Source: Cephaloticoccus sp. (GTDB lineage: Bacteria > Verrucomicrobiota > Verrucomicrobiia > Opitutales > Opitutaceae). From it: a stretch of 64,000 nt of DNA. The DNA lies in NCBI GenBank assembly GCA_021734075.1, contig JAIPJW010000002.1:12501-76500 (forward strand), given 5' to 3'. Positions 1-64,000 of this stretch are shown piece by piece (position 1 is the stretch's first letter; each line of letters starts with the position of its first letter). Both the position numbers and the translations under genes were made by a program. The notes beneath the pieces are model-generated. The model ran no database searches. It was not told the origin of the DNA and saw only the letters and a program-made list of their open reading frames with translations.

Positions 1-543
1 GCTCCTCCCGCATGAACGGATTTTTTGCTCTGGGCCAATGATCCATGCCCAAGCACCATTCCATGCGCTGCCAGGATCTGGGATGCACCTGACACCGAGT
101 TACGTTTATTACCACAATATCCCAATAGAGCCCTCAATGGAGGACCGCAGGTCAACCAAGAGTCCATTAGCTCCGTTCACCACGAGTGTGGTGACCAACT
201 CTTAACAACCAGCCATTTCGCCATTGGTTCTATTAATGCATAAGAAAAACTTCACCATACACCGCAGGACAATAGCCTGAATTATCACTCCCCTTTCTGT
301 CCGTCGCACTGCCTAAGGGATGATCCGGCCTCTTTCAGCCAACCCCGACTCCAGATTCACTGGGGGATGACATATTGGCGAATTTGGGTCGAAATCATCA
401 ATATTTGGTCCAGTTTTGCCCATTTATTGCGATTTCAGCGGTAATAAATCAATAGTTGCCTTTACCCACAAATTCTTTTGAACGCTCAACCCCCGGTTCA
501 CTACTAAAGAGGCGAACAGACTTTAACTCAACCAAGGCATCGC

Positions 544-1032
544 TTGGACATTAAGCAAATTAAGCAAATAATTGATCTGATGAAACGCTCTGAACTCACC
601 GAGTTTGCGGTTGAGGATGAGGGCTTCAAACTGAAGATTCGTCGAGGCGGCAATGGATTGCCGGTCGTTTCGCAAGGCCCAAGCGCTTCATCCACGCCTC
701 CCTTTGCCATGCCCTTTGAACAAGCGGCGGTGGCACCCGGGCCTGGACCGCTCAATTCGGATGCTTCTGCACCGTCCAAAGACGAGGAGGGCGTGGCCTA
801 CATTAAATCACCCATGGTGGGAACTTTTTACCGAGCAGCCTCGCCCGACAGTAAGTCCTTTGTGGAGGAAAACAGCAAAGTCACTGAATCCAGCGTTATT
901 TGCATCATTGAGGCCATGAAGATCATGAATGAAATTCAGGCTGAGATTAAAGGCACCATATTGGAAGCGTTGGTAGAAAACGGCCAACCCGTCGAATACG
1001 GGCAGAAGCTTTTCAAGGTTAAACAAGGCTAA
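544..1032 (+). CDS. accB: Biotin carboxyl carrier protein of acetyl-CoA carboxylase
   Basis: C-terminal biotinyl motif CIIEAMKIMNEI; directly upstream of accC; TTG start at 544. Confidence 0.95.
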   Translation: MDIKQIKQIIDLMKRSELTEFAVEDEGFKLKIRRGGNGLPVVSQGPSASSTPPFAMPFEQAAVAPGPGPLNSDASAPSKDEEGVAYIKSPMVGTFYRAASPDSKSFVEENSKVTESSVICIIEAMKIMNEIQAEIKGTILEALVENGQPVEYGQKLFKVKQG

Positions 1033-1104
1033 GCGCCACCGCTGGACCGATTCTCTACTGCTGAAATTGCCGGTATTTACCGGCATATCGGCCAAAAACT
1101 CTCC

Positions 1105-2469
1105 ATGATACAGAAAATCCTGATCGCCAACCGCGGCGAAATCGCGCTCCGCATAGTTCGGGCATGCCGTGAATTGGGCATCAAAACTCTCGCAGTCTAC
1201 TCCGAGGCGGATGTTCAATCTCTGCATGTCCAGCTGGCCGATGAAGCCATATGCATCGGGGGTCCACGCAGTTCCGACAGCTATTTGCGGGCTGACCGTA
1301 TCATCAGTGCTGCTGAAATCGCCGACGTGGATGCCATCCACCCCGGCTACGGTTTTCTCTCGGAAAATGCCAAGTTTGCCGAACAGTGTGAGTCGTGTAA
1401 TATAAAATTTATTGGCCCTAAGTCGCAGTCCATAAAAATGATGGGGGACAAGGCGGTAGCGAAGACCACCGTGAGGAAGGCCGGAGTCCCCACGGTTCCA
1501 GGTTCCGATGGTCCGGTGGAAACGGAAAGTGAAGCGGTGAAGATTGCCCGTAAAATTGGCTATCCGGTTATCATCAAAGCGGTCGCCGGTGGGGGTGGAC
1601 GGGGAATGCGCATAGCCCACAATGATGTCACCTTCGCCAAGGAATACCACTCCGCACGGAATGAAGCGGAGAAGGCTTTTGGCAACGGGGACGTTTATAT
1701 CGAGAAATATATCGATAAACCCCGCCATATAGAATTCCAAATTCTCGCTGATAGTCATGGCAAGATTCTCCATCTGGGAGAACGGGATTGCTCGGTTCAA
1801 CGTCGGCACCAAAAGCTCATCGAGGAGTCTCCCTCGCCATTTCTTACTCCGGATTTGCGCAAGAAAATGGGCAAGGCTGCAATCCGGGCTGCAACTGCCG
1901 CAAGTTACGAAAATGCCGGCACCATTGAGTTTCTGGTCGATGCCAAAGGTAATTTTTACTTCATTGAAATGAACACCCGTATTCAAGTCGAACATCCTGT
2001 GACCGAGGAAGTTACAGGGATCGACTTGATCAAACAGCAAATCCGCGTGGCGAATGGTGAGAAACTCGAGTTTGATCAGGGTGACATCAAGTTTGAGAAG
2101 CACGCCATCGAATGCCGCATCAATGCCGAGGATCCCGCTCGCAATTTCATCCCCTCCCCTGGGACTATCGGCCTTTATTATGCGCCCGGTGGTCACGGAG
2201 TGCGGGTCGATTCCCACGCCTACAGCGGTTACACGATCCCCTCCCATTATGATTCGATGATCGGCAAATTGATTTGCTTCGGGCGGGACCGTAAGACCGC
2301 ACTTGAACGCACTTATCGTGCTCTCAGTGAATATCTTATCCGTGGGATTAAAACCACTATTCCACTCCACAAGGCCATCATGTCGGATCCCGTGTTCATC
2401 GAGGGTAAAGCCACGACAGCCTACATGGAAGAGTTCATGAATCGGACGCCGACGGATCTTTTCAGTTAA
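1105..2469 (+). CDS. accC: Acetyl-CoA carboxylase, biotin carboxylase subunit
   Basis: [15 protein letters not shown]-terminus, [11 protein letters not shown]-grasp loop, [14 protein letters not shown]. Confidence 0.97.
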
Positions 2470-2559
2470 TTATTGTCTGATTTGATCGACAGGTTTCTTT
2501 CCAAGCGGAGATTCAATCATTTGGAAGTTCATGGCGGACCAGCTGCAAACCACACTCTG

Positions 2560-3498
2560 CTAAATCATCTGGTCAGATCTTTTCAGCACCAGATCGCTCC
2601 ATTCACCCAAGACGTGTGATTCCATGGCCCAATTCGGTGCAATGGTTGAAAAGACCTCGGCAACCTTGGGGTTTTCCACTGCCAGGATACCGCTCAACAC
2701 CAGTTGTCCGCCAACTGCGACCGAAGCCACCAATTCGTGCGCATGATGCATGAGGACGTCGGCCAGAATGTTGGCCAGGACGAGTTCTGCCTGACGACCA
2801 TTCAGACCGGTGATCAAATCGCCCTGATAGAAATCCACCCGTCCCAAGAGGCCGTTTTGCTGCGCATTCTCACAACTTACGCGCACGGCTTCCTCGTCAT
2901 TGTCAAAACCGCAAACTTGGGTGAAACCCAGTTTTGAAGCTGAGAGTGCCAGAATGCCTGATCCGCACCCGGCATCCAGCACCCGGGCCTGATGTCCTTT
3001 CGTCTGCACCCATTCAACCAATCGTTCGACGCATAGACGCGTCGTTTCATGGTTTCCCGTGCCGAAAGCCATGCCGGGATCAAGCCACAGCACTTCGTGC
3101 CCCATGGGCAGTTGAAATGACCCCCGTTCCCAGATCGGGACCCAATGCAAATGTCCAAACTGCCATGCTTTGAAATGTGTTTTGTAGCTGTCCCTCCATT
3201 CCTGCTCTACCACTGTCCGGAACACGGGCTCTCCCAACCCATAATTCGCAGTCTGGGGCATTAATTTTCCCCATTGAATCCGGGCCTCATCCCCATCCGA
3301 AAACATGCCCACGATCCAGGCACGATGTTCAATCACGTCTTCCACAATGTTCCATCCGACGTTTTCCGTTTCCAGCAGGATCCCATCGATGCTTTCGACC
3401 GCGCTCAGCGGGATTTCAGCCTTTATTTCAACCAATTGCATGTGCTCAGCGTTGTGGATGTGAAATCCGGTGCAAGCCATGAACCCGACTTTCCCCAA
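2560..3498 (-). CDS. prmA: Ribosomal protein L11 methyltransferase
   Basis: DPGMAFGTGNHETTRLC and VLDAGCGSGILALSASKLG SAM-binding motifs, NILADVL. Confidence 0.92.
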   Translation of the reverse strand: MGKVGFMACTGFHIHNAEHMQLVEIKAEIPLSAVESIDGILLETENVGWNIVEDVIEHRAWIVGMFSDGDEARIQWGKLMPQTANYGLGEPVFRTVVEQEWRDSYKTHFKAWQFGHLHWVPIWERGSFQLPMGHEVLWLDPGMAFGTGNHETTRLCVERLVEWVQTKGHQARVLDAGCGSGILALSASKLGFTQVCGFDNDEEAVRVSCENAQQNGLLGRVDFYQGDLITGLNGRQAELVLANILADVLMHHAHELVASVAVGGQLVLSGILAVENPKVAEVFSTIAPNWAMESHVLGEWSDLVLKRSDQMI

Positions 3499-3501
3499 CC
3501 A

Positions 3502-4296
3502 TTATGCCAGAACTGTCGTGTATTTCGTCCGGTATTCCCGAGGTCCGTGACCCGTGGCCGCTCGCACCGTTTTGTTGAAAAAATGCAGGTCAGGGAGCCC
3601 GACCTCTGCCGCGATTGATTTTATGGCCATGGTGGTGTGCACCAACAAATGCAAGGCACGCTCCGTGCGGCGTTGTCTGATATATCCTTCCGCCGTCAGG
3701 CCAAATTCCCCTTTGAACAACCTGGTCAAATGATTGTGGGAAATTTCAGCCCGTCGGGAAATTTCCGGGATGCGCAGTGGTTGGGCCAGATGCACTTCAA
3801 TTTCCTTCACCGCCCGACTCAGGGCGGGGTGCAGTTGCCGGCGGGGGGTAAGTTCCGAAAAGGGATGGTTGACCAGCTGCCAGAGCAGTTCCCAAAGCCG
3901 CACCGAAGCCCGGCAGGGCATGGAAGGCAGCCAGCCGGCCAATTCGTCCATCGACTTGGCCATGGCCCCATAACCATCACCCAAATCCTGCAACACCGGG
4001 ATCGGGACCAAGTCACCCCTCGACGGCAAACGGAAATGGGCAAAAGCGTGCCAGGATTCACCCGTAAACCGATATATTATCCGCGCATTCGGAGGAGTGA
4101 TGCTTACCCGGCCGGGGCAAATCTCAAAATCCCGGCCATCAATGGACAGCAGACCGTGATAATTGTAGAGGTGCAGACACCATAATTCAGGCAGATGAAA
4201 CACCTCTTCCTTCCGTCTGCGGCCATGAACTGCCCGGCCGGCTTGCACCAGCTCGGGCGGATTTTTCAACGGCATCTGCCAGTTTGCCGCCTCCAT
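3502..4296 (-). CDS. AraC family transcriptional regulator
   Basis: N-terminal cupin-like sensor and C-terminal double HTH (ISHNHLTRLFKGEFGLTAEGYIRQRRTERALHLL). Confidence 0.88.
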   Translation of the reverse strand: MEAANWQMPLKNPPELVQAGRAVHGRRRKEEVFHLPELWCLHLYNYHGLLSIDGRDFEICPGRVSITPPNARIIYRFTGESWHAFAHFRLPSRGDLVPIPVLQDLGDGYGAMAKSMDELAGWLPSMPCRASVRLWELLWQLVNHPFSELTPRRQLHPALSRAVKEIEVHLAQPLRIPEISRRAEISHNHLTRLFKGEFGLTAEGYIRQRRTERALHLLVHTTMAIKSIAAEVGLPDLHFFNKTVRAATGHGPREYRTKYTTVLA

Positions 4297-4299
4297 ACC

Positions 4300-4881
4300 T
4301 CAACTTCCCGGAGCCAAGCTTAATTTGGCCAACACCGCAGGCAACAAGCTGTGTTCGGCGGCATGGATTTTGGCGGTCAACGTGGCCAAGGTGTCGTCTG
4401 CTTCCACCCGAACCGCGGTTTGGTCGATAATGGGCCCCCCATCTATCTCTGGGGTCACATAATGCACGGTGCATCCGGTGATTTTTACCCCACGACTCCA
4501 AGCTTGGCCAATGCCGTCCAAACCCGGAAAGCTGGGCAACAAGCTTGGATGCAAGTTGATGATTTTACCGGCAAAGGCTTTCAGAAACCCTGGTTTTAAC
4601 ACCCGCATGAAACCCGCCAGCACAATCAAAGCGGGGTCACAGGCTTCGATTGCTGCCACATAGCGGACTTCCCCCTCCCCCTCCAATTTGGTGCGAAATG
4701 GGGCCGGATCCAAAAATGAAGCCGGCACCCCGTATGTGGTGCCCAGCGCCAGAATCCCGGCGTCCGGCTGGTCGGAAAATATCTGCACGACCCTGCCCTG
4801 TCCCAAGCGACCGTTGTTTTGTGCGATCAATACCGCCTCGGCGTTGCTCCCTCGTCCCGACCCAAGAATGACAATTCGCAT
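4300..4881 (-). CDS. purN: Phosphoribosylglycinamide formyltransferase
   Basis: MRIVILGSGRGSNAEAVL; NLHPSLLPSFPG; GCTVHYVTPEIDGGPII. Confidence 0.9.
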   Translation of the reverse strand: MRIVILGSGRGSNAEAVLIAQNNGRLGQGRVVQIFSDQPDAGILALGTTYGVPASFLDPAPFRTKLEGEGEVRYVAAIEACDPALIVLAGFMRVLKPGFLKAFAGKIINLHPSLLPSFPGLDGIGQAWSRGVKITGCTVHYVTPEIDGGPIIDQTAVRVEADDTLATLTAKIHAAEHSLLPAVLAKLSLAPGS

Positions 4882-4894
4882 GTTGTATTGAAGT

Positions 4895-5392
4895 TCAGAG
4901 GGATCCCGCTACCTTGATCCGTTCGATGAGTTTGGTGGTGCTGAACCCCGCCAGGAAAGGCATAAACTCGATACGTGCGCCAACGCCTTCCAACGCTGCC
5001 CGTTCCGTCGGATCCAGTTTGTCCAAGGTGTAGTCTCCGGCCTTGCAATACACATCAGGACTCAATGCCCGGATCTCGGCATCCAACCTAGGGGTGCGAA
5101 AGACGACAACCCCATCGACGCATGCCAGCGCACCCAAGGCATAGGCCCGTTCGATTTCGCTCTGCACGGGGCGTGACGGACCTTTGAGAGCCCGCACGCT
5201 TTCGTCGGCATTGATCAAAACGTAAAGCGCGTCACCGAGCGCCCGCGCCTGCTTGAGATAATAAATGTGACCCGTGTGCAGCAAATCGAACACCCCGTTG
5301 GTTATGACCAACGAATTGCCTTCGCTGTGCATTTTTTTCCGGCCCGCAACGGCCGTCGCCAGACTGAGTAGCTTGGGATTTTCCAGGTTCAC
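4895..5392 (-). CDS. Adenylyltransferase/cytidylyltransferase family protein (RfaE2/HldE C-domain-like)
   Basis: TNGVFDLLHTGHIYYLKQAR nucleotidyltransferase HxGH motif. Confidence 0.85.
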   Translation of the reverse strand: MNLENPKLLSLATAVAGRKKMHSEGNSLVITNGVFDLLHTGHIYYLKQARALGDALYVLINADESVRALKGPSRPVQSEIERAYALGALACVDGVVVFRTPRLDAEIRALSPDVYCKAGDYTLDKLDPTERAALEGVGARIEFMPFLAGFSTTKLIERIKVAGSL

Positions 5393-5461
5393 GCTGCTCA
5401 GCCATCACATGCGGTTGCGGGATTGTAAATTCTCTTCGCACTGATTTGCTCGCAACACCCC

Positions 5462-6502
5462 ATGAAAACCCGGATCGCTTTCGTTGTCCTTTCTCTGGTT
5501 CTTTCCGTCCTGATCGGTCTGACTTTGCACCGCAGCGCGGATGGAAACACCAATACAGGACCCCATCGCCCTCTGATTGGTCTCTCGATGGACACCCTCG
5601 AGGTCGAGCGCTGGCAACACGATCGCGATTTGTTTGTCGCCCGGGCCAAGGAATTGGGCGCCGACGTGCTCGTCGTATCCGCCAATGGCAACGACACCCG
5701 GCAAATCCGAGACTGTGAAGCTCTCATCAGCAATGGCATCGATGCCCTCGTTATCATTCCCCACGATGGCGCGGCCATGGCCCGGGGCGTGGAACTCGCC
5801 CATGAAGCCGGCATTCCGGCACTGGCCTACGATCGGCTCATCCTCAATTGCGACCTCGATCTTTACCTCACTTTTGACAACGTCCGGGTGGGAGAACTGC
5901 AGGCCGGTTATCTCGTCGACAAGCTGCAGGGCAGGAAGGCACGCATCGTTCGACTGCTCGGTTCAAAAACTGACAACAATGCGTTTCTCTTTAAACAAGG
6001 CCAGGACAACATCCTGAATCCCGCCATCGCCCGGGGAGACATCGAAATCGTGCACGAGGACTGGTGCGACGGATGGCGACCGGAAAACGCCAAGAAAGCC
6101 GTCAATGCCGCCATCACCAAGGCAGGCCGCAACATCGATGCCATTTTATGCTCCGCCGACATCCTTGCCGGAGGCGCGATTCAAGTCCTGCTTGAAGAGG
6201 GTTTGGCCGGCAAAGTTTTGGTCACGGGACAAGACGCGGACCTTACCGCCTGCCAACGCATCGTAGAAGGCACCCAGTCGATGAGCATATACAAACCCAT
6301 CAAGAATCTGGCGAGGACGGCCGCTGAACTCGCGGTTAAGATGGCAAAGCGCGAAGTGATTGTCGCCAAACAGGAATTGACCAACGGCAAGATCAAGGTG
6401 CCCTCAATTTTCCTGCCCGTGTATGTCGTGGACAAGGAATCGATGGAAAGTCTGGTCATCGCCGATGGATTTCATTCCCGCGAGTCCGTCTATAAAAACT
6501 AA
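5462..6502 (+). CDS. xylF: D-xylose ABC transporter substrate-binding protein
   Basis: Signal peptide, periplasmic sugar-binding fold (IGLSMDTLEVERWQHDRDLFVARAKELGADVLV), upstream of ATPase and permease. Confidence 0.88.
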   Translation: MKTRIAFVVLSLVLSVLIGLTLHRSADGNTNTGPHRPLIGLSMDTLEVERWQHDRDLFVARAKELGADVLVVSANGNDTRQIRDCEALISNGIDALVIIPHDGAAMARGVELAHEAGIPALAYDRLILNCDLDLYLTFDNVRVGELQAGYLVDKLQGRKARIVRLLGSKTDNNAFLFKQGQDNILNPAIARGDIEIVHEDWCDGWRPENAKKAVNAAITKAGRNIDAILCSADILAGGAIQVLLEEGLAGKVLVTGQDADLTACQRIVEGTQSMSIYKPIKNLARTAAELAVKMAKREVIVAKQELTNGKIKVPSIFLPVYVVDKESMESLVIADGFHSRESVYKN

Positions 6503-6504
6503 GC

Positions 6505-8028
6505 ATGGCCGCGCTACTTGAAACTTGCGCGATCACCAAGCGCTTCCCGGGCGTCACGGCGTTGAATGCAGTCACCTTTGATTTGCAAACCGGGGAAGTG
6601 CACGCGCTCTGTGGCGAAAATGGCGCCGGCAAATCCACTCTTATCAAGCTTTTGTCCGGCCTGCATCCCCACGGCACCTACGAAGGCGAACTTCGGGTTG
6701 ACGGTCGTCCGGTAAAATTTACCTCGATCATGGATGCTCAAAACCATGGGGTGGCCGTAATCTACCAGGAACTCGCCCTCGTGCCGGAGCTCTCCATTGC
6801 GGAAAATCTGTTTCTCGGCTGTGAGCCGCGCCGTGGACTGCTCATCAATTGGGAGAAAATCCACCAAGACACCCGGGATATTCTCGCCAAAGTCGGGCTC
6901 GAACTCTCGCCGGAAACCCCGGTGGGCCAACTCGGCATCGGCCAACAACAATTGATCGAAATCGCCAAAGCCCTGGGCAAACAGGCCCGCATCCTGATTT
7001 TGGACGAACCCACTGCGGCGCTCACCGAAAAGGAAGTCTCCACGTTGCTGGAACTGATTCGCGACCTGCACCGGCACGGCCTGGCCTGCATTTATATTTC
7101 GCATAAACTCGACGAAGTTTTTGCGTTGGCTGACCGTATCACCGTGCTGCGTGACGGCGCGACCGTTTCCACCCTCAATGCCGCGGAAACCTCAAAAGCC
7201 CGCGTCATCCGCGACATGGTCGGACGCGAAATCAAGGACTTCTTTCCGCGAATCGCCACTACTCCGGGTGACATTCTGCTCCAAGTTGACCATCTCTCCG
7301 CCACGGGAGGAGCCCACGGGCCGGTGCAACTGCACGACATCAGCTTTGCCGTTCGCGCTGGTGAAGTGCTGGGTATCGGCGGATTGATGGGAGCCGGTCG
7401 CACTGAGCTGCTCATGCACATTTTCGGCGCCTGGGGCATTCGACTGGGTGGCGAAATCACACTCGCCGGCTCGCCCTTGGGCGCCACGACTCCCGAGTCC
7501 GCGCTCTTCGCCGGTCTCGCTCTGGTCAGCGAGGATCGCAAACGCTTCGGACTCATTCTTGAGCGCGATATAGGTTTCAATCTTTCACTCTCCTCTATTA
7601 CCCAACTGCGACGTGGAGCTCTGATCAACGAGGAGGCTGAAACCAGGGAAAATCAGAAATATTTTTCATCTTTGCGCGTCAAGGCACCGTCCCTTGAAAC
7701 CACGGTTGGCACTCTTTCCGGCGGCAACCAACAAAAGGTCGTCATCGGCAAGGCTCTTATGACGGAACCACGGGTCATCTTTCTCGATGAACCCACTAGG
7801 GGCATCGATGTTGGAGCTAAACTGGAAGTATATGAACTGATCAACCGCTTTACGGCCGAGGGTCGTGCGGTGGTGCTCGTTTCAAGTGAATTGCCCGAGC
7901 TGATGGGTATGAGTGACCGCATCCTGATGCTCCACTCGGGCCAGGTTGGAGGTGTATTTACCCGCAACACAGCCACACCTGAAAAGCTCCTTGCTGCCGC
8001 CATGGGCCGGGAACCTTCCGCCGCCTAG
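6505..8028 (+). CDS. xylG: Sugar (xylose) ABC transporter ATP-binding protein, two ABC domains
   Basis: GENGAGKSTLIKLLSG Walker A, LSGGNQQKVVIGKAL signature; CUT2-type tandem ABC. Confidence 0.92.
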   Translation: MAALLETCAITKRFPGVTALNAVTFDLQTGEVHALCGENGAGKSTLIKLLSGLHPHGTYEGELRVDGRPVKFTSIMDAQNHGVAVIYQELALVPELSIAENLFLGCEPRRGLLINWEKIHQDTRDILAKVGLELSPETPVGQLGIGQQQLIEIAKALGKQARILILDEPTAALTEKEVSTLLELIRDLHRHGLACIYISHKLDEVFALADRITVLRDGATVSTLNAAETSKARVIRDMVGREIKDFFPRIATTPGDILLQVDHLSATGGAHGPVQLHDISFAVRAGEVLGIGGLMGAGRTELLMHIFGAWGIRLGGEITLAGSPLGATTPESALFAGLALVSEDRKRFGLILERDIGFNLSLSSITQLRRGALINEEAETRENQKYFSSLRVKAPSLETTVGTLSGGNQQKVVIGKALMTEPRVIFLDEPTRGIDVGAKLEVYELINRFTAEGRAVVLVSSELPELMGMSDRILMLHSGQVGGVFTRNTATPEKLLAAAMGREPSAA

Positions 8029-8030
8029 TG

Positions 8031-9158
8031 ATGAAAACCAAACTCTCCCTTCGCGATTACTCCCTGCTGCTAAGCCTCGCGGTCATCTGGGCATTTTTCG
8101 CCTTTGTGTCGCCGCAATATCTCTCGGCGCGAAATCTTTCCTCTCTCTCCGTTGAGCTCGCCATCACCGCCACGCTCGCACTCGGCATGTTGCTGGTGAT
8201 TCTCCCGGGACACATTGATCTTTCGGTCGGCAGCGGCGTTGGCCTCGTCGGAGGGATTGCTTCGGTGTTGGTCATCAAACACGACTGGCCGGCCATCCTC
8301 GCCTTTCTGCCCGCCATCGGGGTGGCGCTCCTGCTCTGGCTGGGCCAAGGCGCGCTCATCGTTCGCCAACGCATCCCCGCCTTCATCGTGACTCTCGGCG
8401 GTTTGCTGATTTTCAAGGGCGTATTTTGGCTCGTGATTGGCACGCAAACCGTGCCGGTCGCCCCCGGGGGCAGACCCAACCTTTTCTCGCTGCTCACCAC
8501 CTATTATCTTCCCCCCTACGCCAGCCTTGGATTGATCGCTCTGGTCGTGATGGCGCTGATCGTGGTCACGCTGCGAGGCAGGAGTCGCCGCGCCAAGATG
8601 GGTTTTGCCACGGATGACGCCGAAATGGCATTTCTCAAACTCTTTCTCACGGCCCAGATCCTCTTGCTCTTTGTTTTGACCGTGAACCATTTCCGCGGCA
8701 TTCCTCTGCCGGTGGTGGTTCTCGGTGTGGTTGCCCTGGTGATCCATATTATCACGCGACACACTCCCTTTGGTCGACACCTGTATGCGATCGGAGGCAA
8801 TGAAGAGGCTGCCTTTGTTTCCGGCGTGCCGGTGCAACGGGTGGTCATCGGCGCCTTCGTATTGCTCGGTGGCATCGTCGCTATCACCGGTTTGCTGCAA
8901 ACCGCCTATTCCGGTGCGTCCACCACCACGGTTGGTGACTTGATGGAACTCGATGCCATCGCGGCCTGTGTGATTGGCGGCACCAGTCTGCGCGGTGGCC
9001 GTGGCTCAGTGCCCGGCGTGATCTTCGGAGCATTGATCATGGCCAGCTTGCTAAACGGCATGACCTTGCTCGCGGTCTCGCCCGAATTGAAATTCATCGC
9101 CCGCGGCCTGGTGCTCACGCTCGCGGTTTGGATGGATGTAAAACTCAGCAAACGCTGA
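8031..9158 (+). CDS. xylH: Xylose ABC transporter permease
   Basis: CUT2 permease (LPGHIDLSVGSGVGLVGGIA; GGTSLRGGRGSVPGVIFGALIM); overlaps xylG stop. Confidence 0.9.
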   Translation: MKTKLSLRDYSLLLSLAVIWAFFAFVSPQYLSARNLSSLSVELAITATLALGMLLVILPGHIDLSVGSGVGLVGGIASVLVIKHDWPAILAFLPAIGVALLLWLGQGALIVRQRIPAFIVTLGGLLIFKGVFWLVIGTQTVPVAPGGRPNLFSLLTTYYLPPYASLGLIALVVMALIVVTLRGRSRRAKMGFATDDAEMAFLKLFLTAQILLLFVLTVNHFRGIPLPVVVLGVVALVIHIITRHTPFGRHLYAIGGNEEAAFVSGVPVQRVVIGAFVLLGGIVAITGLLQTAYSGASTTTVGDLMELDAIAACVIGGTSLRGGRGSVPGVIFGALIMASLLNGMTLLAVSPELKFIARGLVLTLAVWMDVKLSKR

Positions 9159-9164
9159 ACATTC

Positions 9165-10307
9165 TCAGAAAAACTTCTTCGCTTTTTCGAAGAAGCTCTT
9201 CGAGGTCGGTTCGTTCGCGTCACCGCTTACGCGGGCAAATTCCTCCAACATTTGGCGCTGCTCTGCGGTAAGCGAGGTCGGGACTTCCACGTGGGTGCGC
9301 ACAAGTTGGTCACCCTGGCGGCCCCCGCGCAATGAAGGCATGCCTTTGTCACGCAGCCGAAAGGTCGTGCCGCTTTGGGTCCCGGCGGGGATTTTCAGCG
9401 AGGCTTTGCCAAATAGCGTGGGCACCTCGATGGTGCCACCGAGCGTAGCGAGGGTGTATTTGATCGGAATTTCACAGTAGAGATCATCCCCATTGCGTTC
9501 AAAGAGTTCGTGATCCTTCACACTCAATACAATATACAGGTCACCCGTCTGACCGCCGGCTTGGCCCGCTTCACCGTTGCCGGAGGAGCGCAAGCGTGAA
9601 CCGGTGTCGACCCCCGGCGGAATGCGCACATTCAATTTGGTCGTCTTGGGCGAACGTCCCTCGCCGTGACAGGCCGAACAAGGCTTCTCGATTTTTGAAC
9701 CTGAACCCGCACAGGTCGGGCAGGTTTGGGTAAAGGTGATGATACCACCCGAACGGCGAATCTGTCCGGCTCCGCGGCACGTCGGGCAGGTCACGCGCTT
9801 GGATCCAGGTTCTGCTCCTGAACCATCGCATCGCTCACAGGTCACGTTTTTGCGGAATGAAATGTCCTTTTGGGCGCCGCGCGCCGCTTCCTCCAGCGTG
9901 ATTTCCAGGTCATAACGCAAATCGGAACCATCGCGGCTGCCATCGCGTCCGCCACCGCCGCCAAACATTTCGTCGAAAATTCCGCCGCCTCCACCACCGC
10001 CCTGTCCGAATACATCGCGGAAGATATCAAACGGATCATGGAAACCGCCCCCGCCTCCACCGCGAGGCCCAGCACCACCGTTTTGAAAGGCGGCATGGCC
10101 GTAACGGTCATAAGCAGCCCGTTTGTCGGTATCACTCAAAACGTCATAGGCCTCGGACACTTTTTTGAAAGTTTCCTCCGCCTCCTTGTTCCCCGGGTTT
10201 TTGTCCGGATGAAACTGGACGGCCTTTTTGCGGTAGGCTTTTTTCAGTTCCTCGGCCGTGGCACTTTTACCCACCCCGAGCAATTCGTAATAATCTTCTT
10301 TGGCCAT
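9165..10307 (-). CDS. dnaJ: Chaperone protein DnaJ
   Basis: J domain with HPD, G-rich region, four CxxCxGxG-type Zn motifs; likely start [12 protein letters not shown] (ORF track extends to 10343). Confidence 0.96.
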
Positions 10308-10311
10308 GGGA

Positions 10312-10935
10312 TTAGGCTTTAGTCTCCGGTTTGGCCGCTCCACTTGAGACGATGACCGCCGCCGGGCGCAGCAGCCGGCCGTTCAACGAATAGCCGGTGC
10401 GCACCACGGTGATGACCTTTCCTTCCGGCACTTCCTCACTGGGCATTTGGGAAAGCGCTTCATGCTGGTGAGCGTCAAAATCCATCCCAGCGGGATTCAG
10501 TTCCTTGAGTCCGTTTTGCTCGAGCGTGGACTTTAACTGGGATTGCACCATGCCCACCCCTTCCACCAGGGATTTGAGATCCGCATTGGGCTGACGGGCC
10601 GCGGCCAATCCCAACCCCAAATTGTCGAGCACGGGCAGCAGGTCCTCCAGCACCCGCGATGTGGCGTATTGCCTCAATTCGTCCTTTTCCCGGGCGGTGC
10701 GTTTGCGGAAATTCTCATGATCGGCCACGGCCCGCACGTAACGGTCATAATGCGCAGCGGCCTCCGCCTTGGCCGTGGTCAACTGTTCTTCCAGTGAGTT
10801 CGGGGCCTCCGCATTCACATCCATCTCCTGTTCAGGCGCTTGTGAGGCCTGATCGGGAGTTGCGGTAGTTGGGATGGCCTCTTCCGCGGTCACATTGGTG
10901 TTCTGGTTCGATTCTGTTGATTCCGGTCTTGTCAT
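10312..10935 (-). CDS. grpE: Nucleotide exchange factor GrpE
   Basis: [20 protein letters not shown] ... VLDNLGLGL ... [40 protein letters not shown]. Confidence 0.93.
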
Positions 10936-10952
10936 GATAAACGGTCAGTAAA

Positions 10953-11735
10953 CTACGGCTTTTTGCTTTCTTCAAGCGTATCGGAAAATCTGTTGAAAGC
11001 TTTATTGGGTTGCGTGACATGCTCAAACAGCGCTCCGCCGGAATGCATGGCCTTATCCAACATGCGACCAATTTCCTCCGGCAGCAAACTGCCCACCGCC
11101 CCGCCCAAATCAAAAATCTGGTCTAGCGAAGCAGGCAGCATCAGCTGTTTTGCGTCTCTCACATTATTGAATGTGCGGTCAAGCTTCAGTGGATATTCGC
11201 GCACCTGCTTCCGGGGCCCAGTATAGTCGGCCAGGAGCAAGCGATCAAAACGCAGCTCAAGATTCTGGATCAAAAATCCCTTGCCCCGGGTCGTTGTGAT
11301 CGGGGCCGGCCGGCCGGCGGATTCGGCCAGATAAACACGAAACACTTCCGCATTGCTGCGCCCGTCCGCCCGTTTGACCAAGGCCACAAGTTCGATGTCG
11401 AGTTTCACGGTATTGAATTTCGGCTCAGCCGTGAACAACGACCAAACTTCTGCTGCAGCCGAGAACTCCCTGATACGCAAAAACTCCGACTGTGGAAATG
11501 TCGGCGGATTACTCACCACCAAACCTCTTGCGGTCAATCGACCGGATATGGGATTGATCATCAAGGCGTCGACGGTGACATCGAATCCTGTCCGGTTTTG
11601 CATCCACGCGGTCATGGCGTAGGGCAGCACCAGCATCCATGCCAAGGCACCACAAGCCAGGAACGCCGCCAGCAGCACCATGCACTTGATGAGAATACCC
11701 CCGCGTTGCCCCGCGTGGTTTCGGATTGCTGACAT
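10953..11735 (-). CDS. AsmA-like hypothetical membrane-anchored protein
   Basis: N-terminal TM then TGFDVTVDALMINPISGRLTARGLVVSNPP, AsmA/DUF748-like repeat. Confidence 0.6.
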   Translation of the reverse strand: MSAIRNHAGQRGGILIKCMVLLAAFLACGALAWMLVLPYAMTAWMQNRTGFDVTVDALMINPISGRLTARGLVVSNPPTFPQSEFLRIREFSAAAEVWSLFTAEPKFNTVKLDIELVALVKRADGRSNAEVFRVYLAESAGRPAPITTTRGKGFLIQNLELRFDRLLLADYTGPRKQVREYPLKLDRTFNNVRDAKQLMLPASLDQIFDLGGAVGSLLPEEIGRMLDKAMHSGGALFEHVTQPNKAFNRFSDTLEESKKP

Positions 11736-11738
11736 CTC

Positions 11739-12683
11739 TCAGGCAAAATTCTCGGTTACCAGAATGATACCGAATTCATCCGCCACGGCATTAAATTCAC
11801 CAGCATACGGCAGGAGAGCATTATCGCCTCGCCCCAGCGTCACCTGACCAATTTTCAGACTGCCGCTGACCACGCTGAGAATCCGGGGCTGCTCCTTGCC
11901 GGCAAAATTCACCTTTTCGCCCGGTCCCAGAACCAATCGACGAATGCGAAACTCATCACATTCTGCGATGACCGCCGAGGTCGGCGCACCCCGCACGGGG
12001 GTCGGCTCAAAATCATCCCATTGGATGCACTGCAACGATTCGTGCACATGCAATTGGCGGGGCTTGCCGTCCAAACCCTCACGGGCCCAATCATAAACCC
12101 GGAAAGTCGTGTCGGAGTTCTGCTGTATCTCGAGAATGAGGTTGCCCGCATCAATCGCATGGACCTGCCCGCTATGCACCAAAATGGAATCCCCCTCGGC
12201 AACCTTGAAGGTGTGCACGCAATCCTCGACGCGTTGTTCGATGATGGCTTTTTCAAATGCCGCCCGGGTAACGCCTTTTTTCAGCCCGACAATCAACTGG
12301 GCCCCGGGCGCGGTGTCGGCAATATACCAATTTTCGGTTTTGGCCTCACCATTCAACTGTTTGGCCAGGGCGGCCGGGGGATGCACCTGCAGGCTGAGAC
12401 GTTCTCGACAATCCAGCCATTTGACCAGGATGGGGAACGACTTTTCGACCGGCCACTCCGGTCCCATGATAGCCGCCGCATGTTTTTTGATGAGATTCCT
12501 CAGTTTAACGCCGGCGTGAACTCCCCCCCGGACCACGGATTGAGCTTCCGACCGATCCACAATCTCCCAACTCTCGCCGATTGATTTTTCCGCGGGTAGT
12601 TTACGCTCAAAAACAGCGGCCAAGGCCTGGCCGCCCCAGACTCGTTCTTGATAAAGTGGCTGAAAACAAAGGATTTCGCGCAT
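11739..12683 (-). CDS. manA: Mannose-6-phosphate isomerase, class I
   Basis: PLYQERVWGGQALA; SLQVHPPAALAKQLNGEAKTENWYI; GQVHAIDAGNLILEIQQNSDTTFRVYDW. Confidence 0.9.
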   Translation of the reverse strand: MREILCFQPLYQERVWGGQALAAVFERKLPAEKSIGESWEIVDRSEAQSVVRGGVHAGVKLRNLIKKHAAAIMGPEWPVEKSFPILVKWLDCRERLSLQVHPPAALAKQLNGEAKTENWYIADTAPGAQLIVGLKKGVTRAAFEKAIIEQRVEDCVHTFKVAEGDSILVHSGQVHAIDAGNLILEIQQNSDTTFRVYDWAREGLDGKPRQLHVHESLQCIQWDDFEPTPVRGAPTSAVIAECDEFRIRRLVLGPGEKVNFAGKEQPRILSVVSGSLKIGQVTLGRGDNALLPYAGEFNAVADEFGIILVTENFA

Positions 12684-12724
12684 AATAAAATTGTAAGATT
12701 CATACCAAAAGCACTGGCGCGAGG

Positions 12725-12752
12725 TTTACATTTGACCACCTCGCCTTATAGC
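12725..12752 (+). promoter_or_regulatory. Possible sigma70-like promoter for ftsK
   Basis: TTTACA - 16 nt - TATAGC about 30 bp before ftsK start. Confidence 0.3.
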
Positions 12753-12784
12753 ATGAACTCTGGGCTTTTGACAGGCCTAGACAA

Positions 12785-15268
12785 ATGCGCAAGTCAGAGA
12801 CTTCAAACTCAAATAACGCCTCCACTTATCAGGCGCCACGATACCGCCCCAATTGGATTGCAGCGGTAATTTGCTTTGTGCTGGGCACTTGGTTGAGCGC
12901 GGCCCTGATTGACTATTCCCCACTGCAAAGCAGCTTCGCCACCACCCAGGTCATCGGCACAAATCTGGCCGGACCATGGGGAGCTAATAGCTCATGGATA
13001 ATGCTTTATGCAATTGGAGCAAGCACTTGGCTTGTTCCCTTGTTTCTTTTGTGGCTGCTCTACGTATCCATTCGCAATTCTCGACGGCTGGCCGGCACGC
13101 GATTGATCGCCATGCTGGTATGTATCGCGGCCCTATCCGGCATCGTGGCGATGTTGGAAAGTTTCAAACCCAGTGATTATTTTCCCCAGGGCCCCGGTGG
13201 CTGGCTCGGTGCGTTGATCTATCAAGGGTTGTTGCGCGACACTTTGGGTGTTTTTGGTGCGGGTTTGCTGCTGGGCACCCTTTATCTTTTCGGGCTTCTT
13301 TTCATTTTCACCAAGGACATCGGAGCTGAATTCGAACGTTACATCGCCGGCCTACAAACTTGGTGGGATAATCGAGCCAAACGAAAAGCTGAACGGGCTG
13401 AAGCCAAAGCCGCCGCCAATGCGGCCAAAGCCAAGGAAAAAGCCGCCGCCAAGGCCGCCGCCGTGGCGGCAGCGGCCAGCAAGACTGCGCCGACCCAAGC
13501 CGCTCCCCAACAGAATCTGATGGTGCCCAAAGCTGCGGAAGAACCCCTGGCCAAGACACCGGTCCGTGCCATCGTCACCCCGGCACCATTAACTGCACCC
13601 GAGCCCAAACCGGAACCCAAGGTGGCTGTGCTCAAGGCGCTGGCCAAAAACAAAGCCGACAACGAAGCCGCCAAGCTCCAACTCAACATCGTCAAACCGG
13701 AGGAAACCAAAAAAGCCCGGGTTACAGTGCCTCAGAGCAACGACGCCAATTACATTTTTCCAGACCTGAAACTCCTCAAGGAACAGATCACCAACACCGA
13801 GGGCAATAGTGAGGAGGAGCACCGGCAAAATGCCGAAAATTTGCTCCGCATTCTCGGTGAATTCGGCGTGGAGGTTACCTTGGGAGAAATCCATGTGGGG
13901 CCCGTAATCACCCGTTATGAAGTTGTGCCCGCCGCCGGAGTGCGCGTGGAAAAAATTTCCGGCCTCGACAAGAATATCGCATTGGGCATGCGGGCCCAAT
14001 CCGTGCGTATTCTGGCCCCCATCCCGGGCAAGGCCGCCGTCGGCGTCGAGGTGCCAAATCAACATCCGACTCCTGTAGGGCTCCGTGAAATCCTCGAGAG
14101 CGAACAATGGGCAAACTCCAAGGCGGAACTGCCCATTGCCCTCGGCAAGGATGTTTCGGGCAAGCCCCTTATTTCGGACCTCACCAAGATGCCGCATCTG
14201 CTGATTGCCGGCGCCACCGGGTCCGGCAAGTCGGTTTGTATCAATTCGATTGTCGCTTCCATTCTATACTCCAAAAGCCCCCAGGAAGTGCGGATGATCA
14301 TGGTCGATCCCAAGGTTGTGGAGTTGAAGATCTTCAACACCCTGCCGCAGATGCTCATTCCGGTGGTCACTGAACCGAAGAAAGTTCCCGCCGCCCTCAA
14401 ATGGCTGCTGGGGGAAATGGAACAGCGCTACCAGATGTTCGCCAAGGTGAATGTGCGCAATGTGCTTGGCTTCAACAACCGCAAGAAAAACGCCAAGCCC
14501 GATCCGGTTGAAGCCGCCGCCCAAGCGATGCTCACCGGCGTGGATCCCTCCACCGACGACGGCATCGATTTACCCGACCACCTGCCCTACATAGTCGCCA
14601 TCATCGATGAGTTGGCCGACTTGATGATGGTCGCGCCGGCGGAAATCGAAAATTCCATCGCCCGTTTGGCCCAGCTGGCCCGTGCCGCCGGCATCCACCT
14701 CATTATCGCCACCCAACGTCCTTCGGTCAACGTCATCACTGGGGTCATCAAGGCCAACCTTCCCTCCCGGATTGCGTTCCAGGTCGCTTCCCAGGTGGAT
14801 TCACGCACCATTCTTGACGGCAAGGGCGCTGATACGCTGATCGGTCGGGGCGACATGCTGTTCTCCCCGCCCGGCAGTTCCCGGCTGGTCCGCGCGCAGG
14901 GCGCGTTCGTGGCCGACGAGGAAATCATCGAAATTGTCGAATTCATGAAACGCAATGGACCACCGCAATACGCCGCGGCGGTGCAGCAACAAATCGATCG
15001 TGACGCCAATGAGGGTGAAGAAGGCTCGGGCGGCGATAGTGGGGATGATGACTTGGGTGACGACAGTGAACTGTTCCAGCAGGCCCTTGATGTCCTGCGA
15101 TCCACCAAGCGTGCCTCCACTTCCATGATTCAACGGCGGCTGCGCATCGGCTACAATCGTGCCGCGCGCATCATGGATATCATGGAGGACAAGGGCATAG
15201 TCGGACCCGAAAACGGTTCTTCCCCCCGCGAGATCATGGTTGATCTCGACACCTACGACAGTGGTTGA
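12785..15268 (+). CDS. ftsK: DNA translocase FtsK
   Basis: N-terminal TM helices, Ala/Lys-rich linker, GATGSGKSVCINSIV Walker A, C-terminal gamma domain (RRLRIGYNRAARIMDIMEDKGIVGPENGSSPREI). Confidence 0.95.
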   Translation: MRKSETSNSNNASTYQAPRYRPNWIAAVICFVLGTWLSAALIDYSPLQSSFATTQVIGTNLAGPWGANSSWIMLYAIGASTWLVPLFLLWLLYVSIRNSRRLAGTRLIAMLVCIAALSGIVAMLESFKPSDYFPQGPGGWLGALIYQGLLRDTLGVFGAGLLLGTLYLFGLLFIFTKDIGAEFERYIAGLQTWWDNRAKRKAERAEAKAAANAAKAKEKAAAKAAAVAAAASKTAPTQAAPQQNLMVPKAAEEPLAKTPVRAIVTPAPLTAPEPKPEPKVAVLKALAKNKADNEAAKLQLNIVKPEETKKARVTVPQSNDANYIFPDLKLLKEQITNTEGNSEEEHRQNAENLLRILGEFGVEVTLGEIHVGPVITRYEVVPAAGVRVEKISGLDKNIALGMRAQSVRILAPIPGKAAVGVEVPNQHPTPVGLREILESEQWANSKAELPIALGKDVSGKPLISDLTKMPHLLIAGATGSGKSVCINSIVASILYSKSPQEVRMIMVDPKVVELKIFNTLPQMLIPVVTEPKKVPAALKWLLGEMEQRYQMFAKVNVRNVLGFNNRKKNAKPDPVEAAAQAMLTGVDPSTDDGIDLPDHLPYIVAIIDELADLMMVAPAEIENSIARLAQLARAAGIHLIIATQRPSVNVITGVIKANLPSRIAFQVASQVDSRTILDGKGADTLIGRGDMLFSPPGSSRLVRAQGAFVADEEIIEIVEFMKRNGPPQYAAAVQQQIDRDANEGEEGSGGDSGDDDLGDDSELFQQALDVLRSTKRASTSMIQRRLRIGYNRAARIMDIMEDKGIVGPENGSSPREIMVDLDTYDSG

Positions 15269-15351
15269 TCCACCGGCATTCCGGTGTGGTTCCGGAGTGC
15301 CAATAATTTCTATCTTTCCCTTGGACCGCAAAACCCCTACTCACTGACACT

Positions 15352-16170
15352 ATGCAGACTATCGGCGAACGACTGGAAGAGGCTCGGAAGCGCAAGGGCA
15401 TTTCCATCCGGGAGGCGGCCGAGGCCACCAAGATACGCAGTGACTATCTGCACAAATTTGAAAGCAACCAATTCGATCTCAATCTGGCCGAGATTTACAC
15501 CCGCGGTTTTCTGCGTTCCTACGCCCAGTTTTTGCGCCTGCCGGTGGAAAAGATTCTGAACGACTATGCCGCCTTGGGCCGCAGCGAAAGCCGCCAACGT
15601 TCACCCAGTCGCGAAATTTATGGCCGGATGGACGTCTCCGTGGCTTCCGGGGATGAGCATGCCGCGGACAAGTCGCCCGGCGGTGAAGACGCTTCCAGTC
15701 CCGCCAGCGACCCGGTGAAACGGCACACCGGATTAAACCGCAGTGGCAGTAGTCTCCCTACGGGTCCGTCAATTTCCCCTCTCTGGATTTTCCGGGGAGG
15801 AATCGCCCTCGCCACCATGGTGGTGCTTTTGCTGTTGTTTTGGGCCGGCAAGGCCATCATCGGCAGCGGTGATGATGCCGGCCGGAAAGCGACGAACGGT
15901 GCCCCCGCCGCCGTTGCAGCCAATGAATCCACCATCTCGTTGATTGCCGTCAACAGTGTCCGCGTCAAAGTCACCCGTAAAAACGACGACGGCTCGCCGG
16001 GTGAGGTCCTGTTGCCAGACACGACCTTGGCCAAGGGGGAGATCCGCACTGTGCGTAAACCGGGTCCCATATTAATTTGGGCCACCGAAGGCAAAAATCT
16101 GCAGATTGAAATCAGTGGCAAGCGCTACCCGATGCCCTTCGAAGGCTACAATCGCGCCCAAATCAACTGA
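15352..16170 (+). CDS. RodZ-like helix-turn-helix membrane protein
   Basis: IGERLEEARKRKGISIREAAEATKIRSDYLHKFESNQFD HTH, single TM, C-terminal DUF4115-like domain. Confidence 0.8.
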   Translation: MQTIGERLEEARKRKGISIREAAEATKIRSDYLHKFESNQFDLNLAEIYTRGFLRSYAQFLRLPVEKILNDYAALGRSESRQRSPSREIYGRMDVSVASGDEHAADKSPGGEDASSPASDPVKRHTGLNRSGSSLPTGPSISPLWIFRGGIALATMVVLLLLFWAGKAIIGSGDDAGRKATNGAPAAVAANESTISLIAVNSVRVKVTRKNDDGSPGEVLLPDTTLAKGEIRTVRKPGPILIWATEGKNLQIEISGKRYPMPFEGYNRAQIN

Positions 16171-16190
16171 GTTGGGTATCAGCCCAAAAG

Positions 16191-16222
16191 AAAAAGCCGC
16201 GCGCTTAAGAGCGCGGCTTTTT
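16191..16222 (+). terminator. Intrinsic terminator (possibly bidirectional)
   Basis: AAAAAGCCGCGC-gcttaaga-GCGCGGCTTTTT. Confidence 0.85.
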
Positions 16223-16243
16223 CGTGGCACAAGGGTTGCCACC

Positions 16244-16804
16244 TCAGCGCATGGCCACTGGCGGGCCAAGCACTTCCCGCAAGACAATCGCCCGGCGCAA
16301 ACTCCCCCCTCGCCGCAGATCTTGGCGCAAACTCGCACTGATCCCTGTCGCTGGAGGGACCATTTTCGTCGTCATGCTTGCGTGCTTCACCACTTTGGGC
16401 GTGTCCTGCAAGGCTTGGAGTTGTTCTTGTATTTTCCTTTGGCGCAACAGGACCGCGTTGTCCTCAGCTATCATGTAACCTGAACCATCATCCCGATTCT
16501 GGGCCGCCGTTTCAAACCTGGGCAAGGGCTTCGGTTCTTCACGTCGAAATAACGGTGGGGGAACCTGAGCAGGGGTTGGACCTTGCCCTTGCGCCCGTTC
16601 GGCGATTTTTCGCCGGATTTCTTCCCTGATACGACGGGCGCGCTCGGCTTCCTCGGCCGCCGCCGGATTATCGTCGTGCCATGTGGGATCCGGTCCCTGC
16701 TCGGCTTCACCCTCGGCTTTGGACTGCTGACGCTGGTTCAGCCAGTAGGCCACCGCAGCGCCAGCCGCGATCAGAATTTGCAGATGATCAAGAATCCATT
16801 CCAT
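16244..16804 (-). CDS. Hypothetical protein with N-terminal TM, upstream floA operon member
   Basis: Single TM, coiled-coil/charged region; 3 bp from floA. Confidence 0.6.
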   Translation of the reverse strand: MEWILDHLQILIAAGAAVAYWLNQRQQSKAEGEAEQGPDPTWHDDNPAAAEEAERARRIREEIRRKIAERAQGQGPTPAQVPPPLFRREEPKPLPRFETAAQNRDDGSGYMIAEDNAVLLRQRKIQEQLQALQDTPKVVKHASMTTKMVPPATGISASLRQDLRRGGSLRRAIVLREVLGPPVAMR

Positions 16805-16807
16805 GGC

Positions 16808-17815
16808 CTATTTCTTTTCGTCGCTTTCTGATATCGATTTCCGCATGGCGGTGTCGGCCTGCACGTTTTCCATCTTGAAGTAGTCCATCACCCCCAGTCT
16901 GCCCGAGCGGAAGGCTTCGGCCATGGCCAGCGGCACTTCAGCTTGGGCTGCGACCACTTTGGCCTGCATCTCCTGCACCCGGGCCTGCATTTCCTGCTCC
17001 AAGGCAACCGCTGCGGCCCGACGGATTTCCGCCTCGGCTTGGGCTATGCTCTTGTTGGCCTCGGCTTGGGCCGTCTGCAATTTCGCCCCGACGTTTTCAC
17101 CGACATCAACATCGGCGATATCAATGGAAAGAATTTCAAACGCCGTGCCGACATCAAGGCCGCGTTTCAAGACCGTTTTCGAAATGCTGTCCGGGGATTC
17201 GAGCACGATCTTGTAGGTCGCGGATGAACCGATCGTAGTCACGATGCCCTCGCCCACCCGGGCGATGATCGTCTCCTCCTTCGCCCCACCGACAAAACGG
17301 TCAAGGTTTGTGCGCACCGTCACCCGTGCCTTGACTTTCACCTGGATACCGTCCTTGGCCACACCGTCGATGGTGCTGCGGCCCATTTCTGGATTGGGAC
17401 AATCAATCACTTTCGGATCCACCGAAGTGCGCACGGCCTCTTCCACGCTTTTGCCCGAGCCTTTGGTGGCCAGGTCAATGGCGCAGGCGCGCTGCCAATC
17501 CAACTCGATCTGGGCCTTCTGCGCCGCGATCAGTGCCTGCACACAGGCTATTACATTTCCGCCCGCAAGATACTGCGATTCGATTTCGTCTATGCTTAAT
17601 TGGATGCCGGCTTTTACCGCCCGGATGCGGGCATCAACCATCAAGCTGTAGGGCACACCACGCAGCCGCATGGCCACGAGATTGATCGGGCCGACATAGG
17701 CGCCGGCCAGCCACGCCTTGAGCCAGACGTTGAAGAATGAGACAATGATGCCGAAAAGCACCAGGCCGACTACTGCACAGGCGATAATGAGAATTAGGGT
17801 GAGGTTCATATTCAT
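16808..17815 (-). CDS. floA: Flotillin-like protein FloA
   Basis: N-terminal hydrophobic hairpin, [38 protein letters not shown]; Ala/Glu-rich C-terminal coil; adjacent NfeD genes. Confidence 0.9.
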
Positions 17816-17816
17816 G

Positions 17817-18281
17817 CTACTTGTCCGAGGTTACGATTAATCTGAAATTGTCCATGCCCGCCACCTTGACCGGCACACCCGCTTCCAGGAAGCCCGAGCG
17901 GGAAAAGGCCTCGTGCTGCTGCCCGTCAATGACGACATAACCCGAGGGGGCGAGCGCCGTGATGGTTTTGCCCGTGCTGCCGGTCATATCCCTGGGCCGG
18001 GGACTCTTGACGGTTCCCTTGATTGAAGCATTCAGGAACAAGCGTTTGCCCATCGAGGTTTTGGGCAGGAGGGCAAATTCGAAATACAGCATGAGACCCA
18101 CGAGCACCAATGCCACCGACACGGCCATTGCTCCACCGCTTAGCCCGTGGTTGGCGAAGGCCACCACACATCCTCCCAACATCGCCAACCCACCAAAAAC
18201 GCCCAGGATGCCCCCGGGCACAAAGACTTCAAAACCGATCAAAATGACCCCAAGCACAAATAGTAACACGATCAGGTTCAT
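17817..18281 (-). CDS. NfeD family protein (short form)
   Basis: TM helices plus C-terminal OB-fold ([31 protein letters not shown]). Confidence 0.82.
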
Positions 18282-19699
18282 GTTGGCTCCTCTTCCGTAA
18301 CCGGCTCGACCTGCAGGCCAAATTCACGCCGGGCCCGGACCACGATTTTTTGTCCTGAACTGATCATACCCACATTGACACGCGCTTCGTAACGCTGCCC
18401 GTCGATTTCGATCTGGCCGCTGGGAAACATGTCCGTAACGGCAACTCCCTTGCGACCGATGAGGGACCCTTCCCGGTCGGCCGATATGCTTGAACTTTTG
18501 CCGGTGGTCGCGGCGACCAGGACCATTTTATCCCAGAACATGCCTTTGGGCAAAAAACGGATGAGGATCACTCCACCCACTAGCGCCAGCAACAGACCCA
18601 GGGTCAGATTAAGGACTGGCTGCAGAAAAATATCAGCGGAAATGGTGACGGGCTCATTGGGCCAGATATCCGCCATCGACCAGAGCAAAGAACCCAGCAT
18701 GAGCACGACGCCTCCCAGTGCCATGATGACCGTGCCCGGGAAAAAGAATATCTCCACCGCCACCAGAATCATACCCAGGGCGAAAATCAGCATCGGTTCG
18801 TGGCCGGAAAATCCAGCGACATAATTGCTCAGGAATACCACGGCCAGCAGCAGGCCCCCACCCACGCCGAATACACCGAATCCGGGCGTCTTGAACTCGA
18901 TGAAGAGTCCCAGCAACCCGAGACCGAGCAGCACCGGGGAAATTGCGTTGAGCAACACCGCCAAATCCTCGGACCACGTTACCTCAAGGTTGGTCACACT
19001 GTAGCCCTCTGGCCCATATTTCCCGGCAAGCAAAGCTTCCACATCCTTGGCGATGCCGGCGGCCAGCAGCGGTTGCGGAGGATCCCCGTAGGTTTTACTG
19101 GCTTCGGTGGCCGTTAAAGAAAGCAGTTCACCCTTTTCCTTGATTACGGTATCATCGATTTTCAGCTCATAATCCTCATCGATCATGGCCGAAATCACTT
19201 TGCCCCGATAGGGCTTGTCCTCGGATATCGCCCGCACCCGCGCCTTCAGGTAACTGACAATCTTCAGCTTCATGGTCTTGTCCACATCCGCTCCCGTGGA
19301 AGTCACCGGAGCAGCCGCACCAATGATTCCATCGGGGGCGAAATAAATTTGGTCGGTCACCGCCGATATAAACGCCCCGGCCGAAATCGCCTCGGTGTTG
19401 ACGAACGTGATGGTCTCTCCCGGGAACTTGGCCAACGCCTCCATGATTTCGAAGGTGACATCAAGCGCCCCCCCCGGAGTCTTCATATCGAGCACGACGA
19501 CGTCCGCCTTTTGCTCGATCGCCTCCTTCAAGCCGCGCCGAATGATGTAAAGCACCGGCTGTGCGATCTGTTCCCGCACCGGTATGACCACGACCCGGGT
19601 CACCCCGCCCACCTTTGGCATGGCCGGTGCGACCGGTTCATCCGCCAAGGCAACCGCAGCCTGCAAAGCCAGTAGGCAAGTCATGAATAGGCGCAGCAT
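18278..19699 (-). CDS. NfeD1-type membrane-bound serine protease (ClpP-class)
   Basis: ADVVVLDMKTPGGALDVTFEIMEAL; EAISAGAFISAV nucleophile Ser; multi-TM and OB fold. Confidence 0.88.
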   Translation of the reverse strand: MLRLFMTCLLALQAAVALADEPVAPAMPKVGGVTRVVVIPVREQIAQPVLYIIRRGLKEAIEQKADVVVLDMKTPGGALDVTFEIMEALAKFPGETITFVNTEAISAGAFISAVTDQIYFAPDGIIGAAAPVTSTGADVDKTMKLKIVSYLKARVRAISEDKPYRGKVISAMIDEDYELKIDDTVIKEKGELLSLTATEASKTYGDPPQPLLAAGIAKDVEALLAGKYGPEGYSVTNLEVTWSEDLAVLLNAISPVLLGLGLLGLFIEFKTPGFGVFGVGGGLLLAVVFLSNYVAGFSGHEPMLIFALGMILVAVEIFFFPGTVIMALGGVVLMLGSLLWSMADIWPNEPVTISADIFLQPVLNLTLGLLLALVGGVILIRFLPKGMFWDKMVLVAATTGKSSSISADREGSLIGRKGVAVTDMFPSGQIEIDGQRYEARVNVGMISSGQKIVVRARREFGLQVEPVTEEEPT

Positions 19700-19815
19700 T
19701 GTCCACTCACACTAACACGGCCTTGCCAACCTGCAAGCATCGCCACAGTGGAAATTCATCCGATAATTCCAGAAACCCGTTGCCCGTCCTGCTTCGGTGT
19801 GATTTTCCACTGGAT

Positions 19816-20736
19816 ATGGAAAAAGTCTCATTTGCAGGTGAAACCCTCCTGCGTTGGCGGGTCGGCCACTCCACCTTTCTGGCGCTGCCCGAAAAAGGGG
19901 CGCGCTTGATGAATTGGAATATCGTTTTGGGCGATGGGTCCGTGCGCGATGTCCTGTATTGGCCGGAAAATGCCAATATGGCTGATATCGCTCAGGTGCG
20001 CGGTGGTAATCCCATCCTGTTCCCTTTCAATGCCCGCACTTTTGACCACGGCGACATTCATTTCTGGCGCGCCGCTGACGGTGTTCGCCGGCCCATGCCC
20101 ATGCATGGTCTCGCCCGGCAGGGAGCTTTCAAGGTCACCCAGGCGGACACCACCGGTTTCACTGCCCTTTACCTGCCCAATGAGGAGGCCCGCGCCGCCT
20201 ATCCCTTCGATTATGAGTTTATCGTGCGCTACCGATTCGAGCCCCTCGGACTCATCTGTGAACTTTCACTGCGCAATCTGGGAACCGAACCCCTGCCCTG
20301 GAGTGCCGGGCACCATTTCTATTTCACCCTGCCATGGACCGAAGGGCTAAGCCGTTCCGACTACGCGATTCGCCTTCCGGCCAGCCAGCACTACAAGCAG
20401 GATGTCACCGGGGCACTCGTGCCCGGCCCCATCCTGAAGGAAATTGAAAGCCTCGCCAATCCGGACCTCATCGACACCATTCACCTTGGGCTGAGGGACA
20501 ACACCGTGGTCTTCGGCGAGCGCGGCCACGCCGGTGATGTCGTCGTTTCCCTTGGGGCGCAAAATGTGCCTCCGGCCAATGCCGCTATCGTCACTTGGTC
20601 ACAGTCCGCCGACGCTCCCTTTTATTGCGTGGAGCCTTGGATGGGGCCGCCCAACTCGCCGGAGCACAAGCGCGGCCTGCAGTTTGTTGCCCCCGGGCTG
20701 GTCCAGACCTTCACGGTTGCCGTGCGGGTAAAATAA
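19816..20736 (+). CDS. Aldose 1-epimerase family protein
   Basis: NPILFPFNAR, PMHGLAR, SAGHHFYFTLP, WSQSADAPFYCVEPWMGPPNS; probable start MEKVSFAGE (ORF extends upstream to 19699). Confidence 0.82.
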   Translation: MEKVSFAGETLLRWRVGHSTFLALPEKGARLMNWNIVLGDGSVRDVLYWPENANMADIAQVRGGNPILFPFNARTFDHGDIHFWRAADGVRRPMPMHGLARQGAFKVTQADTTGFTALYLPNEEARAAYPFDYEFIVRYRFEPLGLICELSLRNLGTEPLPWSAGHHFYFTLPWTEGLSRSDYAIRLPASQHYKQDVTGALVPGPILKEIESLANPDLIDTIHLGLRDNTVVFGERGHAGDVVVSLGAQNVPPANAAIVTWSQSADAPFYCVEPWMGPPNSPEHKRGLQFVAPGLVQTFTVAVRVK

Positions 20737-20784
20737 AACCGTCCGTCCAAGGGTGGAGATCGTCTCCGGATCGGCGGAGCCGCC

Positions 20785-21633
20785 TTAGTGGAGACTGCCC
20801 TTCCAGCCTTCGCCGCAGGGTCCGCCCGAGGTTTGGGGTTCCACTTCATATTCGGTGCCATCCATCCGCACCAAGGGTCGGTAACTGCCGGAAATCCGTT
20901 TTAGATTGCCCGACGCATAATGGCAAATGAAAGCCCGACGAAAACGGTCTTTCGATCGGTTGGGTCCGGAACCGTGAATGATGTTGCCGTTAAAGAAGAG
21001 CGTGTCGCCGGCCTTCATTTCCACCAATTGCGGTTTGAGCCCTTTGGGCACCGGCACAAAATGGCTGGTGTAGCTCTCATTACGGTTGGCCAGATCGGGA
21101 CAGACCACCGGGGCCTCCTTGGTTTTTGGCACTATCATCATGCCTCCGTTTTCCGCATCACAATCATCAATGGCCGTCCAGGCCGCAATGCAGGTGCCGG
21201 GTTCAACCAAAAGATAAAACTGATCCTGATGCAGGGCCTGTCCACGGGCACCAGGTGGCTTGAAATAAAACATGCTCTGGGTGGCGACGGGATCCTCCCC
21301 GAAAAAGACCTTGAGCTGTGCGCGCACTTTATGGTGCAGCATGAAGTGCTTGGCCCGGTCATTGAACCGATGCGGCATCATAACCCGGGGATATTGAAAA
21401 AGAGGATCGCTGGGATTTTCCACCCCGTCCCGGACCGTGCGGGGCTCGTATTGCCCGGGCACCCCCTCGGCATGCATGCGTGTGAACAAAGCACGAATCT
21501 CCTCCACCTCCGTGGCGTCAAACATGCCTCGCGCCATGGCATAGCCGTCGCGGGCAAACTGTTCAGACGGCGTTAATGATTCCGGGGCAGTGATAGGGGA
21601 ACTATCGATAACCATAAGCAAAAATTGTAGCAA
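20785..21633 (-). CDS. Phytanoyl-CoA dioxygenase family protein
   Basis: HQDQFYLLVEPGTCIAAWTAIDDCDAENGGMMIVP HxD motif; FNGNIIHGSGPNRSKDRFRRAFICHY. Confidence 0.87.
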   Translation of the reverse strand: MLQFLLMVIDSSPITAPESLTPSEQFARDGYAMARGMFDATEVEEIRALFTRMHAEGVPGQYEPRTVRDGVENPSDPLFQYPRVMMPHRFNDRAKHFMLHHKVRAQLKVFFGEDPVATQSMFYFKPPGARGQALHQDQFYLLVEPGTCIAAWTAIDDCDAENGGMMIVPKTKEAPVVCPDLANRNESYTSHFVPVPKGLKPQLVEMKAGDTLFFNGNIIHGSGPNRSKDRFRRAFICHYASGNLKRISGSYRPLVRMDGTEYEVEPQTSGGPCGEGWKGSLH

Positions 21634-21690
21634 TCATTGGTGAAATGCGCCATAGAACCACCCGCCATATACCTATAATATCCTACTGTC

Positions 21691-22533
21691 ATGCCAGACC
21701 GCCCCAATACCCCCGCCCCGCCTCCCGGTGCCCTGGTAACCGGATCATATCGCCAAGGACCGCGCTTCAGCACCTATCGTGAGCACGGGACTCAGGATTG
21801 GGTCCTGGTTTACAACCTTAGTGGGCACGCTCGTTTTGGCTCACCGACCGGGGACATCATCACCGGACCAAATGATATAATCCTGCTAAAACCGCATGTC
21901 CGACATGACTACGGCACGGCGCCTGACCAAACCCATTGGGAACCGCTGTGGGCCCACTTCATACCCCGGCCCAGTTGGATGGCGTGGCTAAACTGGCCGG
22001 AGCCGGCCTCGGGCATCCAGCGGCTGTATTTGAGCGATCTCGGGCAACAACAGCGCATCATTGGTCGGTTTCACGACGTGTTAAAACTCAACGCCAGTCC
22101 ATTCCGCCACCGCGAAGCTCTGGCCATGAATGCGTTGGAGGAAATCATCCTGTGGTGCGACCTTGCCAATCCGCATGGTGAAACGGCTCAATTGGACAGC
22201 CGGATCCGTCACAGTCTGGATTATATCTGTGCGCATTTTTCCGAACCGTTGCCGGTGAGCCACATCGCCGCCCAGTGTGGCCTGTCTCCTTCCCGTTTTG
22301 CCCATTTGTTTCGGAGGCAAACCCGCGAGACCCCGCAACGCTATTTGGAACTGCAACGGCTTAATCGCGCCTGCCAGCTGCTCGAATTCACCCAGGAACC
22401 CATCCGCCATATCGCACGCCAGGTTGGTTTTGATAATCCTTTCTACTTTACCCTGCGCTTTAAACAGCACCATGGCATCAGTCCGCGACTCTGGCGAAGA
22501 CGACTGGTCAGCGCCCCGGTTCGTGCCACGTAG
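21691..22533 (+). CDS. AraC family transcriptional regulator
   Basis: N-terminal arabinose-binding-like cupin, C-terminal HTH (VSHIAAQCGLSPSRFAHLFRRQTRETPQRYLELQRLNRACQLL). Confidence 0.9.
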   Translation: MPDRPNTPAPPPGALVTGSYRQGPRFSTYREHGTQDWVLVYNLSGHARFGSPTGDIITGPNDIILLKPHVRHDYGTAPDQTHWEPLWAHFIPRPSWMAWLNWPEPASGIQRLYLSDLGQQQRIIGRFHDVLKLNASPFRHREALAMNALEEIILWCDLANPHGETAQLDSRIRHSLDYICAHFSEPLPVSHIAAQCGLSPSRFAHLFRRQTRETPQRYLELQRLNRACQLLEFTQEPIRHIARQVGFDNPFYFTLRFKQHHGISPRLWRRRLVSAPVRAT

Positions 22534-22593
22534 GTTGCGGTCTTCTTTTTGTCCGTTACATTTTCAGCCAGTTTCAGTCACATATCGGATACC

Positions 22594-22881
22594 ATGCATG
22601 CCTCAACGCAGAGTCTCGCTTTCATCGAAGGGATCGGCGGTCCCGAATTGATGATGATCATGTTCATCGTGCTCCTGCTTTTTGGCGGCCAGAAATTGCC
22701 CGAGCTGGCGAAAGGTCTGGGTAAATCAGTCCGCGAGTTCAAAAAAGCCGCCAGCAATGTTGAGGAGGAATTCAAGCGGGCCATGGATGAAGTGCCGGAC
22801 AAACCCCTGCCAAAAACTTTTCCGCCCAAGCCGGTGGTTCCTCCACCCAACGAGCCCAGCCCCCCCCCACCGCAAAGTTGA
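22594..22881 (+). CDS. tatA: Sec-independent translocase TatA/TatE-type protein
   Basis: [38 protein letters not shown]. Confidence 0.85.
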
Positions 22882-22890
22882 TCCTGGGTC

Positions 22891-23205
22891 ATGTCTCCGC
22901 TGGATGAATCGGATTCGCAGGCTATTGACCACGCTCCGGTGGAGTTACCCATCACATGGGAATTGGATCTGCATACATTTCAACCCAGTGACCTGCCCGA
23001 ATTGATACCTGCTTATCTTGCAGCATGCGTCGCCCGCAATTTTCGCGAAGTTCGGATCATTCACGGCAAGGGCACGGGAACATTGCGCACCACCGTCCAG
23101 ACCATCCTGCAGCGATTGCCACAGGTGCAATCCTTTCGCCTCGGCGATGAACATAGTGGCGGCTGGGGTGCGACTGTGGTCACACTGCGTCTTAATAACC
23201 CATGA
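22891..23205 (+). CDS. Smr/MutS2 C-terminal-domain protein
   Basis: ELDLHTF...REVRIIHGKGTGTLRTTVQTIL; GGWGATVVTL. Confidence 0.85.
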   Translation: MSPLDESDSQAIDHAPVELPITWELDLHTFQPSDLPELIPAYLAACVARNFREVRIIHGKGTGTLRTTVQTILQRLPQVQSFRLGDEHSGGWGATVVTLRLNNP

Positions 23206-24434
23206 ATACCATCCGCCGGATATTATGCCTGCTTCTCCTGCTCACAGGATTTGAACTCCGTGCCGACAGCGCCACCGTCGCCAAGCCCATTGTCATTCTC
23301 ATATCAATCGACGCCTGCCGATGGGATTACTTGGCGAAATTCTCCCCACCTGTCCTCTCTGCTTTCGCCGCCCAGGGAGTTCGCGCCGAGCGCATGCTGT
23401 CATGTTTTCCCTCCAAAACCTTCCCCAATCACTACTCGATTGCCACCGGCCTGCGGATTGAAAACCACGGCATCATTAGTAACGATATGTATGATCCCTC
23501 TTCCCAGGCGGTCTTTACGCTTCGCAACGGGGCCGTTGGCGAAAGCCGTTGGTGGGGGGGCGAACCCATCTGGGTCACGGCGCGCAAACAGGGACTGCGC
23601 ACCGCATGCCTGTTTTGGCCGGGGTCTGAGGCGGAAATCAAGGGCACTCGCCCCGATACTTGGCTGCGTTACGACGGGAGCATGACAAACTCGGAACGGG
23701 TTCATACCGTGCTTTCTTGGTTGGGACGCGCCGAATCTGAGCGACCCCAAATCATCACTCTCTACTTCGACATCGTTGATACCATCGGACACCGCTTCGG
23801 TCCCGCCACTCCGGAAGTCGGCCAAGCCCTCGCCCAGGTCGATCAAGCCCTGGGGGAACTTCAAACCGGCGTGCACGCACTCGGCCTCGATTCTCAGGTC
23901 AACTACATCATTACTTCCGATCACGGCATGACCCCCATCAGCACGCAACGTCGTATCACGCTGGATGATTTCGTGGACCCGGAGTCAGTTCAAATCGACT
24001 TCAAAGGTGAACTTATGGGTCTCCGCCCCTTGGATGGAAACGCCGAACTGCTTTATGCCAAGTTTTCCGGTGAGCATCCCCACTTCAAGGCTTACCGCCG
24101 GAAAGATGTGCCGGAGCATCTGCATTTCAGCCAAAACCTTCGCATTCCTCCCGTCGTGCTCGTGCCGGACTTGGGTTGGGAAATCAACACCCGGGCCAAT
24201 TTCTCCGGTCAGGATAAAGCGGGCTGGGGTAACGGCGGGGCACATGGTTACGACCCACGCGCCGCGGACATGGGCGCGACCTTCATTGCAGCCGGGCCTG
24301 CTTTCAAATCAGGCGTCACCATTGCGCCGTTCGAAAACATCCACATTTACGATCTGCTGTGCACCTTGCTTGATCTGCAGCCCGCACCAAACGACGGAGA
24401 TCACCGGCTGAGTTGGATGACCTTGAAACCATAG
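23202..24434 (+). CDS. Ectonucleotide pyrophosphatase/phosphodiesterase family alkaline phosphatase-fold protein
   Basis: Signal peptide; ISIDACRWDYL, PSKTFPNHYSIATGLRIENHGIISN, DIVDTIGHRFGP, TSDHGM; ATGA overlap with smr. Confidence 0.88.
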   Translation: MNTIRRILCLLLLLTGFELRADSATVAKPIVILISIDACRWDYLAKFSPPVLSAFAAQGVRAERMLSCFPSKTFPNHYSIATGLRIENHGIISNDMYDPSSQAVFTLRNGAVGESRWWGGEPIWVTARKQGLRTACLFWPGSEAEIKGTRPDTWLRYDGSMTNSERVHTVLSWLGRAESERPQIITLYFDIVDTIGHRFGPATPEVGQALAQVDQALGELQTGVHALGLDSQVNYIITSDHGMTPISTQRRITLDDFVDPESVQIDFKGELMGLRPLDGNAELLYAKFSGEHPHFKAYRRKDVPEHLHFSQNLRIPPVVLVPDLGWEINTRANFSGQDKAGWGNGGAHGYDPRAADMGATFIAAGPAFKSGVTIAPFENIHIYDLLCTLLDLQPAPNDGDHRLSWMTLKP

Positions 24435-24473
24435 CTCGACCAGCCCCGTCAGGGCACCGCTCATCCGTTTGTG

Positions 24474-24504
24474 AAACCGTTCCTCATTTTGGAACGGTTT
24501 TTTT
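24474..24504 (+). terminator. Intrinsic terminator
   Basis: AAACCGTTCC-tcatttt-GGAACGGTTTTTTTG. Confidence 0.88.
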
Positions 24505-24570
24505 GTAACTTTCACCGGCCTTGCTGCGTTATAGAGGCATCAATCATCCACCGTTAACTCCTGCACAACC

Positions 24571-24813
24571 ATGAAACTAATTTCCTTCTTCGCCACCGCC
24601 GCCCTTACCGGGATGGGCATATTTGCCTTGGCCGTTTTGTCCGGCTACTATGCCATGGGCACATTCTCCTTCGCCCTGATTCCCCTGATTCTGATCGGCT
24701 TTGTCCGGGACTATGCCCCGCGGCAATCCCGCTGGGAACCAGGCAACTCCACGGCACCATTTCCCGTCGCCCAAGCACGGCAATCCAACCGCTCATTCAA
24801 GCTCGCCGCCTGA
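24571..24813 (+). CDS. Small membrane protein, hypothetical
   Basis: 80 aa with two hydrophobic segments. Confidence 0.5.
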   Translation: MKLISFFATAALTGMGIFALAVLSGYYAMGTFSFALIPLILIGFVRDYAPRQSRWEPGNSTAPFPVAQARQSNRSFKLAA

Positions 24814-24862
24814 TTGGGCGGTCTGCCTGGTCTGATCCGCCTCCAATTGCCCTCCGCCAGAT

Positions 24863-25660
24863 ATGAGCATGCACGAAGTCGAATACCGGATCCACGGGGA
24901 CGACATGCAGTTCGTCGAAATCGAACTTGATCCGGGTGAAGCCACCGTGGCGGAGGCTGGCGGCATGATGTATATGGACGAGGGCATCGCCATGGAGACC
25001 ATCTTTGGTGATGGCTCACAGGCGCACTCGGGTCTGATGGGCTCGCTTCTCGGCGCGGGTAAGCGCCTCCTCACGGGCGAGTCTCTCTTCATGACCGTCT
25101 TTCAGAACCAGGCCGTCGGCAAGCGCCGCGTCGCCTTTGGGGCTCCCTACCCCGGGAAAATCGTGCCCGTGCGCCTCAGTGAAGTAGGGGGCGAACTTAT
25201 CGCGCAAAAGGACTCATTCCTCTGCGCGGCCAAGGGCGTGAGCATTGGCATCGCCTTTCAACGCCGGTTGGGAGCCGGACTTTTCGGCGGCGAGGGTTTT
25301 ATCATGCAGCGGCTCACCGGCGACGGACTGGCCTTTGTGCATGCAGGCGGCACGCTGCATGAGCGCACCTTGGGTGCCGGGGAAATCCTGCGCGTGGACA
25401 CCGGCTGCATTGTCGCCTTTGAACGCACGGTGGGCTACGACATCCAAATGGTGGGCGGCATCAAAAGCGCCCTGTTCGGCGGCGAAGGGCTGTTCTTTGC
25501 CACCTTGCGTGGCCCCGGGAAAATCTGGCTGCAATCCCTCCCTTTTTCGCGTCTGGCCGGTCGCATTGTCGCGGCGGCCCCACAAACCGGTCGCGGCGGC
25601 AAGGGCGAGGGTTCCGTCTTGGGCGGGTTGGGTCGCTTGATCGACGGAGACAACTCCTGA
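24863..25660 (+). CDS. TIGR00266/AIM24 family protein
   Basis: [49 protein letters not shown]. Confidence 0.85.
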
Positions 25661-25752
25661 TTGTTCTTCGCTCCTTGTTGGTGACCACTCCTCAGGCCTG
25701 GCCTCCACCGGTCACTCCGGGATTGTAACCCCTAACCCGGCAGCCATAGTGC

Positions 25753-26295
25753 ATGAATATGAAAACCTCTTTGACCTACGGCTTTATCATGGCTCTCGCC
25801 AGCTCGCTCCTGAGCCTCGGCTTTTTCTTCACCGGATTTCACGATGAAGTGACAAAACTGCAAACCGCTCAAAATATTGCGATGGCGCTGGGCCTCGCAA
25901 TCGCCGTCGTCTGCCTGCTGATGGGGATGAAGGAAAAGCGTGAGCTCACCCCGGCAGATGGCAAGTGGGGCTACGGTTCCGCCTTGGGCACCGGCGTAAT
26001 GGTTGGCCTATTCGGGGCGTTGTTCAGCACCATTTATACCTACTGCTATTTCACCTTCATCAACCCCAACATGAGTGAACTGATCTTTCAGATGCAGGTT
26101 TTGAAAATGGAAGCCAAGGGCATGACCGACACCCAAATTTCCCAAGCCGAACCGATGATTCGCAAAATGATGAGCCCGGTGATCATGACCGTCATGAGTC
26201 TGTTCATGATATTCATCACCAACGTGGTTCTGGCATTGATTGTCGCAATCTTCGTCAAGAACCGGCCAGCCTCGGCCAACGAATCTGCCGGCTGA
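25753..26295 (+). CDS. DUF4199-like membrane protein
   Basis: Four TM segments; WGYGSALGTGVMVGLFGALFSTIYTYCYFTFINP pattern. Confidence 0.7.
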   Translation: MNMKTSLTYGFIMALASSLLSLGFFFTGFHDEVTKLQTAQNIAMALGLAIAVVCLLMGMKEKRELTPADGKWGYGSALGTGVMVGLFGALFSTIYTYCYFTFINPNMSELIFQMQVLKMEAKGMTDTQISQAEPMIRKMMSPVIMTVMSLFMIFITNVVLALIVAIFVKNRPASANESAG

Positions 26296-26320
26296 GAAAT
26301 CACGGCCAGCGGCCGAAAGC

Positions 26321-26351
26321 AAAAAGCGGAGCCCTCCGGCTCCGCTTTTTT
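26321..26351 (+). terminator. Intrinsic terminator, possibly bidirectional
   Basis: AAAAAGCGGAGCC-ctcc-GGCTCCGCTTTTTT. Confidence 0.88.
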
Positions 26352-26372
26352 CCCAACGGCAAACTCAATTCA

Positions 26373-27434
26373 TCAGGTATCCAGCCGTCGCATACCGGCA
26401 GGAAGTTTCGGCTGTTCCAGTTTGGCTCCCCGCTGCATCCGAATGACCTTGGTCTCCCCGCCTTGGAAATCTTCATCGGTGTGAAATTGAAACTCATGCA
26501 TGGTTTCAATTTTCTCCAACCGCGCCTTTAACTCGGGCGCAAGCCCGGCCCGTTCCTCCGGAGTGTTGATGGGACCGGAAAACAGGACCGCCCCATTGTT
26601 GTCCTTCGCAACCAGTTCTTTTTTTCCTTCCTTCGTGGTCAACTCGAGCGAACCCTCGTCGTCATTGAATGCGACCTTGCCATTGCCGGTGTTGACGGTG
26701 ACTGAGACTGTGTTTTCGCCATCGGTTTCGGCATTCACGACCGCCCGTGAGCGTCCGCCTTTGGCCAGATCCATCATCCATAGCAAATGATCAGGGTCTC
26801 CCTCACCCCCCCCGGTTTCGCCCGGCTTGCCCCTCAGGCCGTGCCATTTCATGTTCAACTCTGGCTTCATCTCCAGGTTGAAACCAAAATGCGTGCGCTT
26901 GGGCACTTCATGCTCCCCCAGCTTGATCGAGGCTTTGGCTTCCCTGCCCCCGCGCAGATACGTCAGTGACACGCTATCCCCAGCCTTCATATTGCGCACC
27001 AGGACGGAGAGTTGATCCATGTTGATCAGGACCTGATCGTTCAATTTCAGCAGTATATCATGTTCCTGCAGGGTGCCGGCTGCCGGGCTATCCGCCACCA
27101 CATCCTGCACGACCAATCCGGTTCCCTTGGCGATACCCAATTGGACCGTGAGTGTCTGATCCACCGGTTCGGTCTGCACGCCCAGGAAGGTGACGGTCTC
27201 CATTTCGGGCGTTCCTTCCCTGATAAATTCGATGCGGCGCTCACCCCGCGGCGCCGCTTGGACAAACTCCATATGAGGTGCGGGCGTGTTTCCTTTGCCC
27301 CCTGACGGAATCATGATGACGCGCTTTTCCTTTTTTACTTCCTTGCCGGTATCGGCGGCTTCGCCGGCGAGTAAAGCCGGAGCGAGCAGGAGCAGGCTGA
27401 TTATTGGGATAATTGTTCGATGGGTTGATTTCAT
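26373..27434 (-). CDS. Secreted PDZ-domain protein
   Basis: Signal peptide MKSTHRTIIPIISLLLLAPALLAGE; PDZ: GLVVQDVVADSPAAGTLQEHDILLKLNDQVL. Confidence 0.8.
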   Translation of the reverse strand: MKSTHRTIIPIISLLLLAPALLAGEAADTGKEVKKEKRVIMIPSGGKGNTPAPHMEFVQAAPRGERRIEFIREGTPEMETVTFLGVQTEPVDQTLTVQLGIAKGTGLVVQDVVADSPAAGTLQEHDILLKLNDQVLINMDQLSVLVRNMKAGDSVSLTYLRGGREAKASIKLGEHEVPKRTHFGFNLEMKPELNMKWHGLRGKPGETGGGEGDPDHLLWMMDLAKGGRSRAVVNAETDGENTVSVTVNTGNGKVAFNDDEGSLELTTKEGKKELVAKDNNGAVLFSGPINTPEERAGLAPELKARLEKIETMHEFQFHTDEDFQGGETKVIRMQRGAKLEQPKLPAGMRRLDT

Positions 27435-27454
27435 ATGATGATTTACGTTGGGTT

Positions 27455-27913
27455 TTACTGGAAAGAGACTGGGGTTATCCGGATCTCGCGGCGCGGGACA
27501 CTCCAGGTCAAAGAGGCATTGGATTTGGGATCGCGCCAAAGCACGGTATCCACGTAGGACCGGCTCACTCGACGCGCTTGGCGACCATCCGCCAGCGTGA
27601 CAATGCCATCGTCCTGGGTTGCATAGAGCACGTTTTGCGTCGCGACCGGCTTGAATACCGTCGGGTTGGACTCGACCGGCGGTGGCACAGTCGCCACCAA
27701 GGGAACCGCATTATTTCCGCGGTTGACGCTGTCATTTGACCGCAAGGCAAGCAGCAGCACCAAGGCTGCCGCCAAAGGCAAAGCCACCCAGGTCCACGAG
27801 ATTTTACGCCGCGGAGACAATTCGGCGGCGATCCGGGCTTGCAGCTGACCGGAAGGGGGCAGCGGCCGCAGTTGCTTCAATTCCGCTTCGAGTTCCAGCA
27901 GTTCCTTATCCAT
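27455..27913 (-). CDS. Putative membrane anti-sigma factor
   Basis: N-terminal helix pair, single TM (WVALPLAAALVLLLAL); overlaps 3' end of ECF sigma gene. Confidence 0.6.
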   Translation of the reverse strand: MDKELLELEAELKQLRPLPPSGQLQARIAAELSPRRKISWTWVALPLAAALVLLLALRSNDSVNRGNNAVPLVATVPPPVESNPTVFKPVATQNVLYATQDDGIVTLADGRQARRVSRSYVDTVLWRDPKSNASLTWSVPRREIRITPVSFQ

Positions 27914-28448
27914 GACAGTCGGCGATGGTCATTGCTGAACGCAGCGCAGCCAGGGCGTAACGATAGCGGGAAGCCGCAGTGTTGAGCGGAATGTCGAGTT
28001 CATTTCCAATTTCATAAAAAGTCATTTCTCCCCATATTTTGAGGGTGAGCACCTCACGCTGCTCATCCGGCAAGCGTCGTAATGCGTTTTCAATAACCTG
28101 GGTCCGATCATCGGCATCCGGCACGGAGACAAAGAGGCGTTCGGCATCACCGGCTGATTCTTCCTCCCGTCGCGCCCGCCGCACATCGCTCCGAGCCAGG
28201 TCGATGGCGGCCCGGCGAATGGAAGTGACAAGCAAAGCCCGGGGGTCGCCGCCCAAATGTCGTTGGTGGCGCCAAAACCGGACAAAGGCTTCCTGGACGA
28301 CATCTTCCGCATCCGCCTGGGAGCGCGTCCATTGGCGGGCACAAAGCAGCAGCTTCGGTCCATAGTGTTGAAACCAATCTTTCCAAGATTCATCGGGTGA
28401 TGTTGCCTCCATGCGGCGGTTGTCGGGTATATGCTTATTAAGCGGCAT
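27906..28448 (-). CDS. ECF RNA polymerase sigma factor
   Basis: ADAEDVVQEAFVRFWRH region 2; LRRLPDEQREVLTLKIWGEMTFYEIGNELDIPLNTAASRYRYALAALR region 4; start MPLNKH (ORF to 28517). Confidence 0.9.
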   Translation of the reverse strand: MPLNKHIPDNRRMEATSPDESWKDWFQHYGPKLLLCARQWTRSQADAEDVVQEAFVRFWRHQRHLGGDPRALLVTSIRRAAIDLARSDVRRARREEESAGDAERLFVSVPDADDRTQVIENALRRLPDEQREVLTLKIWGEMTFYEIGNELDIPLNTAASRYRYALAALRSAMTIADCHG

Positions 28449-28517
28449 GGCCTCGCCTTTTTGTCTAAACCCCCAAGGTAAAGTTTCGAGTTTCATTGGA
28501 TGAACGGTCCAAGGCAC

Positions 28518-28545
28518 AAAAAGGGCCCGGATTTCTCCGGGCCCT
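28518..28545 (-). terminator. Intrinsic terminator of the 28575-28757 gene
   Basis: On minus strand: CAGGGCCCGG-agaaat-CCGGGCCCTTTTTG. Confidence 0.8.
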
Positions 28546-28574
28546 GTTGATTCGCGTCGGTTCTCCTCGCGCGA

Positions 28575-28757
28575 TTATTTAACCTGCAGGCGCTTGCGGC
28601 TCGGAGTGTATTCGAGCAGGGCCAGCGCCACCAACATGGCCACGGTCGCGTAACCGACCAATAGGTCCATGCTGATGGGGAAGCTCAGGCCAAGGGAAAT
28701 CAAGATGGTCGCGGCGATGGCGCCTGCAAATAACGACGGTGTATGGATATTCTTCAT
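28575..28757 (-). CDS. Small two-TM membrane protein
   Basis: 60 aa hydrophobic protein with own downstream terminator. Confidence 0.55.
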   Translation of the reverse strand: MKNIHTPSLFAGAIAATILISLGLSFPISMDLLVGYATVAMLVALALLEYTPSRKRLQVK

Positions 28758-28864
28758 GATGTTTTGTAGTTCGGGACACCCGCTTTGGGTGCCACGCCTC
28801 TATCTTAACCCGACTTTACAATTAATAAAATCGTTAGTATTAATGCTATTCATCGATTTTATTT

Positions 28865-29758
28865 ATGGAACTGTATCAACTTCGCTCTCTGCTGGCGGTC
28901 GCCGAAACCAGCAATATCACCCGCGCGGCTGAAAAACTGAATATTACACAACCCGCTCTAAGTCAGCAGATTATAAATCTTGAAAAGGAGCTGGGCCACA
29001 AATTGCTGCACCGTCTCGGGCGACGCGTCGTCTTGACCGAACCCGGGCGTTTTTTCGTTGAGCGCTCGCGCCGCATTATCCGTGAGGCTGACAATGCAAC
29101 CAAGGAACTCCGGGATCATCCCGGTTTGGATCGAAGGATCACCGTGGGGGCGATCCCTACTGTCGCTCCCTACATGCTGCCCCCTCTCATTGAACAGGCC
29201 CGGATTGAATATCCCAACTTGGAAATCTATGCCCGCGAGGACTTTCGCAGTGAACTGGTTCAAGGGGTGATCGAAGGCAGCCTGGATGTGGCCGTGGTTT
29301 CCAATCCGGTGAAGGAGCCTTCCTTGTTGATAGAGCCCTTTATACGCGAGCCTTTGCTGCTGGTCGTGGGTCTGGAGCACCGCTTTGCCAAGCAGGAGAA
29401 AATTAATGCGGCGGACTTGGCCGACGAAACCTTTGTCATGTTGGGCAGTGCCAGCTCACTCACGGAGCAAGTCCGAGAATTCTGCGGCAATCATCACGTT
29501 GAACCCCGCATCGGATATCGCTGCGCCCAACTCACCACGGTCAAATCCCTGGTGGCCTTGGGGGCGGGCATCTCGATCTTACCCCGCGTGACTCAATCCT
29601 CCAAAGATATCGATTCCTTGGTCTACCTGCATTTGGCCGACTCCAATCCGGAGCGCGAATTGGTGATAATCCGCCATTTGCAAAGCTATCAAAGTCGGGG
29701 CGTCGCCCAATTTTTGCGCATGCTGAAAGCCGGTGCAATGGAGCACGTCTCAACCTGA
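28865..29758 (+). CDS. LysR family transcriptional regulator (OxyR/CynR-like)
   Basis: MELYQLRSLLAVAETSNITRAAEKLNITQPALSQQIINLEKELGHKLLHR. Confidence 0.93.
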   Translation: MELYQLRSLLAVAETSNITRAAEKLNITQPALSQQIINLEKELGHKLLHRLGRRVVLTEPGRFFVERSRRIIREADNATKELRDHPGLDRRITVGAIPTVAPYMLPPLIEQARIEYPNLEIYAREDFRSELVQGVIEGSLDVAVVSNPVKEPSLLIEPFIREPLLLVVGLEHRFAKQEKINAADLADETFVMLGSASSLTEQVREFCGNHHVEPRIGYRCAQLTTVKSLVALGAGISILPRVTQSSKDIDSLVYLHLADSNPERELVIIRHLQSYQSRGVAQFLRMLKAGAMEHVST

Positions 29759-29802
29759 GACGTGGATTTGCATTTCCTGAAAGATCACCAACCCTGCCGC
29801 CC

Positions 29803-31062
29803 ATGTCTCTGCCCGATGCCACGATCCTGCCGCCCCAACGTGAGCGGCTGTTGCTACTGACCCTGGGCGCCATTCAATTCATCCACATCATGGATTTCAT
29901 GATCATGATGCCGTTGGGATCCAGTCTGATGCGGGTCTTTGGCATCAGTCCGGGGCAGTTTAGCCTGCTGGTTGCAGCGTATGGGCTCTCGGCCGCCATT
30001 TCAGGTTTTGTTGGCGGCTTTTTCCTGGATCGGTTTGATCGCCGTTCCGCCCTGTTGGTGCTATTTACCGGCTTTGGTCTCGCCACGCTCGCTTGTGCCC
30101 TCTCGCCCAATTATCACACCCTCCTGATCGCCCGTTTCGCCGCCGGAGCTTTTGGTGGTGTCGCAGGCTCGGTTGTCACCGCGATGGTGGGTGATGCCAT
30201 CCCGGCGGAACGGCGGGGACGGGCCATGGGCATGGTCATGGCGGCCTATCCTCTGGCATCCATTCTGGGCATCCCTTTGGGCCTGTTTCTGGCCGGCTGG
30301 CTGGGCTGGCATGCTCCCTTCTTCCTGCTCTCTTTACTGTGCGTGAGTATCCTGACCATCGCGTTCAAAACCCTGCCGCATGTCACCAGCCACCGCAGCC
30401 TGGCTCATCCCGTGCGACAAATGATCGAGTTGATGACCCACCGGGTGCATCTGCGCGGCTTTTTGTTGACGGCCAGCCTGATTTTTTCGGGCGCCATTGT
30501 CGTGCCTTTCATGGCGCCTTCAATGGTGGCCAATGTTGGTCTGGATGAGCGGCACCAGCTGCCTTTGGTCTACATGCTCGGCGGGGCCTGCACGTTTTTC
30601 ACCATGCCCTGGTTTGGCCGGCTGGCTGATCGTTATGACAAGGTTCAAGTGCTCATCGCCATCTCGCTGGTGGCCGTGCCCGCCATGCTCATGACGACCC
30701 GCCTGGGCCCCGGTCCACTTTACACCACCTTCCTCACGACCACCTTGTTTTTCATCGGCATGTCCGGCCGGTTTGCTCCCACCATGGCCTTGATCACCAA
30801 CGCCGTGGCCGCCCGCTATCGCGGGGGATTCATGAGTGTGAACTCTGCCGTGCAACAGGCCGCCGGTGCCCTGGCCAACATCGTTGCCGGTCTGATCATT
30901 GTCCAGGGCCCCAACGGCCGTTTGCTCAATTACGCCAAGGTTGGCTGGCTCTCCTTTGCGGCTTTTGGGTGCACCATTGCACTGGCTTTCTGGTTACGTA
31001 AAGCCGCACCCCATGCCGCCCGCAATGCTATCCCCATGCCCCCGGCTGAGCCGGCCACCTGA
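29803..31062 (+). CDS. MFS transporter
   Basis: 12-TM pattern; GFVGGFFLDRFDRRSALL motif A-like; RGRAMGMVMAAYPLASILGIPLG. Confidence 0.9.
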   Translation: MSLPDATILPPQRERLLLLTLGAIQFIHIMDFMIMMPLGSSLMRVFGISPGQFSLLVAAYGLSAAISGFVGGFFLDRFDRRSALLVLFTGFGLATLACALSPNYHTLLIARFAAGAFGGVAGSVVTAMVGDAIPAERRGRAMGMVMAAYPLASILGIPLGLFLAGWLGWHAPFFLLSLLCVSILTIAFKTLPHVTSHRSLAHPVRQMIELMTHRVHLRGFLLTASLIFSGAIVVPFMAPSMVANVGLDERHQLPLVYMLGGACTFFTMPWFGRLADRYDKVQVLIAISLVAVPAMLMTTRLGPGPLYTTFLTTTLFFIGMSGRFAPTMALITNAVAARYRGGFMSVNSAVQQAAGALANIVAGLIIVQGPNGRLLNYAKVGWLSFAAFGCTIALAFWLRKAAPHAARNAIPMPPAEPAT

Positions 31063-31120
31063 GCTGGAATTCCATTCTGCATTTGCCTCCGGGTCAGGGA
31101 TCAACTAGGCTGAGAGCACT

Positions 31121-31441
31121 ATGATCGACTCATTGAAAAAAACGATGCTCGCCGGGATTGGTGCCGCGGTCATCACCAAGGAAAAAGTCGAAGCGGCCCT
31201 CAATGACTACGTGGCCCAAGGAAAAATATCCGCCGCCGATGCCCGCACCATGGCGGGTAAGATCGCCACCGAAGCCCGTCAGGAATTCGAAGATATGGGT
31301 GACCAGCTGGCAGCCAAGCTCAAGGAATTGCTGGCCCGGTTGGACGCAGAAACCCGTGATCGGATCAGCTCACTTGAAACCCGGGTCAATGTCCTCGAGC
31401 AGGCTGCCAAACGCGGCAGCGGCGGCTCGAAAAAATCGTGA
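31121..31441 (+). CDS. Phasin/PHA-granule-regulator-like small protein
   Basis: Amphipathic N-terminus and C-terminal coiled coil (RISSLETRVNVLEQAAKR); 4-nt overlap with downstream ABC1 kinase. Confidence 0.6.
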   Translation: MIDSLKKTMLAGIGAAVITKEKVEAALNDYVAQGKISAADARTMAGKIATEARQEFEDMGDQLAAKLKELLARLDAETRDRISSLETRVNVLEQAAKRGSGGSKKS

Positions 31442-33093
31442 AGCCCTTTGATCTGCTGAGCCAGGCGGTCCGGGCCAAGGAGATTCTCACGGTCCTGGCA
31501 CGACACGGTTTTGCCGATTTGATCAGTCAAATCGAATGGCCAACTGGATTTTGGCATCGGTCGGTGCCTGCACCACGTCCCACGCTGACGCTGCATGAAC
31601 GCGTTCGTCTCGCCGCCGAGGAATTGGGTCCAACCTTCGTCAAGCTGGGCCAATTTCTTTCCATGCGACCGGATGTGTTGCCCCATGCTTTCATCCTCGA
31701 GCTGCGCAAGCTGCAGGACCGCGTGCAGCCCCTGCCCTTTGAAACAATGCGGCCGGTGCTGGAGAAGGAACTGGCGGACAAACTCACCGAGATCTTTTCC
31801 CGCTTTGACGAATCTCCCGTCGCCTCGGCTTCACTTGCCCAGGTGTATACGGCCACCTTGCGGGAGACGGGTGTCCCGGTTGCCGTCAAGGTGCAAAAAC
31901 CCGACATCCGCCACAACATCGAGATCGACCTGGAATTAGCGGAATGGCTGGCCGGCAAGTTGCAGGCCCATGTCAGCGCCCTTCAGGCCATTGATTTGAC
32001 CGGTATTGTAGGTGAAGCACATCGCGGCGTGCAGCGGGAACTAGATTTTGAAACCGAGGCGCACAATCAGGAGTATTTCAACGCCCTCAATCCGCATCCC
32101 GAACAGGTCTTTGCTCCCGAGGTATACCACCGCTACTGCAATGCGCGCGTGCTGGTCATGGAGCATATTGTCGGCGAACCGGTTGATCGTGCCTCGCTCC
32201 CTGCCGCGCAATTGCGTCAGGTTGCCGCCCATGGTGCCACCTCTCTCATGCGGCAGGTGCTGGTGCATGGTTTTTTTCATGCCGACCCCCATTCCGGCAA
32301 TGTGATGGTCACTCCGGACGGGCGGCTGTGTTTCCTGGATTGGGGACTCGTCGGCCATCTCACCCGGCGACTGCGCTATGCCCTGGCGGATTTTTGGATT
32401 GCGGCCGTGGATCAGGATGCGGATCGCATCGTGCAAATTGCCGCCGATCTCGCCCCGGTTGATGCCCGTCCCAAATTGCGCTTGATGGAGCAGGAAATCA
32501 CCCTCGCGCTCCGCGAGGAACTTAATTTCACCATCGGGCATCTCGAACTGGGCCGGGCCATGCTAAAGCTGCTGTTTATCTTCAGCCGGCATGGCATCCC
32601 ACTATCGCGCGACTATTCCTACATGGCCAAGGCCATCTTGGCCATCGAGGAGGTCGGCCGAAATCTGGATCCTGAGTTTGACCTTCGGCCTCATGCCAGG
32701 TCCGTGCTGCGTGAACTCTATCGCGAGCGCAACAATCCCCGCACCCTGCTGCGTCGCAGCCGCGAGATGCTCCGCTCCACCTTTGCGAGCCTGCAGGATT
32801 TGCCGTCCGAATTGCACCGGCTGGTGCGTCGCCTAGAGCACGACAATCTTACCATCAAGCTGCAGCATCGCGGCCTCGAGGATCATGACGATGCCATGAA
32901 GATTGCCGCCAATCGCATCACCCTCGGGGTGATCATCGGGGCGCTTATCATTGGCTCATCCCTCATAGTGACCACGGGCATCCAGCCCCACCTGTTCGGT
33001 TTCCCCGCACTCGGGATAGTGGGTTATCTGCTTTCCGCCGTCCTCGGTCTCTATGTCGTCTGGGACATCATCCGTCAGGGGCACCATAAGTGA
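31438..33093 (+). CDS. ABC1/AarF/UbiB-family atypical kinase
   Basis: LGPTFVKLGQFLSMRPD; ASASLAQVYTA; HADPHSGNVMVTPDGRLCFLDWGLVG; two C-terminal TM. Confidence 0.93.
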   Translation: MKPFDLLSQAVRAKEILTVLARHGFADLISQIEWPTGFWHRSVPAPRPTLTLHERVRLAAEELGPTFVKLGQFLSMRPDVLPHAFILELRKLQDRVQPLPFETMRPVLEKELADKLTEIFSRFDESPVASASLAQVYTATLRETGVPVAVKVQKPDIRHNIEIDLELAEWLAGKLQAHVSALQAIDLTGIVGEAHRGVQRELDFETEAHNQEYFNALNPHPEQVFAPEVYHRYCNARVLVMEHIVGEPVDRASLPAAQLRQVAAHGATSLMRQVLVHGFFHADPHSGNVMVTPDGRLCFLDWGLVGHLTRRLRYALADFWIAAVDQDADRIVQIAADLAPVDARPKLRLMEQEITLALREELNFTIGHLELGRAMLKLLFIFSRHGIPLSRDYSYMAKAILAIEEVGRNLDPEFDLRPHARSVLRELYRERNNPRTLLRRSREMLRSTFASLQDLPSELHRLVRRLEHDNLTIKLQHRGLEDHDDAMKIAANRITLGVIIGALIIGSSLIVTTGIQPHLFGFPALGIVGYLLSAVLGLYVVWDIIRQGHHK

Positions 33094-33172
33094 CCCTCCG
33101 GTTGATCCACCTAGGCATCCCTCCCACGGGAAAGCTGTTGCCGGTCGGGTCCGGAGTGCTTGATGTGCCTGC

Positions 33173-35764
33173 ATGTCCGATAACAATGCCATGACCGCGC
33201 CCGAGGTTGACCCCCGCAACCCGGCGGTTTGGTCGCGCCCGGAAATCCTGGCCCCCGCCGGTGATTGGGACTGTGTGCGCGCGGCCGTGGAAAATGGGGC
33301 GGATGCAATTTACTTCGGTCTGGAACGATTCAACGCACGAATGCGCGCCAAGAATTTCACCCAGGCAGACCTGCCTGCCTTGATGGAGTTTTTGCACAAG
33401 CGCGGGGTGCGCGGCTATGTGACGTTTAACACGTTGGTTTTTGCCGATGAATTGGCTTCTGCGGAGGATTACCTGAAGGGCATCATCGCCTCTGGAGTGG
33501 ATGCCGCCATCGTGCAGGACATCGGCATCTGTCGGCTCATCCGACGACTATCCCCGGACTTCCCCATTCACACCTCGACGCAGATGACCATCTCTTGTGC
33601 GGCTGGCGTGGAGTTCGCCCGTGAGCTGGGGGCTCAACTCGTGGTGCTGGCCCGGGAGAATTCGATCAAGGAAATCCTCGCGATTCAGGCAGCGCAAAAG
33701 TCAGCGCCCCTGCCCCTCGAAGTCTTCGTTCATGGCGCACTCTGCGTCGCCTATTCGGGACAATGTCTCACCAGTGAAGCACTCGGCGGGCGCTCGGCCA
33801 ATCGCGGTGAATGCGCCCAGGCCTGCCGCATGCCCTACGAGCTTGTATCCGATGGTCAGAAAGTGAATCTGGGCGACCGCAAATATCTGCTCAGTCCGCA
33901 GGATCTGTCGGGCTTGGAAGTCTTGCCCGATATGGTGCGGGCCGGAGTGGCCTCGTTGAAGATCGAGGGCCGGCTCAAAGCTCCGGAGTATGTGGCCAGC
34001 ATCACCCGGGTTTATCGTCAGGCGTTGGACAAGGTCATGGCCGAACTTTCCGGTGAACCCACCCCGCCATTCGAACCCAAATCGGCCCGCTATGAACTCG
34101 AAATGAGTTTCTCTCGGGGGCTGTATACGGGATGGTTTCGAGGCATCAACAACCAGGAGCTCGCTCATGGCCGTTTTGGCACAAAGCGTGGCGTTTATCT
34201 CGGCGAAATTACACGCGTTCAGGGTGAAGCCGTGCATATCCGTCTGCAGGCACACACCAAACCCGGCGACGGGATTGTCTTCGATGATGGCAAGCCGGAA
34301 TCCGGCGAGGAGGGCGGGCGCATCTATCAGGTGGAAACCGGCGTGGGTGATTCCGTCCTGCACTTCGGTCACGGAGACATCAATTTCAACCGGGTGCGTG
34401 CCGGTCAGCGCGTGTGGAAAACCAATGACCCCGCCCTCGACCGCGAAGTGCGCAAGACTTTTGCCGGCGACAAAATCCGTTTTCAGCGCAGTATCGACGT
34501 GGAAGTCCACGGTCGCGTCGGAATTCCCCTCACCCTCATAGTGAATGATCGCACGGGTCATGTGGTGCGACTTGACTCCAATCTGCCGCTGGAAGTGGCA
34601 ACGCAACATCCCCTCACCACCGAGCGTTTGCGCGACCAGCTGGGTCGCCTGGGTGGCACGCCCTTTCAACTCGACCGTCTGGATAATCAACTCGAAGACG
34701 AAGTCATCATTCCGCTCAGCGAATTGAATCGGTTGCGCCGCGACGCGGTCGCTGAACTGGCAAGCCTCCGGGCCAGGCCGAAACGCTGGGCCCTGCACGC
34801 CGGCCGGACCGGAAATTCAACCCTGACCGCCAAGGCGCCGTCGGCGCCGGCAAGCCCCGTCAACTCCGCGCCCGAGATCATCGCGGTCATCCGCAATCTT
34901 GATCAACTTGCGCCGGCTTGGTCCACCGGGGCACGCACCCTTTATTGCGAGTTCGAAAACCCCAAACACTACCGTGAAGCCGTCGCCGCTTTCCGCGAAC
35001 TTCAGCGCGTGGAAACCACAGGTTCCAGTGCTCCATCAGCTGCCACCATCTGGGTTGCCCCGCCGCGTATCTTCAAGCCGGGGGAGGAATGGATCTTGCA
35101 ACAGGTGCGCTCGTGCGCGGCGGACGGCTTCCTGGTGAGGCATCACGAGCACCTCAGGTTTTTCGCGGCTGATCGCAAACGTGGTGACTTTTCCCTGAAT
35201 GTCGCAAACCCGCTGACCGCCGAATATTTTCTGCAGCGCTATGGCCTGGAACGCGTGACGGCCAGCTACGATCTCAACATCAGTCAACTCGAGGCCTTGT
35301 TGAGCGACGCCCCGGGCTCATGGTTCGATATCACGATTCACCAGCATATGCCCATGTTTCACATGGAACATTGCGTGTTCTGCGCGTTTCTGTCCGAAGG
35401 CAAGGATTACCGCGATTGCGGCCGCCCCTGTGACACCCATCGGGTCGCGCTGCGCGATCGGGTGGGTGCAGAGCTGCCGCTCCGGGCCGATGCCGGTTGT
35501 CGCAACACGGTCTTCAACAATCGCGCCCAGACCGGAGCCGAATATGTGCAACGACTCCTCGATTTGGGTGCGCGCACTTTTCGCGTCGAGTTCATCAATG
35601 AGTCCCCGGCAGAAGTGACTCGGACCCTGCAAAGTTATCAACGGCTACTCCGCGGCGAGATCAACGGCACCGACCTGTGGCGGGAGCTTAAATTGCTCAA
35701 CCAACTCGGCGTCACCCGCGGCCAGATGGATGCATCCCCACAGGTGATCCACCGCAAGCAGTAA
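33173..35764 (+). CDS. U32 family peptidase (collagenase-like, YegQ/RlhA type)
   Basis: EILAPAGDWDCVRAAVENGADAIYFGLERFNARMRA; EVFVHGALCVAYSGQCLTSEALGGRSANRGECAQACRMPY. Confidence 0.93.
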   Translation: MSDNNAMTAPEVDPRNPAVWSRPEILAPAGDWDCVRAAVENGADAIYFGLERFNARMRAKNFTQADLPALMEFLHKRGVRGYVTFNTLVFADELASAEDYLKGIIASGVDAAIVQDIGICRLIRRLSPDFPIHTSTQMTISCAAGVEFARELGAQLVVLARENSIKEILAIQAAQKSAPLPLEVFVHGALCVAYSGQCLTSEALGGRSANRGECAQACRMPYELVSDGQKVNLGDRKYLLSPQDLSGLEVLPDMVRAGVASLKIEGRLKAPEYVASITRVYRQALDKVMAELSGEPTPPFEPKSARYELEMSFSRGLYTGWFRGINNQELAHGRFGTKRGVYLGEITRVQGEAVHIRLQAHTKPGDGIVFDDGKPESGEEGGRIYQVETGVGDSVLHFGHGDINFNRVRAGQRVWKTNDPALDREVRKTFAGDKIRFQRSIDVEVHGRVGIPLTLIVNDRTGHVVRLDSNLPLEVATQHPLTTERLRDQLGRLGGTPFQLDRLDNQLEDEVIIPLSELNRLRRDAVAELASLRARPKRWALHAGRTGNSTLTAKAPSAPASPVNSAPEIIAVIRNLDQLAPAWSTGARTLYCEFENPKHYREAVAAFRELQRVETTGSSAPSAATIWVAPPRIFKPGEEWILQQVRSCAADGFLVRHHEHLRFFAADRKRGDFSLNVANPLTAEYFLQRYGLERVTASYDLNISQLEALLSDAPGSWFDITIHQHMPMFHMEHCVFCAFLSEGKDYRDCGRPCDTHRVALRDRVGAELPLRADAGCRNTVFNNRAQTGAEYVQRLLDLGARTFRVEFINESPAEVTRTLQSYQRLLRGEINGTDLWRELKLLNQLGVTRGQMDASPQVIHRKQ

Positions 35765-35790
35765 TCTGTCACAACCGCTCCTGGGTCGGA

Positions 35791-36021
35791 TCACGCCGCT
35801 TTTTTGCGCAGAGCCGTCACCAAACCGGACAGGATCAGCACCCCGCCGGCAATATAATACCAGACATGCTCCGGTTGCCGGGTCTTGCCGTCCCAGACAT
35901 TGGCCACCTCGGTTCCGACCGAATCCGCCACCCCGACCACAGAATCTTCCCGGCGCGTGCCCTGCACGATGATGAGTATGCCGGATATGATCAAGCAAAG
36001 TGCGATTACTATGGATTTCAT
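35791..36021 (-). CDS. DUF3185-like two-TM protein
   Basis: 76 aa, N- and C-terminal TM, VWYYIAGGVLILSGL. Confidence 0.7.
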   Translation of the reverse strand: MKSIVIALCLIISGILIIVQGTRREDSVVGVADSVGTEVANVWDGKTRQPEHVWYYIAGGVLILSGLVTALRKKAA

Positions 36022-36359
36022 ATTATAAGATGAGCCAGGTTGGCGGGACGCCCCGCATGGGCCGCATGCAGCATGCTGAGCCGGGCTGACCCCGGCGCGA
36101 TAATATTATGTCTGAGTTTCCCCGGCCAAGACGGGGCCGCTTTACCGCGACCCCGTCAGGTCCAGCTTCAACTAACAATCCTGCAGTTTTATCCACAGGA
36201 AGGGATGCCACGATTGGACAATTTCAATCCACGCGGGTTCCAATTCACTCCACCTTCGGGCGTAACCCAAGAAAGTTGGCGAAATTTTTACTTACTCCGG
36301 TGGATTTCTGGTGTGGACTCATCACTCATCCCGCTCTTAGTGACCACGTAACCCACACC

Positions 36360-37583
36360 ATGCCACCAGCCGATTCCCCGCGACCGGAGCACAATCCGGG
36401 CCTCCCCAACAGCAAGCTCAGTGACCTTGAAATCAAAGACGCCCATCTGATCTTTCAGTCCGCTTGGGACGATTTGATGGACGATGTGAGCAAGGAAGAC
36501 CTGCGATTCCCCAAGGAAATCATCCTCTTGGGTGGAGCACCCGGCGCCGGCAAAGGGACCAACACGGATTTTATCGCCAAGGCCCGCGGCTTGACCTGTC
36601 CGCCCGTGGTCATCAGTTCCCTGCTTGATTCACCGGAAGCCAAGCGGCTGAAGGACGCCGGAGCGATGGTGGGGGATCGGGAGGTCATCGGTCTGCTGCT
36701 ACGGGAGTTGATGAAGCCGGATTACCGTGATGGGGTCATCCTGGATGGATTTCCCCGGACCCGGGTGCAGGTGGAGTGCCTCAAGATGATCGTGGATAAG
36801 ATGCATCAGTTGCGGCGTGAGTTCTACGGCACTCCCCTGGGCATACACTTTCGACTGCCAACCATCCACAGCATGGTCTTGTTCGTGGACGAAAAGGAAT
36901 CCATCGCCCGCCAACTCAAACGCGGCCGCGAGACTCGAATGCACAACGAGGAGGTGTTGCGCACGGGGGTCGGCACCCTCTGGGAAGACCGGGCCACCGA
37001 TCATGACGAGGCCCTCGCCCAACGCCGCTATCGCGTGTTCAAGGAGCAGACTTGGGATGCCCTGCAGTCGCTGAAGGAACTCTTTCACTATCACTTCATC
37101 AATGCGCAGGGTTCGATCAGTGAAGTGGAGCAAAATATCACCGCCGAGCTCGATTATCAGAGCACCTTGGAATTGGACCCCCTCACCGTTGACCGGCTGC
37201 GTGGCGTGCCGGTGGCAAGTGACATCATTGTGCATGCCCGGCAGGAACTGGTTAAACGGCTGGATGGATATGAAATAGAGCATCCGGCACTGTTTGCCCG
37301 TGTCGTCAGTTTCATTGAGCACAAAATCATGCCGATTGTGCTACGCCATGCGATTTCCGGCAGTGCCCATATCAATACCGAGGACACGACCTTGGAGGAT
37401 CCCCACGCCCTGGCCATGCTCATCGACGTATTTTCCGAACGTGGATATCATGCCCTGGTTGACCTGCATAAGATCGAGGTGCCCGAAAAAGTTAACCTCG
37501 AGACTGGCAAGATCTCCTGTCGCACCAAAAAGGTCTTTCGCATCCAGATTCGCTTTCAGGGCTCTGAAATCCGCCGCGGGTGA
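36360..37583 (+). CDS. Adenylate-kinase-like nucleoside monophosphate kinase with long C-terminal extension
   Basis: LLGGAPGAGKGTNTDFIA P-loop and DGFPRTRVQVE NMP kinase signature; probable ATG at 36360 (ORF open from 36108). Confidence 0.8.
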   Translation: MPPADSPRPEHNPGLPNSKLSDLEIKDAHLIFQSAWDDLMDDVSKEDLRFPKEIILLGGAPGAGKGTNTDFIAKARGLTCPPVVISSLLDSPEAKRLKDAGAMVGDREVIGLLLRELMKPDYRDGVILDGFPRTRVQVECLKMIVDKMHQLRREFYGTPLGIHFRLPTIHSMVLFVDEKESIARQLKRGRETRMHNEEVLRTGVGTLWEDRATDHDEALAQRRYRVFKEQTWDALQSLKELFHYHFINAQGSISEVEQNITAELDYQSTLELDPLTVDRLRGVPVASDIIVHARQELVKRLDGYEIEHPALFARVVSFIEHKIMPIVLRHAISGSAHINTEDTTLEDPHALAMLIDVFSERGYHALVDLHKIEVPEKVNLETGKISCRTKKVFRIQIRFQGSEIRRG

Positions 37584-37593
37584 CCTTGGGCGA

Positions 37594-38166
37594 TCACGTG
37601 CCATTCAAGCCGGGCAATCCGTCGATACTGGCCCGGTTCTTGCGGGCCCGGTAGTCAGCCAGTCCCGCGGGTCCCATTTTCTCGCACAATTTGTCGAGCA
37701 CACCGCGCGGGCCGGCGTAGTCGTAAAACGGCACCGCAAAACCGCACGAGTCGGCAATCCGCGTCACCTGCACCCGGATAATGGTGCGCAGGCCGACCAA
37801 TGCGGGAAAATTCGCCCTTAAGCTTTCAAACTCCTGATCCCCGGGCTCAACCACCTCGCCGTGTCCATGCAACCGGATTATTTTTGGAGCGCCCTCAAAG
37901 GCACAAAACATCAACACAATGCGGCCGTTCTCCCGCAGGTGCGCCACGGTTTCGATGCCACTGCCGGTCAAATCCGCATAAGCGACTTCATGCGGTCCCA
38001 GGACACGGAACGCATCCCCACCTTTGGGTGAACAATTAACATGTAAGTCCGCTGCCAGCGGCGCTGTCGCCACGAAAAACATCCTTTGTTCCTCGATCCA
38101 TTGACGAATTTCCGTGGTGATCTCTGCAAAGGTCTTGCCCATGACCATCGAGTTATGCCCACCCAC
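37594..38166 (-). CDS. Pyridoxamine 5'-phosphate oxidase family protein
   Basis: FFVATAPLAADLHVNCSPKGGDAFRVLGPHEVAYADLTGSGIETVAHLRENGRIVLMF. Confidence 0.85.
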   Translation of the reverse strand: MGGHNSMVMGKTFAEITTEIRQWIEEQRMFFVATAPLAADLHVNCSPKGGDAFRVLGPHEVAYADLTGSGIETVAHLRENGRIVLMFCAFEGAPKIIRLHGHGEVVEPGDQEFESLRANFPALVGLRTIIRVQVTRIADSCGFAVPFYDYAGPRGVLDKLCEKMGPAGLADYRARKNRASIDGLPGLNGT

Positions 38167-38275
38167 GGCCGGACGACGAGGCCATTATACTGGCTTGTCC
38201 ACTGGTCGGAAAATATCTAGGTCAGGCCCGACCCATATTACGTATTCCCCCCTCCGCCTCAACTGATCCCACCCC

Positions 38276-38626
38276 ATGAAAAACCTCATCATCCTGTTGG
38301 AACTTGCCATTGTCGTGCTGATTTTAGCCGGTGTTTGGAAAACTTTCACCAAGGCCGGCCAACCCGGCTGGGCTGCCATCATCCCGATCTTCAACCTTTA
38401 CATCCTCATCAAGGTCGCCGGACGACCGGGCTGGTGGCTGCTGTTGTTTATCATCCCCGTGGTGAATCTCATCATCGGCATCATCGTGGCCATTGATGTC
38501 GCCAAGGCCTTCGGCAAAGGGACTGGATTCGGGGTGGGCCTGGCCTTGTTGGGCTTCATCTTTTACCCGATTCTGGGATTCGGTGACGCCACGTATCAGG
38601 GAAGCAGTATTCCTGCCCAAGCCTGA
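38276..38626 (+). CDS. DUF5684-like membrane protein
   Basis: FTKAGQPGWAAIIPIFNLYILIKVAGRPGWWLLLFIIPVVNLI; DVAKAFGKGTGFGVGLALLGFIFYPILGFG. Confidence 0.75.
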   Translation: MKNLIILLELAIVVLILAGVWKTFTKAGQPGWAAIIPIFNLYILIKVAGRPGWWLLLFIIPVVNLIIGIIVAIDVAKAFGKGTGFGVGLALLGFIFYPILGFGDATYQGSSIPAQA

Positions 38627-38647
38627 GTATTCAGGCTGAAACCTCCG

Positions 38648-38682
38648 ATCCGCCCGAGGTCAATGTCCCGGGCGGATTTTTT
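38648..38682 (+). terminator. Intrinsic terminator
   Basis: ATCCGCCCG-aggtcaatgtcc-CGGGCGGATTTTTT. Confidence 0.88.
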
Positions 38683-38700
38683 ACGCCCACCCCGGCAAGT

Positions 38701-39936
38701 TCATTCAAATCGCAACGCCTCGATGGGATCGAGCGACGAAGCCTTGTAGGCGGGATAAAAGCCAAATCCCACGCCGATTCCGGAGCACACCAACAGGCCG
38801 ATCCCGGCCCAAAGCCACGGAAAGATTATCGCGGCATTCATCATCATGGCGATGCCATTGCCTGCCACCACGCCGATCAGGATTCCGGCTACACCGCCAG
38901 CCAGGGAAATCACCACGGACTCGATCAGGAATTGCACCAAGATACTGTTCTTGCGGGCGCCAATGGACTTGCGAATACCGATCTCCTTGGTGCGTTCCGT
39001 CACACTCACCAACATGATGTTCATGATACCCACGCCGGCGGCGAGCAAGGCGATGGCACTGATCACAAAAGCCCCCGAACTGACGGCATTGGCCACTTTG
39101 GCAAACTGGGCCACCAGTGACTCATTGGAAAACAGTTCGAAATCATTCTCATCCTCGGGCTTGAGTCCCCGGGCGATGCGCATGGCGGTGATCGCCTTGT
39201 CGATGGTCTCGTAATAGACTTCCTGGGATGGAGCCTGTGACGCGATGTTCAGGGACTGGCTCTCGTTGCCAAATTCCATGGCAAAACGGGTGATGGGCAC
39301 GATGACGATGCTGTCCTGATCGTTGCCAAAGGAGGAACCCCGTTCCAACGCCTGGCCGATCACCGTGTAGGTGCGACCGCGCACCTTGACGACCTTGCCC
39401 AAGGCCGATTCAGTGGGGAAAAGCGCTTTGGCAATCGCCGATCCGATCCAGCAGACCGGTCGTCCCAACGCCACCTCCGCCTCCGTGAAATTGCGACCGA
39501 TATCGATGACATACTGGTTGGCCGCAAGGTAATGCTGATTGCCTCCCCCGAAGGTAATGCCGGGTGTGGTCTTGCGGTTTTCATAGACCGCCTGCGCCGG
39601 AGCCCCGCGAAAATCGTAGAGTTCCAAGCTGACTACATCCGCAATTCCCTCCATCAGTCGTTGATATCGCTGACCTTCGTTCAGGGTGATATTGCGCCGC
39701 AGCCGGTATTTGCGGTTGTTGCCGTTGTTGAATCCGGAAGGGTATTTTTGGAATTGAAACGCGTTGGTGCCCAGAATGTTTAGGCCGGACTCTATGGATC
39801 CGCGCAGCGCCGAGACGATGGTCATCACGCCAATGACTGAAAAGACCCCGATCGTAATGCCCGACATGGTGAGGAATGAACGCAGCTTGTTCACGCCCAA
39901 CGAACTGAAAGCCATCCTGAGTATTTCTTTGAGCAT
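38701..39936 (-). CDS. MacB-like ABC transporter permease
   Basis: LGVNKLRSFLTMSGITIGVFSVIGVMTIVSALRGSIESG; SVTERTKEIGIRKSIGARKNSILVQFLIESVVIS. Confidence 0.92.
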   Translation of the reverse strand: MLKEILRMAFSSLGVNKLRSFLTMSGITIGVFSVIGVMTIVSALRGSIESGLNILGTNAFQFQKYPSGFNNGNNRKYRLRRNITLNEGQRYQRLMEGIADVVSLELYDFRGAPAQAVYENRKTTPGITFGGGNQHYLAANQYVIDIGRNFTEAEVALGRPVCWIGSAIAKALFPTESALGKVVKVRGRTYTVIGQALERGSSFGNDQDSIVIVPITRFAMEFGNESQSLNIASQAPSQEVYYETIDKAITAMRIARGLKPEDENDFELFSNESLVAQFAKVANAVSSGAFVISAIALLAAGVGIMNIMLVSVTERTKEIGIRKSIGARKNSILVQFLIESVVISLAGGVAGILIGVVAGNGIAMMMNAAIIFPWLWAGIGLLVCSGIGVGFGFYPAYKASSLDPIEALRFE

Positions 39937-39948
39937 TGGGTGTGGCGC

Positions 39949-41202
39949 TTATTCGTAACGGAGGGCAACGACCGGGTCCAGCCGCGAGGCAGTCCAAGCC
40001 GGTGCAAACCCGGAGATGATGCCGGTGGCAACCGCCACGATCATGCTAATGTTGACCAAGCCAAAGGAGAAGACCACCGGGAGGGCAGGCATGGCAGCTT
40101 GAATTCCCAGACACAGGCCGAATGTCACCCCCAGCCCCACCACCCCGCCGATCAGACAGATTGATACCGCCTCGATCAAAAATTGCAGCAGGATCGTGCG
40201 ACGCCGGGCGCCCAGGGCCTTGCGGGTGCCGATCTCCTTGGTGCGCTCCTTCACGCTGACAAAAGTGATGTTCATGATGCCTATGGCTCCAACGAACAGC
40301 GAAAGACCGGTGATGAACAATCCAGCCATGGCGATACCCTTCTTCACCGGCTCGAGTTGATCCTTGAAAGCCTGCTGTTGATTGATGGAGAAATTGTCCC
40401 GTTCCCCGGGCAATTGGCCGCGGACCCGGCGCATGGCCCCGATCAATTCGTCCGTGGCCTCACCCATGCGGGTCTTGTCCCGCACCTTCACCCGCAGCTG
40501 GGCGTTGTTGCGACTGACCCCGAAATATTTTCGGTAGGCGGTGAGGGGCAGGATCACTTGGGAATCAAAGCTGAACAATCCGAGGAATGAACCTTGTTTC
40601 GCTAGCACCCCTATCACGGTGAAAGGCTGACCCTTGATCAAAATGGTCTGGTCCAGCGCCGGATGCGAGGGGAAGAGTGCCTGTGCCACGTCGAATCCCA
40701 ATACGGCCACCTGGCGTCCACCGACGGATTCGGTCTCGTTGAAGAGCCGCCCCCCGTCAAAATCAGCCGACATCAATCGTGAATAGCTGTGGGTCGTGCC
40801 AAAGACAAAGACGCCGCTGACTTGCTGGGCTCCCGCCTTGATGCTCACCCCGCTGGCCACCACCGGCACGGCAATCTCAAGCAGGGAATTGGGGGTTTGG
40901 GCGATCACCCGGTTGAGTTTTTCGGCCTGCTCCGGCATGACCGTCGGCCGGTTGCGATAATTCCACCAGTCCTCGACATTGCGCCAGGGCCATTTTTGCA
41001 CGTAAAGCACGTCGTCACCCAACATCGCCAGGCTGTTTTCAAATCCCCGGTCAATGCCGTTGATGGCCGTGCCCATCAGGGTCACGGCCACGATGCCGAT
41101 GATGACCCCGAGGGCGGTCAGCACCGAGCGCATCGCGTTTGCCTTGATCTGGGCATACGCGATCCGGAAACTCTCAACGAACTCATAGATTAATCGCAGC
41201 AT
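39949..41202 (-). CDS. MacB-like ABC transporter permease (second paralog)
   Basis: MRSVLTALGVIIGIVAVTLMGTAINGIDRGF; SVKERTKEIGTRKALGARRRTILLQFLIEAVSI. Confidence 0.92.
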   Translation of the reverse strand: MLRLIYEFVESFRIAYAQIKANAMRSVLTALGVIIGIVAVTLMGTAINGIDRGFENSLAMLGDDVLYVQKWPWRNVEDWWNYRNRPTVMPEQAEKLNRVIAQTPNSLLEIAVPVVASGVSIKAGAQQVSGVFVFGTTHSYSRLMSADFDGGRLFNETESVGGRQVAVLGFDVAQALFPSHPALDQTILIKGQPFTVIGVLAKQGSFLGLFSFDSQVILPLTAYRKYFGVSRNNAQLRVKVRDKTRMGEATDELIGAMRRVRGQLPGERDNFSINQQQAFKDQLEPVKKGIAMAGLFITGLSLFVGAIGIMNITFVSVKERTKEIGTRKALGARRRTILLQFLIEAVSICLIGGVVGLGVTFGLCLGIQAAMPALPVVFSFGLVNISMIVAVATGIISGFAPAWTASRLDPVVALRYE

Positions 41203-41207
41203 GGAGA

Positions 41208-41942
41208 TTATTCTGCCGGACCGTCGCTTTCTATCAGTCCATCGCGCAACCGGACGATCCGGCGGGCATGCCGCGCGATTTCCTCTTCGTGGGTGACCAC
41301 AATGATGGTGTTACCCTGTTCATAGAGATCATCAAACAGCGCCATGATTTCGACGCCGGTCTTGGAGTCCAGATTCCCGGTCGGCTCGTCGGCCAAGATG
41401 ATTGAAGGGTGGTTGACCAGGGCCCGGGCGACGGCCACGCGCTGCCGTTGCCCGCCGGAGAGTTCATTGGGCTTGTGGTGCATCCGGTTGCCCAGTCCCA
41501 CATTTTCCAGCACCTCGGTCGCACGATCCCGTCGGGCATGGGATGAATATCCCGCATAGATCAGGGGCAGCTCGACGTTGCTCAGGGCGGTGGCCCGGGG
41601 AAGCAGATTGAAGGTTTGGAACACAAAGCCGATTTCGCGGTTACGAATTTCCGCCAATTCGTCATCTATCATGGCCGCGACATCCTTGTTGTTGAACTGG
41701 TAATGTCCGGCCGTGGGCGTGTCCAGACACCCCAGCATGTTCATGAGCGTGGATTTGCCACTGCCCGATGGCCCCATGATCGCCAGATACTCGTTGCGGT
41801 AGATTTTCAGATCCACACCGCGCAAGGCATGAATGATCTCCGAACCCATCGTATACAGTTTGGTCACTCCCTCGATTTCAATGACGAGGTCGCCCTTGGG
41901 CCGGACATGGCGCGCAGTGGTCGGAGCAGCGGGTGAAATCAT
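41208..41942 (-). CDS. MacB/LolD-type ABC transporter ATP-binding protein
   Basis: [48 protein letters not shown]; probable start MISPAAP (ORF to 42074). Confidence 0.93.
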
Positions 41943-41979
41943 TTGGAAAAGTTTATGATCGGCTTGAACCCAATCCGGT

Positions 41980-43338
41980 TCATTTCTTGTCCTTTTTGGG
42001 CACCTCAATGGTGATGGTTGCGCCATCCTTGAGCCGGCGGCTGATGGCGGCATAGCTGCCGGAAACCACCTCATCGCCAGATTTCAAGCCCGACTTGATC
42101 TCAATATGCGTGTTGTCAGCAATGCCCGTCTCAACTTTTTGCACCTTCACCTTGGTGCCATCGACAATAAACACCACCCGATCCAATTGATCGCGCGTGC
42201 GACGGGCTGTGTCCTTCTCATCGGTGACCTCAAGATTGTTGCCTGATTTTTCCTTCGCCGCCTTGCTCTTCTCTTCCTGCAATTCCTCCACCGTCTTGCC
42301 GTCGTTGGCCCGCACCGTCACACTCTGAATCGGCACTGCCACGACATTCTCAACGGTTTGGGTCTGGATGTCCGAAGTCGCGCTCATGCCGGGCCGCAAG
42401 CGCGGATCGCGGTCACTGATGCTGATCTTGACCAAAAAGTTGGCCACTTCGTCCGAAGATGAATTTTGCGATGACGCGATGCTGTCGGAGGCGTTTTGCG
42501 CGGATGAGCTGATCTCCCGCACCTTGCCCGTCAACCGGGCCTCGGGGAGGGCATCGATGCGGATGAGCGTCAGGTCACCGGCCTTCACATTGACGATGTC
42601 GTTTTCGTTCACCTTGACGCGCACCTCCATGTTGCTGAGATCGGCCACCCGCATGATCTCCGTGCCGGCGAACTGACCGGTGCCGACCACGCGTTCGCCT
42701 ATTTCGCTGGTGAGCGAGCTGATGGTGCCATCCATGGGGGAATAAATTGTCGTCTTGCTCAATTGGTCGGCAGCTTGGGACAGTGAACCCTCGGTGCGGC
42801 GAATCTGCGCCTGGGATGAGTCATAATCAGCCATGGCCACATCATAATTGGTTTTGGCATTCAGGATATCGGCATCCGAGATCAGCTTCTTCGCGTAAAG
42901 ATCCTTGGCTTGGCTGTAGTCCTGCGTGGCTTTGTCTAAATGGGCTTTGCTCAGCACACTGGCGGCCTTGGAAGAGAGTAGCGCGGCTTCCTGCTGCTCA
43001 TATTGTGCCTGGTAAAAATCGGGTTTGATCCTCAACAGCAGGTCGCCTTTTTTGACTATGTCGCCCTCCTTGACGGGCATTTCCACGATTTCTCCGGCAA
43101 CCTCCGGGGAAATTTTGACCTCGATCTCGGGTTGAACTTTGCCTGTGGCGGTGACGACCTGGGTGATCGTTGTGACAAAGGCTTTTTCGGTGGTCACCGA
43201 TATGCCGGTATCCTTTTTGCGACGCGACAGACCGATCGCAACGAGGGCGATCAGCAATACGGAGCCGCCGATTATGATCCACTTTTTCTTGGATTTACGG
43301 CGGGGAACGGCGGGTTTGGCGGAGGCGGGTTGATTCAT
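41980..43338 (-). CDS. HlyD/MacA-type periplasmic adaptor subunit
   Basis: N-terminal [45 protein letters not shown] lipoyl-like domain, alpha-hairpin; start MNQPASAKP (ORF to 43368). Confidence 0.9.
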
Positions 43339-43415
43339 GAGACTCAGTTGAAGGGATGCTTGATGCAAATGTTCACATTTGCCGAGATTGGCTGTCTGTC
43401 AGGCCCATGTTCGCT

Positions 43416-43452
43416 AAAAAAAGTGTGGAGGGGCCCACAACGACCCCCCCAC
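43416..43452 (-). terminator. Intrinsic terminator-like hairpin on the minus strand, upstream of the HlyD/MacB operon
   Basis: Minus strand: GTGGGGGGG-tcgttgtggg-CCCCTCCAC-acTTTTTTT (one G-U pair). Confidence 0.6.
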
Positions 43453-43500
43453 AACACAACAACTGATTACTACGAACAAGACTGTAATGAACAGCTACCC

Positions 43501-43516
43501 GTGTATTTGAATACAC
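43501..43516. promoter_or_regulatory. Candidate operator palindrome
   Basis: GTGTATT-tg-AATACAC, perfect 7-bp arms. Confidence 0.45.
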
Positions 43517-43904
43517 CCCCGCGACCAATGACGTGCAAATCGCGACGAATCGCAGGAGCACAACGTTGGCGTTGATGGGGCGCGGACAAGTCACGGGCAT
43601 GCTTCAACAACACGCAGTTCCGGGAAAAGTTACACGAAACTTTGATAAACGGACCCCACGGCGGATGGGCGGACGTCTTTATCACCCCCAATCAAGTGAC
43701 CAACACCTCCCGCGGTGCCTGCCCTTGCCGGCTCGGCCAGTTTACCAGCCAGTCGGGCATTTATCCCGGCATCCCTTAAGGGCAATTTGATGGTTATATG
43801 TTCAAGCCCAATCGCGGCCCGGGCAGCATTAATGTATGCCCATTGCAGCTGTTCTGCCCCTTCACGCCATGCACAAATCCGGAGCAATCCAAGAGCAGCT
43901 GATC

Positions 43905-44909
43905 TCAGCGGGGGCCGGAATTATCTGGATTCAGCCGTAAAATGTCCACCGTCGAGTCGAACGCGCTGCCCAGCAGGATATGCTCCGCCCATTGTCGGGC
44001 CAGCCATGGTGCGTAGAGCACACCTTTGCTGCCCAGACCGGCAAGGATGCCGTAACCAGAAGACCCGGAATGACGACCGATCACCGGGCGTTTGTCATCC
44101 GCCGCCAGGCGCAGTCCCACCAAATGTTCCGTTGGCGCCAGGTTGAGGCCGGTCAATCGCTGCCCACTGGCCAGCAGGGCATCGCGCGCCACCGCAGTTG
44201 GTGCCGTGTCATCCACCCCCGGTTCGTGGGTGGCACCGACCCACGCGTCGCCCCGGGCAACCGGCAGCAGCCAGTGACCGCGATGCAGGATAATTCCGGG
44301 GTCCAAATCGGGCGCATGCACTCGCAGCACTTCGCCCTTGGATATTGCCCACGGCCAGGCCGCAAACAGACCGTGCCGCGCGGCCGCTCCGGTGCAATCG
44401 ATCACCAGGGAATGATTCTGCCCAAGCTTCCCCCACGCCACCTGACCCACGGTCAGGCGCCCCTCCGCCTGCCAGCGTTGCCGCGCTGCGCCCAACATGG
44501 CCGGAACATCCACCTGGGCGGCGGGAGCCAACACACAATGGTCTGTGTTCACCGATTCCACATAGGGCGCGAGCACCCCGCGATCGCATTTGGCCTGCAG
44601 CACGCGTCGCTCCTTGTCGGTGCGCCAGTAACGCCGGATTTTGATCTCTCGCCATAACGGCACGCCCAAGGCTCGTTCCATGCCTTGGTAAAGGCTTCGG
44701 GTTTCCGGCCACAATTCCTCGATCCGCCAGGTCTTGACCCAACGCTGACCGGTTACCGGGTTGATGATCCCCGCGGCCACTCGCGAAGCTGCCGTGGCAT
44801 GCCCCGCATCGATCATCGCCCAATCAATTCCGGCCTGCTCCAGGGTCCAGCCCAGCACCGTTCCCGCCAAACCCTGCCCCACGATCAGCACTCCCGGATG
44901 ATTCATCAC
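43905..44909 (-). CDS. FAD-dependent oxidoreductase (DAO family)
   Basis: GVLIVGQGLAGTVLGWTLEQAG dinucleotide-binding motif; VGLRLAADDKRPVIGRHSGSSGYGILAGLGSKGVLYAPWLA. Confidence 0.88.
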   Translation of the reverse strand: MMNHPGVLIVGQGLAGTVLGWTLEQAGIDWAMIDAGHATAASRVAAGIINPVTGQRWVKTWRIEELWPETRSLYQGMERALGVPLWREIKIRRYWRTDKERRVLQAKCDRGVLAPYVESVNTDHCVLAPAAQVDVPAMLGAARQRWQAEGRLTVGQVAWGKLGQNHSLVIDCTGAAARHGLFAAWPWAISKGEVLRVHAPDLDPGIILHRGHWLLPVARGDAWVGATHEPGVDDTAPTAVARDALLASGQRLTGLNLAPTEHLVGLRLAADDKRPVIGRHSGSSGYGILAGLGSKGVLYAPWLARQWAEHILLGSAFDSTVDILRLNPDNSGPR

Positions 44910-45038
44910 AGATTCAAGTCGCCTTCAGCCTGAACCCCCAGCCGCCGAGCTGTCACTGTCCGTCGTCCACAAGCGCGGCCGGGAGTTCGCCCACGCGGAA
45001 ATAATTGGTCCGGATTCATCCGCGGGAAGAATTTCCGA

Positions 45039-45776
45039 TCACTTCCGCTCGGCAGCCCAAAGCGCCGCACCGACGATCCCCGCCTCGTTTAAAAACTCCG
45101 CCGGGGCCAGCTTCGCACGCGGCTTGATATATTTGAAATACTTGGCGTGCTTCGCACTCACGCCCCCGCCAAGGATGATGAGTTCAGGCCAGAGAATCTC
45201 CTCCAGGATATGGATGTATTGGCTCAATTCACCGCCCCATTCCTCCCATGAAAGTTCCCGGCGTTTACGCGCGGTGGATGAAACAAAACGCTCGGCGGAT
45301 TTACCCCGAATCGGCAAATGCCCCAACTCGCTGTTGGGGAAAAGTCGGCCACCATGAAACAATGCTGATCCCACCCCGGTGCCCAAGGTCAACAATAGCA
45401 CGGTGCCCTTGATCTCACGACCCGCTCCAAATCGAATCTCTGCCAGTCCCGCCGCATCGGCATCATTGATCAAGGCAACGCGACAACCGGTGGCCTTGCT
45501 GAACATGTTCACCGCATCGCAACGCACAAACCGCGGATGCAGATTGGCCGAGGTCATGATTCGGGGTCCGTGGATCACGCCGGGGAAGCCCACTCCGATC
45601 GGACCGTGCCATTTGAAATGTGTGGCAATTGTTTTGATGGTCTTGGCCATCGCCGCGGGGGTCAGGGTTTCGGGCGTGTCAATTCGGTGCCGTTCTCGCA
45701 GCAATTTTCCCGTCTTGGTGTCAACGGGCGCGCCCTTGACCCCGGATCCGCCGATGTCGATGCCTAGAATTTTCAT
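45039..45776 (-). CDS. ppgK: Polyphosphate glucokinase (ROK family)
   Basis: [58 protein letters not shown]. Confidence 0.9.
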
Positions 45777-45806
45777 GTGCTCTATATGAGTCTGGGCGTG
45801 GAAAAT

Positions 45807-46286
45807 TTAATGGCAATGCCCGTCCCCGTCCGCGCCATGGGCATGACCGTGTTGCCGTTCCGCTTCAGTCGCGGGCCGCACTCCCAGAATTTCAACTTCA
45901 AAGGTCAGATCAACCCCGGCCAAGGGGTGGTTGGCATCGAGGGTCACCTGTGCGGCATCCACTGCCACCACGGTAACCACCGGGGCGTGCTGGTCGGTGT
46001 CGGTTTGAAAACGATCCCCCACCCTCAGCTCTCCCTCGACGGGGATCTGCGTGCGGTCGATCCGTTGCACCTGGCTTTCGTCGCGTTCACCGTAGGCCTT
46101 GGCTGCGGGCACCTGCACGATCATTTTGGTGCCGACCGCAAGCCCGCGCAGCTGTTCATCCAGTCCGTCAATGATTTGACCGGCGCCCTCGAGATAGGTG
46201 ATTGGTTCTCCACCCGCGGATGTATCGAGCACCCGGCCGGCCGGATCGCGCAAGGTGTAGGTGAAGGTGACAACGTTGGATTTCAT
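45807..46286 (-). CDS. FKBP-type peptidyl-prolyl isomerase (SlyD-like, His-rich tail)
   Basis: VTFTYTLRDPAGRVLDTSAGGEPITYLEGAGQIIDGLDEQLRGLAVG; C-terminal RQHGHAHGADGDGHCH. Confidence 0.9.
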   Translation of the reverse strand: MKSNVVTFTYTLRDPAGRVLDTSAGGEPITYLEGAGQIIDGLDEQLRGLAVGTKMIVQVPAAKAYGERDESQVQRIDRTQIPVEGELRVGDRFQTDTDQHAPVVTVVAVDAAQVTLDANHPLAGVDLTFEVEILGVRPATEAERQHGHAHGADGDGHCH

Positions 46287-48811
46287 GTTTCCTGCCGCAA
46301 AATTTGGAGCGGCGGATGGTCGGTCACACCCCGACTGGAAAGCAAGCCCGTGATCAGCGTTACCCCCGTCACCAGCAGCATCGCCAGCAACAACCCGCCC
46401 ACCGGCACCACCGCACTGATTTTGAAAACATAATGGGCCAGCAGCGCATTGCCCGCCATCGCGAGCAGCCCGCCCACCATGGCCCCGAGCAGGCCGAGAA
46501 TGGCGTATTCCACCAATTGCATCTGCAGGAGTTGCCGCCGCGTTGCTCCCAGTGTGCGCAGGAGGACCACCTCACGAATCCGTTGGTAGCGCCCCGCCGC
46601 CACGGCCCCGGCCAACACAATCAACCCGGTCACGACGGTGAACAGCGCCATGAACCGAATCACAAACGCGACCTTGGAAAAAATCCCGTCAAAGGTTTCC
46701 AACAGCAAGGACAGATCAATCGCCGAGACGTTGGGAAATTCTCCCACCACGGCCTGCTGCAGCCGGGCGGAGGCCGCCGAGTCGACCGCACGCACCGCGA
46801 CCACATAAAATTTGGGCGCCGCCTCGAGCACTCCGGAGGGAAACACGATGAAGAAATTGGGTTCCAACCGACGCCACTCCACCTTGCGTAAACTCGTGAC
46901 CTTGGTCCGGATCGGCACGCCCTGGACGTCAAACTCGATTTCATCGCCCAGGGTGACCTGCAAATCTCCGGCGAGTTTCTCCTCCACGGAAATCGGCACC
47001 ACCACCGTGTCCGCCGGCACCCGCCCGGTAAATTTGCCCTGAGTGACCTCCTCCGTGCCGGACATAGACTCGCGATACGTCGAACGGTATTCCCGCCGCA
47101 GCGTCCAACCGGGGATGCGGATTGAGTCATCCTTCAACAACTCCTCGACCCCACGGCCCTTGATGGTCCGAATCTTCATGGTGACGATCGGGGCCTGCTG
47201 CAAAACGGGTGCACCCTCGGTCGCCAGTAATTTTTCCAACGGGCCGATCTGGTCGTCCTGGATATCGAAAAACATCAGGTTGCCGCGGCCACCGTTTCCA
47301 GTGCCCTCGATCTGGGTGAGCAAGGTCACCCGCGTGAGATAAAGGGTCAGAATCAAAAACGTGCCGAGGCCCAGCGACAGCAACAGCAGGACGGTGCGAT
47401 TGTTCGGTCGGTGCAAATTGGCGATGCCCTGGCGCACCACATATGGCAACCGTTTGGGCGCCCAGCGCCGGGCCGCCCATGCGACCAATCGGGCCAGGCC
47501 GGCCAGCACCGCAAAGCCCAGGGCGAGCATGCCGGCAAAGCCGAGGCCCAGCCGCAGACTTTGCGTTTGCCAGATCGCAAACCCCACCACCGCCGCCACA
47601 ATCAGGACCCATAGACTCAACCGCCACCAATCGATCCCCGCGGTCTTTTCCGTTGCCATCGAACGCAGTGCCATGAGTGGAGAAACCCGCCGGATCGCCA
47701 GCAAGGGCAACAAGGTAAAGAGCAGACAGATCACCCAGCCGGCTCCCATTCCGCGAAAAACCGCCAGCCAGGATATCGCGAAATCCACCGGCACGGGCAG
47801 CATGCCGCTGAGCGCCGAGGGCAACAGCAGTTGCACCCCCAGTCCGAGCAATCCACCCAAACCCGCGCCCAGCAAACCCAGCACCGCTCCTTGCAATAAA
47901 TACACCCCGAATCCCTGTCGGGCCGATGCACCAAGGCAACGGAGGATGGCCACGGTCGCGACCTTTTGCCGGACATAAACATGGATGGCACTCGCGACAC
48001 CGATTGCGCCAAGAAAGAGCGCCACAAACCCGACGAGGCTGAGAAAGGCCTGCACGTTGTCGATGACCCGCCCGAGGCGACGCTTGCGCTCTTCAACCGT
48101 ATCATAGTTCAGGCGTTGACCCGCAAATTCGACCTTCATCGCTTTGACCAACGCCTCCGGGTCGCTGGATTCCGGCAACTTGATCGCCGTTTTGAAACGG
48201 AGCAGGCTGCCTTTGCCCGCGAGACCCGTTTCGGGCAGCAAGGCCAGTGGGATGTATGCCCGTGGGGCCAGTTGGGTCACGGCCATGGATTCACCGGGCA
48301 CCTTTTTCACCGCGCCCAGGACTTTCAACGTGCTCTGGCCCAGACGCACCGTGTCTCCGGGCCGCACATTGAATTGATTGAGCAGCGTTTCCTCCAAAAT
48401 GACCACCGCGCCGCCCCTTGCGAGCTCATTGACGGCTGTATCCGGGGCGGTCAGAAACTCCCCGTAAAAGGGAAAATTTCCCTCGACCGCCCGAACTTGC
48501 ACGAGGCGGGTTGCGTCCCCTGCCGTGGGAAACACCATCATGGAGGAAAACCCCGTTTCCTGCGCCGTCTCGCCGCCAAGTTGATCGAGGAAAGTGCGCA
48601 CCTCGGGCGCGAAGGGCTGCCGGGATTCCACCACAAGGTCGGCACCCAGCAGTCCCTTGGCCTGGTCCTGCACCGATTGCTGCAGGTTTACACTGAAAGA
48701 TCCGATGGCCACCAACGCGGCCACCCCGAGCACAATGCACAATGAATACAAGGCCAGTCGCCGACGCGAGGCCCGCGAATCCCGCCAGGCCATTTTGAAA
48801 ATGAAATTCAT
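46283..48811 (-). CDS. FtsX-like ABC transporter permease (YbbP-like)
   Basis: MNFIFKMAWRDSRASRRRLALYSLCIVLGVAALVAIGSFSVNL; multiple FtsX domains. Confidence 0.92.
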   Translation of the reverse strand: MNFIFKMAWRDSRASRRRLALYSLCIVLGVAALVAIGSFSVNLQQSVQDQAKGLLGADLVVESRQPFAPEVRTFLDQLGGETAQETGFSSMMVFPTAGDATRLVQVRAVEGNFPFYGEFLTAPDTAVNELARGGAVVILEETLLNQFNVRPGDTVRLGQSTLKVLGAVKKVPGESMAVTQLAPRAYIPLALLPETGLAGKGSLLRFKTAIKLPESSDPEALVKAMKVEFAGQRLNYDTVEERKRRLGRVIDNVQAFLSLVGFVALFLGAIGVASAIHVYVRQKVATVAILRCLGASARQGFGVYLLQGAVLGLLGAGLGGLLGLGVQLLLPSALSGMLPVPVDFAISWLAVFRGMGAGWVICLLFTLLPLLAIRRVSPLMALRSMATEKTAGIDWWRLSLWVLIVAAVVGFAIWQTQSLRLGLGFAGMLALGFAVLAGLARLVAWAARRWAPKRLPYVVRQGIANLHRPNNRTVLLLLSLGLGTFLILTLYLTRVTLLTQIEGTGNGGRGNLMFFDIQDDQIGPLEKLLATEGAPVLQQAPIVTMKIRTIKGRGVEELLKDDSIRIPGWTLRREYRSTYRESMSGTEEVTQGKFTGRVPADTVVVPISVEEKLAGDLQVTLGDEIEFDVQGVPIRTKVTSLRKVEWRRLEPNFFIVFPSGVLEAAPKFYVVAVRAVDSAASARLQQAVVGEFPNVSAIDLSLLLETFDGIFSKVAFVIRFMALFTVVTGLIVLAGAVAAGRYQRIREVVLLRTLGATRRQLLQMQLVEYAILGLLGAMVGGLLAMAGNALLAHYVFKISAVVPVGGLLLAMLLVTGVTLITGLLSSRGVTDHPPLQILRQET

Positions 48812-48818
48812 TGGCCAG

Positions 48819-49499
48819 TTATGAGTCGTGCACCACCGAGCCGTTTTTCAGCCGGAGGATACTCTGGCAACGCTTCGCCAGTTCAAGATCATGCGTCACC
48901 AGCACCAAGGTGGTCCCGCGTTCACGATTAAGCCCGAAGACCAACTCGATCATCGTCGCAGCGGTTTCGCCATCGAGGTTTCCGGTCGGTTCATCACAAA
49001 ACAATATCTTGGGGGCATTGATGAAGGCCCGGGCCAGGGCCACCCGTTGTTGCTCACCCCCGGAAAGTTGCACGGGGTAGTGATCGCCCCGTTCCCCCAA
49101 TCCCACGCGCGCCAACAAGGCGCTCGCCTCCTTTTCCCGTCCGCTCTCGCCCCTCAGTTCCAAGGGCACAAGGACATTTTCCAACGCGGTCAGCGTGGGG
49201 ATGAGCTGAAAGTTTTGAAAGACAAAGCCGACATGGGCATTGCGCACCTGGGCTCGTGCATCCTCATCTCGTCCCTGCAAGGACTCACCCGCCAGATAAA
49301 CGTCGCCTCCCGTGGGCAGGTCGAGGCCGGCACAGAGTCCCAGCAAAGTCGTCTTGCCGCTACCACTCGGACCCACGATCGCCAGACTGGCGCCAGACGT
49401 CAGTGTAAAACTCACGTCTCGCAGCACCGTTAATGCCCCGGCGGCCGCAGGATAAGTTTTGGTGAGTCGCTCGACTTTCAGCATGATGTCATCACTCAT
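48819..49499 (-). CDS. ABC transporter ATP-binding protein (YbbA-like)
   Basis: [62 protein letters not shown]. Confidence 0.93.
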   Translation of the reverse strand: MSDDIMLKVERLTKTYPAAAGALTVLRDVSFTLTSGASLAIVGPSGSGKTTLLGLCAGLDLPTGGDVYLAGESLQGRDEDARAQVRNAHVGFVFQNFQLIPTLTALENVLVPLELRGESGREKEASALLARVGLGERGDHYPVQLSGGEQQRVALARAFINAPKILFCDEPTGNLDGETAATMIELVFGLNRERGTTLVLVTHDLELAKRCQSILRLKNGSVVHDS

Positions 49500-49562
49500 A
49501 TATTCAATGTTTCACCCAAACCCCGAAATCGCACGAAAGCTAGTTCAAGCGGATAAAAAGTG

Positions 49563-50192
49563 AGTATGAATGTCCGGATTATCATTTTGGCGTGCTGGAG
49601 TATCGCCCTTGGGGCCCAGGCCGCCGAACCAAAGACCATTGTCTGCCTGGGCGACAGCATCACGGCCGGCTACGGTTTGGACAATCCGGCCGCGGAAGCC
49701 TACCCAGCCCTGCTCCAGGATAAAATCGACGCCCATGCCATGCCTTATCGGGTCGTCAACGCCGGCCTCAGTGGCGACACCACGGCCGGCGGCCTGCGCC
49801 GCATCGACTGGTTGCTGCGACAGCGCATCGATGTTTTGGTGCTGGCCCTCGGGGGTAATGACGGCTTGCGCGGCATACCGCCTGAAGTCACCCGGAGCAA
49901 TCTGGCCGGCATCATCGATCGGGTGCGGGTTAAATACCCGGACACCCGCATCATCTTGGCCGGCATGCAAATGCCCGCCAATCTTGGTGAAAGCTACACC
50001 ACCCGCTTTCGTGCCCTCTTCCCGGCGGTGGCCAGGGGAAAACACTGCACGCTGATTCCGTTTTTGCTGGAAGGAGTCGGTGGCGTGCCGGAGCTGAATC
50101 AAGCCGACATGATCCACCCCACTGCGGCCGGACAGGTGTTGATTGCCACAACAGTTTGGTCGATCCTTCAAGCTGCGTTGCCTCATCCGTGA
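49563..50192 (+). CDS. SGNH-family arylesterase/lysophospholipase (TesA-like)
   Basis: VCLGDSITAGYGLDNPAAEAYPALLQ block I; GGNDGLRGIPPEVTRSNL block III; DMIHPTAAG catalytic D-H. Confidence 0.9.
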   Translation, partial: SMNVRIIILACWSIALGAQAAEPKTIVCLGDSITAGYGLDNPAAEAYPALLQDKIDAHAMPYRVVNAGLSGDTTAGGLRRIDWLLRQRIDVLVLALGGNDGLRGIPPEVTRSNLAGIIDRVRVKYPDTRIILAGMQMPANLGESYTTRFRALFPAVARGKHCTLIPFLLEGVGGVPELNQADMIHPTAAGQVLIATTVWSILQAALPHP

Positions 50193-50200
50193 TACCCGAA

Positions 50201-51058
50201 ATGCTCAACCCCCGCTGGTGTGGCTGGTTCCTCATCCGTTTGAGGGCCATCCTTGGATCATCGCTCCTTGCGCTATCGACCAATGGGTTCGCCTGGTCGT
50301 CGACTTTTTCCATCGCCGCCCGCTATGACGACAACGCAAACCTCGCCACTCAGGAGGAAATATCCGATATGGGACTGAACGCGGGGTATGGTTTTGAAAC
50401 GTTGCAGGGGATCAACCGTGATTGGCAGCTTGGCTATGGCGGCAATTTATCCACCTCGCGCTGGATCGATCATACCGGCCTGAACCTGACCGAACTCGGC
50501 GCACATGCCAGTTTACACCGCAAATTTGGCCTCGGTCCCTATGCGCCGAGGTTGAAACTCCAAGCGGGTGTCGCCCGGCAATTCGCCAAGGTTTCGGAGT
50601 GGTCGGGCACTTGGCTTCGGAGCGAAGTCGTGCTGCAAAAACGCTTCGGACCGCAGTGGCAGGCCAGTTTGGCCGGGGCATACCACCAGCTCTTTGCCGG
50701 ACGGGCGGTCTTTTCCACCATCAACCGGGAAATCACCGCCCGGCTTGATCATGACCTGTCCGCTCGGTGGAGCGTTTCCACCTCGGCCGGTTACCGCCGG
50801 GGAGATCAACTTTCGTGGTGTCGTAATAGTTGGCCTCCTTTTATCGGCACGAACCAATGGCGCGACGGCATCTTCGGCGATGATTGGTTCCCCTACCAAC
50901 GCACGGGGCGAACCTTCACGGCGGGGGTCAGTCTTTCCCGTGCCCTGGGTTCAGACACATCGCTCACCTTCGTCGGTGAGCGCATGGAAGCACGGACGGT
51001 GGAGGACAAGCGTTACCATCGGCAAACTTGCAGCGTTCAGTTCATCCACCGGTTCTAG
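50201..51058 (+). CDS. Putative outer-membrane beta-barrel protein (paralog A)
   Basis: Signal peptide, alternating aromatic beta pattern, C-terminal ...VQFIHRF; likely start MLNPRWCG (ORF from 50156). Confidence 0.65.
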   Translation: MLNPRWCGWFLIRLRAILGSSLLALSTNGFAWSSTFSIAARYDDNANLATQEEISDMGLNAGYGFETLQGINRDWQLGYGGNLSTSRWIDHTGLNLTELGAHASLHRKFGLGPYAPRLKLQAGVARQFAKVSEWSGTWLRSEVVLQKRFGPQWQASLAGAYHQLFAGRAVFSTINREITARLDHDLSARWSVSTSAGYRRGDQLSWCRNSWPPFIGTNQWRDGIFGDDWFPYQRTGRTFTAGVSLSRALGSDTSLTFVGERMEARTVEDKRYHRQTCSVQFIHRF

Positions 51059-51303
51059 CTCTCATCCCCCCTCATATGTCGTTCATCCCGCACGGAACCT
51101 TTGAGATCTGGCCTTTTGCCGTCCGGCAAAGCAGTTCTCCAATCCCTTGAAAAATCGTGCCTGATCCCAACAGAAAACCAATGGCAGGCTCTAGGTCTGG
51201 CTCCGGATATATCCGGCTAGCCTGACCTCGCCCGCTTGGCCTCATGCGACCCAGTCTTTGATTGCTGAATGCCCGCCTGACCATCTTACTCACCCCGTTC
51301 CCC

Positions 51304-52200
51304 ATGTTTTGTTATCGGAAAATGATGATTGTTGGCTTCGCTGTGGCCGGCTCGGTGAGCCGGGCGCAACCTGCCGACATTTTTTCCCACCTTCGGTTGC
51401 AAACTTCGGCCATTTGGGCCGATAATATCAGCCGCACTTCCAACGTTGCCACCCAGCAGTCCAGTCAAGTCTACAACCTCAGCGGCACTTGGGATCAGAT
51501 GCACCAAGTCAATCGCCATTGGTTGTTGGTCACGCAAGTCGAACTTGCAGCCGTGAAAGTGGCCAAGTTCGACGCCCTTAACAGTTTCACAGCATCGGCC
51601 GATGCCACTTTTCGGCGCAAATTCGGACTTGGTCCCCTCGCGCCCACCCTCGATTTCCGCGGCAAGCTCAGCGGCAGCAGTCTTAAGGAGGCTGGACGCA
51701 GTGGGTGGCAAATTGAAGGCCGCATCGTGGCCGCGAAACGCCTGACCGACTCCATCAAACTATCCGCTTTGGCAGGATGGGAGGAATATTCGGCCCGCCA
51801 CCAAGCCTACGACGTCATCACCCACCGCGCCACCGCCGAGATCCAATGGGACATCACCGCACGCTGGCAGTTGGCCGGGGGCGGTGGTCGCATCTGGGGC
51901 GAGTTTGTCACCAATGCGGCCGGCTCGGTTTGGGCCCGGGCGGTCGGGGGATCCTTTGGGCCCGTAGTGCGCGATCATTACCAGTCGCTGGCCTGGGAAA
52001 CTTCCAACACCTTCGGCCCGGGTTGGGTCGCCTACCGCGTGCGGGACAGTCGGGCTGATTTGTGGTGGGTCGAACTTTCCCCCGCCCTCAATGACTCCAC
52101 CTCCCTTACCTTTCGTTTTGAAGCGGTGCACATGGTCAACGCTATCGGTGTCCACTACGAATCCGCCTTTTCGTCGCTCAGTCTCAACCACCGGTTCTAA
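51304..52200 (+). CDS. Putative outer-membrane beta-barrel protein (paralog B)
   Basis: Signal peptide; shares RKFGLGPxAPxL with paralog A; C-terminal ...LSLNHRF; likely start MFCYRKMM (ORF from 51262). Confidence 0.65.
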   Translation: MFCYRKMMIVGFAVAGSVSRAQPADIFSHLRLQTSAIWADNISRTSNVATQQSSQVYNLSGTWDQMHQVNRHWLLVTQVELAAVKVAKFDALNSFTASADATFRRKFGLGPLAPTLDFRGKLSGSSLKEAGRSGWQIEGRIVAAKRLTDSIKLSALAGWEEYSARHQAYDVITHRATAEIQWDITARWQLAGGGGRIWGEFVTNAAGSVWARAVGGSFGPVVRDHYQSLAWETSNTFGPGWVAYRVRDSRADLWWVELSPALNDSTSLTFRFEAVHMVNAIGVHYESAFSSLSLNHRF

Positions 52201-52209
52201 TTTTCGCTC

Positions 52210-52848
52210 ATGACCCGCTTGTCCCTATTCCTGTTGTGCCTCGGATTAACCCACTCCGGCAATGGTGCGACGACCGACCTGACTTTTGCCATCAACTCCG
52301 AGACCCGCCCCTTGCAGGACGCTGTAGCCTCGCTGATGCCCCTGGATTTCGCCCCCCCTCCCCCGACTCCCGCAGAGGTCGTGATTGCCCAGGAAAACAA
52401 GGAATACGATCCCTACGTTACTGTCATCCGGGTCGGCACCGAGGCCATGTTTCCCAATCGGGACAATGTGCAGCACCACCTATATTCCGTCTCCAAACCC
52501 AAGCGCTTCGAAAAACCACTTTATGCGAGCGGCACTTCCGAAAGCGTGGTCTTCGAAAAGACCGGGTTGGTCACTCTCGGTTGCAACATCCACGACTGGA
52601 TGGTGGCCTACGTGTTGGTCGTGCCCACCCCTTGGTTTGTGAAGACCGGCACTGATGGCGTTGCCCACCTGCGCGGCATGCCCCCCGGCCGCTATCAACT
52701 CGAAGTCTGGCACCCTCGACTTTCGAAATCCGAGTCCCGGGAGGTCACCCTCATGGCCGGTGAAAATACGCTGGAAGCAATCAGTTTGAAGTTAAAGCCC
52801 GACCGTCGGATCAGGCGCGCTCCAACCGGCGGCTCTGGTGGCTATTGA
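52210..52848 (+). CDS. Secreted cupredoxin-like protein with carboxypeptidase-regulatory-like C-terminus
   Basis: Signal peptide; NVQHHLYSVSK ... GLVTLGCNIHDWMVAYVLV (H, C, H, M candidate type-1 Cu ligands); DGVAHLRGMPPGRYQLEVWHP. Confidence 0.75.
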   Translation: MTRLSLFLLCLGLTHSGNGATTDLTFAINSETRPLQDAVASLMPLDFAPPPPTPAEVVIAQENKEYDPYVTVIRVGTEAMFPNRDNVQHHLYSVSKPKRFEKPLYASGTSESVVFEKTGLVTLGCNIHDWMVAYVLVVPTPWFVKTGTDGVAHLRGMPPGRYQLEVWHPRLSKSESREVTLMAGENTLEAISLKLKPDRRIRRAPTGGSGGY

Positions 52849-52851
52849 CCG

Positions 52852-54582
52852 ATGCTCCAACTGCCCCGCTTTCGCCGCTTTCGCACCCGCCTGCTGTTGA
52901 TCATCCTCGGCTTGCTCGTGGCCGCCCTGGGCTCCTCTTACGTGCTGGTCACCCGGGCCAACAAGGCCAACGCCATTGCGCATATCGAATCGAACCTGGC
53001 CGGAGCCGTGCGGGTGTTCTGGTTTTCGGTTCAACTTCGTCAGGAACGTCTGGCCCAAAGTGCCGCGGTGATGAGTGCCGACTGGCCGATCCGCACCCTT
53101 TATCTGCAGGACGAACTGGATCGGGCCACCTTGCGGTCCACCCTGACCAGTTATGCCGACCGTCTGCAGGTGCCCGTCGTGGCCACCTTCGACAATGACG
53201 GTGAGATGCTCGCCACCACCATGATTGGCCTGACCGACGAACATTGTGGCCCCTTCCGTTATTTGGTGCGGCGGGCCGATGAGGAAAGCACGGAATACGC
53301 CAGCGATTTTGCCTACCTCGGCGGCCAATTGCATGTGCTGGTCGTGGTGCCTTTGTTTGCACCCCGACCCAACGTGATCGGCTGGTTTGCGGTGGCCTTT
53401 CCTATCGACGACGAATTTGCCACCAACCTGCGGCGCTCGACCCAGGCCGAAGTGACCTTCGTCAGCGGTTTGGGTGACCATGATCGACGGGTGCTTGCTA
53501 CCAGTTTGCCCGCCGCTCTGGCCCGCACCGTGGCTGCACACAAACTCACCGATACCTCCCGTCACGAGGGGACCAGCATCATTTCCATGGACGGAGAACC
53601 TTATGTGACGTTGCTGGCTCCATTGGATCTGCTCGGTGACGATCCCGCCCGGATTGCGTTGCAGCGCTCCCTGACCGCCGAACTGGCACCGGCGCGTGAA
53701 TTGGAGAAGACGATTCTCTTGATTTCTGTCATCGCCCTCGTGATGGCCTCGGTCGTGGCCATCGGAGTCGCCCGGGGCGTCAGCCAGCCCGTGCAGGAAC
53801 TTGCCGCCCACACCGAGGTGATCGCCAGTGGCGATTACAAAACCCACCTGCACCCCAATCGCTCCGACGAATTCGGCCGCCTGGCGGAAAGTTTCAACCG
53901 GATGAGCGACGGCCTCGCCGAACGCGATCAGGTGCGGGACTTACTCGACAAAAATGTCTCGCCCGAAATCGCCGCCCAACTCATGCGGGACGGGGCCATT
54001 CTCGGCGGCGAGGAACGGGAAATCACCGTGTTGTTTGCCGACCTGCGGGGCTTCACCCCCCTGAGTGAAAAGCTGCCGCCGCGTGAACTCATCGATCTGC
54101 TCAACCGTTATCTCGAATGCATGAGCGCGGAAATTGAACGGCATGGCGGCGTGATCGACAAATTCATCGGCGACGCCATCATGGCAATCTTCGGCGCCCC
54201 GGTCGACCAGCCGGATGCTGCCGGCCAGGCTCTCCGGGCGGCCCTCGCCATGGAACAGGCCCTGATTGGCTTCAATGCGGAACTCCGCGCCGAAGGCCGC
54301 CCGGATCTGGCGATCGGGATTGGCATCAACACCGCTCAGGTGGTCGCAGGCAACATCGGGTCCAAACGCCGCCTCAATTACTCGGTGATCGGTGACGGGG
54401 TGAACGTGGCCGCCCGGCTGGAAACACAAACCCGCAATCCGGAATATCGCACGAATATCCTCGTGAGCGCCGCCACCCTCGCCGCCACTTCCAGCCAATT
54501 TCACACCCGGGCCCTGGGCACAATAAATGTCAAGGGGCGCAATGAGCCGGTGACCGTCTTTGCGCTCGACGGTCTGGCCTGA
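52852..54582 (+). CDS. Membrane adenylate/guanylate cyclase with Cache-like sensor and HAMP domain
   Basis: Two TM flanking extracytoplasmic domain; HAMP (GVSQPVQELAAHTEVIASGDY); class III cyclase ITVLFADLRGFTPLSE, DKFIGDAIMAIFG, YSVIGDGVNVAARLE. Confidence 0.9.
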   Translation: MLQLPRFRRFRTRLLLIILGLLVAALGSSYVLVTRANKANAIAHIESNLAGAVRVFWFSVQLRQERLAQSAAVMSADWPIRTLYLQDELDRATLRSTLTSYADRLQVPVVATFDNDGEMLATTMIGLTDEHCGPFRYLVRRADEESTEYASDFAYLGGQLHVLVVVPLFAPRPNVIGWFAVAFPIDDEFATNLRRSTQAEVTFVSGLGDHDRRVLATSLPAALARTVAAHKLTDTSRHEGTSIISMDGEPYVTLLAPLDLLGDDPARIALQRSLTAELAPARELEKTILLISVIALVMASVVAIGVARGVSQPVQELAAHTEVIASGDYKTHLHPNRSDEFGRLAESFNRMSDGLAERDQVRDLLDKNVSPEIAAQLMRDGAILGGEEREITVLFADLRGFTPLSEKLPPRELIDLLNRYLECMSAEIERHGGVIDKFIGDAIMAIFGAPVDQPDAAGQALRAALAMEQALIGFNAELRAEGRPDLAIGIGINTAQVVAGNIGSKRRLNYSVIGDGVNVAARLETQTRNPEYRTNILVSAATLAATSSQFHTRALGTINVKGRNEPVTVFALDGLA

Positions 54583-54640
54583 ATTATCGGGCTTAAGTCC
54601 GTGTCCCGGTTTGAATTTCTAGATCAAGCCGTCGTCAGAA

Positions 54641-54684
54641 CCGCCTGCGTGGCGGCGGCTTCCGACAGCGCCTTCGCCAGGCGG
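54641..54684. repeat. Extragenic palindromic element (REP-like candidate)
   Basis: CCGCCTG...CAGGCGG outer arms with inner CCGCC-tgcgt-GGCGG stem option. Confidence 0.4.
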
Positions 54685-54843
54685 GCCTGGACCTTTGTTT
54701 TCGCCAATCTAACCGAACTTATGGGCCCAATGCAGTCCAACTAACGGGTGGGAAACTTGGGTCTAACCGCGCTTGCATACGCAGGAGTTTTGCGATTAGC
54801 ATGAGCTGATAATTTTCGTCACTGTCAAGTCACCCCATCTTCC

Positions 54844-57800
54844 ATGAAGTTTGCCATGAAAACGATCACCCTTGGAGCAATCCTTCGCACTGCCACCTCA
54901 TTGTTTTCTCGGCTGTTGCTGGTTGCTCTGGTTTGTTCGGCTTTCGTTGTCACCGCCATTGCTACCGAAGTTGCCGATGTCACCTACACTTGGACCGGAT
55001 TGGGCACCAGTAATTACATCGGCTCGGAGGGAAATTGGCTGGATGATCAACCACCAGACTTGTCCGAGTTGCCTTACGATGAGGATATTTTGGGTATCTA
55101 CGTATTGTTCGGCGATGTCCGCCGCACCTACATCAATTACTACGAACTTTACGCCCATCAGCTGGAGTTCCGGGGCAATACCCAGGGATATTTTCTGAAC
55201 GGTGACTACGACACGACTCACATCGGCAGCGGGGGCATCATTTATAACCCCGTTGGCAACGTCTGGTCCGTGATCAGTGACGATGTCCAACTCCATGCGT
55301 CGCAGGTCTGGAATATCCAGGCCGGCACTCTGCGCATCGAGGGCCAGATCAGCGACACGATAGATTACAATGGGGAGGACCCTGTCTATGGAAATTTCCA
55401 GATTGAAAAGACCGGCCAGGGCAATCTGGAGCTGGATACCGGCTACTACTATTACGGATCCGAATGGGGTGGAGGACTCAAACTGACGGCCGGCACCGTC
55501 ACCGCTCGTGGCGCCGCCCGTTTTGATTCCGGCTATCGCGGCGACGAATATTATTATTACTATTGGGGCGACATTTCGTCCGCCCTCGGTGTGGGCCCCT
55601 TGATCTTCAATGGCGGCACGCTGCACACGGATCAAAGCTACTACGGCGAGTATTCTAATACCGACTTTCTCCGGTTGACCAACAATATCATCAGCAACGG
55701 TCTCGTCTCCATCAAAACCGACCAGGAACTCCACCTCGATCAAAACGGCGAGGAAGTGGACGAGTTCCGACTCGACGCCGACACGTTGCTGCGGACCAGT
55801 GGTGCGCCCGTCTTCATCGAGAAGGATATCACGGACAATGACGGTGGCTACAAACTCACCGTCGAGACGGACAACGCCATTGTTCTGTATGGCAGCAGCG
55901 GTTGGACTGGCGGCACCCAGATCAACAAGGGTGTTCTCATCTTCGGCGGCGAGGACAACACCCCCGGCGTCACCGGCGGGATCACTATTGGCGCGCTCGG
56001 CTATGCCGGCATCGGCGTCGACAACAATGTGGGCGGGTTTCTGGGCGAAATCGATCTGGCCAACTCACCCGGCACCATCGGTTTTGACAGCGACCCCGAC
56101 AGTCAATCGGGACCCGACACGTTCACGGACAATGTCGATCTGACCGGGGCCAACGCCAGCACGCGTCTCGGCTCCGCCACACAAGCCATCCTCGGCGACT
56201 ATGAAACTTTTACCGGCGGCGTGATCACGCCCCAAGGCAGCGACTACCGCTTTGGCGGCGGTGGCGGCTCACTTTATGTCGCCAGCCTGCTGAGCGATTC
56301 CGGCAGCCCGCGCAACGTCGTTGCCGAGTCGCCGATGGAGGCGCCCCTAACCGTTTGGCTGCTCAATCCCAGCAATAATTTTTCCGGCTCGGTGTCCGCA
56401 AACCAATCCGCCGTCGTTTTCGGTCCCGGGGTCGTGCCTGCCAACGTCAGTGCATTCAACCTCAGCAACAGTGGTTATGTGGGCACCGCCGAATCAGAAT
56501 TCACGGCCGCCGGCTGGCTGAGTTACTTCCCGACCAACACCCCGGGCATCATTGGTTTTGATATCTTCCCCACCGCCACGGAATCATGGGAAGTCACCAA
56601 CCTCTCCATGGCGGCCTTCTCCTCCGCCTACGTGGGAACCACGTCCATCCTGCGCGACGAGGCTGGCGAGTCGACCGGACCCGGCGTGATCCTTTCCGGC
56701 ACCATCGCCCCCAACTCCGACAACATCCATCGCTTTGCCGCCTACAAGGGCGGTGGGCTGGAGGTGGCCGGCACCTTGACGGGCAACAGCCTGCTGATCG
56801 GCACTCCGGACACAATCGCCACCTTCGGCGATCCCCGGCGGGAAGAGTATTCAATCGTCTTCCTCTCCGGCGACAACACCGGTGGTCTGACCGGCGGCAC
56901 CACCCTATACAGCGGCCAGCTGTTGCTCGGCCAGGGCGCGGGTGAACCCGGGACCGATCCCAGCTCCGCCCTCGGCACCGGCCCATTGACCGTGGCCGGG
57001 GTTAACTATACCTTTGGTGACGACGATGAGCCCCCGGCACCCCAACTCGCGACCGCAGATGACAGTGACATCATCATTCCCAATGCGATCGTTCTGAACG
57101 CCGAATTGGGCGTGGGGGGAAACCATGACTTCACCTTGGCGGGCAACATCAGTGGCAGTGGCGAACTTTATGTGGGTGAGGATTCCGATGGTTATTTCCA
57201 GCTCACTCTTGCCGGTGACAACACTTTCTCCGGTGGAGTTTACTTAAGTAATCAATCCAGTCTTGTGCTCGACAGCAACACCGCCACCGGAACCGGTCCG
57301 CTCGGCTTCGGCTACAGCTATGGCAGTTACGTGTATTTTAATACTAACGCACCGGTCGTCGGTGGACTCGCCAGCAAGGACGATGGCGACTACGCCTCTT
57401 TGTATACCCAGGCTGACGATACGGTGTTGACCATCAATCAGGCGACCGACGCCAGGTTCAGCGGCGAATTCCGTGACTACAGTGAGACGCAAAACCTGAG
57501 GATCGTTAAGACGGGGCTTGGCACCTTGCGATTGGAGTCGGGCGGTTTATACTACTACAACGGTTCTCCGGAAGCCTCCCTGCCAGGCACTCCTGGGGTA
57601 AGCCTGCAAATCAACCAAGGCACATTGGTCATTGGTAATGATTTCTATGTCGAGGACAGCACCCCCACCATTTGGGTGCACGGCGGCACGCTGGCACTGG
57701 CCGGCGGCAGCCATGTGAGCAACCCTGTGGTCGTGGACAACGGGGGACGGCTCGGCGGCGGCGGAGTGTTTGCGTCGTCCGTCTCCATCGGCAACGGGGC

Positions 57801-58338
57801 CGTCCTGTCACCCGGCCTGCAAGCCAATGGCGGCGCGACCGGCGCCATGCAGTTCTACCACCTCGAACTCGATGCCGGCGGCATCTACGAATTCAACGTG
57901 CAGGACCCGGACCCGGAAAACTATATCGGGCGTGACATCATCAAGGTCTACAACCCCAACTCCGGCGACCAGACCCTCGTCATCAATGCCGACAGCGAGC
58001 ACCCCTTCATCATCAAGGTTGTCTCACTCGGCTCTGACGGACTGGCCGGCCTGCTCGAAGGCATTGATCAGAGCCATGGGCTCTACTCCTGGACCCTGAT
58101 CAATTTCGATGTCCTGAGCATCTCGGGCGACCGGGACTTCGATCCCGCTTTCTTTACCCTGGACCTCACCGGCTTTGCTTCCGACGCCCCGCTGGGCGGT
58201 GATTTCAGCCTGTTCCTGGAGAGTAACAACCTCATGCTCGGATTCACCCCCGTGCCCGAACCCTCAACTTACGTTTTAATGGCACTTGGCCTTGGATTTG
58301 TGGTCTGGACTGTGCGACGCCGACGTCACATCACATAA
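54844..58338 (+). CDS. Autotransporter-associated beta-strand-repeat protein with PEP-CTERM sorting signal
   Basis: Signal peptide; repeated LTGGTTLYSGQLLLG / FSGGVYLSNQSSLVL-type beta-strand repeats; C-terminal PVPEPSTYVLMALGLGFVVWTVRRRRHIT. Confidence 0.9.
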   Translation: MKFAMKTITLGAILRTATSLFSRLLLVALVCSAFVVTAIATEVADVTYTWTGLGTSNYIGSEGNWLDDQPPDLSELPYDEDILGIYVLFGDVRRTYINYYELYAHQLEFRGNTQGYFLNGDYDTTHIGSGGIIYNPVGNVWSVISDDVQLHASQVWNIQAGTLRIEGQISDTIDYNGEDPVYGNFQIEKTGQGNLELDTGYYYYGSEWGGGLKLTAGTVTARGAARFDSGYRGDEYYYYYWGDISSALGVGPLIFNGGTLHTDQSYYGEYSNTDFLRLTNNIISNGLVSIKTDQELHLDQNGEEVDEFRLDADTLLRTSGAPVFIEKDITDNDGGYKLTVETDNAIVLYGSSGWTGGTQINKGVLIFGGEDNTPGVTGGITIGALGYAGIGVDNNVGGFLGEIDLANSPGTIGFDSDPDSQSGPDTFTDNVDLTGANASTRLGSATQAILGDYETFTGGVITPQGSDYRFGGGGGSLYVASLLSDSGSPRNVVAESPMEAPLTVWLLNPSNNFSGSVSANQSAVVFGPGVVPANVSAFNLSNSGYVGTAESEFTAAGWLSYFPTNTPGIIGFDIFPTATESWEVTNLSMAAFSSAYVGTTSILRDEAGESTGPGVILSGTIAPNSDNIHRFAAYKGGGLEVAGTLTGNSLLIGTPDTIATFGDPRREEYSIVFLSGDNTGGLTGGTTLYSGQLLLGQGAGEPGTDPSSALGTGPLTVAGVNYTFGDDDEPPAPQLATADDSDIIIPNAIVLNAELGVGGNHDFTLAGNISGSGELYVGEDSDGYFQLTLAGDNTFSGGVYLSNQSSLVLDSNTATGTGPLGFGYSYGSYVYFNTNAPVVGGLASKDDGDYASLYTQADDTVLTINQATDARFSGEFRDYSETQNLRIVKTGLGTLRLESGGLYYYNGSPEASLPGTPGVSLQINQGTLVIGNDFYVEDSTPTIWVHGGTLALAGGSHVSNPVVVDNGGRLGGGGVFASSVSIGNGAVLSPGLQANGGATGAMQFYHLELDAGGIYEFNVQDPDPENYIGRDIIKVYNPNSGDQTLVINADSEHPFIIKVVSLGSDGLAGLLEGIDQSHGLYSWTLINFDVLSISGDRDFDPAFFTLDLTGFASDAPLGGDFSLFLESNNLMLGFTPVPEPSTYVLMALGLGFVVWTVRRRRHIT

Positions 58339-58359
58339 ACCCACGTAATACGTTTACCT

Positions 58360-58584
58360 ATGAAAAAACTGATCCTCATCACCTCCGCACTCTTGTTGAC
58401 CACCTTCACCTATGCCGGTGAAGGTGACGCCGCAAAAAGCTGCGCCATGGAAAAGAAATGCTGCTGTTGCAAAGCCTGCGAGAGCGACAAGCCCCAAGGC
58501 AAGTGCTGCTGCGCAGAAAAGACCAAGTCCGAGTGCAAAGCTCCCGAGGCTCCCGCCGCTCCGGCAACCACCGAGGGCAAATAA
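58360..58584 (+). CDS. Secreted cysteine-rich miniprotein
   Basis: Signal peptide MKKLILITSALLLTTFTYAG; KSCAMEKKCCCCKACESDKPQGKCCCAEKTKSEC. Confidence 0.75.
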   Translation: MKKLILITSALLLTTFTYAGEGDAAKSCAMEKKCCCCKACESDKPQGKCCCAEKTKSECKAPEAPAAPATTEGK

Positions 58585-58608
58585 CCCAATCGGGACCAGG
58601 ACAACCCG

Positions 58609-58638
58609 AACCCGCTGCGCTTCCGCGGCGGGTTTTTT
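58609..58638 (+). terminator. Intrinsic terminator
   Basis: AACCCGCtgCG-cttc-CGcgGCGGGTTTTTT. Confidence 0.8.
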
Positions 58639-60829
58639 ATTGGACCAATGCCGAGGCCTTGGTGATCAGACCGAGAAACTCATTGCGATACCCGCCCGCA
58701 TCATTCCCCACACCCGCCCGTGCCCATGTTTCGACCGCCGACCAACTGAGCTCATCCACAGTTTTGGAGTCCCGCAGCAGCATCCCGAAACCTGCCACAG
58801 CCGCAGTGAATTTGAAGTCCGCACTCGCCGCGGCAAACCCTGCCCCCCGATCCAGCAACGGATATTCCAACAACTGGCTCTCCGTGTCCTCGGGAGCTTT
58901 GTAGCGAATCTTCAAGATGAGCAATTCACGGCTGCCGGTATCCCGGGTGGAAACGAGCTGGTATTTCAAGTCATCCACTGAACCGCCTCGGGCCGTGAAT
59001 TCGATCCCCACGGGCACGATCTCATACAAGGCCGTCACCGTGTGTCCGGCGCCAATCTCACCGGCATCCACCTTGTCGTTGTTGAAATCCTCCTTCCTGA
59101 GCATCCGGTTTTCGTAGCCAATCAAGCGGTAGCTAGCGACTTGGGCGGGATTGAATTCAACCTGGAGTTTCACGTCTTTCGCAATGGTCACCAGCGTGCC
59201 GTTGACCTGCTCAACCAACATTTTCTCTGCCTCCCGCCGCGAATCAATGTAGCCATAATTGCCGTTCCCCTGATCTGCCAGTCGCTCGAGTTTTGCATCC
59301 TGATAGTTGCCCATGCCGAACCCGAGCACGGAGAGAAACACGCCGGACTGGGCCTTTTCCTCGATCAGCCGGGTGAGCCCGCCTTCGTCACTTAGCCCGA
59401 CATTGAAATCGCCGTCCGTGCAGAGAATCACACGGTTGAGACCGCCGGTGATGAAATTGGCCCTGGCAATATCGTAGGCCAGTTGGATGCCCATCGCCCC
59501 GTTGGTCGAACCGGCGGGGGACAACGCGTCCACGGCCTGCAGAATATCAGTCGCATGACGAGCCGGAGTCGATGGCAGTGCCAGACCAGAGGCCCCGGCG
59601 TAGGTGACAATCGCCACCCGATCCTCCGGTTGCAAGCGCTCCACCAACAGGCGCAGGGTCTGCTTCACCAGCGGCAGTTTATTCGGCGCGCGCATCGAAC
59701 CGGACACATCGATGAGGAAGACCAAATTGGCGGCCGGACGGTCCCCGTGGGAGACTTCACGCCCTTTCAAGCCGATTCGCACCAGTCGGTGTTCCGGAGC
59801 CCAAGGGGCACTGGCCACCTCCATACTTGCTGCGAACGGCACCTCGCCCGTTGGCGGGGCATAGTTATAGGGAAAGTAGTTGATCAATTCCTCAATGCGC
59901 ACCGCATCCACCGGCGGGCGTTGCCCGTTGTTCAGGAAACGGCGCACGTTGGCATAACTGGCCGTGTCCACATCCACTGAGAAGGTCGACAAGGGGTGAT
60001 CCGCGACCCGGGTGAATTCGTTGTCCGCCCGATGGCTGTAGCTTTCCGTGTTCAAGTCCGGGGCGCTTGGAGGCATCAGCTGTTGCCGTTCACTGATATT
60101 GCGTGCGGCCATCGCATGGACCGTTTGCTGCTGCGCGATTTGTGTGCTCGCCATGGCCTTTGCCGCCATTTGTCGGTGCGCGGCCGCAGCGACGGAATTC
60201 TTGCGTTGCGTCTGATCTGTGACCGCAGGTCCCGCCATGCCGAGGGTGGTGCCAGCAACTTCCATCGCCATTTTCGTCTCCGTGCTCGGGTTGGCAATCA
60301 GGTAACCGAAATCCTGGTCCTTGGCCACCATCCGTGGTGCCAGAGCCTGCAACTCGGCTTCGCGTTTCCGGTGCGTTTCCCGCAAACTGGGTGCGGGTTC
60401 CTCTGCAGCCCCCCCACTTTCGTCGTCTACTTCATTGGTCGCCACCGGCATTGCCACCGGCAGGGTCAGTTCCTGGTAGTGCTTCTGTGCTGTCACTGGC
60501 GTGCGTTCCCGCGGTTCGTGGATGACCACCAGCACCGCAAAACACGCCGCCGCCAACGTGCCGACCACGTAGTAGAATTTCGGGAAACTCAGCAGTGTTC
60601 CCTTGGATGCCCGATAGCGATCCTTCAGCGGTTCCACTTTCGGCAGCGGCTCGGCGCCCAGCACCGCTTCCAGCTGGTCCGCCGTTTCCTGAATACTGGT
60701 CACGATGGCCTGCGCCTCCGGGTCGGCCCGCAGTTGCTCGGCGAAGGCGGCGCGTTCGATTGCATCCATCTCGCCCAGGGCATAGGTGGTGAGACGGGTA
60801 TCTTCGGGGGAAATTTTTGGTGTGTTCAT
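58637..60829 (-). CDS. VWA-domain protein with N-terminal anti-sigma-like region and TM
   Basis: LTTYALGEMDAIERAAFAEQLRADPEAQAIVTSI anti-sigma-like; TM FYYVVGTLAAACFAVLVVI; MIDAS FLIDVSGSM; likely start MNTPKISPED (ORF to 60904). Confidence 0.85.
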   Translation of the reverse strand: MNTPKISPEDTRLTTYALGEMDAIERAAFAEQLRADPEAQAIVTSIQETADQLEAVLGAEPLPKVEPLKDRYRASKGTLLSFPKFYYVVGTLAAACFAVLVVIHEPRERTPVTAQKHYQELTLPVAMPVATNEVDDESGGAAEEPAPSLRETHRKREAELQALAPRMVAKDQDFGYLIANPSTETKMAMEVAGTTLGMAGPAVTDQTQRKNSVAAAAHRQMAAKAMASTQIAQQQTVHAMAARNISERQQLMPPSAPDLNTESYSHRADNEFTRVADHPLSTFSVDVDTASYANVRRFLNNGQRPPVDAVRIEELINYFPYNYAPPTGEVPFAASMEVASAPWAPEHRLVRIGLKGREVSHGDRPAANLVFLIDVSGSMRAPNKLPLVKQTLRLLVERLQPEDRVAIVTYAGASGLALPSTPARHATDILQAVDALSPAGSTNGAMGIQLAYDIARANFITGGLNRVILCTDGDFNVGLSDEGGLTRLIEEKAQSGVFLSVLGFGMGNYQDAKLERLADQGNGNYGYIDSRREAEKMLVEQVNGTLVTIAKDVKLQVEFNPAQVASYRLIGYENRMLRKEDFNNDKVDAGEIGAGHTVTALYEIVPVGIEFTARGGSVDDLKYQLVSTRDTGSRELLILKIRYKAPEDTESQLLEYPLLDRGAGFAAASADFKFTAAVAGFGMLLRDSKTVDELSWSAVETWARAGVGNDAGGYRNEFLGLITKASALVQ

Positions 60830-60836
60830 GTCTGCC

Positions 60837-61376
60837 TTAGGGCCGCAACGCGGCAAATTCCGTGCGCAAACGTGCGACGGCGGTGTGAATGAGAAAACCC
60901 ACATTGCTCACGGAGAGGGAGGTGATGCGGCTGATCTCCTTGTAGCTGAATCCATTTTGAAATTTCAGGCGGATGACTTCCTGTTGGTTGGGTGGCAGGT
61001 GTTCGATCATCTGCAAAATGGCGCTCTGGGTCTCATCACGTTCGAGTTCCCTGCCCGGCCGGGGATCTGCCGCGGTCACCCGCTCCACTTCGCCCTCCTC
61101 AAACCGTTTCATGCGCCCCTCCTTGCGCAGGACATCCAGCGCCCGGTGCCGGCATACGGTAAACAACCATTCGACCACGTGTCCTTCCAAGGTGCCATCC
61201 GGCTGGGCCATGAGTTTGACAAAAGTGTCCTGCACCACATCGCGGGCCCGGTCGGGGTCGGACAGCAATCTGGCGGCATAGCGGGTGAGCGGAGCCTGAT
61301 GTTCCGCAAAGGTGCGTTCCAGGAAGGCGGTGTTCTCATGTGTCTTTTCCCCTGGTTGCATTGTTTCGGTGGCCAT
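60837..61376 (-). CDS. ECF RNA polymerase sigma factor
   Basis: DRARDVVQDTFVKLMAQP; EHLPPNQQEVIRLKFQNGFSYKEISRITSLSVSNVGFLIHTAVARLR. Confidence 0.92.
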   Translation of the reverse strand: MATETMQPGEKTHENTAFLERTFAEHQAPLTRYAARLLSDPDRARDVVQDTFVKLMAQPDGTLEGHVVEWLFTVCRHRALDVLRKEGRMKRFEEGEVERVTAADPRPGRELERDETQSAILQMIEHLPPNQQEVIRLKFQNGFSYKEISRITSLSVSNVGFLIHTAVARLRTEFAALRP

Positions 61377-61557
61377 GGGCTTCAGGAGTGGAGACGCGGG
61401 ACAATTCCCTTTATTAGAAAATATTTCCCGCCACCATTGCGGGAAGCAAACTCAACCGAATCGAATCAATATTGCGAAAAACTCAAAATCCCGGCTTGCC
61501 TCGATTGCGACCGCACCTTTTTCTGCGTCCGACCTTTTCACACCAACCCCGCCTTCC

Positions 61558-61623
61558 ATGATGTCCCACCTTTACGCCAACACTGTTATTCTCGGCGTGC
61601 GCGTGGGCTGCTTGACCAACTGA
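61558..61623 (+). CDS. Candidate leader peptide (21 aa) of attenuator
   Basis: ATGATGTCC...AACTGA = MMSHLYANTVILGVRVGCLTN; ends 11 nt before pre-emptor hairpin. Confidence 0.4.
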   Translation: MMSHLYANTVILGVRVGCLTN

Positions 61624-61634
61624 GTCGAGCCTTC

Positions 61635-61710
61635 GCCCGCCGCACCGAGCGGGCCTTGGAAATAAAACTTCCTGTGTAACCCGCTCCTCGCCGAGCGGGT
61701 TTTTTGTTTT
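61635..61710 (+). promoter_or_regulatory. Candidate attenuator: pre-emptor, antiterminator and terminator
   Basis: 61635-61640/61649-61654 (GCCCGC/GCGGGC); 61647-61653/61680-61686 (GAGCGGG/CCCGCTC); terminator 61678-61686/61693-61701. Confidence 0.6.
61678..61710 (+). terminator. Intrinsic terminator in the ABC exporter leader
   Basis: AACCCGCTC-ctcgcc-GAGCGGGTTTTTTGTTTT; no annotated + strand gene upstream. Confidence 0.85.
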
Positions 61711-61743
61711 TCCAGATTTTCATCACTTCTTTCGTTTCCGGTC

Positions 61744-63588
61744 ATGTTTTCCTATTTCAATACCATTTGGTCACTTATGCGAGGCTACCGCCTGCGCTAC
61801 GGCTTGGCTTTGGTCAGTTTGATGGTGGCAACCTTGCTTAACTACGGCGTGCCCCTCATCGGCAGCGTCACGATCGATTTCGCCGTGTCCGGCAAGACTA
61901 TCGCTCACGATACCTCGCGTCCCGTGCTTTGGTTGCTCCATCTGCTCGGTGGAGCGGAGCATTTGCGCAACAACCTCTGGCTGGCTCCCGCGGCCATGGT
62001 GCTGCTCAGTGCCATCGGCGGTGTGTTCAGCTATCTCAAGGGCTGGCAGGCATCGCTGGCCAGCGATGGTATCGCCCGGCGCCTGAAAAACCAGCTCTAC
62101 AACCATCTCAACCATCTGCCGGCCCGGCACCACGACCTGTCCGACACCGGCGACCTGGTGCAGCGCTGCACCAGCGATGTGGAAACAACCCGTCAGTTTC
62201 TCGCATCCCAGGTCATGGATATCGGCAATGCCTTCATTCTCGCTGGCACGGCCCTGCCCCTAATGCTCTCGCTCAATGTGCCGATGACCCTGGTGTCATT
62301 TTCACTCATCGGGCCCATTGTCATTTACGGCTACGTTTACTTCCGCCAGGTGCGCCATGTGTTCAAGGGCGTGGAGGAAGCGGAGGGCGCCCTGACCGGC
62401 GTGGTGCAGGAAAATCTCACCGGCATCCGGGTGGTTCGCGCGTTTTCCCGGCATGAATTCGAACGGGCCAAATTCGCCGAACCCAACGCGCTCTATCGAG
62501 ATCGGGCCGTGCGTATGATCAAGCTCATGGCGTGGTATTGGTCGATCAGTGACATCGTCGCCATCAGCCAGATCGGCCTCACTTTGATAGTCGGGGCCCA
62601 TTGGATTGCCACGGGGCAACTCACCGTGGGCGTGCTCTTCGCGTTCCTGGCCTACCTCGGTATCATGATGTGGCCGGTGCGCCAGATGGGACGCATCCTG
62701 ACTGATCTGGGCAAAACCACGGTCGCCTTGAACCGCATCAAGGAAATCCTCGCCGTGGCCCCCGAGTCCGAGCCCCCGGCTGATCCCGCAGTGACCGCCC
62801 AACCCTTGAGCGGTCAGATTTCTGTCGCCGATCTGCATTTTCACCACGCTTCCAGCGACCTGCCCGCCACGGGCCGGGGCGCGCTCAACGGCATATCCTT
62901 TGCGGTCAAACCCGGGGAAACCCTGGCCATCCTCGGACCCTCGGGCTCGGGCAAAAGCACCCTCATGCACCTGCTGCTGCGGCTTTACGATTACCGCCAG
63001 GGTTCGATTCGCTTTGATGGTCACGAACTCTCCACCCTGCCGCGCAAATGGCTGCGTGGACAGATCGGTGTGGTCATGCAGGAACCTTTCCTCTTCTCCA
63101 AAAGTCTGCGGGAAAATCTGCGGCTTGGTCACAGCACCGCCCCGGAGAATGAAATCGAGAGCGCCGCCCGCGCGGCTTGCATTCACGATACCATTCTCGG
63201 TTTTGAACACGGTTACGAAACGGTCATCGGCGAACGCGGCATCACGCTTTCGGGCGGCCAGCGCCAACGCGTGGCCATCGCGCGCGCAGTGCTCAAGCAG
63301 GCTCCCCTGCTCATTCTCGATGACGCCATGAGCGCCATCGATGCCGAGACGGAAACCATGATTCTCGACGCCCTCAAGGCCCGCCGTGGTCATGCCACCA
63401 CCCTGGTCATCGCGCACCGGCTGGCGACCCTGGTCCATGCCGATCGTATCCTGGTGCTCGATCACGGCCGCATCATTCAAACCGGCACCCATGCGGAGCT
63501 GGCCGCCCAGGACGGACTCTACCGCCGCCTCTGGCAAATCCAGACCAATGTGGAGTCCGATTTTAAAACCGAACTCCAAGCCACCTGA
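61744..63588 (+). CDS. ABC transporter ATP-binding/permease (YheI/BmrC-like half-transporter)
   Basis: 6-TM exporter domain, [51 protein letters not shown]. Confidence 0.93.
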   Translation: MFSYFNTIWSLMRGYRLRYGLALVSLMVATLLNYGVPLIGSVTIDFAVSGKTIAHDTSRPVLWLLHLLGGAEHLRNNLWLAPAAMVLLSAIGGVFSYLKGWQASLASDGIARRLKNQLYNHLNHLPARHHDLSDTGDLVQRCTSDVETTRQFLASQVMDIGNAFILAGTALPLMLSLNVPMTLVSFSLIGPIVIYGYVYFRQVRHVFKGVEEAEGALTGVVQENLTGIRVVRAFSRHEFERAKFAEPNALYRDRAVRMIKLMAWYWSISDIVAISQIGLTLIVGAHWIATGQLTVGVLFAFLAYLGIMMWPVRQMGRILTDLGKTTVALNRIKEILAVAPESEPPADPAVTAQPLSGQISVADLHFHHASSDLPATGRGALNGISFAVKPGETLAILGPSGSGKSTLMHLLLRLYDYRQGSIRFDGHELSTLPRKWLRGQIGVVMQEPFLFSKSLRENLRLGHSTAPENEIESAARAACIHDTILGFEHGYETVIGERGITLSGGQRQRVAIARAVLKQAPLLILDDAMSAIDAETETMILDALKARRGHATTLVIAHRLATLVHADRILVLDHGRIIQTGTHAELAAQDGLYRRLWQIQTNVESDFKTELQAT

Positions 63589-63600
63589 TCCTGCACCGCC

Positions 63601-64000
63601 ATGACTGCTCAATTTCATCAAGAAGACGATTTCAAGGCCAAGCTTGATGCCGGCCTGTGGTGGAAAATTTTTCGCCGCGCCCTGAACTTCAAGCGCTACC
63701 TCGTGCCTCTGTTCTTTGCTTCACTGCTGCTCGCCGTGGGTGATTCCAGCTTCGCCTTCATCACGCGCTGGGTGATCGATGGCGTGGTGCGCGATGGCCT
63801 GTCGGCTAACTTCACGCTCTACGCGGGCGTCTACCTTGGTGTCACCCTCGTGTTCAGTTCATGCATCTGGGGCTTTATCTTTCTCGCCGGCAACATCTCC
63901 TACCGGCTGTCCCACGATATTCGACGCGACAGCTTCGATCGTCTCCAGGAGCTCGAATTCTCCTTTTTCGACACCCGACCTGTCGGTTGGCTGATCACCC
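63601..64000 (+). CDS. ABC transporter ATP-binding/permease (YheH/BmrD-like), truncated by window end
   Basis: ATG at 63601, MTAQFHQEDDFKAKLDAGLWWKIFRRALNFKRYLVPLFFASLLLAVGDSSFAFITRWVIDG...SHDIRRDSFDRLQELEFSFFDTRPVGWLIT. Confidence 0.85.
   Translation, partial: MTAQFHQEDDFKAKLDAGLWWKIFRRALNFKRYLVPLFFASLLLAVGDSSFAFITRWVIDGVVRDGLSANFTLYAGVYLGVTLVFSSCIWGFIFLAGNISYRLSHDIRRDSFDRLQELEFSFFDTRPVGWLIT

Follow-up and report, generated by a model that had tools for sequence, protein, structure and literature searches.

Most known leader-peptide attenuators of resistance genes belong to Firmicutes and Actinobacteria. Translation-coupled leaders with more than four alternately pairing arms are familiar from the enteric his attenuators, which sense a run of His codons and terminate transcription when untranslated. 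Several other systems are also close to the locus presented here. In Bacillus subtilis, a short ORF (bmrB), a terminator, an antiterminator and a predicted anti-antiterminator precede the genes of the heterodimeric multidrug ABC exporter BmrCD, and the system is induced by ribosome-targeting antibiotics; the terminator of this system is part of the bmrB coding region, and both expression and inducibility decrease when bmrB is no longer translated (PMC4191407). The vmlR leader of the same species uses a uORF-controlled anti-antiterminator, an antiterminator and a terminator to regulate an antibiotic-resistance gene; there, the anti-antiterminator contains the uORF, and losing the start codon or the Shine-Dalgarno sequence of the uORF nearly eliminates expression (PMC9226507). 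In the uORF attenuator of whiB7/wblC from actinomycetes, full translation of the uORF favours an intrinsic terminator, and translation disturbed by many antibiotics or by amino-acid starvation favours an antiterminator (PMC11550727; for wblC, also PMC12421871). Finally, removing the uORF start codon in the duf1127-1 attenuator of Sinorhizobium meliloti derepresses the downstream gene, termination being thought to be Rho-dependent via a C-rich element (PMC12218461).

Here, we describe a leader located upstream of an ABC exporter pair in Cephaloticoccus sp. and in relatives from the Opitutaceae family. We consider it probable that this leader is a five-arm, translation-sensing transcription attenuator controlling the exporter pair. 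Its parts, their conservation and their mutually exclusive pairings can be read from the sequences themselves.

The exporter locus and the elements of its leader

The window, i.e., the whole 64,000-nt stretch of DNA analysed, ends within the second of two half-transporter genes (Table 1). This gene starts 12 nt after the first one, and its complete copy is found at positions 1902-3833 of the sequence L116. Asymmetric catalytic motifs are typical of heterodimeric exporters, e.g., BmrCD and TM287/288. In the first half-transporter, we found the motif ILDDAMSAID, where Asp replaces the catalytic Glu, and the second carries the signature LSTGQ together with MDEATSSID; solved relatives of the pair include YheI and a TM287/288-type pair. 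Thus, judging by its motifs, this pair of adjoining half-transporters with asymmetric catalytic sites bears the hallmarks of a heterodimeric ABC exporter.

Upstream of the leader, a divergent gene for an ECF-type sigma factor (61376-60837, minus strand) reads away from it. Because this gene points away, the terminated RNA most likely starts inside the 367-nt gap between the sigma factor and exporter genes. The sigma factor gene is followed by a gene for a YfbK-like von Willebrand factor A protein, the two occupying 58637-61376 on the minus strand, divergently from the exporter. Farther on, at 54844-58338, the window codes for a 1164-aa repeat-rich surface-type protein with a PEP-CTERM-like tail (VPEPSTYVLMALGLGFVVWTVRRRR). 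On the other side, 3' of the exporter pair and in the same direction, L116 carries a gene for a 539-aa peptide-binding-protein-like product (3967-5586; OppA-like by eye).

Table 1. Leader elements and exporter genes in the window
Feature	Position	Strand	Remarks
-35-like TTGCCT of the probable leader promoter	61496..61501	+	TTG-type hexamer upstream of 48/51 leader ORFs
-10-like TTTTCT	61519..61524	+	17 nt after the -35; T-rich hexamer at equal spacing in most relatives
Leader ORF	61558..61623	+	MMSHLYANTVILGVRVGCLTN, 21 codons + TGA 61621-61623; ORF at the same place in 48/48 leaders
Arm 0, within the ORF	61597..61608	+	GTGCG 61597-61601 and GTGGGC 61603-61608; partners are arm 1 and the CGCAC that follows
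P0 hairpin GCTTGAC/GTCGAGC	61610..61630	+	Arms 61610-61616/61624-61630; stop codon in the loop
Arm 1	61635..61645	+	Partners: arm 0 or arm 2 for GCCCGC 61635-61640, arm 0 for CGCAC
Arm 2	61647..61654	+	GAGCGGGC; GCGGGC 61649-61654 pairs with arm 1 (pre-emptor); GAGCGGG 61647-61653 pairs with arm 3 (antiterminator)
Antiterminator inner stem	61658..61672	+	GGAA 61658-61661/TTCC 61669-61672
Arm 3	61680..61686	+	CCCGCTC, common to antiterminator and terminator
Intrinsic terminator	61678..61710	+	AACCCGCTC-ctcgcc-GAGCGGGTT, then T-rich tract; arm 4 is GAGCGGG 61693-61699; terminator scan
First half-transporter of the regulated exporter	61744..63588	+	Pfam ABC_membrane + ABC_tran; 614 aa
Second half-transporter	63601..64000	+	Pfam; 643 aa, continues beyond the window end

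A base-by-base re-reading of every element named in the original prediction, which had proposed a leader ORF followed by competing hairpins, showed all of its coordinates to be correct; arm 0 within the ORF, the stop-codon hairpin P0 and the -35/-10-like pair had been overlooked. Arm 3 of the terminator begins 57 nt after the leader stop codon, and the end of the T-run is about 34 nt away from the exporter ATG. The 155-nt leader region folds at -56.8 kcal/mol, lower than 200/200 dinucleotide shuffles (z -3.31). A leader transcription start is predicted at about 61531. A generic promoter scan did not pick up the 61496-61524 pair because its -10 is poor. TTGCC-type hexamers precede the ORF in most leaders, and most relatives display TTTTCT, TTCGCT, TTTATT or TTTAGT as a -10-like hexamer at the 17-nt spacing. 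No Shine-Dalgarno sequence precedes the ORF in the window, and an SD-like match was found in only about 9 of the 51 leaders.

Conservation of the leader within Opitutaceae

The exporter was searched for in 95 relatives and then in 252 genomes of Opitutaceae, and the upstream DNA was inspected at 61 loci. The layout of an ORF followed by a terminator 36-95 nt past the stop lies upstream of the orthologous exporter in 51 of them. All arms are present in 48 of these 51 leaders, which represent 16 genera, all from a single family; their exporters share from 84% down to about 52% identity with that of the window. Overall, the leader has been retained over very long evolutionary time in Opitutaceae, and conservation of the short ORF and of the stems, which the original prediction had proposed as its own check, was indeed found. 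At the other 10 of the 61 exporter loci, the layout is lacking or has lost a part. The orthologues in which the attenuator is missing, partly lost or modified are L010, L013, L014, L016, L022, L037, L059 and L060, along with the altered L011 and L052; they are natural controls for its function.

We also built a covariance model, R1, from 31 leaders. In the 252 genomes, its strong copies are found only before this exporter, with one strong copy in the window's own genome (E 3.6e-27). On the named loci, R1 finds the leader at the exporter again, the genomes being largely the same, hence this is no independent proof. A wider regulon was considered as well and rejected: the weaker R1 matches that were fetched proved to be plain CCCGCTC/GAGCGGG-type terminators, ending unrelated genes and lacking arm 2. 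Among distant exporter relatives from Planctomycetota, Chloroflexota and Desulfosporosinus, no leader with this layout was found.

Indeed, ordinary Opitutaceae genes are repeatedly followed by the terminator AACCCGCTC-loop-GAGCGGGTTTTTT (e.g., L075 near 700; in the window, 61678-61701). CCCGCTC-loop-GAGCGGG followed by a T-run is a stock terminator of Opitutaceae and alone means little. Since the family uses it so commonly, the terminator by itself is weak evidence for an attenuator, the evidence being the extra copies of the motif. In the upstream region of L019, seven T follow the first hairpin, and two tandem terminators may be present there.

Keeping this in mind, one could suppose that the locus encodes just a short constitutive RNA with a terminator, or that twin terminators insulate the exporter, no switch being involved. 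The stock nature of the terminator and the seven T of L019 would agree with this, as would a weak Rfam likeness to an sRNA, the best match of the leader being anti-hemB RF02837 (27.7 bits against a gathering score of 49.5). However, no T-run follows the first hairpin in the window and in nearly all relatives, the divergent upstream gene leaves nothing to insulate, and retention of the ORF, arm 0 and P0 would go unexplained. We therefore regard such an arrangement as highly improbable.

Another peculiarity concerns 13 distant leaders (L017, L018, L061-L070 and L074, from genera g13, g20 and g48), where TTTCCCTCCCATCCC, a stretch lying between arms 2 and 3, hardly varies. This stretch (e.g., in the upstream region of L062) is more conserved than any arm requires, and no convincing pairing partner for it was found within the leader. 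It is possibly a protein, Rho or pausing site.

Competing arms and the proposed sensing of translation

By base complementarity, the leader is composed of five mutually competing arms, where pairings 0:1 and 2:3 correspond to read-through and pairings 1:2 and 3:4 to termination. Conserved GCG GGC (Ala-Gly) codons near the ORF end are complementary to GCCCGC of arm 1, enclosing the P0 hairpin. In the window's minimum-energy fold through arm 3, 0:1 is an 11-bp pairing, and the in-ORF arm pairs with arm 1 by at least 5 bp in 47 of 48 leaders; for L008, where the automatic assignment chose a wrong helix, the 0:1 and 1:2 pairings were read by eye. The extended 0:1 duplex is more stable than in synonymous recodings of the ORF, both in group A (34 leaders; mean -24.9 vs. 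-19.4 kcal/mol) and in group B (16 leaders; -17.9 vs. -13.9 kcal/mol). For the window alone, the extended duplex also beats synonymous recodings (p = 0.02), and the 6-bp core is no better than in shuffled ORFs (p = 0.23).

Comparison of 31 relatives, whose aligned leaders are related so that the pair counts are not independent, revealed changes on both sides in 5/5 modelled pairs of the P0 helix and compensating changes in several pairs of the 0:1 helices. The best single case is L008, where arm 0 and arm 1 are altered jointly (GCGGACC/GGTCCGC), 1:2 being kept via G-U. In genus g20, arm 0 is kept in other codons (ERF codons, ACGAGC/GCTCGT), and in L051 it is kept in another reading frame (KRA). 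Because arm 0 persists in other registers and codons, it is the RNA arm that is kept, and not the Ala-Gly dipeptide.

Helices 1:2, 2:3 and 3:4 are nearly invariant in their cores in the same 31 relatives: the cores of 1:2 and 2:3 are 99.5% and 99.1% paired, 3:4 is paired in 100%, and CCCGCTC of arm 3 does not vary at all in the alignment. The pre-emptor hairpin sequestering the antiterminator arm, which had been proposed initially, is supported by 1:2 pairing. The same holds for the mutually exclusive antiterminator and terminator with the GGAA/TTCC inner stem, given 2:3 and 3:4 pairing in relatives; in this inner stem, 5/6 pairs changed on both sides, only 51% of the cells being paired. Since the CCCGC/GCGGG core pairs hardly vary, they show no covariation, and the 2:3 and 3:4 cores are neutral as evidence in this respect. 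Taken as sets, the read-through pairings (0:1, P0, 2:3) reach a covariation of 0.158 vs. 0.119 in shuffled and at most 0.099 in slid controls, and the termination pairings (P0, 1:2, 3:4) 0.142 vs. 0.102 and at most 0.082; both sets also exceed these controls in cells paired. In general terms, three features expected from a ribosome-mediated attenuator are found here: a short ORF kept between promoter and terminator, an intrinsic terminator, and exclusive antiterminator and pre-emptor pairings.

What, then, might be sensed? Codon positions 1, 2 and 3 of the ORF differ alike among the leaders (169, 193 and 155), and the synonymous share of changed codons is 15.6% (0.156) vs. 25.7% (0.257) expected. 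Judging from these substitutions, the leader peptide is under no purifying selection. A conserved arrest peptide of the ermC type was rejected, as RNA pairing accounts for the apparent VAxAGxPAT motif and amino-acid changes are in excess. An attenuator of the trp/his kind, making the exporter respond to a shortage of one amino acid, would share the general architecture of alternating arms; yet codons 2-10 hold no residue common to all leaders and no run of like codons, only few doublets, and the gene under control codes for an exporter rather than a biosynthetic enzyme. This candidate was likewise rejected, and we find it scarcely credible. It seems to be translation as an act that is conserved, and not the peptide sequence. 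With neither a conserved peptide nor a run of like codons, a general translation sensor is most likely.

The same lack of purifying selection on the peptide might lead one to think of a riboswitch-like attenuator sensing a ligand or a protein, with the short ORF being incidental or only maintaining the fold; RNA pairing does explain much of the conserved codon pattern. Against this, all 48 leaders have an ATG ORF of 15-26 codons with a stop 15-50 nt before arm 2, compared with 2.7 expected by shuffling and with 1-2/48 when the search window was slid by 30-60 nt; this open frame of near-constant length is maintained even where the arms shift register. Moreover, a permissive Rfam search yielded sub-threshold sRNA look-alikes only, with no family at the gathering score, and group A leaders have no conserved unpaired core such as aptamers need. 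Such a riboswitch-like device is, in our opinion, very unlikely.

Returning to the translation-sensing attenuator, we infer the following scenario for its transcription, its translation, the direction of the switch, the inducer and the exporter substrate. Transcription would begin near 61531, and the 21-codon leader ORF would be translated behind the polymerase. A ribosome that reaches the last half of the ORF would keep both arm 0 and P0 from pairing. Arms 1 and 2 would then join, leaving arm 3 for arm 4, and transcription would terminate ahead of the exporter (OFF). When no ribosome loads, or one is stuck within the first ~9 codons, pairing 0:1 would form instead, enclosing P0. This would free arm 2 for arm 3, with GGAA/TTCC inside; the terminator would be blocked, and the exporter would be transcribed (ON). 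The signal would most likely be poor translation in general, caused, e.g., by ribosome-targeting compounds that the exporter may remove.

Folding models were examined with RNA extending only to 12 nt past arm 2, i.e., before arm 3 exists, and with the ribosome position varied; these are equilibrium models of sub-lengths and not kinetics, the state without a ribosome being the least certain step. In the window, the probability of 1:2 pairing, P(1:2), lies at 0.93-1.00 when the ribosome is 1-11 codons short of the stop and at 0.00 when it is 13 codons back or more. Group means are 0.82-0.99 (A) and 0.78-0.84 (B) in the former case and 0.45-0.66 (A) and 0.38-0.58 (B) in the latter; L070 and L074 from group B show almost no 1:2 pairing in the model. 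Without a ribosome, P(1:2) is 0.28 in the window, unlike the group means of 0.64 (A) and 0.71 (B), which are mixed at equilibrium. The window's lowest-energy fold through arm 3 consists of 0:1, P0 and 2:3, and that of the full leader of P0, 1:2 and 3:4. Equilibrium folding through arm 3 was discarded as a read-out of the switch, being uninformative: 2:3 and 1:2 compete there whatever their order of formation.

The trigger proposed in the original prediction was different. There, a four-arm attenuator would work as in bmrB, a ribosome paused at the leader stop covering arm 1 and freeing arm 2 for the antiterminator, with the exporter off without translation. Every part needed for this is present, and the 14-nt gap between stop and arm 1 in the window is near the ribosome edge, so that 1-2 more covered bases shift P(1:2) from 0.96 to 0.11. 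However, a normal footprint leaves arm 1 uncovered: with the stop codon in the A site, P(1:2) in the window stays at 0.93-0.96 up to a 3' edge at P-site +16, dropping to 0.11 only at +17, and the group B mean is unchanged up to +18. In more distant relatives, the gap is 15-24 nt (median 20), so that arm 1 would lie almost out of reach of a ribosome at the stop. Such a trigger, which also leaves out the conserved arm 0 and stop-codon hairpin, is not favoured, and we find the four-arm scheme improbable.

The five-arm model suggests an inverted default, for and against which we are evenly divided: an untranslated leader would read through, terminating only when a ribosome completes the ORF, so that the exporter would be repressed by the cell's own translation and induced whenever translation capacity is lost, regardless of the peptide. 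Given the mixed group means obtained at equilibrium when no ribosome is present, default-ON depends on 0:1 forming first.

The Opitutaceae leader compared with described attenuators

A search of open-licence papers returned none combining Opitutaceae with an attenuator, and the titles and abstracts of such papers gave nothing relevant on leader peptides in Verrucomicrobia. If the inverted default is true, no earlier example of such a device from Verrucomicrobiota appears in the papers searched, and this leader would be the first. A conserved attenuator in Opitutaceae would mean that a phylum whose regulation is little studied also evolved this design, or retained it. Retention of the leader suggests that these bacteria encounter ribosome inhibitors often enough to keep it, and gives a functional hint for the exporter pair, which may remove compounds harming ribosomes. 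With its five arms and unconserved peptide, the leader would make a clear and testable example of a device that senses translation itself.

By its modelled function, the leader is a ribosome-mediated attenuator, and in sequence it shows none of the tested marks of an amino-acid attenuator or an arrest peptide. Like the his attenuators, it has more than four alternately pairing arms, but their parity is opposite. The analogy with bmrB-bmrCD, drawn originally, holds for the kind of device and its target, with a short ORF and competing hairpins ahead of a heterodimer-type ABC exporter, and fails for the state predicted without translation, which would be ON here. Unlike in bmrB, the terminator is situated 57 nt past the stop and not in the leader gene, and the ORF contributes a fifth arm. 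The leader shares with vmlR an anti-antiterminator, an antiterminator and a terminator under uORF control, whereas loss of the start codon or SD is predicted to switch the gene on. In this last respect it would resemble duf1127-1, as start-codon loss would derepress the exporter, but it has an intrinsic terminator with competing arms. The closest in logic is whiB7/wblC, which controls a transcription factor in another phylum.
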